From Neocallimastix lanati (nom. inval.) (Eukaryota > Neocallimastigomycota > Neocallimastigomycetes > Neocallimastigales > Neocallimastigaceae), in NCBI GenBank assembly GCA_016946835.1, contig JACVTC010000187.1, forward strand, positions 52,501-107,500: a stretch of 55,000 bases of DNA, in the 5' to 3' direction. Below are positions 1 through 55,000 of the stretch, piece by piece. The notes under the pieces were generated by a model. That model was not told the origin of the DNA, made no database searches, and saw only the letters and a program-made list of their open reading frames with translations. Position 1 is the first letter of the stretch. The number at the start of each line of letters is the position of its first letter. A program made the translations under genes and the position numbers.

Positions 1-141
1 AATTTTTGATTTATTAATTTATATTATTTTGTTATAAAATTTTTTATTTACTTTATTCTTTTATAAAATATTACATAAATATTTAATTTTTTTTTTTTTT
101 TCAATATATTTATCAATAAATTATAATTAATATATATATAA

Positions 142-2886
142 ATGGAGTGCAATGTAGATAGTTCGACAAATACGAACTCCACTGAACCACAAAAAAATAA
201 TTTGAATACTACTAATGAAAAAGAGAATGAATTATTGGATTCAGAAAATGTTAAAAAGTATTCTGGAGATATTAGTAATGTAAAAAATAATAATTCAAAT
301 GAAAATGAAAAAAAAAGTCAAAATGATATTTCTGGTAAAAAAAGGATTTTAACTGAAAGTGAAAGAAGAAATAATAATACATCTTATTCATTATATCTTG
401 ATTCTCCAGTTCAAGAGAAAAAGTATTCTGGTCTTTTTGGTAGTAAAGAAAATTCTTTACTAGAAAAAGTATTATCCGAAATTTTTGATAAAAACGATGA
501 TGATTCATTGAACTTTGAGCCAACTATTAAAAAAGAAAATAAGCATAATAAGAAACACTCTTCACTTTTAGAAAGTCATGAAAAACATCATATGGTGGAA
601 AGACAAAGCTCAAATATTTTCGATGAAGAAGAAAATTATTTCTTGAAACGAATGATTTTTGATTTCAATGAAAATGGAGATAAATCATTAAATTTTTCAA
701 GAGAAAGTAGTAAAAAAGAAATCAGTAATGAAAATGAAGAGAAAAAAAAGGAAAAAGAGGCCACAGAATCCGTGGTGGATGATGATAAAAATATTTTAGA
801 TGATTATATGAATGACAATATTGAAATTCTTCATAATGAACCTTCATTTATTCAAAAACATTTACAATTTATTGAAGATAAACGTGTAATACAATGGATG
901 AATGAAAATAAAAATTATAAAGAAAAAATAATGAATGAAGTTGTAACTGGATTAAATAATGGAAATATTGATCATGGGAGTGTGGATACCTGTATCAAAG
1001 ATGAAAATTTAAAAGAAGTTATTAAAATTGCTTTCATTACTAATGAAATGGATCGTTTAAAAGCAAAATTAGAAATAAAGAAAGTATTAGAAAGTAAAGA
1101 TATCAATCTTATAAAAGGAGGAATACAAAGGAATATTGAGGAAATGAATAAAATTAAAAATTATAAAAAATGTAAATTACACAGTGATTTAGTTAATCTT
1201 TACAATGAGTTACAAGAAAAATATATTATTAATATAGTGCAAGAGGAAAAAAAACTGAGAGATTCATTTTTAAGAGGAATAATGGTTAAATTGAGTGAAT
1301 TAAAATCTTATCCTAATTATATGGAACTTTTTAATAATAATTATAAGGAAGTAGAAGATTTATCACCAGAAAATAAAATGGAAATTAAAGAGACATTGGT
1401 TAATATAATGTCTGATGAAATGAAATTGGAAGAGTTACTCTACAATATTTCTAATACAAATATAAGACTGGAAATTGAGGAAAAAATTTTAATGTGTAAT
1501 GAGGATCAAGTTGAGAAAATTAATCAATTAGAAAAACAATTAGATGAATTGGAATCAAAATTTGTGAATGATAATACTCTCGATTCATCAAATGAATTAA
1601 AAGATAAAATGACAGAATTTTTAAGAAAATGTATTGAACAAATTGTAGTGAATAATAATAATAAATATCAGTCGGATAGTAATAGTGTCCTAATTAAGAT
1701 ATATCAAAAATATCATGAAAAATTAGAGGTGTTCAATATATTATCTAGTAATATACCAAGATTCAAAGAAAAATATGTCAACATATTAAATAGATTTGGT
1801 CATATGAGTGATTCCATTAATCCCACTATAAATCAAAGATATATTGATTTTAAGACAATATTTCATAATGAAGCACTTAATAACAAAGATTCGGATTATG
1901 CCGATGTCATGGTAGCATTAATAAAAATGGGTGCCAATGTTTCCTTAAAGGATAATAATGGGAAAACACCTTTTGATTACATTGACAGTAATAAAATTGG
2001 AGAAGTTTATGATAATCTTAACAAATCTTTATCAAAGACGAATGTTGAAAGTGCTTTTGGTATAAGAATTCTTAGAGGTATACTAGAAATTGAAATTACA
2101 AAAAAAAATAATAATGAAAATCTTGAAAAATATTTCAATTCAATCATGGCCTTCGTAAAAAAGAACAAAGACCTTAAAAGTTATGAAGAAATGGAAGATA
2201 TTTTAGGAAATCATATATGGCATGAAGAAAATACATTTATAAGAAAAGAAAGAGAAAAATATTTTACAGAATTAAAAAAGAAATGTAAAGTGATAATTGA
2301 TGAAATTATAACTTACTTCAAAAATAACGGATTAAATGATATGGGACTGACAATGGATAATAAAAAATGGAAAAGTGATGATAATGAAGAAAATATAAAA
2401 TATAACGATAATTTAAAAAAAATAGATAATGCAGTCGACGAACTTCAAATTATTAATACCTATCTTCTGGAAAAAAGTAGTGTGAAATTTATCGTTGAAA
2501 AAAATACAATAAAAAATGAAATTGAAATAATAAATTATAATACCTTCTCAGAAGCGATTAATCGCTGTATGGAAGATGATATAGAAAAATTTTTAATGGA
2601 ATATCCAAGTCAAGTAGATATGACACTTAATAATGATAATGATATACTGGAAGAAATAATAGATCAGAAGAATGTTAGATTATTAGAATCATTAAAAAAG
2701 AATGGAAGAGATCTGAACTCATTCATGAAAGATGGTAAATTGCCTTTGGAAAAAGCAATAGAAAATAATAATGCCTATTTTGTTAAAGAAATGATAAATT
2801 TAGGCGTGTCTTTAGATACAGAAACAAAAAGCGGTATAAAATTAAAAGATTTAATTAAAGAAAAAATACCAAGTTTAAGTAAATGA
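142..2886 (+). CDS. Hypothetical charged protein with degenerate ankyrin-like segments (914 aa)
   Basis: Intact single-exon frame from ATG at 142 to TGA. It is Lys/Glu/Asn rich and largely helical or coiled-coil in character. The first ~220 residues are low complexity but hold two related ~34-residue blocks (about 92-125 and 153-187) that both end in SLNF. A short ankyrin-like stretch lies near residues 571-630 (MVALIKMGANVSLKDNNG followed by TPFDYI). A second lies near 800-905 (AIENNNAYFVKEMINLGVSL). No signal peptide or membrane segment is visible, so it is probably intracellular. The repeats are too degenerate to assign a partner or function. The ankyrin link is an inference from pattern. 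The start follows an AT-only leader with a run of Ts. Confidence 0.75.
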   Translation: MECNVDSSTNTNSTEPQKNNLNTTNEKENELLDSENVKKYSGDISNVKNNNSNENEKKSQNDISGKKRILTESERRNNNTSYSLYLDSPVQEKKYSGLFGSKENSLLEKVLSEIFDKNDDDSLNFEPTIKKENKHNKKHSSLLESHEKHHMVERQSSNIFDEEENYFLKRMIFDFNENGDKSLNFSRESSKKEISNENEEKKKEKEATESVVDDDKNILDDYMNDNIEILHNEPSFIQKHLQFIEDKRVIQWMNENKNYKEKIMNEVVTGLNNGNIDHGSVDTCIKDENLKEVIKIAFITNEMDRLKAKLEIKKVLESKDINLIKGGIQRNIEEMNKIKNYKKCKLHSDLVNLYNELQEKYIINIVQEEKKLRDSFLRGIMVKLSELKSYPNYMELFNNNYKEVEDLSPENKMEIKETLVNIMSDEMKLEELLYNISNTNIRLEIEEKILMCNEDQVEKINQLEKQLDELESKFVNDNTLDSSNELKDKMTEFLRKCIEQIVVNNNNKYQSDSNSVLIKIYQKYHEKLEVFNILSSNIPRFKEKYVNILNRFGHMSDSINPTINQRYIDFKTIFHNEALNNKDSDYADVMVALIKMGANVSLKDNNGKTPFDYIDSNKIGEVYDNLNKSLSKTNVESAFGIRILRGILEIEITKKNNNENLEKYFNSIMAFVKKNKDLKSYEEMEDILGNHIWHEENTFIRKEREKYFTELKKKCKVIIDEIITYFKNNGLNDMGLTMDNKKWKSDDNEENIKYNDNLKKIDNAVDELQIINTYLLEKSSVKFIVEKNTIKNEIEIINYNTFSEAINRCMEDDIEKFLMEYPSQVDMTLNNDNDILEEIIDQKNVRLLESLKKNGRDLNSFMKDGKLPLEKAIENNNAYFVKEMINLGVSLDTETKSGIKLKDLIKEKIPSLSK

Positions 2887-3039
2887 GAAAACCATTTAAT
2901 AAATATCTATCTAGTAAATAAGTAATTAAATTAATTATTAAATTAAATTGTTAAAAATATATGAAATATTTTTTATAATTAAATTTTAAATAATTAAAAT
3001 TTCTAAAAATTAAATAAAAATAAACAAAAACAAAAAAAT

Positions 3040-3072
<33 letters not shown>

Positions 3073-3525
3073 AATATAACCAATAAAAGTTTATAAATCT
3101 GATTAGTTTATATACTAAAAACAAAAAAAAAAAGTACAATAATTATATATATCAGAATTTAAAATATTATTCATATTTAGGAAAAAATATATATGTAATA
3201 AGATATTTTAAATTAATGTAAAGCGCATAATTTTTAATTATAATAAAGATAGATCATATTTTAATTAAAATTAAAAAATAACAAATAAATTATTTATGTA
3301 TTTATTATCAAGTATTTTAAATTTAAAGAATAAAAAATAGAATTGTTTATAAATTTAAAATGAAATATCTTTAGTTGTTTTAACTAAAAATATGATAATT
3401 TATGAAGATATATAATAGAATATACATAAAAAAATGCACTTATTCAATGATAAGTTTTATATATCAGTTTTTAGTTTTGATATAATTTGAAAATTAAAAA
3501 ATAATTATAATAAAGTTTATTTTAA

Positions 3526-3556
<31 letters not shown>

Positions 3557-5093
3557 TTTTCTTAATTATATAGTTTTTTTTTTTTTTTTTATTTTTTTTT
3601 TTTTTATTTTTTTAATTATATAATATATATTATATTTATTTATTATTATTTATATAATATATACTATAAAAATAAAAAAAAAAGAGGATTTTAATTATAG
3701 ATTGTATTAATAATTTTAAATATAGATATTAACTTTATTATTTTACTTATGTAATATATGTTATTATTAGAGTCTATTCTTTTATTCAATCTAAAAATTA
3801 ATGAAAAATAGTCGTGAGATTATCTCACATTATAAAATTCGACTTAATAATTTAAAAAATAAATTAAAAAATTCAATTAAATGATTAAACGAAATTAAAT
3901 TATAAAATTCGACTTAACGAATTAAAGTATTAATCATTCATAATTTAGTATGATGTTAATGTCATGTTCAATTGTTTATTTTATTATAAGATATATTTCT
4001 TTTTTTTTTTAGATATTTTAATATATAACATTACAAGATAAAGCTTAAATATTTTTCTGAATAAAATTTCAGTATAAAAAAATAAGTTTTATAGTATTTG
4101 AACTTTTATTGTACCTTTATTTTTATTTTTTTTTTTTTTTTAATTTTTTTTAAATTTTTGATGATAAAATATTTTTTTTTTAAAGGAAAAAGAAAGAATG
4201 ACAATTGATATTTATAATTATTTAAATTATTTTGGATTTTTAATTATTTATTCTATTATCAAAAATAGAATGATATAATATATCTTTAATTAAATTAAAA
4301 TTATTGCTTATCCAACAAAATTTATTTAAATTATTATTAATTAAAAATGCTCTTATAATAAAATATTAAATTTTAAAATTTATATTTAAAGTGGATTTGA
4401 TAAGATATATGATATTTAATTAAATTAGAAATATTAACTTTTTAATTTTAATATAAGATATAATTTATCAATAATTATAATGCTCTCAAATTATTATATT
4501 ATTTTTTTTAAAAAAAAAAAAAAGTTTAAACAAAAGAACTTCAATATTAATCAATAGAATATATGCTATCTTTAACATTAATTTCTAAATAATTATAAAC
4601 TATATTTTTAATCATCATATTAATTAAATACCTCAATATATATAATATCTATACTTCAATATATATATATATATTTATATAACTGGAAAAAAAAAAAAAA
4701 AAAAAAAAAAAAAACTATTAAATTGAATATCAAATAAATATTTTTATTTGTATAATTTAATTACTATTTATTTTATAAAGAAATATGAAAATGTTAATTA
4801 TAAATACATTATATAATTATTATTTTAAATAGTGTATATAGTTATTTTAAATATAAATATAGTAGATTATTTTTAATAATAAATGATTATCGCTATATAT
4901 AATTTTATATAAAACAATTAATTTATTATTATTTTATTTAATAAAGTAGTTAATATTACAGGATTATTAAATTTTACAATAACATAATATAATTTAAATA
5001 TACATCAATAATTTGTCATAAAAAGCTAGTTGAATAATAATAACAACAAAAACAATAATAATAACAGTAATAATAATAAAGAATATAAAAATT
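2887..5093. other. Intergenic AT-rich DNA, no gene seen
   Basis: 2.2 kb of almost pure A/T with homopolymers (for example A-runs near 3042-3071 and 4686-4713, and T-runs near 3529-3550). No long coding frame is visible. A short perfect inverted repeat, GTGAGAT-T-ATCTCAC, lies near 3814-3828. The string TTATAAAATTCGACTTAA occurs twice, near 3830 and 3900. Confidence 0.6.
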
Positions 5094-6891
5094 ATGAATG
5101 ATAATAGCAATAAAGAGATAAATAATTATAATGATAATGAAGATGAGAAAATAAATTATTATAATGATAATGAAGAATTCAAAAATAATGATTATAATAA
5201 AAATGTTGATGATAAAATAAATATTTATAATGAAAATAGTGATGATAAAATAAATATTTACAATGAAAATAGTGATGATAAAATAAACATTTACAATGAA
5301 AATAGTGATGATAAAATAAACATTTACAATGAAAATAGTGATTATATGATTAACAATTATAATCAAGTTGATGATTATCATTACAACGATAAAGAATATA
5401 TAAATGATGATAGTAATAATACAGAAAATGATGAACTATTTAACTATAGCAAAAATAAAATAAATGATGATATAGATAAAAAAAATAAAAAGTTTCATAA
5501 AAAAACATATAAAGATTATCAATCCAATAAAACAATTAATATACTTTTAAAGCAATCGGATGATATAAAAAAAGAGTATAAGCAAAGTATTTTTAATGAT
5601 GTAATAAATGGCCCACATGGTCCTGATGTACGTCTACATAAACATAATATTGTGGTAGGCTTATTGAAATTATTTATTGTTCTTTTTTTTACTGCTGGTA
5701 TAATACTGTTATCAGTGATTTCACTTTGTATTACAATTAATGTTGGTTATGTTTGTGTTCAAATTGACGACACAAATTCAATGATTCAAATGATATTTTT
5801 TGTTTTTTATTTTAATGTACTGTATTCAATTATATATTCTTTTTGGAAAACTTATTTAAGATTAGTTCATACAATAAGTAAATCGAAATTTGGGTCTTCC
5901 ATGAATGATATATTTATTAAAAGAGTTCTTGGTTACTTTATCACCTTAAAAATTACAAAATTGGTAATACCCAAAAAATATAAGAGTCATCCCAAAGATT
6001 GGTATGAAAAATTAAATTTAATAATATTTAGTGTTTTTTTATTTATTATTTTACTTCCCTTTCCTATTGTTGCCTATATTTATGGCTATTGGGAAGTTGT
6101 CAGTATGTTTTGTATTTTTTTCGTCATTGGAGGAGCTCTATCAATTATTGCAATAAATGGATTTTCGCGCATAATTCAATTTATTAAACTTTTCAGTCGA
6201 CTGAACGAATTCTATTATAATGCACCATATTATGTTAATTTAGATGAACGGGCAAAAAATCAAACCAATTTTCTTAGATTAGCTTATTGTACTACTAATG
6301 GTTTACATGGTGGTTGTAATCTTCTAAATCACATATTAAATCAATTAATTATTATTTGTACACAAATTTCTTTGGCAGCAATCTTTTTTGGATCGTTTGA
6401 TCCTGACGTTATTAAGATGTCTATTTCTTTAGGATTACTTATAATTATTTTGCCACTTCGTTTTAGAAAAGAAATCTATAAAACCTTTCTTAATATAGGT
6501 GTTAATTTGCATCTTTTTTCTAAAAATACATTGAAAACGGATGAATTAGAAGATAAAACTAAAATTAATGCTAAAATGAAAGCTACCCATAGACAATATT
6601 TAAATAATATAAAAAATACAATTTTTATTAATAATAAAAAAAGATATATTAATTCAGGTGGAAATAGTTTCAATTATAATACAATGGATTTAAATGGAAG
6701 TTCTGAAAAATCCGAAGAATATCATAGCAATATTATTTCAAATCAAATTGAAAATAATAATGTCGGTAAAGATAATAAAATTGATAATGATACTAATAGC
6801 AATTATTATGAAGATATTAAGAATACTAATTTCGACGGTAGTAATAGCAATAATAATGTTGATGAGAATAAAAATAATAATAATAATGAAT

Positions 6892-6973
<82 letters not shown>

Positions 6974-7856
6974 AATTCCTATCTATATAAATCAGAAGGA
7001 TAATATTCAGAATCAAGAAAATAATCTTAATATTAATGATGAACGTTTAGAATCTGCTCAATTTTTTAATGAAGAAGAAAATAAAATTAACTTAAGTTTC
7101 TATAATTTAATAAATTCAAAAAATCCTTATTTTCATGGAAAAGCACTTAAAAAATGGAATATTGATACTCTTACATCTTGGAAAGGTTGTTTAACCATTT
7201 TCTCTTTAAGAATTATTAAATTTGTAGTGGGTATTACTTTTATGGCTATTTTAAACTATTATCGTTATTCAGAATATTTAGATACAGAAGAAACTAATCA
7301 TAATCTTCAAAATGACATCATCACCCATATAATATTTGTTATTGTTTTATTGCTACAAGATATTATATTTTTAATTCCAGCAAGTACAGAAATTATGTCA
7401 ATGAAAACAAGAAAGTATTCTTTAAATATTCTTTTAATAATGGAATTTATTCTTGTAATTGTTATGAGAGCTATTATCATCAATAATTATATTCCTATGG
7501 CTTTTATATTAATTGCATATGCCAATTTTACTGTTCATCCTGATCCTCGATATAATTGGGATGATGAAGATACCGAACGGAAAACATTATTTGATCTTTT
7601 TAATCCAAAATTTGATTTTGATCCTGAAACTACACGTAAGCATTATAAAAAAAAAAGAAGATTTTCCAGAAAATATAAAATAAGATTTTCAAATATATAT
7701 CGTAAACTTTCAAAAGATAATAGAAAGGAAAAGAAAGGGAAAAAAATCATTAGAAATAATAGTAATACTAGTAATAATGAAAATAGTAGCAGTACTAACA
7801 ATAATAGTATTACTATTAATGATAATAACTATAGTAGAAATTTGTCAGATTCATAT

Positions 7857-7928
<72 letters not shown>

Positions 7929-9053
7929 CTTTTTAGAGAAACATCCAATTACAAATTAAATACACAAAAAAGTAATAGTAAAGGAAATATGAAATCAAGA
8001 GAGAAACTATATAGAGTGGTTAAAGGTATAAGAAAGGAAATGCAGTATAAACGTAATACACGTGCCTATCATAATAGTACTATTATTTTATTAGCAATTT
8101 CTTTTACTGTAATTATTTCACTTGTAATAAGTATTAAGTTCTCTGAAAGTGGTAGAAAAACTATTTATACTGTTAAGGATTTCCTAGATGATAAAAATGA
8201 AGTAACAAATCAAAAACCCGCAATTTGTCAATGGCGTGCTGATGGTATTTCAATTAATGAATTTTGTGCATTGGCTTATGCTTGCTATTATAAAAATATT
8301 GAAAACGTTAATAATTCTTGGCTATTTAGTCGACCAAAATCTTCTAAAAATAATTTTATTGTTGGAGATAATAACGTTACTTCTAAGACTGGGGTTCATT
8401 ATGTTGATTTTATAAATAAAGAAAGTAATATTTTAGTAGTTGCAATTAGAGGAACATTGACAATGGAAGACATATTTCAAGATTGTTATATATGGAGTGC
8501 TTCTGGATTACTTCAAATCTCTGGATATTTTGGGACATTTATTACTTTTTGGCCTAGAGAAATAACTGCAACATTGGTAAATCTTATTGTTAAACAATTT
8601 ACTAATTTTCAACTATTATATTGGGTAGATGTTGAAAAGCACATTAAAGAATTACAAATGAATACAAATTATACTCTTTATCTTACAGGACATTCATTAG
8701 GAGGAGGTGTGGCAGCTGTTATTGCATCACATTTAAATATTCCTGCTATTACATTTTCCTCTCCTGGTTTAGGATATTCCTATAAAACATATGATATTGA
8801 ATTAAAAAAATTAATGAGAAATCTTGTGAATGTAATTCCTATGTCTGATCCAATACCAAAATTAGATTCCCAGGTTGGAGAAATTCAATATATAGAATGT
8901 AAGACAGGACATCCATTTGCTTGTCATCGTATTATGAATACTCTAGATACTTTAAATAATTTATGTCATGAAGATGCAGTTTATCGTTATTGGGATGAAC
9001 ATACAGAAAAAACGATAGATGGAGTTCCTGTTAAACATAATCTTTATCCATAG
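5094..9053 (+). CDS. Multi-pass membrane class 3 lipase, diacylglycerol-lipase-like (1319 aa)
   Basis: A predicted lipid-ester hydrolase anchored in a membrane. The C-terminal ~280 residues form a lipase class 3 fold: the strand LVVAIRGTLTMEDI, the nucleophile elbow TGHSLGGG (Ser1201), a probable acid in MSDPIPK (Asp1252) and a candidate His1278 in FACHRI; the His choice is the least certain. Before it lie about ten hydrophobic segments in two groups (about 187-460 and 697-812), plus one near 991-1013 just ahead of the lipase domain. The N-terminal ~180 residues are Asn/Asp rich and hold four near-identical 11-residue repeats (DDKINIYNENS type) coded at about 5209-5340. Two poly-Asn runs (about 600-624 and 921-944) are AAT microsatellites kept in frame. 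Membrane segments plus lipase_3 recall sn-1 diacylglycerol lipases, but the membrane part is much longer, so the substrate is inferred only. Confidence 0.88.
5209..5340 (+). repeat. In-frame 33-bp tandem repeat in the lipase gene
   Basis: Four nearly identical 33-bp units encode an Asn/Asp-rich 11-residue repeat in the predicted cytosolic N-terminus. The copies differ by only a few bases, so the expansion looks recent. Confidence 0.85.
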
Positions 9054-9140
9054 AAGACACTAAATATTAATAAAAAAAAATAAGAAAATATATATGTTTC
9101 TAAATTGAAACATATGTTAATAATAATATATTATTATCTG

Positions 9141-9172
<32 letters not shown>

Positions 9173-9440
9173 TTAAATTTTAATTATATATTTCATATAA
9201 TTATTAATAATTAATAATATAAATTAAAAATCTTTATAGATTAGTTCAATTTTTATTACATATTTAAGAAAAAAAAATTCAAACAATTGGATTAGAATAT
9301 TATATCATATTGAAGCAATTTTTATAAATTTTATAATTATAATTATCAAATAATAAATAAATTTAATAAGTAGCATAAATAATTTTTTTATTTTTTTTAA
9401 AAAAGAATAATTTATAAATTTTTTCCATTTTAATTTAGAT

Positions 9441-9472
<32 letters not shown>

Positions 9473-9668
9473 TAAAAAAAAGAATTGTATTAAAAAAGTA
9501 AACCAAAATATATTTAATATAGCCTTATATTATAACTTATTTTTTATTATTAATTCTACTTTTCTACTTTTTTTTTTTTTAATGTTATTTACCTTGATTA
9601 TTTTCTAATTGTTATATTTGTTTTTTTCTGAAGATTATATAAATTAAACTAAAAAATTATTTGTTGAT

Positions 9669-9714
<46 letters not shown>

Positions 9715-9917
9715 CAACTGTGTATATTTAAGAACGTGAACTATAAATACATTTTATTTATAATTTAACGCCTACATTTTTATTTATTTTAAAAAAAATA
9801 AACGGGTTAATTTGTTATTTTTTTTAAAAATTTTAAACATCAAAATATTTTCTCATAAATACTTATAATTGTTAACGTTGAAGAAAAAAAAAAAAAGGAT
9901 TATATTATAAATAAACA

Positions 9918-9954
<37 letters not shown>

Positions 9955-10067
9955 TAAATAAATAATAAAGTGATTATGAGAAGATTAAATTAAATAAATA
10001 AATAAATAAATAAATAATATTATATAAAATTAAATATATATTTTATTTTTAACCATTAAAAAATAGA
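9054..10067. other. Intergenic AT-rich DNA with long homopolymers
   Basis: No gene seen. It holds a (TA)n stretch near 9441-9468, a T-run of over 40 bases near 9670-9714, an A-run near 9920-9951 and an (AAAT)n stretch near 9957-10016. Confidence 0.6.
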
Positions 10068-10140
10068 AAAAAATCTAAAGATTGAAATAGGTGAAACAAA
10101 TAGAGAAAAAGAACAAATTATTATAAATAAAAAATAACGT
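10068..10140 (+). pseudogene. Relic of a MULE transposase N-terminus
   Basis: Read in frame, this stretch gives NLKIEIGETNREKEQIII followed by a stop. It closely matches the first residues of the MULE transposase at 21735-23187 (NLKIDISETNRGKEQIII), on the opposite strand. Only ~24 codons remain. It is followed by AT-rich DNA and a patch near 10258-10310 that carries AAGCCAC and ACGCCACAT, motifs that recur around the larger element. Most likely an internally deleted copy of the same transposon family. Confidence 0.75.
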
Positions 10141-10812
10141 ATATCCTTAAAAATTAAGTATTATTAAATATTATTATTTTAACAAAATAAAATATTAAAT
10201 ATTTATTATTATTTTAACAAAATAAAATATTAAATATTTATTTATTTTATACAATTTAAGCCACTTTCACATAAATGATTTTTTTTGAAATACGCCACAT
10301 TTCATAATCCATGTTACAAAACACAACGTTATGTAAAATCAATTTCTTCATATCATTATAAAAGTATCAATAAAAAGTGAAATATTAAAATTTTTCTAAT
10401 GAAATAGTTATTTATTCAAGTTTTCATTCAGGTCTTTCTAAATTTTTTATCTTTAAAGAATTAATATAATTATATTCATTACTAATTATTAAGAGAATTA
10501 AATATTATGATTCTTTATCTTTTAATTAAAAGAAATATTTAACCTTTGATTTGATCCAACTAATTGAAATTGATTTGATATTTTTTAATTAATTATTAAT
10601 CATAATTTTTTTTTTGAAAATTTAATATTTTTTTTTATAATTTTTATCTATTAAAAATTTTTATATATTACAATTATAATCGATTTAAAATTTAATATAT
10701 ATATAAATAGTTTTTCTTACTCTTCAATTTATAAATAGTAATATTTTAATATTTATATATATATTTTTTTTTATATGTATTTTTATATATTTATTTTTTT
10801 AGCAATATAAAA
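10141..10812. other. Intergenic DNA downstream of the ankyrin-peptidase gene
   Basis: No gene seen. The patch at about 10258-10345 is less AT-rich than its surroundings and matches, in reverse complement, the stretch at about 19092-19130 (shared core TATTTCAAAAAAAAT). This is probably the end of a small mobile element. Confidence 0.5.
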
Positions 10813-12011
10813 TTATAAATATTTTAGTTCTGTTAATTTTAACCATGTAATTAAGATATATGCTCTACCAAAATTTTTTTTAATCTCTTCTTCAATATTT
10901 TCATTTATAAATTCAACATTTGAGATAATAGGAGACCAATCTAATTTTTTTATATTTTCCATAGTATACTGTTGATCTGGTATATAATTTAATCTTCCTT
11001 TGGATAATAATGTAATATACCATGCATAATTTGTTCTATAAAATAATAATTTGTCTGAAAAATTGCAATAAAAGAGTGATTTTTTTAATATTTTTAAGTC
11101 CTCAAGTTTTTTCTTTCGTTCATTCTCATTTTCTATATTTTCTATATCTTTTCTTAACATATCTACATCACTTGAAGATAATCTTTTACATAATCCATAT
11201 TCATTTAACTTTTTTTTTTGAAATGTATTTAATTTTAGTGTTGATGATTTAGCTCTTTCTATTCCATAAATATTTTTATTATAATATAATATTTTTATTG
11301 CAAAATCAATTTCACTAAATTTAACAGCTACATTTACATATACATCTTTTTTATCTTTGTTTTTCACAGTTCTGGATGATTTATGAATTCCAACTACTTC
11401 ATATTTTGTATTTAAAAGAGGAGAGCCAGATGATCCTCGATCTGTCGATATTTCATGATAATAATCAAAACTATGAATATCTTTAATATTTCCAAAGGCT
11501 ACAGAATATTGGGTTTTAGGGTATTGAAAGATTATAATAGGTTCATTAATTATAGCATCTTTACTACTTGGCTTAAGGAATACTGGTTCAATTTCATTAA
11601 TGTATTTTATACTTAATTCAACAAACGTAATATCGATTAACTCCGATGTAAAAACAAAATCTTCATCATTTATTTGAATTTCTATACCCTGTTCCTGGTT
11701 ATTGGCCATAAAAATTTTAAATGATTCACCCAACTTTAGCTGAGTTTCATTTAATACGTGATTATTTGTCATTATGCCACGCATTGGATTCTCTTTTGAT
11801 GGAACTGGAATTTCAATAAAAAAACCAGTTCCATAATTTTTATTAGCTTTTATTAAACAAAGAGAATTATTTATTTCATTATATAAATTATTGAAAAGTT
11901 TTAGATTATTGTCTGAAAAGTATTTTTGATCACTATTGGAGGAATACTTTTCATCTTCACTTTTTTAATAATTATTTAATAATATTATTAAATGTATTAT
12001 CATAATATGAA

Positions 12012-12046
<35 letters not shown>

Positions 12047-15000
12047 ATATATAAATAAACAGATAATAATAAATGAAATACTATTTAATATATATAGAAA
12101 TAGTTATCTAAATTATTATTATATTATTAATTTTTAATAAAATTGAATATATTAAAATAAATTAAGTCATGAATAAAAAAATATATATATATATATCATA
12201 ACAGAATAAAAATATACCTATCTGAATTATTATTATCTCGTATAGTGCCTTTTTTTTTTTAAGATATACAAATATATTTATTTTAAATTAGAATATAATA
12301 TATTAATTAGTTTAAAAAATTTAAGTATTCAAAAAAAAAAAAAAAAAAAAAAAAAAATTAAATTAATAATACCTTTTAAGATATTAAGCATTTTATTATT
12401 TTCGAATTTTTCTGCAATATCTAATGGAGTAAGTCCATAAGAATTTAATGATGTTGAAAATTTTTCAATCGTATCTGAAAATAATTGTATAGTTTCTATA
12501 TTATTTAAATAACATGCAATATGTAATGGCAAATTGTTTTTATTATCGACTATTTTAGCTGATGCATTATGCTGAATGAGATAATTTACTATATCTGAAT
12601 TTTTAAAATAACATGATACTATTAATGGACTTAGACCATATTTAGATTTCTTGTTTATTTTAATTTCTTTATGTTTTAATAAGAGTTTCACTAATTTTTT
12701 ATTTTCATTTTTACATGCAATTATTAATGGTGTGTCACCATATTCATTTCTTTCATTTATATTCTCCCCACTGGTAATTAATCTTTCTACTTCATCAGTA
12801 TTTCCTTTTTTACATTGATACGTTAATTTAGTATCATAATAATTTCCTTTTTTTTCTATTTTCTTTCTTGCTATTCTATTATTAACCTCTTTAAACATTC
12901 TTGAGAGTTTACTATTTTCATTAAATGTTATTTCGCTATTATTTTTTTCTTTATATTTATTTAATTTTTCAAATTTATAAAATAAATTTTCAAATTTATG
13001 ATTAATTTCTAAAGTATCTTTTGAATGGTTATTAATATTTAAAATTAATTTTTCAATATCTCTTTCAGTGATATCTAATTTAATCTCCTTGTTTTTTGCA
13101 TAATTTATTAATAATTTAAATAATTCTAAATTATCATTATCCATTGCTTTAAATATCGGGAAACTTTCATCATTATTTCTTTCATTAATTTCTAAAATTT
13201 TATCATTTTTATTGGAGTAATCTATTAATAAATTAACTATTTTAGCATTGTTGTTATCGATGGCTTTTAAAAGTGGATAATTTCCTTTTTTATCTTTTTC
13301 ATTTATTTCTAATATTATTTTATTTTCATTTGCATAGTCTATTAATAATTCCATTATTTCAATATTATTATTGGAGATGGCATATGAAAATGGATTCCAT
13401 CCATCATTATCTTTTTCATTTATTTTTACAATAGATTTTTTTTCTCTGGCGTAATCTATTAATAATTTGGACATTTCAATATTATTATTTGAAATAGCAT
13501 ATAAAAATGGATATTTTCCATTAACATTACTTTCATTTATTTCCAAAACAATTTTATTGTCATTGGCATAATCTATTAATAATTTAATTATTTCAATATT
13601 ATTACTTTCAGTAGAATATAATAATGGATAATTCCCATCTTTATTTTTCTCCTTTACGTCTAAAAGTATATCTTTTTTATTGGCATAATCTATTAATAAT
13701 TTAATTATTTCAATATTATTATTTGAAATAGCATACAATAATGGATAATTTCCATCATTATTTTTCTTCTTTACTTCTAAAAGTATTTCATTTTTGTGGG
13801 CATAATCCATTAATAAATTAATTATATCAATATTATTATTGGAAATAGCATTTAATAAAGGATAATTCTCATTCTTATCTACAACTTTTATTTCCAATAT
13901 TATTTTATTTTTATTGACATAATCTATTAACAGTTTAATTATTTCAAAGTTATTATTTAATGTGGCACATAAAAGTGGATTGTTTCCATCATCATCACCT
14001 CTTTCATTTATTTTCATAATGATATTATTTTTATCAACATAATTTATTAATAATTCTGTCATATCAAAGTTATCATTAGCAATGGCTTCAAAAAAGGGAT
14101 ATCTTCCAATATCATCATTTTTATTGATATCCAAAATTATTTCATTTTTATTGGCGTAATTTATCAATTGCTTTGCTATTTCAATATTATTATTTAAAGT
14201 AGCATATAAAAGTGGATTTCTTCCAACACTATCAAATTCATTGATTTCCAAAACTATTTCATTTTTATTAGCATAGTCTATTAATTGCTTTACTATTTCA
14301 ATATTATTATTTGAAGAAGCATATAAAAGTGGATATTTTCCAACATCATCATTTTCATTGATATCCAAAATTAATTCATTTTTATTAGCATAATCTATTA
14401 ACTGCTTTATCAATTCAATATTATTTCTTTTAGTAGCATATAAAAGTAGACTACGTACTTGTTTATCTATCAAAATTACTATTTTATCTTTATTTGCACA
14501 ATCAATTAAAAAATTTAGCATTTCAATATTATTATGATTAATTATGCTTAAAAGTGGGAACAACTGAAATTTATGTCTTTCATCTAATTCTAAAATTATT
14601 TTATTTTTAACAGCATAGTCAATTAACAATTTTACAATTTCCATGTTATCATAATAAATTGCAACTAAGAGTGGATAGCGTCCAGTTTCAGATTTTTCTT
14701 TTAGTTCTAAAATTATATTATTTTTAAGGGCATAATTTATTAATAATTTTATGATTTCAGTATTATTATTATAAAGAGCAATTAAGAGTGGAGATAATCC
14801 ATTTTTATCTTTTTCATTTAATTCCAAAATTATTTTATTCTTTATGGCATAATCAATTAATAATTTGACTACTTCAATATTGTTTTTTAAAATGAGATAA
14901 AATAATAGATTTTTTCCATTTTTATTTTTTTCGTTGACTTCCATAATTATTTTTTTTTCATTAACATAATCTATTAATAATTTAATGATATCTATATTAT

Positions 15001-18000
15001 CATTAACAATGGCATACAAAATAGGATTATTTTCATTTTCATCTTTTTCATTTATTTTCATAAATATTTCATTTTTAATGGCATAATTTATTAATAGTTT
15101 AGTAATTTTAATATTATTATTTTTAATTGAAGTTAAAAGTGGATAATTTCCATTATTATCTTTTTCATTCACTTCTAATAAAAATTTATTTCTATTGGCA
15201 TATTCCATTAATAATATAATTATACTAATGTTTTCTTTTTTAACAGAATATAAAAGAGGATAATTTCCTTCATTATAATCTTTATCATTTACTTCTAAAA
15301 TTATTTTATTGTTATTGGCATAATCCATTATTAAATTTATCAATTCAATATTATTATAATAAACAGCCATTAAAAGTGGATAGTTTCCAGTGTTATTTTT
15401 TTCTTTTACTTCTAATAATATTTCATTATTAATGGCATAATCTATTAATATTTTAATTATTTCAATGTTATAATTTGAAATTGCAGTTAAAAGTGGATAA
15501 TTTCCATAATTGTCCTTTTCATTTATTTCCAAAATAATTTTATTTTCATTGGCATAATCTATTAAGGATTTAAGTATATCATTGTTATTGTTTTCAATAG
15601 CTGCTAAAAGTGGATACGATCCATTTTTATTTTTTTTGTTTATTTCTAAAACTATTTTATTTTTTTCGGCGTAATCTTTTAATAACTTTATTAATTCAAT
15701 ATCATTATTTTCAATGGCACATAAAAGTGGATACCATCCTTCAGTATTACTTTCATTTATATTAAAAATTATATCATTTTTATTGGCATAGTATATTAAT
15801 AATTTAATTGTTTCAATGTTATAATTTAAAAATGCATTTAAAAATGGGTAATTTCCATTATCATCTTTCTCATCAAATTTCAAGTTAATATTGCTTGTAC
15901 AGGCATAATCTATCAATAATTTAGCTATTTTAATTTTATTTTTTTCGATGGCTAATAAAAGTGGATATTTTCCACCCTCATTTTTTCCTTTTATTTCTAA
16001 AATCACATTATTTTTACTGGCATAATCTAATAATAATTTAATTATATCAATATTATTATTTGAAATGGCATATATAAGTGGATTATTTTCTTTATTGTCT
16101 TTATCATTTAATTCTAAAATTATTTTATTTTTATTAGCGTAATCTATTAATAAATTAATAATTTCAATATTATTAGATTTAATTGCAAGTAAAAGTGGAT
16201 AACATCCAGAAACATTTTTTTCATTTATTTTTAAAACTATACTATTTTTATTTGCATAATTTATTAGCAATTCAATTAGTTCAATATTATCATTATCAAC
16301 GGCATACAAAAGTGGATACGATCCATTTTTATTATTTTTTTCGTTTATTTTCAAAATTATATTATTTTTATTAGCATAATCTATTAATAAATTAGCCATT
16401 TCAATATTTTCATATAAAAAGATTCTTAAGAGTGGATATAATTCATTATTATTTTTTTCGTTTACTTCCAAGATAATATTCTTTTTATTAGCATATGTTA
16501 TTAGTAATTTAACTATTTCTATATTATTCTGGATAACAGCACATAAAAGTGGATACAAACCATTGTTATTTTTTTTATTTATATCCAAAATTATGCCATT
16601 CTTATTAGCGTAATTTATTAGTAGCTTAACTATTTTAATTTTATTTTTATCAATAGCATATAAAAATGGAAACCATCCATTAGTATTTTTCTCATTTACT
16701 TCCAAAATTATATTATTTTTATTAGCATAATCTATCAATAAATTTATTATTTCAACATTATCATTAATAATAGCTTCAAAAAGAGGATATTTTCCAACAT
16801 TATCATATTCATTTACTTCCAAAATTATCTCATTGTCATTGGCATAATCAATTAATAATTTAACTAATTCAATATTATTATTTGAAATAGCGTATGAAAG
16901 TGGATTATTTCTATCATCATCTTTTTCGTTTATTTCTAATCTTATATTATTATTGATGGCATAATCCTTTAATAAATTTGCTAATTTAATATCATTATGG
17001 TAATATGCCATTAAAAGTGGATATTTTCCATTTATACATTTTTCTTTAATTTCTAAAATTATTTTATTTCTTTTTGCATATTCTATCAATAATTCTATTA
17101 TTTTAAGATTATTTCGATAAAAAGCAATCAATAATGGATATAATTTAAACTTATTTTGTTCATTTATTCCCAAAACTATTTTATTTTCATTTGCGTAATC
17201 TATTAATAATTTAATCATTTCAATATTATCAATCGCAGAAGCAAGTAAAATTGTATTATTTTTAGAATTATCTTGTTCGTTTATTTTTAAAATTATTTCT
17301 TCTTCATTAGCATAATCTATTAAAAATTTAGTCATTTCAATATTATCATTTTCAACAGATTTTAAAAGTGGATAACTTTTGTTATCGTCTTGTTCATTTA
17401 TTTCTAAAATAATATTATTTTCATGAGCATAATTTATCAATAATTTAACTATTTCAGCATTATCATTTTCAACAGATTTTAATAGTGGATAACTTTTGTT
17501 ATTGTCTTGTTCATTTATTTCTAAAATAATATTATTTTCATGAGCATAATTTATTAATAATATAACCATATCAATATTATCATTTTCAACAGATTTTAAT
17601 AGTGGATAACTTTTGTTATTGTCTTGTTCATTTATTTCTAAAATAATATTATTTTCATGAGCATAATTTATTAATAATATAACCATATCAATATTATCAT
17701 TTTCAACCGATTTTAAAAGTGGATAACTTTTGCTATCGTTTTTTTCATTTATTTCTAAAATAATATTATTTTCATGAGCATAATTTATCAATAATTTAAC
17801 TATTTCAGCATTATCATTTTCAACAGATTTTAATAGTGGATAACTTTTGTTATCGTCTTGTTCATTTATTTCTAAAATAATATTATTTTCATGAGCATAA
17901 TTTATCAATAATTTAACTATTTCAGCATTATCATTTTCAATAGATTTTAAAAGTGGATAACTTTTATTATCGTCTTTTTCATTTATTTCTAAAATAATAT

Positions 18001-18340
18001 TATTTTCATTGGCATAATTTATCAATAATTTAACTATTTCAGCATTATCATTTTCAATAGATTTTAAAAGAGGATAATTTTTATTATTATCTTTTTCATT
18101 TATTTCTAAAATAATATTATTTTCATGGGCATAATTTATCAATAATTTAACTATTTCAGCATTATCATTTTCAATAGATTTTAAAAGTGGATAACTTTTA
18201 TTATCGTCTTTTTCATTTAAATTCAAAAAAATCTTATTTTGATTTGAATATTCTATTATATTTTCTAACTTTTTAATATCTCCTATTTTAATTACATTTA
18301 GAAGATTTTCATCACTAGGGTTATTATTTTCATTATTCAT
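10813..18340 (-). CDS. Ankyrin-array protein fused to a trypsin-like serine peptidase (3 exons, ~2381 aa)
   Basis: Predicted exons, 5' to 3' on the minus strand: 18340-12373, 12248-12218 and 11959-10813. Both introns (12372-12249 and 12217-11960) start GTAT and end AAG. Phases agree at each junction and the spliced length is 7146 nt, a whole number of codons. Without splicing, the ankyrin frame runs into a T-tract and the peptidase frame lacks its N-terminal strand GTGFFIEIPVP. Residues ~42-1755 hold about 44 repeats of ~39 residues (core YPLLxAIxNNNIEIIKLLI), then a basic linker, then about four canonical 33-residue ankyrin repeats. The peptidase domain shows TNNHVL (His2067), LIDITFVEL (Asp2109) and GSSGSP (Ser2177), so all three triad residues are present. 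After it come a charged coiled-coil stretch and a C-terminal segment I do not recognise. No signal peptide is seen, so an intracellular role is likely. Activity and targets are unknown. The fusion rests on intron inference. Confidence 0.82.
17280..18217 (-). repeat. Near-identical 117-bp units of the ankyrin array
   Basis: Repeats 1-8 of the array are almost identical, both as protein (units built on SYPLLKSVENDNAEIVKLL) and as DNA with a 117-bp period. Later repeats have diverged widely. This points to recent amplification or homogenisation at the N-terminal end. Confidence 0.85.
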
Positions 18341-19437
18341 TTTTAAAATGCTTCAATAATTATTCATTTAACATAAATATATATATATATATATTTTTTT
18401 AATAAAATAAATATACTTAATAACCTTAATTTTTATTATATAAAAGTTTTTCAGTTTATATTATTAGAAATAAATCATATTTAAAATAGAATAATTGAAA
18501 AATTATCTATATATTAATATTATATTACCTAATAATTAGTTATATAATAGTATTCTTATTTTATTATATAAATTGTTCATAAAGAGAATTGTTATCCTGT
18601 TTTTCACAAATTATTTTTATATAATATTATAGCATATAATGAAAGTGTATATCATAAAATCTATTTTAATATTTTTTTAAAATATTATTAGTTATTTTAT
18701 TTTTAAAATACATTTTATGACAGTTAAATATACGACCATATTAACATATAGGGGAGACAAAAGTCTTCAGTCTATAAAAGAAAAAAATCTATGGTTTATA
18801 ATTATAAAGATTATTTTATTAATTTCAATAATTTATGATTTAAATTGTGAATTTTTCAATGTGGCGTTTTAATGATCACGTGTTATTAATTTGGAAAAAG
18901 GTTATGTAGTAGAGTAATAAGGGGGTGGTGCGTTTCGGAATGTGGCTTTAAATATTTTTACATAAATTTTCATTTCGGAATGTGGCTTATATTATTTTTT
19001 TATAAATTTTTATTTATGAATATAATATTTAAATATTAAAATAAAATGGCACATATAATTTCTTTGAAAAAATAATTATTAAAAATATTTAAAATGTGAT
19101 ATATTTCAAAAAAAATAATGATTTACATTCGCCATATTCTGAAAATTTTTATTTATTTATTAATTTATTCATTTAATTATTTAATAATAATATTTAATAA
19201 TATTTCTTTTTATACTATTTTCTAATTATAAAGTTTGTTTATTATATGGAAATATAATAATTTACATTAATTTAAAATACTGTAAAAATTATAATAAAAT
19301 TCATGTTAATATATATGAATATGCTATATCATTTATTTATTATATAATTTATTTGTTGCTAAATTCAGTTTTTATATTAATTTCATATCAATATCTTATT
19401 TATTTTATTTTATCATATTATATATTATTATTTCACT
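18341..19437. other. Upstream region of the ankyrin gene and edge of a mobile-element segment
   Basis: No gene seen. Bases ~18855-18985 are GC-richer and contain ATGTGGCGTTTT, TCACGTG, a 28-bp string shared with 24060-24087, and two copies of TTTCGGAATGTGGCTT. A second patch at ~19092-19140 resembles the end motif near 10260-10300. Confidence 0.6.
18893..18920 (+). repeat. 28-bp direct repeat, left copy
   Basis: A 28-bp string beginning GGAAAAAGGTTATGTAGTAG is identical to 24060-24087 in the same orientation. The pair brackets 5.2 kb that includes the MULE transposase. Chance identity of this length with several G and C bases is unlikely. Confidence 0.85.
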
Positions 19438-20003
19438 GCATATTTATTTTATTTTATTTTATTTTATTTTATTTCGATTGATACTTGCAATTTATTATAA
19501 TTCACATATTTATTTTATTTTATTAGTACTTGTATTTTTATTATAATTCAAATATTTATTTTGTTTTATTTTATTTTATTTTTATTAATACTTGTATTTT
19601 TATTATAATTCAAATAATTTTTTTATTTTATTTTATTTTATTTTATTTTATTTTATTTTATTTTATTTTATTTTATTTTTATTAATACTTTATTCCTTTA
19701 TATTACTTCACTATTTATTTTATTTTATTTTATTTTATTTTATTTTATTTTATTTTATTTTATTTTATTTTATTTTATTTTATTTTATTTTATTTTATTT
19801 TATTTTATTTTATTTTATTTTATTTTATTTTATTTTATTTTATTTTATTTTATTTTATTTTATTTTATTTTATTTTATTTTATTTTATTTTATTTTATTT
19901 TATTTTATTTTATTTTATTTTATTTTATTTTATTTTATTTTATTTTATTTTATTTTATTTTATTTTATTTTATTTTATTTTATTTTATTTTATTTTATTT
20001 TAT
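19438..20003 (+). repeat. (TTTTA)n microsatellite
   Basis: A pentamer array, interrupted up to about 19715 and then nearly perfect to 20003. Because five is prime to three and the unit lacks stops, it creates a long open frame of alternating F/I/L/Y residues that is not a gene. Confidence 0.95.
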
Positions 20004-20876
20004 TCAATCTGTACTTCATATTTATATTTCAACTATTTATTTTATTTTATTCATTCTGTATTTCATATTTATATTTCAACTATTTATTTTATTTTATTCA
20101 ATCTGTACTTCATATTTATATTTCAACTATTTATTTTATTTTATTCATTCTGTATTTCATATTTATATTTCAACTATTTATTTTATTTTATTCAATCTGT
20201 ACTTTATATTTATATTTCAACTATTTATTTTATTTTATTCATTCTGTACTTCATATTTATATTTCAACTATTTATTTTATTCAATCTGTACTTTATATTT
20301 ATATTTCAACTATTTATTTTATTTTATTCAATCTGTACTTTATATTTATATTTCAACTATTTATTTTATTTTATTCATTCTGTACTTCATATTTATATTT
20401 CAACTATTTATTTTATTCAATCTGTACTTTATATTTATATTTCAACTATTTATTTTATTTTATTCATCCTGTACTTTATATTTATATTTCAACTATTTAT
20501 TTTATTTTATTCATTCTGTACTTCATATTTATATTTCAACTATTTATTTTATTTTATTCAATCTGTACTTCATATTTATATTTCAACTATTTATTTTATT
20601 TTATTCATTCTGTACTTCATATTTATATTTCAACTATTTATATTATTTTTATTTTATTTTATTTTATTTTATTTTATTTTATTCAATCTGTACTTCATAT
20701 TTTTATTTCAACTATTTATTTTATTTTATTCAATCTGTACTTTATATTTATATTTCAACTATTAATTTTATTTTATTCATCCTGTACTTCATATTTATAT
20801 TTCAACTATTTATTTTATTTTATTCAATCTGTACTTTATATTTATATTTCAACTATTTATTTTATTTTATTTTATT
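20004..20876 (+). repeat. 47-bp minisatellite, about 18 copies
   Basis: Each unit starts TTCAATCTGTACTTCATATT, goes on to TTTATATTTCAACTATTTA and ends in TTTTA pentamers. Units differ by CAATC/CATTC/CATCC and by one pentamer (42 versus 47 bp). Two more copies of the unit lie near 47536 and 47636. The array is directly joined to the pentamer satellite, from which its tail appears to derive. It is open in one frame but not protein-like. Confidence 0.95.
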
Positions 20877-21073
20877 TTATATACTTATACTTCTATATTA
20901 TTACATTCTATATTTTTTTCATTTTATTTTTAAATATTCTTTTTAAAATTCTTATTTCCTTTTTAATATTTTTTTTATCTAATATTTTAAATAAATTTTA
21001 TATAATACGAAAATCTTTTTTACTCAGGAGCATTATATTTAACTTGATAAGGAAAGATTATTTGAAAATTTAA

Positions 21074-21734
21074 TTATAAATATTAAATTAAAACTTTTTT
21101 TTAGTAATAATAATAATAACAATAACATTTTTAAACATAAATTTCTATTAAATAATAAATAAATTATTTTAGATATTTATATTATACAAATCTAATAAAC
21201 TAACAAAAAGAGCATTACTATTTTTACAAATAGTAAAGTTTTTTTAGAAAGCCTGATAGAAATAATTTAAAATATTAATTATTTTCTTTTATAAGTATTA
21301 TAATACTTAAATATCATTATATATATTTAAAATGTATATTTGAATATTTATTAAAAATATGAAATATACATTAAATATATTTTTAAAAAATATATTAATT
21401 TAATAATTGGTTTATTTTATAAAAATTATTTATTTATTTATTAATTTACTACAATATAAAATAAAAATAATGAGAAATGCAATACATTCATATTTTTAAT
21501 ATTTTATAATACTAATATATAATAATAAAGACATCTTTTAATTTTATTTAATAATATTTAATTAAGTAAAAAATATTTAAAATAAATTTATAAAAAAAAT
21601 TTTTTTTTAATATTTTTAAGCTAACCCTTCAATAAATATTAAATAAATTTAAATATTGAATTTCTTATTAAATAAAAAAATTTAATTTTCAATTAATTGT
21701 AATTATGATTTTGAAAGGATTTTAATAATTATTT
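21074..21734. other. Non-coding AT DNA between minisatellite and transposase
   Basis: No gene or conserved motif recognised; mostly A/T with short homopolymers. Confidence 0.5.
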
Positions 21735-23187
21735 TTATTTTGTTTTATTAAAATTAATGATTTCATTATTCAATCTAATTAAACAATTAAACCAATTTTC
21801 GATGATATCATTTTTACTACATCCAATATTTTTTAATTCGGCTTCCATATTTTTATAATATTCAACTAAAATATTAATGTCATCGACCCTTTCTGATATT
21901 CTGCTCTTTTTTCTCCAAATTCCTTTAATTCTCATATGGTAATCATAGTAAGATTTGGATTCTTCAAATTGTATTGTATATATTAATTTATAAAATGAAG
22001 GCTTTTTTACAAATAAATTTTTTAAATAACTGTTATAAGATTCTGAAGCATTATTTGTTATGTGGTCTATATTATTGTAATAATTCCAATATTTTGTATT
22101 ATAGATATTTAGAAATGTTTTCTCAAAATAATCTAAAAAATTCAAAAATTGGGAACAGGTAGATTTATATCTCATGCATGTATTTTTAATTTTATTAAAA
22201 ATATCAGGTATGTATTCAATATTAATAAAACATAAATTAGAAATCGCTTTATAATAAGTATTTAAAATATTATGATCTTTCACTTCCTTGTAACATAATT
22301 TATTTTTTTTTGTCATTAATAATCTTTTATAATGCCAAAAACAATATTTAATATTTATATTGGGAAAAATATTTTCCACTGCATTAGATATTCCTTTTTC
22401 AAAATCACAATGAAAAATTTTTTCTGAGAAATTAATATTTGCATTATATTTAATTATATTTTTTTTTTATTTCATTAAATAATATTTCGTAAGTTGTTTG
22501 TTCTTTGTTTTTTAATATTGACATGGAAGTAGTGTAAAAACAATTTAATTCTGTAACATAAGTTCTGGTAATGAATACTTGATAACTATTAGTTGGAGCT
22601 ATTAAAAATGTACCATCAGCAAATATATGTTTATTCTCCATAAATAATTTTGCTTGGAATGGTGATTGAAAAATTATTATATTAGAATTTTTGAATATCA
22701 TAAAGTATTCACCTCTTATTGTTTTATAATATTCAGATACATTAGGAACTTCATCAAATGTTTTTACATTAGGAAATAATTGTTTGTTTTTATATCTTGT
22801 TATTTGGGATTTAATTGTTTTATATTCAGGGCATATATATCCTATTTCTTGAGAAATTTTATCAAATATGCGTTTTGATTTTATATCAGAAGGAATCAAA
22901 CTTTTTTTTATTTCATCTTTAATTTTATGTTTTATTAATGATTTGGATGCATTAATTTCATTACCAGGATGATTATGTGAAGAATCATAATTTAAAACCT
23001 CTTTATTATCATTTAAAATAATAAAAGACTTACATTTATTTAATGTTTTATATTCTGTACATCTATATATTTTTGTATTATCTTTTTTTAATTTTGAAAA
23101 ATTATATTTAAATTTTCGATCTATAATTATTTGCTCTTTTCCTCGATTTGTTTCACTTATATCAATTTTTAGATTTCCCTCCATCAA
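21735..23187 (-). pseudogene. MULE-type transposase with FLYWCH-like finger, frameshifted
   Basis: The first reading frame (23187-22450, 245 aa) has a FLYWCH-like zinc finger (YRCTEYKTLNKCKSF then SSHNHPGN). It then starts a MULE DDE domain with FADGTFLIAP, probably the first catalytic Asp. It stops just after a run of ten As (T-run 22459-22468 on the plus strand). One frame over, the domain continues without loss (FHCDFEKGISNAVENIFP, then YCFWHYKRLL, where Asp is the likely second acidic residue) in the 214-aa frame 22379-21735. Removing one A would restore continuity, so the break is a homopolymer indel: either a young inactivation, a sequencing error or programmed slippage. No SWIM finger is obvious at the C-terminus. 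Confidence 0.85.
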
Positions 23188-23990
23188 AATTTTTAATATA
23201 AATATTAATAAATATGAAAATATTTATTTTTTATTTTTTATTTAATATGTATTTTCAATTTTTTTTAAAAATTACAATTATAAATATAAAAATATTTTAT
23301 TTTATTTCAAGAAAATTATTAAAAAAATATTTATCTTTTTTTTTTTATTTTATTTTTTCATTATAAAATAAAATATTTATTTAATTATTATTTATTTATA
23401 TAATAAAAAATTACAGTTATAAATATAAATAAATATGAAAATATTTTATTTTATTTCAAGAAAATTACTAATAAAATATTTTATTTCAAGAAAATTACTA
23501 ATAAAATATTTTATTTCAAGAAAATTACTAATAAAATATTTTATTTCAAGAAAATTACTAATAAAATATTTTATTTCAAGAAAATTACTAAAAAAATATT
23601 TATCTTTTCTTTTTTTTATTTTATTTTTTTATTATAAAATAAAATATTTATTTAATTATTATTTATTTATTTATTTATTTATATAATAAAAAATTACAGT
23701 TATAAATATAAATAAAAATGAAAATATTTTATTTTATTTATTTTGTATTTTATTTTTTTAATCTTTTTTATTTTTTTTTATTTTTTTTTTATTTTTTATT
23801 TTTTTTATTTTTTTATTTTTTTTATTTTTTTATTTTTTTTATTTTTTTATTTTTTTATTTTTTTTATTTTTTTATTTTTTTATTTTTTTATTTTTTATTA
23901 TCAAATATATATTAAATTATGAAATTATTATAAAATAAAATATTTATTTAATTATTATTTAATTATTTATTTATATAAAAAAATTTATAT
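23188..23990. other. Duplicated AT-rich leader next to the transposase
   Basis: Three degenerate tandem copies of one module, starting near 23270, 23411 and 23692. Each starts with a TTACARTTATAAATATAAA-like string and ends near ATTTAATTATTATTTATTTA. The middle copy is expanded by the 30-bp minisatellite and the last by a T-rich (TTTTTTA)-like tract. No gene is seen. Confidence 0.6.
23440..23600 (+). repeat. 30-bp minisatellite, about five copies
   Basis: The unit ATTTTATTTCAAGAAAATTA plus CTAATAAAAT is repeated with almost no change. The period is a multiple of three, so it gives a spurious repeated frame (KYFISRKLLI). Confidence 0.9.
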
Positions 23991-23992
23991 AT

Positions 23993-24270
23993 AATACGCC
24001 ATCTCAAAAAGCATGTGGCTTATATCTATTCACGTGCGGTTCCGAAACGCGCTCTCCCCGGAAAAAGGTTATGTAGTAGAGTAATAATGATGTTGTTTGT
24101 ATTTGTGGCTTGCTGTATCCAACACCTCCAAATCTTGAGGTTCTGTAATTCGACGCCGAAATGGTATGATATGGGTGCACTTTATGTGGTCATCCTGATA
24201 CAACCCCGCTATTAAGTTTGTCTGATATTAGTTGTCTGTTGTGGCTGGAATAATATGATCAGATATAGGG
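23993..24270. other. GC-normal island with a minus-strand coding-like relic
   Basis: About 45% G+C amid very AT-rich DNA. It opens with ATACGCCATCTC and ATGTGGCTTA (the motif family seen near 10.3, 18.9 and 47.0 kb) and a CACGTG box. It then carries the right copy of the 28-bp direct repeat. On the minus strand, 24238-24078 reads IAGLYQDDHIKCTHIIPFRR, goes on to LEVLDTASHKYKQHHYYSTT and ends at a stop inside the shared 28-bp string. I do not recognise the protein. It may be the end of a transposon gene. Confidence 0.55.
24060..24087 (+). repeat. 28-bp direct repeat, right copy
   Basis: Identical to 18893-18920 over 28 bases. The flanking inverted string TTCCGAAACGC (near 24040) pairs with GCGTTTCGGAA near 18930, so the two ends share both direct and inverted modules. 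Confidence 0.85.
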
Positions 24271-25206
24271 AAAGCCAATAAAAAAAAAAAAAAAAATAAA
24301 CATTTAAAACTAAATGCTTTCTATGTCAATTATATTAAAAAACGGAAAAATTAATTATTCAGAATAATAAATAATAACTAAAAAAAAAATTGAATAAATA
24401 TTTAAAATATATATAATAAGAAATATATATTTAAATTGTTCATTAATGATAAAAAATTAAAAAAAAATTAAAAAGATCATTAAAATTATTTTTATTTTGA
24501 ACAAAGCAGTTTAAAAAAAATATATATATAAAGATATCCTTGTAATAAAGTATTATTAATTATTTATTTTATTTTTAAATTTATTAGTATTTATTTTTTA
24601 ATATCTATATTTTAATTTTTTTTTTTTTTTAATTATAATTAATATTTTATTTTTATTAATATCTTATTCGACATTATTTATTTAAGAAATAATTTGTTGA
24701 ATTATTGTTTAAATGTTAAATAATATAAATACTAAATTTTAATAAATAATTAAAAAAAAAAAAATTATAACCAAATGAAAAGGTCATTAAAATTCTTAAT
24801 ATTTATAAATAATTAATACAATTAATAAAAAAAAAAATTAAAAAGATGTCTTTATAATTAAATATTATAATTTCTAATATATATTTATTAGTATTATTCA
24901 TTTATATATTTATTTATTTATTTATTTATATTGAATTAAAAAATTATGGCTTCAAGTTATAACACAGAAACCCAGATTGAAAAATGATTCATTGTGAAAT
25001 ATAATACCTCCCAATTTGATACATATTTTTTATATATATATATATTACATTATTATATTAAAAAGACTTAATTATTTATTTTCTATTTTCTATTAAATTA
25101 TTTAAGATTATTAAACTAATTTAAACAAACTAAAAAGATAATAATAATATACTTTATTATTTTTTTTAAAAAAATAATTATAATATATAATTTAAAAGTA
25201 TAAGAA

Positions 25207-25261
<55 letters not shown>

Positions 25262-26009
25262 TTGTTCAAAAATATAAATTTTATTAAATAAAAAGGTGTT
25301 ACTTAAAACGAGTTTTATTAAATATAGAAAATAGAAAAGGATAGAAAGGTACTATTTGAAAAATGTAAATTTTATCAAATAAAAAAAGTATTACTTTTTT
25401 TTGTTTATATATATATATTTAAATTAGAAGTTTTTTCTTTATAATCAATTGATCATTTTACTGACACAATAATAAATATATTAATAAATTAAATATATAC
25501 AAAAATATTAACATTTACAAATATATATAATATAAATTAAAAATATATTTCAAATATAAAAAAAATTTTTTTATTATTAAAGAATATAAAAATTTATACT
25601 GAAAAGAATTAAAATATGTTGAATAAGCCGTAACACATGTCAGTCATTAAATAAACTTAAAATTATAAGATATGCAATTAAAATTAATAATTAAAATTAT
25701 TTTGAGTAGACTTTTTTAATAATTTAAAAATATGATTAATATCAAAATTATTAAATTTTGGAAATCTTATTAGATTAAAATTTATTATATAAATATATAA
25801 ATAAAAAGATAAAATATAATTAAAAAAATTTATTATTAATCACTGAAGAATTAATAAATATATTAAAATTAACATAAATTAAAATACTATATAATCATTT
25901 TTTTTTAATATATGTACATTAAGTTTATTATTAAAGGAAAAATTTTATATAACTATTTATAATTTTTGAAAAAAACATTTCTGAAGATAGTTGTTAAAAA
26001 TCTTCTGCT
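24271..26009. other. Non-coding AT DNA
   Basis: No gene seen. It holds an A-run of about 49 bases near 25211-25259 and many short A/T runs. Confidence 0.5.
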
Positions 26010-26637
26010 TAAATAATAAATAATAAATAATAAATAATAAATAATAAATAATAAATAATTAAATAACTGAATAATAAATAATTATAAATAATGATAAATA
26101 ATAAATAATAATGAATAATAATAAATAATAATAAATAATAAAAAATAATAAATAATAATAAATAATAATAAATAATAAAAAATAATAAATAATAATAAAT
26201 AATTAATAATAAATAATAAATAATTGAATAATAAATAATAAATAATAAATAATAAATAATTATAAATAATGATAAATAATAAATAATAATGAATAATAAT
26301 AAATAATAATAAATAATAAATAATAAATAATAAATAATCGAATAATTAATAATAAATAATAAATAATTGAATAATAAATAATAAATAATAAATAATAAAT
26401 AAATAATAAATCATAAATAATAAATAAATAATAAATAAATAATAAATAATAAATAAATAATAAATAAATAATAGATAATAAATAATAAATAATAAATAAA
26501 TAAATAATAGATAATAAATAATAAATAATAAATAATAAATAAATAATAAATAATAAATAATAAATAATTAAATAATAAATAAATAATAAATAATAATTAA
26601 TAATTAATAATTAATTATTAATAATTAATAATTAATA
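26010..26637. repeat. AT heptamer satellite (AATAAAT-type)
   Basis: About 600 bp of TAAATAA/AATAAAT units with decayed variants (ATAAATAATAAT, TAATTAA). It is the reverse complement of the unit in the array at 44200-44825. Confidence 0.9.
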
Positions 26638-28242
26638 AAAAATGACATAAAAATAAAAATAAATTATTATTTTCAACATTTTAATTAAAAAATTATATTA
26701 ATATTTTATTTATAAATAATTATTTAATATTAAATAATGCATTTTTACAACATACATTGATATGTATAAATGGTAAAATCAATAAACATTTTTACTTTTA
26801 TTTTCCATAATTGACACAAACTTTATTTTTAATATTATTTAATATTATATAATTAAAGATGAAAATCATTGAAATTAGTACTTAATAATTAATAATTTTA
26901 TTATGACATTAATAATAATAATCTTAATATTTTTAAGTCATTGTTAGTCATTATCAAAAGAAGAAAGATATTTTATTTATTATAAATAAAAATTTTATTA
27001 TAAATATTTTAATTAATAATTCTTGAATTAATAATTATTTATACTATTATAATATTTTTAGTTATATTTTTCTTTTTTTTTTAAAAAAAAATATAGTATT
27101 AAATATATATTAATAATTACTTTTTATTATTATTTTATTATTATTATTTTTTTTATTTTATTATTATTTATTATTTATTATTTATTATTTATTTTTTATT
27201 TCATTTTATTAATTTAATTATTTTTTTTATATCTTAATTATTTTGATAATATTATTATTATATTTAATGTATTTAATATCATTAACTAAAAAATTAATTA
27301 TATTTTATTATTATTATTTTATAGAAATTTAAAATTTCCAATCATTCGTATTTTATATTATATTAAAGGAGATTAAAAACTTTGTTATTATTAAGATCAG
27401 TTTTAATTAAAAATAAAATTTATATACATTTACCATATAAAGAAATAATGTTCAAGAATAATAATAAATTTTTTATGAATATTTAATTTCAATTATGAAG
27501 AAAAAAAAAGTTTAATAAATAATAAAAAATAAATAATATCTTTTATATATTTATTTATTAATAAAAATTTTTTTTCTCTTTTACTTTATTTAATTTTTCC
27601 CTTAAAAATAAATTAAATTAAAATTTTAATTTTTTCTTTTTTTTTTTTTTTTTAATGATAATCCTTTCTATTTTATACAAAAATAAATGTAATGAAAAAA
27701 TGATTCATTATTAATTTTCAATAAATTTAATATATTATAAAAAAAAAAAAATCAATAAATAAAGTTCAAAAGATATATATTATTTATCCTTTTTTTTTTT
27801 GGTGATATAAACTTTTTTTTTTAATTTCACCTCTTTTTTAATATCACTTTTTTTTTTTTTTTTTTTTTTTAATTTAATAATAAATTATTAATAATAATTA
27901 TAATAATTAAAAGATATAAAAAGAAATATTTTTCTTTTAAATGTAGTTTTTTATTTTAAATTTTTTAATTTTTTTTTATATATAATTATTTTTTTAATTT
28001 CATGTAAAAAATTGTATAAAAGAAATTAAAAAATTGAGATAATATTTCATAAAATATAAAAAAAAAAAAATTAAAAAAAAAAAAAATTAAAAAAAAAAAA
28101 AATTAAAAAAAAAAAATAATAATAATAATAGAAGTTATAAAATTTGGCTGTAGTTTAAATAGATTAGTAATAAAAAGCAATATAAATATTTGCAGTAACA
28201 GTTAAATATTTTAAAGATAAAATATTTAAAAATAAAAATAAA
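26638..28242. other. Non-coding AT DNA upstream of the GH43 gene
   Basis: No gene seen. Poly-A and poly-T tracts become dense close to the GH43 start (about 27630-27655, 27849-27870 and 28060-28116). Confidence 0.5.
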
Positions 28243-30016
28243 ATGAAGTTTTCCTTTATTGCAGGACTTTTAGCTTTAGCTAATCTCGCTTTATCAGCAG
28301 AAACTTGTGGAAAAGCATATTATCAATGTGGAGGGTAAAATATTTAATTAATATTTTTTTTTTCAATAGAAAAAAATTACTTAATATTAATTATAGTAAT
28401 AATATAATAATAATATAACCAATAATAATAAATATTTGTTCATATAACTTTAAAATTATGTTAATGATAAATATTTTTATAGAAAAAATTTTAAAGGAAG
28501 TACATGTTGTATTACTGGATACACTTGTAAAACAATAAATGAAAATTTTTCACAATGTGTTGAAGCATCAAGTAGCAATAATAGTAATACTGTTGCTCCA
28601 AGTAATTCAGCTTCTAGTAATGCTACTCCAAGTAATCTTATTCGTAATAATATGTTTTGGAAAGATACCTCAGGAAAGAATATTTATTCCCAAGGTGGTG
28701 GTGTCTTTAAATTTGGTGTTAAATATTATTGGTATGGTGTTCACTATCAAGGGGCAGAAACTTATGCTAATGCACCAAGAAAAAGAAATAGCGATACTAG
28801 ATTTGTTTCAGTAACTTGTTATTCTTCAACAGACTTAATTAATTGGAAATTTGAAAATGATATTCTTACTCCAAAAACAAGAAACTTTGGCGATCCTGCT
28901 TGGTTTGGTAGACTTGGTGTTGCTTACAATAAAAGAAGTCGTAGATATGTACTTGTTGCTCAACACAATGATGGTATTATGTTTGCTTCATGTGATACAC
29001 CAGCTGGTAATTATAAGGTTGAACATATTCAAAATCAAATTACCAATGTAATCAACTTAGGTACGGGAGATCAAACCGTTTTTGTAGATGATGATGGATT
29101 AGCCTATTTAATTTGTTCTAATAAGAAAGGTCGTAATCATCAATATGTTTCAAAACTTCGTGAATCTGATTTCCTCTATGCTGAACCTGCAAAAGAAGTT
29201 GCTAAAGGATATGGCCGTGAAGGTGATGCTCTTTTCAAATATAAAGGTAAATATTACTTCTGTGCCTCAGATCTCCATGGTTGGAATGCTTCCCATAGTT
29301 ATTATATGGTTTCTAATAGTATTTGGGGACCATACTCTGCTTGGAAGGTTATGGATGGAACAGATATGGATTTCTCATTTGTCACCCAAACAGGTTTCTT
29401 CTTTACTATTAAAGGAACAAAACAAGAGACGGTTGTTTTCTGTGGTGACCGTTGGAGTGATTTCGCTGGAAACGGTTTAGGTTATAATCAATGGGTACCT
29501 CTTACTGTAAATGGTGACAATGTTAAGTTTAATTCTCTTAGTGAATGGAGTATTAATGCCGAAACTGGTGAATGGTCCGTTGGTAATGGTAATAACTACT
29601 GTCTTAACCCATCTTTCGAAGCTGATAGAGTAGCCCAAACAGCTCTTGCTGGATGGAAGACTTGGGGTGTTGGTGCTAAGAATAAGAGTGGTGGATATAC
29701 AGGTAATTGGTGCGCTGAACTTTGGTCTGATAAAGATTACGATGGTTCATATTATCAAAGAATAAATATTCCAAATGGTACCTATAATTTAAAAGCTTGG
29801 GCAAAGAGTTCAGGTGGACAAAAAATTGCTAATATCTATGTTAAGAATTTCGGTGGAAATGAATTAAATGTCGATCTTAGTAAAAAGATGAATAATTGGA
29901 CCCAAGTTTCAATTAACAATATTAAGGTTACCAATGGAATGATAGAAATTGGTATATATAGTAGTGCCTATGCTGGAAACTTTGTTAATGTTGATGATAT
30001 AGTTCTTTCTCATTAA
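28243..30016 (+). CDS. Secreted CBM1-GH43 glycosidase, probable exo-beta-1,3-galactanase type (541 aa)
   Basis: Two exons, 28243-28334 and 28483-30016. The 148-nt intron starts GTAAAA and ends TATAG; spliced length is 542 codons with the stop. Residues 1-19 are a signal peptide (MKFSFIAGLLALANLALSA). Residues ~21-57 are a CBM1 cellulose-binding module (YYQCGGKNFKGSTCC followed by ITGYTCKT, ending FSQCVE). A Ser/Asn/Ala linker follows to about 84. The GH43 domain (about 85-395) resembles the exo-beta-1,3-galactanase subfamily: WKDTSGKNIYSQGGGV near the start and GREGDALF, whose Glu277 is the likely catalytic acid. The last ~140 residues form a second carbohydrate-binding-like beta-sandwich (NPSFEADR to NVDDIVLSH). 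It probably trims arabinogalactan-type side chains outside the cell. The subfamily is recognised from memory, not from a search. Confidence 0.9.
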
Positions 30017-30024
30017 ATATAGAA

Positions 30025-30072
<48 letters not shown>

Positions 30073-30798
30073 TATTATTTTTTTTTTTTTTTTATTTTTT
30101 AAAATAATTTTAATAAGATAGACATATAATAGTAAATAATTCAATACTAAATTTTTGGTTTATTAAAATAAATTTTTTAAAAATCTTTTATTTACTATTA
30201 TTTATACCTATTGAGAAATGAACTCACCCTGGTGGGAGCTCAATCATTATAAACTTTTTTTTTAAACATTTTTTAAAATACAAGTTTTATGAGTTAAAAC
30301 AATCTATAGTAATGTTTAGAAAAAATTAAAATAATAAAATATATTTTTATTTATCAATTTAAATTCAAGTATTAAATTATTTTTATGTAAAATTAAAATA
30401 TAGATAATAATAATAAAATTATTGTAAAATTTTAATAAAAATAAAAAAAAAATATGTGAAATATATGTAAAAAAACAAAATAAAATAAAAAATAAAATAA
30501 AAATAATTATAAAATATAAATGGAAAATTATAAAAAAAAAAAAAAAAAAGAGCCAAAGCAAAATAAAAACAAAGAAAAAAAAAATAATATATATATATAT
30601 ATTTATAATTTTAATAAAAATTAAATTAAAAATAAAAATTTAAATTAATATTTAATAAAATTTATTACCATGTATTTAATTTTTGATTTTTAAATCTTTT
30701 TATATAAAAAAAATGTTAATTAGTTTTTTTGAACTTTTATGAAAAAATATAAATTGGAAAATTATAGAAGTAAATTTTTTTGAAGTTTACATTGATAA
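30017..30798. other. Downstream AT DNA with A- and T-runs
   Basis: No gene seen. A run of ~40 As (30029-30069) follows the GH43 stop. A short GC-richer patch with the near-palindrome CTCACCCTGGTGGGAGCTC lies near 30225-30242. Confidence 0.5.
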
Positions 30799-31011
30799 TT
30801 GAAAAAAAAATCCTTGGATGTTTCTTTAGATTCAGAAAAGGATTATGATATTAATATTTATTATTTTATATTGAGTGCTCTTCTTGACGGGCGTTCAATA
30901 TATGGAAAAATTAAACTTAATGATGGGGAACAAAAACAATTAGTTGACAGTATTTTTAAACAAAGTTCAACTTGGTCGACTGTTCCGTATTTTGTGGGGA
31001 TTATTTTCTAA
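30799..31011 (+). pseudogene. LINE ORF2 C-terminal fragment
   Basis: The reading NIYYFILSALLDGRSIYG plus KIKLNDGEQKQLVDSIFKQ aligns with the C-terminal part of the longer LINE relic downstream (INYYIYLFLLGGTIVLNELH plus SGEQRQLNELLFKG). This is therefore a separate, truncated relative joined to it near 31000. Confidence 0.6.
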
Positions 31012-32306
31012 AAATGATAAAACAAGTTCAGAAAACAATGACTATATTAGACATAATTCTACTATGAATACTTACGCTTTATCTCGAGATCTAAGCATTC
31101 CTCCTATTGCTGGTATCTGCGGAGCCTTATAGATTAAATCATTTGCAAAATGGAATATATCAAACTGTATTATAAAGGATCTTATTAAATCTATTCCCAA
31201 AATGCCTTATTATTCCTGGACTAAAGAATCTGTAACACTGAATAAAAAAATCAAAAAATATAAACGTGAAAAATATGACGGTATTCTAGAACGTTACTGG
31301 AAATCAGTTGCCAAATTTCAAGGTATTAAAAGTCAAAACTACGATTGTAATAAGTTCTCAAACAATAAAGCTATAATTATGCTTAGCTTAAAATATCCCT
31401 AATTTAACTTAGGGTTTTCGTGGATTATACGTTTACGCTGTGGTTATAAATACAATACTACTATTGCTATTAGAATGAGTAGAGTTTCAGAAGATTGTCC
31501 CAAGTCTTGCCCCTGTTATGGCGAAGGTAACCAATCTTTTGAACATTGGATTTTTAAATGCGATGCTCTTTCATCTTTTAGATGGAATTCTTTAAATTTC
31601 ATCGATGATCTCTATGTTTTATTCCTTAGGAAGATTAGAGCGTTTAATCCTCTTTCTTCTTATGACTCTATTTCTGATTTTGAAGATTATATCAATTATT
31701 ATATATACTTGTTCCTTCTTGGTGGGACTATAGTTTTAAATGAGCTACATTTCGATAGTGGGGAACAGAGACAATTGAATGAACTACTTTTCAAAGGTTC
31801 ATCTGAGTCACCTGTTCTAAAAATTGTGGGCTTGGCGGAATTCTTGACAAGGGCAATACCTATCATAAGTAGTTCGTTTAAGCTATTATTTAATAGGTAT
31901 TGTAAAATACCAAACTTAACCAAGAGCGTCGACGTCGTACTGATAAGGCATAATGATAATACAGGATCAGCATCTATTTCTACGAAGGGTGAATCTCGCC
32001 CTAGTGGTTCAATTAATGATGAATCCGGGGAGAGTTTAGTGAACACCACACTATCTATTTTAAAGATGTTACTTCTAGGTTTTATTTCCTTTTTATTTGT
32101 TAGGAAGGGAAAAATTCCTGCATAGTACAACTTGCCGAAATACATAGTATTTTTGAGCTTTTTTATTTTTTATTTTTTATATTTTTTTTTTTTTTATTTT
32201 TAATTTCAAATTTACTTTTCACCTACATGTATTTTTTATAATAAAATAAATAAAGTTATGGAAGTGTATTCTCTTCCCTGTCTAAAAAAAAAAAAAAAAA
32301 AAAAAA
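31012..32306 (+). pseudogene. 3' half of a LINE retrotransposon with poly-A tail
   Basis: One frame runs from about 31012 to 32125, broken only by stops at 31130-31132 and 31400-31402. It reads ALSRDLSIPPIAGICG, then FAKWNISNCIIKDLI, then a zinc knuckle (CPKSCPCYGEGNQSFEHWIFKC without its ends: CPCYGEGNQSFEHW). This order is typical of the post-RT part of non-LTR ORF2 proteins. A ~150-bp 3' UTR ends in CTTCCCTGTCT and a poly-A run (32285-32306). The 5' part is missing. G+C content is clearly above the surroundings. Confidence 0.85.
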
Positions 32307-32500
32307 TATTGAATCTACCGTTGCTAAGAGCGTCGATCAAAATGATAAAAAAAGCGTAGATTTTCACCTCCAGGTGAAAGATCTGATACAGATTCTATTG
32401 ATAACGCTAATACTGAAATTATTACTCCAAATAATGGACGCGGTGTTATCATCGATGAATGGGAAAAGTTAGAGGCTATTGCTTCTAACGCACTTATATA
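32307..32500 (+). pseudogene. Coding-like relic, possibly retroelement ORF
   Basis: Two frames joined over an A-run read STVAKSVDQNDKKS and then RFSPPGERSDTDSIDNANTE continuing to VIIDEWEKLEAIASNAL. G+C content matches the LINE relics rather than the host DNA. The family is not recognised; an ORF1 or the N-terminal part of the same retroelements is possible. Confidence 0.4.
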
Positions 32501-32523
32501 TTATATAATTATAAAATAATAAG

Positions 32524-32596
32524 AAAATAAAATTCATGAAATGAAATATTATATATTATATAATTATAAAATATTTCATTTCATGAATTTTATTTT
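32524..32596. repeat. Perfect inverted repeat, 26-bp arms
   Basis: Arms 32524-32549 (AAAATAAAATTCATGAAATG...) and 32571-32596 are exact reverse complements around a 21-bp AT loop. The motif ATATTATATAATTATAAAAT also occurs twice around it. Could form a cruciform or hairpin. Confidence 0.85.
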
Positions 32597-33108
32597 TTTA
32601 TTTTATTTAAATCATGTAATTTTATAATTATTATAAATTAAATAAAGTTATTCTCTAAGTCTAAAAAAAAAAAAAAAAATGAAAAAATATAATTAATTAT
32701 TTGATTTGTATATCTTTTATGAAAAACTATATTATTTTCTTACTTCCCTTTTTTTTTACTATATAAAATTTAAAGTAAGGAATAGAATAAAACTTAAATA
32801 TTAAATTAAAAATTAAAATTTATAAAATATATTTAATAAATAAAAAAAAAAAAAAAAAACTAATAGAAATAAAAGAATAATTACTTTAAAATAATAATAA
32901 TAATAATAATAATAATATTCTTTTAAAAAAAAAATAGAGAATTATATTAATTTATAAATAAATAAAAAAAATAAATAAATTTATTAAATAATATTAATTA
33001 AAAAATATTTAATTTTTTAAAATAAAAAATTAGTAAAAAAAAAAAAATAAGGAATTAAGGAATTTTATTATATTATATTTAATATAGGTATGTTGAATTT
33101 TGTAATTT

Positions 33109-33142
<34 letters not shown>

Positions 33143-33276
33143 AACATTAATAATTTGAATCAATATAATATAAAGTTTTGATGGAATTTCAAAGAATTAT
33201 TGTTTCACATTATATGTAACATATAGAAAAATATATGAATTTTACACTAAAAATAATTTACTAGTATATTGATATT
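32597..33276. other. Non-coding AT DNA between LINE relics
   Basis: No gene seen; A-runs near 32663, 32843 and 33111-33140, and an (AAT)n stretch near 32892-32916. Confidence 0.5.
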
Positions 33277-34010
33277 TGTCAAGGTTGACCCTTATCTCAC
33301 CAATTTTATTTAACTTGTTCATTAATGACATTTTTAAACGAATGTGATAAATATGGAATCTCTATTGGTGATAAATGCTGTTGTGTAGGTCTTTTTGTAG
33401 AAGACATTGTGTTATGTGCTTCAACAAGATCTCAACTTATGAAATTGTTAAAATTAGCAATTAAATTGGCTAGAAATTATGAAGAAATTACAATATTTTA
33501 TCAATAAATGTGCCAATTTAGTAGTACGAGGGGAAATTTCAAGATTTCTTTATAATAGTAACCCTACCTTTCATCTTTCAAGTCATGGAGCTATCTAAAA
33601 AAAATTGCTATATCTACCTAGGTGTACCGTTTTTAAATAATTTAGAATTGAAAACGATCATACAGAGAATAAACAATAAAGTTAGAATAGTACTTTATTC
33701 CATAAAAGAATTTCTTAAGAATCCTCATATTCCTATCCCTTATAAAAGAATGTTATTTTCTACTATAGTAATTGGGCAAGTTTCATATTATATTATGCAC
33801 TTCTACTTGGATCAAACAAACAAACAAAAAAAAAAAAAAAAAAAAAAGAATGTGAAGTACACAGACACTTAGTAAATTCAGGATAATATTGGATTGAAGG
33901 ATTCACTAATAGGAGATGCTTTACATTCCTTTATTGTATTTCCAAAGGACTTAACATTCCTGCTCCTTCGATAAAATGTGCGATTGCTCAGGTAAGGTGT
34001 TTTTAAATAA
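33277..34010 (+). pseudogene. LINE reverse transcriptase relic
   Basis: The RT core can be read across frameshifts: QG, a stop, PLS, then PILFNLFINDIF, then CDKYGISIGDKCCCVGLFVE. The YxDD position is degraded to FVED. Next come CYIYLGVPFLNNLELK and PIPYKRMLFSTIVIGQVSYY. After an A-run (about 33824-33846) the post-RT segment reads LNIPAPSIKCAIAQVRCF. Several stops and shifts make it dead. It is the upstream neighbour, in element order, of the part preserved at 31012-32125. Confidence 0.8.
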
Positions 34011-34072
34011 AGAATGAAAAAAAAAAACTTGAAATGTATTATTTCTAATTTACCAAAATAATAACTTATCAT

Positions 34073-34472
34073 TGGATATTTAATTAGTTTTGTTTTCTTC
34101 TTGTAAGATTTTTTAAATAATTTTTTTAATACAATCTATTTGATTTATTTTAAACCCTTTATCTGTTTTTATAAGGTTTATTCCAGTTTTTTTTTATTGG
34201 TATTTATAATATTTCGAAATCTGATATTTATTTTGAAGCTTCGTTTGATACATAATTCATTTTTTTCATCAATTCCTGTAAATAAATAAAAATATCATCA
34301 ACATACAAGTTTAATACTAATGATAATTTATTATTTTTGTATTTGATAAATATACACCTAGAAACCTTATAAAAACAGATAAAGGGTTTAAAATAAATCA
34401 AATAGATTGTATTAAAAAAATTATTTAAAAAATCTTATAAGAAGAAAACAAAACCAATTAAATATCTAAGTA
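34073..34472. pseudogene. Inverted pair of Ty1/copia reverse transcriptase fragments
   Basis: The left arm (about 34073-34178) and right arm (about 34362-34472) are near-perfect reverse complements of roughly 105 bp. The minus strand from 34340 reads SLVLNLYVDDIFIYLQELM, with the copia-type YVDD motif, and then the arm reads DKGFKINQIDCIKKII, typical of the segment after YVDD. The right arm repeats the latter on the plus strand. This is a snap-back structure made from one retrotransposon fragment. Confidence 0.75.
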
Positions 34473-34514
34473 GGAAATTTCTTAAGGAAGAGAAAGAGAA
34501 ATCTCCAAAAACTG

Positions 34515-34556
<42 letters not shown>

Positions 34557-35319
34557 ACAATTAATAAAAATAAATATTATTTATCCAATTAGAAGATAAT
34601 AATATTTTGAATAATAATGTGAAATAAAAAAGTAATATTCAAAAAATAAAGTGTTTAATTAAATAATTAAATTCGGAAAAAAGTTCATAGGCAACGAACC
34701 TCATTTCCATATGGATTAGGGTTCGAATTGACGATTTGAAAAAAAAAATTTTGGTCTTCTCTCTTCAGAGGCATTGGACCCTGCTAGCTCGTCTTTGTCT
34801 TACTGTATTTTTCAACGTTGATACTTCTGGTTAGTTTGTACTTAATATCGTCCGGAATAGTAACCCTTGCTGAGTACTAGCCTTGGGACAAAATTTCAAT
34901 AAAGAGAGGCCCGCAGATTGCACCAAAAAATGACGTTTTGGAATAATCATCAGAAATGAATTTGGTTCTTTTAAACAAAAGCATTCTTATTCCTTTTTAT
35001 AATTTAAATCGAAAATGTTTGTCTCGCTTCCACCAAGAAGGAAGTTATATCATCGGTGCCACGTCACATATAAATTTACACACTCATTATTCAGAAAATT
35101 ACTTAAATTAACACCATTTTCACCAATTGAACTATTCACTACATTATTAGTAATGATACTATTATTTTCCCTATTACTAATATTAATATTCCAATATTCA
35201 CTATCACTAGTTCAACTATTATTAACAATATTTATCGGCTAAAATTTTATTTTCTTTATGGATGACATCTACAATGCAATATATCTCTCTAAGTAAATCA
35301 GAAATAATACATTTCAAGT
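34473..35319. other. A-run and GC-normal relic sequence
   Basis: An A-run of about 40 lies near 34514-34554. Bases ~34680-34970 have near-normal G+C. The minus strand there reads VTIPDDIKYKLTRSINVEKY with stops nearby, so it is probably another dead element. A B-box-like GGGTTCGAATTG sits near 34727. No intact gene is seen. Confidence 0.4.
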
Positions 35320-35800
35320 TTTTCCATTTCTTTTATTTAAAAACGCCTTACCTGAGCAATCGCACCTTTCGCCGAAAGAGCAGGAATGTTAAGTTCTTTG
35401 GAAACATAATAAAGGGATGTAAAGCTATTCCTATTAGCGAATTCTTCAATCCAGTATATACATAAGAAATCCTTTAATGGAATCAAGTGCTTTTTCAAAC
35501 TTTATTATTCATTCTCTGTATGATCGGTTTCAATTCTAAATCTTTTGAAAATGGTACACCTAAGTAGGTATCGCAATTTCATTTTAGGTAACTCTTATCT
35601 TGAAAGATAAAAAGTTGGGATTATTATTATTGAGAAATCTTGAAACTTCCCTTCGTACTACTAAACTTATTAATGAAGTATAATTATTAAAGAAGTAAAA
35701 AGACTTATAACATTCTTCTTGGTTATGAAATCCATATTGTTCAGGTCTTATACTCAATAAATGAATATCACTAATATATTATACACCCTAGATGATTTTA
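35320..35800 (-). pseudogene. LINE reverse transcriptase relic, minus strand
   Basis: Read on the minus strand across frameshifts: IRPEQYGFHNQEEC, then VVRREVSRFLNNNNPN, then YLGVPFSKDLELKPIIQRM, then SKELNIPALSAKGAIAQV. This is the same order as the relic at 33277-34010, with a collapse between the last two blocks. Clearly the same LINE family and dead. Confidence 0.75.
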
Positions 35801-35829
35801 TCATACCAAAAATCAATCAAACTTATTTT

Positions 35830-35835
<6 letters not shown>

Positions 35836-35861
<26 letters not shown>

Positions 35862-36371
35862 AGACAGGGAAGAGAATACCCTTCCATAACTTTATTAATT
35901 TTATTATAAAAAATACATGTAGGTGAAAAGTACATTTGAAACTAAAAATAAAAAATTTAAAAAATGAAAAAAATAAAAAAGCTCGGAAATACTATGTATT
36001 TTGGCAAGTTGTACTATTCGGGAATTTTTCCCTTCCTAACAAATAAAAAAGAAATAAAACCTAGAAGTAACATCTTTAAAATAGGATAGTGGTGTCCACT
36101 AAACTCTCCCCGGATTCATCATTTATTGAACTACTAGGGCGAGATTCATCCTTCGTAGAAATAGATGCTGATCCTGTATTATCTTTATGCCTTATTAGTA
36201 CGACGTCGACGCTCTTGGATAAGTTTGGTATTTTACAATACCTATCAAATAATAGTTCAAACGAACTACTTATGATAGGTATTGCACTTGTTAAGAATTC
36301 CGCAAAGCCCACAATTTTTGGAACAGGTGACTCAGATGAACCTTTGAAAAGTAGTTCATTTAATTGTCTCT
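35836..36371 (-). pseudogene. 5'-truncated LINE 3' end with poly-A tail, copy 1
   Basis: The plus-strand T-run (35836-35862) followed by AGACAGGGAAGAGAATACCC is the reverse complement of the tail and 3' UTR seen at 32150-32306. The ORF end (minus) reads SSFELLFDRYCKIPNLSKSV and then SASISTKDESRPSSSINDES. It is cut at about 36371, directly against the T-run of the next copy. Confidence 0.85.
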
Positions 36372-36372
36372 G

Positions 36373-36404
<32 letters not shown>

Positions 36405-37130
36405 CAGGGAAGAGAATACCCTTCCATAACTTTATTAATTTTATTATAAAAAATACATGTAGGTGAAAAGTACATTTAAAATTAAATATAAAAAATAAAA
36501 GTTAAAAAATAAAAAATAAAAAAGCTCAAAAAAAATACTATGTATTTCGGCAAGTTGTACTATTCGGGAATTTTTCCCTTCCTAACAAATAAAAAAGAAA
36601 TAAAACCTAGAAGTAACATCTTTATAATAGGAAAATAGGATAGTGTGGTGTCCACTAAACTCTCCCCGGATTCATCATTTATTGAACTACTAGGGCGAGA
36701 TTCATACTTCGTAGAAATAGATGCTGATCTTGTATTATCATTATGCCTTATCAGTACGACGTCGACGCTCTTGGATAAGTCTGGTATTTTACAATACCTA
36801 TCAAATAATAGCTCAAACGAACTACTTATGATAGGTATTGCACTTGTTAAGAATTCCACAAAGCCCACAATTTTTTGAACAGGTAACTCAGATGAACCTT
36901 TGAAAAGTAGTTCATTTAATTATCTCTGTTCCCCACTATCGAAATGTAGTTCATTTAAAACTAAAGTCCCACCAAGAAGGAACAAGTATATATAATGATT
37001 GATATAATCTTCAAAATTAGAAATAGAGTCATGGGAAGAAAGAGGATTAAACACTTTAATCTTCCTAGGGAATAAAACATAGAGATAATTGATGAAATTT
37101 AAAGAATTCCATCTAAATCTAATCACATAA
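36373..37130 (-). pseudogene. 5'-truncated LINE 3' end with poly-A tail, copy 2
   Basis: Starts with a T-run (to about 36402) and the same 3' UTR as copy 1, then ORF2 C-terminus (YCKIPDLSKSVDVVLIRHND), back to RFRWNSLNFINYLYVLF near 37120. Arranged head to tail with copy 1, same strand. Confidence 0.85.
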
Positions 37131-37667
37131 AATAAAATATTTTTATTGTATCTTTCTTTTTTTTTTTTTTTTTTAGTTTTTTATTTATGTATTTATTATA
37201 TTTTCTTTTTTTTTTCATTTTTTTTTAAAGAAAACTCTAAACATATATAGAGTTATACACACAATTTTTTTTCTTTTTTTTTTTTAAAGAAAACTCTTAA
37301 ACATATAGAGAGTAGTACACACAATTTTAATATTTTATTTAAACAATTTTATAAAAGAAGAAAAAAAATTTTTTTTTTTTTTATATTATAAATTATTATT
37401 TATTTTTATTTATTATAAAATTTAATATTTCATATTTCAAATATAAAATATAACTTATTTACAATATAAACTGTAAAAATCATTTATTAAAAAAAAAAAT
37501 TGATAATGATATTTATTATTATTCATATTACATTAAATATAAATTTACAAATAATCATTATATATAATTCTACTTTACAAATACTTAAAAAAATTACTTT
37601 AATTAATATGTATGGATTAAACTTTTAAAAAAAAAAATTTTGCCTTTTAATCTCTATTTAATTTAAA
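37131..37667. other. Intergenic AT DNA with a ~59-bp tandem duplication
   Basis: Bases ~37226-37268 and ~37285-37327 are two copies of a unit with AAAGAAAACTCT and ACACACAATTT, which includes a small inverted repeat around AACTCTAAACATATATAGAG. No gene seen. Confidence 0.6.
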
Positions 37668-38531
37668 TTAATAATTTTTATAATCATAAGCTGGTTTATA
37701 TTGAGCCTTATATTGCATTTTAATAGCATCTTGAATATCGGCAATACCAGTAGCAATGTCAGCATTAGTACCAGTACTAAGTTGACTTCCATTACGAAGA
37801 GAAGCAGCAACATCATTGTTTATGTAGTTAGCCTTGTGAGTAATGTTATTTATTAAATTAGAGATATCATTAATAATAACATTACCATCACCGTTGGAAG
37901 AACCACCAGAACAAAGTAAATTTTCAACAGTGTTAATAATAACGGTAAGAATAGTATTAGTAATATTACCAATGTTTTCAGCATCAGCATTACCAGAGTT
38001 TGCAATTTGAGTAGTAATAGCGTTGACAATACCACTTGTTAATTTTTTAAAGATTTCATTTGGAATGAGAGAACAAGCAATGGAAACACCGTTACCAGAA
38101 GCAGAATTAATACTTGATCTAATAACACCGGTTAAAGCATTGGAAGCAGCGTTAAGAACACCTGATGAAATGTTTTGACATAAACTGTTAGCTTCATCAC
38201 TACCTAAAGAGGAACATAAGTTGGTTTGAATTAATTGAGAAACACCGTTAGTAACAAGAGAGGGAATATCAGCATCCTTTGGAATACTGTTAATATCGAA
38301 TGAATCTTCTGATGCAGCTACTTGGGCATTTACAGGAGCATTAGCTGGAGTCGAATCTGGAGGTGGAACAGAACTATCTGAATCATCCTTTTTGTCTTTA
38401 CTTTTGAAAATACTAAAGATACCAGTACCTTCTTCCTTACTACCAAATATGTTTTCAAATAATGGAACTGGAACAGCAGTAGTTAAAGTAATGAATAAAC
38501 ATAAAACTAAGATAAACTTTGAGTATTTCAT
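37668..38531 (-). CDS. Secreted four-cysteine protein, paralogue A (287 aa)
   Basis: Intact single-exon frame. A signal peptide (MKYSKFILVLCLFITLTTAV) precedes the mature start VPLFENIFGS. An acidic, Pro-containing spacer runs to about residue 80. From NSIPKDADIPSLVTNG onward comes a mostly helical domain with four Cys (106, 118, 153, 207) in the contexts NLCSSLG, SLCQNIS, IACSLIP and NLLCSGG. The same four contexts and spacing recur in the protein at 41831-43228. It ends DAIKMQYKAQYKP. I recognise no known family. It is likely secreted or wall-bound, with two disulphides possible. The base use is clearly coding and more GC-rich than the flanks, suggesting good expression. Confidence 0.88.
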   Translation of the reverse strand: MKYSKFILVLCLFITLTTAVPVPLFENIFGSKEEGTGIFSIFKSKDKKDDSDSSVPPPDSTPANAPVNAQVAASEDSFDINSIPKDADIPSLVTNGVSQLIQTNLCSSLGSDEANSLCQNISSGVLNAASNALTGVIRSSINSASGNGVSIACSLIPNEIFKKLTSGIVNAITTQIANSGNADAENIGNITNTILTVIINTVENLLCSGGSSNGDGNVIINDISNLINNITHKANYINNDVAASLRNGSQLSTGTNADIATGIADIQDAIKMQYKAQYKPAYDYKNY

Positions 38532-41500
38532 TTTTATAGTTAATTATATTACTTGATTGTAAATAAAAATTAAAATAAATATTAACCAAAAAAAAAAAAA
38601 AAAAAACTATAAATAATTTAAATTGCTATAAATGAATAAATAATATTTAATCTTTAAAATTAAATAAATAAAAAAAAATTGTATATTATATTCAATTATA
38701 TAATACAAATATCTTTGCTAAATATATATACAAAAGCTTATTGCTTTGATATCTTTTTATTTTTTTATATATATTTTACAATTTTTGATCTATGATAAAA
38801 AATAAATAAATAAATATCTATGAAGGAAATATTTATGTATTTATAGAATTTTTTTTTTTTTTTAATATTAAAACTTAACAATAATTTAATTAATAAAAAA
38901 ATTTTTTTATGCCGTTATTTAATACTTTGTCATATTTAATAAAAAAAAACTAAATTATTTAATAATTATTAAAACCAATTATTATATTAATATATATTAA
39001 ATTAATTATTACATTAATTATATTGATTATATTGTTTTTTTTTTTTTATTTTTTATTTTTTTTTTTTTTTATTTTTTTTAAAATATTAAAATATTAAATT
39101 TTATTGTTATTTATTTATTTTTATTTAATAATTATTACTACTACTATAAAAGATTAAAGGAATATTAAATATAAATTATATTATAATTATATAAAATTTT
39201 TACCCTTAAAGGAAAAAAAAATAAAAATAAAAGAATACAATAATATATTAATTATAATAAATATAAAGAACTAATACACAATAATATATATTAAGTATAT
39301 AAATATATAAGTATAATTGTTTTAAAAATAACCGTTTTTTTTTTTTTTTTTTTTTTATAATTTTTTAATTATTTTTTAATTTTATTATTGTAACAAATAG
39401 GAATGATTTTCTCTTTTCTTGCCTTTATCAAATTATTATCAAATAAAATTTGCTTTTTTTTATTATATATAAATTTACGGAAAAAAATTTTTTATATGAA
39501 ACAATAAAAAAACAATAAAAATATTAAATAATATAAAAAAAAAATAATAAAATAAAAGATAAACTATATTTTATTATTTCTAATCTCTTTATTTATTGTT
39601 ATTTTTATTTATTTATTTATTTATTCTATACTTTAATATTTTAATTTATTATTTATTATATTTTAATTTATTATTTATTATATTTTAATTTATTATTTAT
39701 TATATTTTAATTTATTATTTATTACATTTTAATTTATTATTTATTATATTTTAATTTATTATTTATTATATTTTAATTTATTATTTATTATATTTTAATT
39801 TATTACTTAACAATATTTTAAATAATATAATTATATTTATTGAATAATTGCTATTAACTCCATTCTTTATTTTTATTTATGAAGAAATTTTATTAATTAT
39901 ATATATAATATAAATTTGTTAATTGAATATACTAAATTTATATTGTTTTAATATTCTTTAATTTTTGATGAAAAGAAAATTATAATAATCAAGAAGAAAA
40001 ATAATAAAGATCAAAGAATAGTCATAATAAAATTATAAAATGCCTACAATAAAATACAATAAATTCATTACAAATATTAAAAATATAAAATAAAAATCTT
40101 TAAAAAAAAATACTTATCATTTGTATATTTATATTTATAATTTATTTTCTCTAAAAAATAATAAATATAAATATATAAATATTTTTTTTAACATTAAAAT
40201 TACTTTATTAATAATTTATATTTACATAGATTAATAATCAAAAATAAATTTATGTAAAAACACATATTTAATTTATCAGGTTGTATCCATATCACGTTTC
40301 ATTTTATTATTATATTATTATTTTCATTCATAAATTTTTTTTTCATATGATTATTAATAAATTTCATTTATTTATATTATAATATATATATATTTTTAAA
40401 AGTTTTAATCTATATTCATTTAATTGATCTTGAATATTAAACTCTATTGTTGTTATTTATATTAACTACTCTTTATTATATTTTACTTTTTGTTCTGTAA
40501 AATTATTTATTAAGATTATTGGGTTATAATCTTTTAAAGTTATAAAATTATTATTGTTTAAAATCATTTTAATATTGAATTTTTTATTTTATTTCAATGG
40601 TTACACCACACCAATATTTAACTGTAGATTTTTTTTTAAATATAATGTTAAAAAATAAAAATAAAAAAATTTATATTACTTTCATAATAAAATTAAATAT
40701 GTTTTATAAAAAAAAAATAAAAAAAAAAAATAAAGAATAAAAATATAAAATAAAAAAAAAAAAAAAATAATAATAATAATAATAATAATTATAATAATAA
40801 TAATAATAGATAAATATTCGATATCAATAAAAATTCCACTATTGCTAATAATCTTCTTAATAAAGTAATATTTTTTATTTTTTAAATTTTAAAATTTAAT
40901 AGAGAGTTTTATAGTATTTCAATTACATAACATCTTTTTTTTTTTTTTTTTTGTATGCTTGTTTTTCGTTCGTTTTAAAATTTTTATTTATTATTAAATA
41001 ATGTGGATATATTGAATAATAATAAAAATTAATATAGTAAATAATTAAAATATTTAATAATAATAAATAATAATATAATATTTTAACTTTTAGTAATTAT
41101 TATTATTAATTATTATTATTATTAATTATTATTATTATAATTATTATTATTATTATTATTATCTTTAAAATCTCAAATAATCATTAATTGGTGACTTTAT
41201 ATTTATAAAACTAAAACTAAATATATATTTAATTAGTTCTAACAAGAAAATAAAACTTTATTAAATATTTATTATCATTCCTTTCTTTATTAAATATAAT
41301 AATAAAACTAAAAAAAAAAAAAAAAATTAAAAATAATATTAATATAAAAGTCATTTATAATTATGATTTTATGAAAATTTTATTAAATGAATTATTTAGA
41401 ATAATTTACGTTTATATTACATCAATAGAATTATAAATAATAATAAAAAAAAAATTATTAAATTTATTTATATATTTCATTGTTAAATATTATATTTATT

Positions 41501-41574
41501 ATTAAAAAAATATAAATTAAATATCATTATAATTATAAACATTATCTTAAATTTATAATTTATTTATTTATTTA

Positions 41575-41606
<32 letters not shown>

Positions 41607-41830
41607 CATTCAAAATGTAAATGATAATTAAAAATAAAAAAATATTATAAAAATTTTGTTAAATGTTATATATATACTAACATATTTATATTATTAAGTT
41701 AATAACATAATTTTAAGTTAAATAAGAAGTAAACATTTTTTTATATAATAAATATTTAAAAAAAAAAAAAACTTTTGTTTTTAATATTATTTCTATATAC
41801 ATAAGTATTAATCATTTAGATTGTAAAATA
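38532..41830. other. 3.3-kb AT spacer between the secreted paralogues
   Basis: No gene seen. It includes a 22-bp tandem repeat (39639-39802), T-runs (39037-39048 and 39335-39356), an (AAT)n patch near 40768-40808 and a T-run near 41578-41598. Confidence 0.6.
39639..39802 (+). repeat. 22-bp AT minisatellite, about seven copies
   Basis: The unit TTTTAATTTATTATTTATTA plus TA is repeated with one visible base change (TTACATTTT). Confidence 0.85.
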
Positions 41831-43228
41831 TTAATAGTGGGATTGGACTTTATATTCCATTTTAATGGCTTTTTGAACATTACTAATACCATTAGCAACA
41901 TCAGTATTCATATATTTTGATTTATTAGTAATTTTGTTAATGAAAGAAGAAATATCATTGATAATTGCATCACCGGCACCATTAGTGGATACACCATCAC
42001 AAAGTAAATTTTCAACAGAATTAATAATTACAGTAAGAACATTATTGGCAATATTGTTTACATTTTCAGAATTACCACCTGATTTACCGATTTGAGAACT
42101 AATGGCATTAACAACAACACTTGATAATTTTCTGAAAATTTCAGATGGAATAATTGAACAAGCAATCGTAAGAGTATTACCAGTAGCCGTATTAATACTA
42201 GCTTTAATGACACCCTTTAAAATACCTGAGATGCTATTAATGATGGTGCTTGAAATACTTTCACAAAGATCATTAGCACCATTACCTAAGGTAGCACATA
42301 AATTATTCTTAATGAGATTGGAAATACCATTAGTAACTAATGAAGCAATATCAGCATCTTTAGGAATGTTATTAAGATCAATATCTAAACCTGAATTGGT
42401 TGAGCTCTTTCCAGTATCTGGAGATGAAATTGGTCCATTAGATGGAGCATTCATTGAAGAATCATCATCATATGGATTACCAGAAGATGAAGGTGGGGAT
42501 GGTGGAGATGGTGGAGATGGTGGAGTTGATGGAGTTGATGGAGTTGATGGTGGTTCTGGACTGTTATTGGAACTTCCACCACTTGGTTTATCAAAGATAT
42601 CAAATAAATCTCCATCATCTTCATTGTCATTACCAAATCCGAAATCATCATCATTAGCTGATGGATAACCATTTCCTGGAGATGAAGCTGGTCCATTAGA
42701 TGGAGCATTCATTGAAGAATCATCATCATATGGATTACCAGAAGGTGGGACTGATGGTGGTTCTGAATTGTTATTTTTTCTTCCACCACTTGGTTTATTA
42801 AAGATATCAAATAAATTTCCATCGTCTTCATTATCATAATCACCAAAGGAATCACCATATGAACTTTCATAGTCATTATTATTGCTATTACTTTTACCTA
42901 AGGAACTTTCATAATCATTATTTTCATCAAATAAACCACCGTATTTATTATCATCATAATTATCGTATAAATCATTTCCTTTATAATCATCATTTCCACC
43001 AAACAAACCTCCAAAGCTGTCACTATCACGGTTATTATTTGAACTTCTGTAATCATCATTTTCATAACCATAACCTCCACCTAATCCTTTGAATCCGTCA
43101 GAATCATAACTATCATAATCTTCATGACCATAATCATCACCGAATAAGCCTTCAAATAAAGGAACTGGAGTAGTTTTAGATACAGCAACAACTGAACAAA
43201 CAATTAATAATAATTTTGAAAATTTCAT
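41831..43228 (-). CDS. Secreted four-cysteine protein with repetitive acidic spacer, paralogue B (465 aa)
   Basis: Intact single-exon frame. Signal peptide MKFSKLLLIVCSVVAVSKTT, then VPLFEGLFGDD, matching paralogue A. The spacer (about 30-275) is rich in Asp, Gly, Asn, Ser and Tyr. It holds GGLFGGNDDY/GGLFDENNDY units and an internal duplication of ~65 residues (each copy has NEDDG-type acid, LFDIF(N/D)KPSGG and YDDDSSMNAPSNGP). The second copy has a Ser/Pro/Thr tract (PSTPSTPSTPPSPPSPPSPP). The C-terminal domain starts NNIPKDADIASLVTNG and keeps the four Cys contexts NLCATLG, DLCESIS, IACSIIP and NLLCDGV. It is on the same strand as paralogue A, 3.3 kb upstream, and is the probable product of tandem duplication. 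Function unknown; an extracellular or cell-surface role is inferred. Confidence 0.88.
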   Translation of the reverse strand: MKFSKLLLIVCSVVAVSKTTPVPLFEGLFGDDYGHEDYDSYDSDGFKGLGGGYGYENDDYRSSNNNRDSDSFGGLFGGNDDYKGNDLYDNYDDNKYGGLFDENNDYESSLGKSNSNNNDYESSYGDSFGDYDNEDDGNLFDIFNKPSGGRKNNNSEPPSVPPSGNPYDDDSSMNAPSNGPASSPGNGYPSANDDDFGFGNDNEDDGDLFDIFDKPSGGSSNNSPEPPSTPSTPSTPPSPPSPPSPPSSSGNPYDDDSSMNAPSNGPISSPDTGKSSTNSGLDIDLNNIPKDADIASLVTNGISNLIKNNLCATLGNGANDLCESISSTIINSISGILKGVIKASINTATGNTLTIACSIIPSEIFRKLSSVVVNAISSQIGKSGGNSENVNNIANNVLTVIINSVENLLCDGVSTNGAGDAIINDISSFINKITNKSKYMNTDVANGISNVQKAIKMEYKVQSHY

Positions 43229-44199
43229 TTTATTATATATAATAATTATTTTTCTTTTATTAATATAAAAAAATAATAAATTAAACTTTAAATAAAAAAA
43301 TTATTTTACAATGAAATTAAAGAAAAAAAAAATTGAACTTTTTTTTTTCTCCAAATATATATATAATAATAATTATTAAAAAAAAAAAAAAATAAACTTA
43401 GCAATAAAAAAGAAGAAAAAAATCACTATTTATATACAAAGGTTACCATTAAATAGGTATAAAATATGGATGGCTCTTAATTAAAATTTAATAATTTTAT
43501 ATATTATTATTTTATTAAAATTTATAATATTTAATAAAACAAAAGAGTTTTAATTAATATTTTATAATTTTTAAGAAAAAAAAAAATTAAAAAGTTTAAT
43601 ATTCCATTTCAGAAAATAATTAATTTTTTTTTTTTTTAAAAAAATAATTATAATAATATTATTTTTAAGTAATTAAATTAAAAAAATTAATCAAATATAA
43701 TCAAATATATATAAATAAATAATTATAAATAAATATATAATATAAATAAATAAATATATAATTATATATAAATAAATAAAATAAATAAATAATTGTAAAT
43801 GCTATTAAATTAATAAAAGAATAATTTTCTTTTTTTCTATTTAAAATAAATTAAATTTGGATAGAGTAAAAGATCATTGGAAATGCTAATAAAATATTTT
43901 TATTATTTTTATTTCTATTATTATCAGTTAATGATTTATAATAAATTAAAAAATTATTTATAAATAGATTTTATTGATTTGAAATTTTAATAAAATTAAT
44001 TATTTTTTCTTATTAAATTTATTATTTTCTTAATATTTGGTTGTTGCTTTGTGTTACCCATCCTTATGATGAACTAATAGTTTTTTATTTAATTGAATAT
44101 TCAAAAAACAAAAAATTATCCAAATTATCCAATTTAACTATTGATTTTATTTATTTATTTATTTATTTATTTGTACATTTATATTTATGTATTTATTTG
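43229..44199. other. AT DNA upstream of paralogue B
   Basis: No gene seen; contains A- and T-runs and decayed TAAATA repeats (about 43695-43790). Confidence 0.5.
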
Positions 44200-44825
44200 C
44201 TATTTATTATTTATTATTTATTATTTATTATTTATTATTTATTTAATATTTAATATTTATTATTTATTATTTATTATTTATTATTTAATTAATATTTATT
44301 ATTTATTATTCAATTATCTATTATATATTATTTATTATTTATTAATAAATACTCTTTTTATTATTTATTATTTATTATTCTATTATTTATTATTTATTAT
44401 TTATTATTTATTATTTATTATTTATTATTCTATTATTTATTATTTAATTATTTATTATTTATTATTTATTTATTTATTATTTATTATTTATTATTTATTA
44501 TTTATTATTTATTATTTATTATTTATTATTTATTATTTATTATTCTATTATTTATTATTTAATTATTTATTATTTATTATTTTCTATTTATTTATTATTA
44601 TTATTATTATTATTTATTATTTATTATTTATTATTTATTATTTATTATTTATTATTTATTATTTATTATTTATTATTTATTATTTATTATTTATTATTTA
44701 TTATTTATTATTTATTATTTATTATTTATTATTTATTATTTATTATTTATTATTTATTATTTATTATTTATTATTTATTATTTATTATTTATTATTTATT
44801 ATTTATTATTTATTATTTATTATTT
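44200..44825 (+). repeat. AT heptamer satellite (TTTATTA)n
   Basis: About 600 bp of TTTATTA units, nearly perfect from ~44600 to 44825. It creates a spurious frame of I/Y/L/F residues. The unit is the reverse complement of the array at 26010-26637. Confidence 0.95.
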
Positions 44826-46492
44826 GATTTCTTATTTTATTTATTTTTTATGCCGCAATAATTAATTTTTTTTTTTTTTATCATAATTTCTTTAATTATT
44901 GACAATCTTTAAATAGAAATTCATATTCTTTTTTATTTAATTAATTAATTATTTTTTTTATTATTAAATTAAATATATATTAAATAGAAGTTAAATTTAA
45001 ATTAAATAACATAAAAAAATTAAATATTGTGTAATAAATACTATTTTTTCAAAAAATATTTATTTTAAATTAATATAAAAAACTTGATTTGTATTTTATT
45101 TATAATGATTAAAGTTTCGTCACCACAAAATATTAATAAAACTGGAAAAAAAACTTGTTTTATGGTTTAAAAATTATAAATTCTATAATATAAAATTTAT
45201 TATTTAATAATTTTTATTTTAACAGAAATAAAAATTTAATTAAATAATAAAATATGTTATAATTGAAAAATGTATACATAATAAAAAATGTAATATGATT
45301 TATGAATTTACTGAAATTTTTATAATTAATAATTAATAATTAATAATAAATAATAATTAGATAGTATAAATTTAAATACATTGAAATAAATGTTTTGTTT
45401 TTTAAATAAGTATAAAAACATTTTTTAATTTTTATGCCATTTAACTATAATATAATATTACAATATTGAGTTTTCTTAAAAAAAACTAATTTTCTATGAT
45501 ATGATATGTTTATTTAATTTAGCTGACCCCAGATATTATGTTCTTAATAATATTTCAATTATGCACTATTTATATTATTAAAAAAAAGTTATAATTTATT
45601 TTATATCTTAAAATATTAATTTCATTAACATACTATTCCATTTATTAATTTATACTGAAATTTATATATCCTCCTTTAATCATAATTAATTATAAATATT
45701 ATTATTATAATTCTTATTATCTATTTATTATTTAATTTATAATATTTTCAAAGAAAAATTGAAAATAATGCAATATTAATATTTCAAAAATGATGAAAAA
45801 AAAATAATAATAAAAATGATAAAACATTATTTAATTGTGGTGATTGAGTTAAAGATTATATTAATATTAATTTAATTTTAATTTTTAAAACTAAAATAAA
45901 ATAAAATATTATAAATTATGAATATAAAAAAAGAATAAAATAGATAGTGGATAGTGGAGTAATATAAAATAGTAAAATATTAATAATACTGAAAAAAAAT
46001 TAATAATAAAGAAATAAATCAGAAGTGTAATAATAAAAATAAAATAAAATAAAGAATTAAGTAGTATAATTGTATAAAAGTAATATAATTGTTAAAAGTA
46101 TATAAATAATTTTTTAGTTAAATAGTTTTTAAAATTTATTATCGTATGCAAATTATATTATATAAAAAATTAAAATGACGGTCTATAATAATACATTTTC
46201 TCTATTATTTTTGGAAATAAAAACAATAATTGGAAATTATTACTTTTATTATTATTATTAATATTTATTAATATTATTAATATTATTATTATTATTATTA
46301 TTATTTATTAATATATTATTTATTATTATTATTATTATTTATTAATATTAATATTAATATTATTATTTATTAATATATTATTTATTATTATTATTATTAT
46401 TATTATTTTTATTTTTTATTATTTATTATATTTTTCTAAATAAAAATTAAATTTTTAATTGTATTTTTCTCTTTTCCTTTTCCGTTTCTTTT

Positions 46493-46537
<45 letters not shown>

Positions 46538-47520
46538 CATTAATATTTTTTAGTTAAAAAAAAAAAGTTATAAATAATTATTTTTAATTATGAAAGTTAA
46601 AAATGCTTATTTACCACCACAATTTTTATTTATTATTTTTTTTTTTTTAAAAAAAAAAAGATTTAATAGCTATTTTATTTAAATAATTAATATAATATAT
46701 ATATATATTTATTAATTTATTTATTCGAAAGAATCCCATATTACTAATCTCTTTTTCTTTTATAATATTATTAAAATAAAAATAAATTTTGTAGCATACA
46801 AATTAAACATATACTTATTTTATTTTTTTTAAAGAAAAAATCATATTTTGTTAGATAAATATAATTAAAGCTATTTTATAATATTACTAACATAATAAAA
46901 ATATATATATATATATTTTTAAATAATATTAATTTTTATAAATAGTTTCTTTTTATTATTTGAAAATATTAGAATAGTGTTGAAAATAATAATGTACATT
47001 TTTATGTTATTTATATTTAAAATAATATGTGGCTTAATATTATTATTGGTCACATATTTTACATGAATATATTAAAATATATATTATTTCTCCTTAAATT
47101 AATATAAATATAAAATTTTATATTTATAACATTATTTAATCAATTAGTAATTATTCATTAAATATAAAAAATTTTATATTAAAAAAATTAGAAAAAATAA
47201 ATAAATAAATAAAAAAATATAAATTAAATATTTATAAATTGATAGATACATTAACATAGATGTGGCGTTTATTACTTTTTTTTAAAGTTTTTAAATTTTA
47301 TAATAATATTAAAAATAAAGAAAAAGAGATCTTAAAATTCTCACAAAATTAAATTAAATGGAAAAAAATAAAAAAAAAAAAAATTAAACATTTTTTTTTT
47401 TTTTAAATTAATTTTTTTTTTTTTTTTTTAAATTAAAATTTTTTTTTGGATTAATTTATATTTTCTTTTAATTGATTAGATTATATAAATGAAAAAAAAA
47501 AAAATAATCTTTTAATTTTC
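44826..47520. other. Non-coding AT DNA
   Basis: No gene seen. (ATT)n-type tracts lie near 46245-46415 and a T-run near 46495-46524. ATGTGGCTTA occurs near 47027 and GATGTGGCGTTT near 47260, members of the dispersed motif family noted elsewhere. Confidence 0.55.
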
Positions 47521-48008
47521 ATTTTATTTTATTTTATTCAATCTGTATTTTATATTTATATTTCAAGTATTTTATTTTATTTTATTTTTATTAATGCTTT
47601 ACTCTATTATACTATTTTACAATTTTGTTTTATTTTATTCAATCTGTACTTTATATTTATATTTCAACTATTTATTTTATTTTATTACATTCATATTTTT
47701 TATTTTTATAAATAATGAACTTTTTACTTTTTTTAATCAATAAATAAAAATATTTTATTTTATTTTATTACACTCATATTTTTTATTTTTATAAAAAATG
47801 AGCTTTTTACTTTTTTTAAATCAATAAATAAAAATATTTTATTTTATTTTTATTTTTTTTTTTTTATTTTTTTTTTTTTTTGATATAAAATACTTATTAA
47901 TAATAAATTTATAATAAATTATTTTTATTTATATTTATAATTATTTTTTATTTGATATAAAAATATTTGTAATATTTTTTTAATAATAAAAATAAAAAAA
48001 AATTATAA

Positions 48009-48055
<47 letters not shown>

Positions 48056-48063
48056 AAAACAAA
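47521..48063 (+). repeat. Dispersed minisatellite copies and an ~85-bp tandem duplication before the GH6 relic
   Basis: Two copies of the 47-bp minisatellite unit (near 47536 and 47636) are followed by two copies of a unit containing CATATTTTTTATTTTTATAA and TCAATAAATAAAAATATTTT (about 47685-47765 and 47772-47850). The latter string recurs inside the GH6 intron near 48178. An (AAAT)n run (about 48010-48055) ends just before the start codon. Confidence 0.75.
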
Positions 48064-49178
<1,115 letters not shown>

Positions 49179-49254
49179 GAGAGTTTAAATAATACTATAG
49201 AAAAATACATATACAAAATAATGCTAAAGTAAAAAATACAATAGATTCATTACA

Positions 49255-49560
49255 ATGATAATATGTAGAAACTACATGATATTATTAATTATACAACCCC
49301 AATGTTACTACATATCCAATTTAAAACACTATAAAACATTAGGTTCACTTTCAATAGTCTTCCAGTATTCCAATTTACCTTCTTCGTACCTTCGTACTAG
49401 AAGCCACTTTAGAAAGGATAACCATCGATTATTATCAGAATCACAAAAAGCTGTAATTAGTACACCTGATATAGGTTATTCCTTTTCCATCAACCCTCCA
49501 TGGACCTGGAAAAAGAGTCCATATTATTGGGGAGGAAATTATGAAGAAAATTTAAATAAG
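49255..49560. other. Coding-like fragment of unknown origin
   Basis: G+C is above background. The plus strand reads KAVISTPDIGYSFSINPPW then KKSPYYWGGNYEE. The minus strand (about 49474-49337) reads VLITAFCDSDNNRWLSFLKW then RRYEEGKLEYWKTIESEP, ending at a stop. Both look protein-like and I cannot decide between them. No family recognised; a gene relic joined to the GH6 pseudogene is likely. Confidence 0.35.
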
Positions 49561-50009
49561 GAAAAAAAGAAAAAAGAAATATATAAATATTTTTGGAATT
49601 TCAAAAAAAAAAAAAAAATAAGTACAAAAATATCTTTATATTTTATAATTTTTTTTTTGTAATTATGAAAAAAATAACAATAATAGAAATAAATAAATAA
49701 AAAAAATTATAATTAATATTGGTATTTTTATTGTTAATATTATAAAAAACAATCAAAATATTTGTTAAAAACAGTCTTTTTAGTATAACTTTTTATTATC
49801 TTTTTTTTTATTGTATTATAATATTTTATTAATATTTTATTTGCATTTTTATTTATTTATTTCCTTTTTAGTCTTATAATTGAAAAATTATGAATAATTA
49901 ATTTTGAATAAAAAAAAAAAAAAATAATGTATATTATAAAAAAAATAATATATAAAAAGATAGAATTTTAGTTCATTAAATTTTTATATTGATAATGAGT
50001 TAAATTTAA
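49561..50009. other. AT-rich 3' flank between the relics and the receptor gene
   Basis: No gene seen. Mostly A/T with A-runs near 49603-49618 and 49910-49924; the receptor gene ends convergently at 50010. Confidence 0.5.

Positions 50010-55000
<4,991 letters not shown>

Follow-up and report, generated by a model that had tools for sequence, protein, structure and literature searches.

At a locus of the gut fungus Neocallimastix lanati, a very long open frame of ankyrin-type repeats lies upstream of a shorter frame for a trypsin-like peptidase on the same strand. This raises the questions of whether the two encode one protein and, if so, what a protease attached to a giant repeat array might do. 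A sequence-only reading of the window (the whole 55,000-nucleotide stretch that was analysed) had joined the frames through two introns, 12372-12249 and 12217-11960, into 2382 codons. We reproduced these coordinates: exons 18340-12373, 12248-12218 and 11959-10813 (minus strand) make up one gene, whose joined coding sequence of 7,146 nt (2,382 codons including the stop) specifies 2,381 residues. Its features are:

12373..18340, minus strand: exon 1, with start codon, 39-residue ankyrin array, spacer and canonical ankyrin block (Ank_2, 1.1e-187)
13098..18258, minus strand: tandem array of a 117-nt (39-residue) unit in about 44 copies (Tandem Repeats Finder: period 117, 44.1 copies, 74% matches)
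12386..12853, minus strand, bounds approximate: canonical ankyrin repeats just ahead of the protease (Pfam, PADLOC, weak profile matches)
12249..12372, minus strand: intron 1, 124 nt, GT-AG (GTATTA...AAAAG), phase 1 donor; same-phase donors lie at the matching place in paralogues
12218..12248, minus strand: 31-nt micro-exon (GTIRDNNNSD plus a split Ser); a frame-keeping micro-exon recurs in paralogue linkers
11960..12217, minus strand: intron 2, 258 nt, GT-AG (GTATAT...AAAAG), phase 2 acceptor (joined reading, paralogue comparison)
10813..11959, minus strand: exon 3, with linker, trypsin-like peptidase, C-terminal block and stop (joined reading, Pfam)
11329..11865, minus strand: V8-like (Trypsin_2) peptidase core with His2067, Asp2109 and Ser2177 (Trypsin_2, 5.9e-11; V8 protease 1qy6, 2.3e-9 with profile A2)
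10816..11061, minus strand: conserved C-terminal block (LLFYRTNYAWYxT ... ILITWLKLTELxYL), with invariant columns F306, R308, T309, N310 and W313

The ankyrin array and the protease form one reading unit and a single polypeptide. The splicing in the window is supported by the recurrence of a micro-exon among its paralogues. We scanned 13 compact linkers (the window and 12 others), each with 400 dinucleotide shuffles, for AG-exon-GT segments of 19-61 nt whose length is 1 mod 3, which end in AG and which are open in phase. Such a frame-keeping micro-exon was found in nine of the 13 (the window and eight of the 12 others), against 0.14 of 13 expected from the shuffles. A 31-nt exon is possible in five of the 13 (0.015 expected), and the other two length classes have candidates in two linkers (L019 and L024). 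The exact bounds of the paralogue micro-exons are not fixed, because four loci permit more than one nested start. The genomic sequence does show two frames, and 15 of 24 family protease exons carry an in-frame Met ahead of the core, as two adjoining genes might. Against this, locus L032 holds both parts in one continuous frame of 2,500 codons without an intron, and L030 retains an in-frame remnant. In exon 3 of the window no Met precedes the first conserved protease strand (GTGFF), an argument valid for nine of the 24 family exons, and a stand-alone start at 11784 would truncate the protease core because the first Met lies only 16 residues beyond that strand. Taken with the recurring micro-exon, these features leave two separate genes with next to no chance of being correct, and we rejected them in favor of the one gene originally proposed. 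What reads as two frames at a locus of this kind can conceal one giant fused protein.

The original estimate of about 48 ankyrin repeats agrees with 48 ankyrin-type profile matches in the protein, 45 of the 39-residue type and three weak ones in the C-terminal block of canonical ankyrin repeats. The best Pfam ankyrin stretches cover residues 1839-1942 and a PADLOC ankyrin model matches residues 1839-1981. Modelled with AF2, the final 520 residues of exon 1 form an ankyrin solenoid (pLDDT 80.7), and among the PDB matches of ankyrin fold the RNase L sensor appears at ranks 44, 49 and 50; profiles, model and PDB matches together display the tandem repeats and the helix-turn-helix solenoid by which an ankyrin-repeat protein is recognized. 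A further PADLOC match, of exon 1 to PDC-M72A (3.7e-74), we attribute to plain ankyrin similarity. For diversifying selection the repeats offer no support: 43 near-identical within-gene pairs gave a pN/pS of 0.64 and no signature of it.

A profile search of the product (Pfam, exons 1 and 3), which the sequence-only reading had suggested as a check, recovered both ankyrin repeats and a Trypsin_2 domain (clan PA), the latter at 43.7 bits against a curated cut-off of 27.6. The triad that had been named is in place, with His2067 in TNNHV, Asp2109 in LIDIT and Ser2177 in GSSGSP, and it is invariant in 12 aligned copies. Thr164 and His184 of the V8 chain, which we take to form the Glu pocket of S1B glutamyl endopeptidases, correspond in alignment to Thr172 and His192 of exon 3. 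A pattern search finds this pair in 24 of 25 copies, and in the remaining one, L033, both pocket residues are seen by eye but the catalytic Ser is absent. Judged by sequence, the protease is V8-like, with a predicted preference for cleavage after Glu. Among the 24 copies compared for dN/dS, which do not include L033, the catalytic Ser (24 of 24) and His (23 of 23) are retained throughout and Asp in 23 of 24; in L029 Glu replaces the catalytic Asp. Because catalytic and pocket residues are kept, these proteins probably constitute a real enzyme family, and the protease is apparently active. An AF2 model of exon 3 alone was unusable (pLDDT 33.9). The C-terminal block (about residues 2300-2381), missing from the earlier description, has no Pfam match. 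NCBIfam gave no match, PHROGs returned a single family of unknown function at 1.2e-4, and pattern scans of viral and genome contigs, which reach close relatives only, found no relative of exon 3 in viruses or bacteria.

The array-protease layout is no peculiarity of this gene. About 55 protease loci of the family (66 pieces) are present, with 11 on one contig and six on another, and all 43 Trypsin_2 matches in the genome overlap family protease matches. In 22 of the 24 loci read, ankyrin frames precede the protease on the same strand, and the opposite strand of all 24 has no match. The family is large, clustered and decaying: 11 of the 55 loci have stops inside the match, at L030 and L035 the protease is present only as fragments, in L020 the oxyanion turn of the first copy is damaged, and L033, with Asp replaced by Gly and Ser by Ala in an intact frame, is a natural pseudo-enzyme copy. 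Among 48 frames with 39-residue arrays, 28 carry no recognized protease. L036 ends in ankyrin repeats alone and shows that giant arrays also exist without an enzyme. In the three of these 28 that were viewed no other enzyme was seen: L036 has more repeats, L037 ends and L034 runs into Ns. In nine of the 14 closest pairs the protease core has a dN/dS of 0.25-0.49, and the other five pairs, all copies on contig C379, are weakly constrained (0.60-1.06). The in-match stops, the fragments, the double loss of catalytic residues in L033 and the weak constraint on C379 would suit a mostly neutral amplification, in which repeat genes that are long and A+T-rich readily duplicate and degenerate in a 199-Mb genome and few copies are functional. 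We consider this improbable, as it fits poorly with the near-complete retention of catalytic and pocket residues and with the recurrent splice architecture.

Neither NACHT nor NB-ARC was found in exons 1 and 3 (Pfam), and a six-frame, exon-wise search of the genome gave 0 matches to either, the controls having matches in 11 and six of 14 genomes, respectively, and over the cut-off in three each. The missing switch pointed out in the sequence-only reading is thereby borne out for the protein, and an NLR or STAND receptor was rejected. That reading had also held that fungal receptors usually operate through such a switch, which is too strong, as direct fusions are frequent: in sensors beside fungal gasdermins, as described in PMC12881547, protease domains are often fused directly to WD40, TPR or ANK repeats, and no more than a small subset are NLRs. 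A 2014 survey reported that NLR immune receptors were not found in chytrids (PMC4986451), an absence disputed by the TIR-bearing NLRs from Chytridiomycota mentioned in PMC9815663. With NLRs found neither in that survey nor in this genome by the exon-wise search, this family is a concrete candidate for how early-diverging fungi sense intruders, by virtue of its many genes, its recurring architecture, its protease, which is apparently active and has a predicted preference of cleavage, and its pseudo-enzyme copy.

We favor, with a probability of roughly 40%, a receptor-protease of the cytosol that may serve as a sensor for defence or cell death. As we infer, the giant solenoid would capture a protein or peptide ligand, and binding would either bring protease domains together or release a restraint imposed by the linker or the C-terminal block. 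The V8-like domain would then cleave a nearby target: the protein held by the array itself, or an executioner acting downstream, for instance a pore-former. The family may serve defence or allorecognition, and it may perform, in a fungus where the search found neither NACHT nor NB-ARC receptors, the sensing done by NLRs elsewhere. The more ambitious proposal that gut fungi without found NLRs run a switch-free innate sensing system, in which dozens of ankyrin arrays joined to V8-like proteases via a short linker exon detect the proteins of intruders and set off a proteolytic defence or cell death, we regard as rather unlikely in this full form. Several observations count against the receptor-protease reading: many arrays lack a protease, the repeats bear no signal of positive selection, some C379 pairs are weakly constrained, the catalytic site has exceptions in L033, L029 and L020, and no executioner was recognized adjoining the gene. 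Seven of the 10 other window frames of at least 200 aa, searched with Pfam, yielded neither an executioner or partner nor a gasdermin; a genome search for gasdermin and a search for HET likewise gave 0 matches, though with silent controls neither is informative.

The array might instead be a fixed scaffold that brings selected cellular proteins, for example of the cytoskeleton, the cell wall or the secretion machinery, to the protease for regulated cleavage and plays no part in recognizing non-self. The constraint on nine of the 14 protease pairs, a repeat pN/pS below 1, the arrays without an enzyme and the reported expansion of ankyrin families of unknown role in Neocallimastigomycota (PMC8778642) would all agree with such housekeeping, which is a serious if doubtful alternative; the approximately 55 loci, their strong clustering, the fragments and the stop-bearing copies fit a family of fast turnover better. 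It is also conceivable that the protein is secreted or delivered to attack rumen microbes and binds its target cells through the array, since the closest solved proteases are bacterial and, presumably, secreted enzymes. This is very unlikely, as long ankyrin arrays are usually cytosolic and no obvious signal peptide is seen by eye at the start of L032 or of the window protein, for which a cytosolic location is accordingly predicted.

Among known systems the receptor-protease closely recalls the fungal sensors that control gasdermins, likewise thought to be sensors, in which a protease sits directly on superstructure-forming repeats without NACHT (PMC12881547). The direct repeat-protease fusion is already known from these, and the present one is a variation on that kind. 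The types named there are S8 or CHAT beside a gasdermin gene, whereas here the enzyme is a V8-like S1 protease (S8 and CHAT have no match in exon 3 at E up to 1, Pfam), it lies near the C-terminus after a giant 39-residue array, and no gasdermin was recognized. Judged by titles and abstract openings, together with PMC8106346 and PMC8778642, none of the papers retrieved describes the present fusion. Fungal NLRs (STAND) with ANK repeats likewise combine a repeat array with an enzyme in large families, but their effector is N-terminal, whereas here it follows the repeats without NACHT or NB-ARC (PMC4986451, PMC9815663). Trypsin-like domains also occur in defence-associated proteins of conflict systems (PMC7159879, PMC8195603) and in the bacterial RT-Protease_XI of PADLOC, the best PADLOC match to the protease (exon 3; 1.5e-9, model positions 317-496 of 506 only); unlike in these, no reverse transcriptase, EAD, vWA or STAND part was recognized here, and exons 1 and 3 contain no reverse-transcriptase family (Pfam).

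An HtrA/DegP-type protein was rejected, as Pfam, searched at E up to 1, gave no match to PDZ. HtrA/DegP proteases share the Trypsin_2 domain, but here an ankyrin array stands in place of PDZ. The staphylococcal V8 glutamyl endopeptidase and Spl proteases (S1B) are single-domain secreted enzymes which share the chymotrypsin-type triad, the GxSGSP motif and both V8 pocket residues, Thr and His, whereas the protease here is fused behind ankyrin repeats and followed by the conserved C-terminal block. In RNase L, whose sensor fold is matched by the window array, an ankyrin sensor is likewise coupled to an effector enzyme with no STAND switch; it differs in having about nine repeats, kinase-like and RNase domains, and 2-5A as its ligand.

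The giant ankyrin array and the trypsin-like protease encoded on the minus strand of the window belong to one gene, a conclusion that we base on three lines of evidence: the paralogues, a fused frame at the locus L032 and the splicing. The two introns proposed in the sequence-only reading (124 nt and 258 nt, both GT...AG) join the following exons into 7,146 nt encoding 2,381 residues with a single terminal stop:

18340-12373, minus strand, exon 1, ankyrin array
12248-12218, minus strand, 31-nt micro-exon, linker
11959-10813, minus strand, exon 3, protease and C-terminal block

In this joined product His2067, Asp2109 and Ser2177 fall at the positions that the reading had assigned to them, and its count of about 48 ankyrin repeats agrees with the 48 matches obtained with a profile of the protein's own 39-residue repeats, 45 of which are of the 39-residue type, while three, which are weak, lie in a C-terminal stretch of canonical repeats. 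Tandem Repeats Finder resolves the array into 44.1 copies of a 117-nt unit. Pfam assigns ankyrin models to exon 1 (Ank_2, 1.1e-187) and both Trypsin_2 (43.7 bits against a cut-off of 27.6) and Trypsin (28 bits against 20.6) to exon 3; in neither exon does it find NACHT or NB-ARC, whose absence had also been claimed. The conserved C-terminal block of exon 3 (residues about 300-381, window 10816-11061) has no Pfam match, either here or in the paralogues; in HtrA the same place is occupied by a PDZ domain.

A search of the genome with Trypsin_2 yielded 43 places, 25 of which lie in the 24 stretches that we read (the window, 22 stretches of about ten kilobases, L009-L030, and L032). In 22 of the 24 an ankyrin frame lies upstream of the protease on the same strand, the exceptions being L011, with no such frame, and L029, which is masked by Ns. 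A stricter search, in which the match of L019 (E 0.00056 in the first search) drops below threshold, gave no opposite-strand ankyrin match in any of the 24. At L032 a single uninterrupted 2,500-codon frame encodes both array and protease, and L030 is likewise fused in frame. As the former lacks the C-terminal block and the latter has kept no more of the protease than its later part, these two could be decayed copies.

The splicing was approached through a search of 13 compact linkers (gap below about 700 nt). A candidate micro-exon had to measure 19-61 nt, belong to the length class that keeps the frame, lie between AG and GT, itself end in AG and stay open in the required phase. Candidates are present in the window and eight others of the 13, against 0.14 loci predicted from shuffled linkers; a 31-nt micro-exon is possible in five (0.015 expected), one of 49 nt in three and one of 28 nt in a single locus. 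Since the search imposes the length class, the length phase is not a finding by itself; the two other classes give candidates in two of the 13 (L019, L024). More than one start is possible at four loci, and the linkers of L009, L010, L018 and L028 contain no candidate by these criteria. The window's exon 3 has no Met ahead of the conserved GTGFF strand; such a Met is absent from 9 of 24 family exons, the window's included, and present in 15.

The His-Asp-Ser triad is invariant in 12 aligned family copies, and in a wider set Ser is kept in 24/24, His in 23/23 and Asp in 23/24, with Glu replacing Asp at L029; the first copy at L020 has a damaged oxyanion turn. Outside this set, L033 (G000:C379:637500-638700), downstream of a 2,898-residue array, is a pseudo-enzyme, because its catalytic Asp and Ser are replaced by Gly and Ala in an otherwise intact 356-residue frame. 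At L035 (G000:C599:475000-478900) an 852-residue frame rich in Ser/Asp repeats has captured a fragment of the protease, the piece with the Ser, and carries nothing else of it. Among solved structures V8 protease best matches the family profile (2.3e-9), and exon 3 Thr172 and His192 align with V8 chain positions Thr164 and His184, which we take to have a role in Glu recognition. A pattern requiring the catalytic Ser as well finds both residues in 24 of the 25 copies, and L033, the 25th, has them too. In V8 the free N-terminus also aids, whereas here the core is preceded by the array, so that recognition must depend on either a cut in the linker or a different pocket. For the protease core, dN/dS lies at 0.25-0.49 in nine of the 14 closest listed pairs and at 0.60-1.06 in the five pairs among copies on contig C379, values that are rough because pairs share members and dS reaches 0.85.

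Searching the 199-Mb genome (762 contigs) with the exon 3 protein returned 66 pieces, which merge into 55 loci, 11 of them with in-match stops; eleven loci lie on C379 and six on contig C88. All 43 Trypsin_2 places overlap these matches, and thus the search revealed no Trypsin_2 protein of another kind. Taking the array as the starting point, the matches listed of 213 (150 of 2,784 candidates scored) yielded 48 distinct array frames. In 20 of these a match to the family protease follows downstream within 11 kb and on the same strand, in one case with stops; for listed frames of at least 1,500 residues the proportion is 11/17. One array without a downstream protease, C88:178k, runs into Ns. At L036 (G000:C741:689000-694400) a giant array of 39-residue repeats gives way to canonical ankyrin repeats that include a Gln-Ser tract, and no enzyme follows; the array at L037 simply stops. 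The array is thus also used without the protease.

Over 43 nearest pairs of near-identical within-gene repeats, drawn from 7 of 18 loci yielding ungapped units, pN/pS is 0.64. Replacements concentrate at position 21 (22/43 pairs) and at others such as 14, 31 and 32, sparing the structural Leu, Tyr and Pro positions; this is equally expected from relaxed surface constraint and is no evidence of diversifying selection. L009 and L010, whose linkers differ in length, share 95.5% identity over 7.98 kb and 96.2% over 1.34 kb, and are either two alleles or recently duplicated copies. For the last 520 residues of exon 1 the AF2 model shows an ankyrin solenoid (pLDDT 80.7, pTM 0.58), whose PDB matches are DARPins and human ankyrins and, further down the ranking, the sensor of RNase L; the full-length rmsd is high, placing the likeness in the repeats rather than the overall curve.

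In the reading that we consider most likely, a cytosolic ankyrin array would capture a protein, and the V8-like domain, sitting on a serine- and acid-rich linker with the conserved C-terminal block behind it, would thereby be brought to, or released on, its target. Three considerations lead us to favor a role as a sensor in defence or cell death: the family is large and clustered, and part of it is decaying; PMC12881547 describes fungal protease-repeat fusions as sensors controlling gasdermins; and a 2014 survey (PMC4986451) has chytrids without NLRs, none being found in this genome either. Two points count against this: PMC9815663 mentions TIR-bearing NLRs reported from Chytridiomycota, and the NLR search in this genome ran exon by exon with prokaryote control genomes. 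A housekeeping targeted protease is a close rival to the sensor. A gasdermin search of the genome gave no matches, its control being likewise silent, and no gasdermin-like or other executioner was recognised in seven of the ten other window frames of at least 200 residues.

The principle of joining a protease directly to ANK repeats is already in print (PMC12881547). In literature surveyed by titles, the openings of abstracts and a few passages we found no description of a V8-like S1 protease carried by a giant array of 39-residue ankyrin repeats, or of this family in gut fungi; PMC8778642 gives the role of the Neocallimastigomycota ankyrin expansions as unknown and classes S01 peptidases as extracellular nutrition enzymes.

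The genome is very rich in CBM_10 modules, with at least 150 of them (150/150 scored, among 1,440 candidates). Large numbers of these are typical of anaerobic gut fungi, and on this basis we assign the genome to the Neocallimastigomycota. Other frames in the window are:

142-2886, plus strand, 914 residues, weak Ank_5 match near the end (23.8 bits, below the cut-off of 27), otherwise no family
5094-9053, plus strand, 1,319 residues, class 3 lipase domain and hydrophobic stretches
19592-21073, long open frame consisting of repeated low-complexity sequence (ILFYF...), unlikely to be a gene
28652-30016, plus strand, glycosyl hydrolase family 43

The class 3 lipase frame lies tail to tail with the ankyrin-protease gene.
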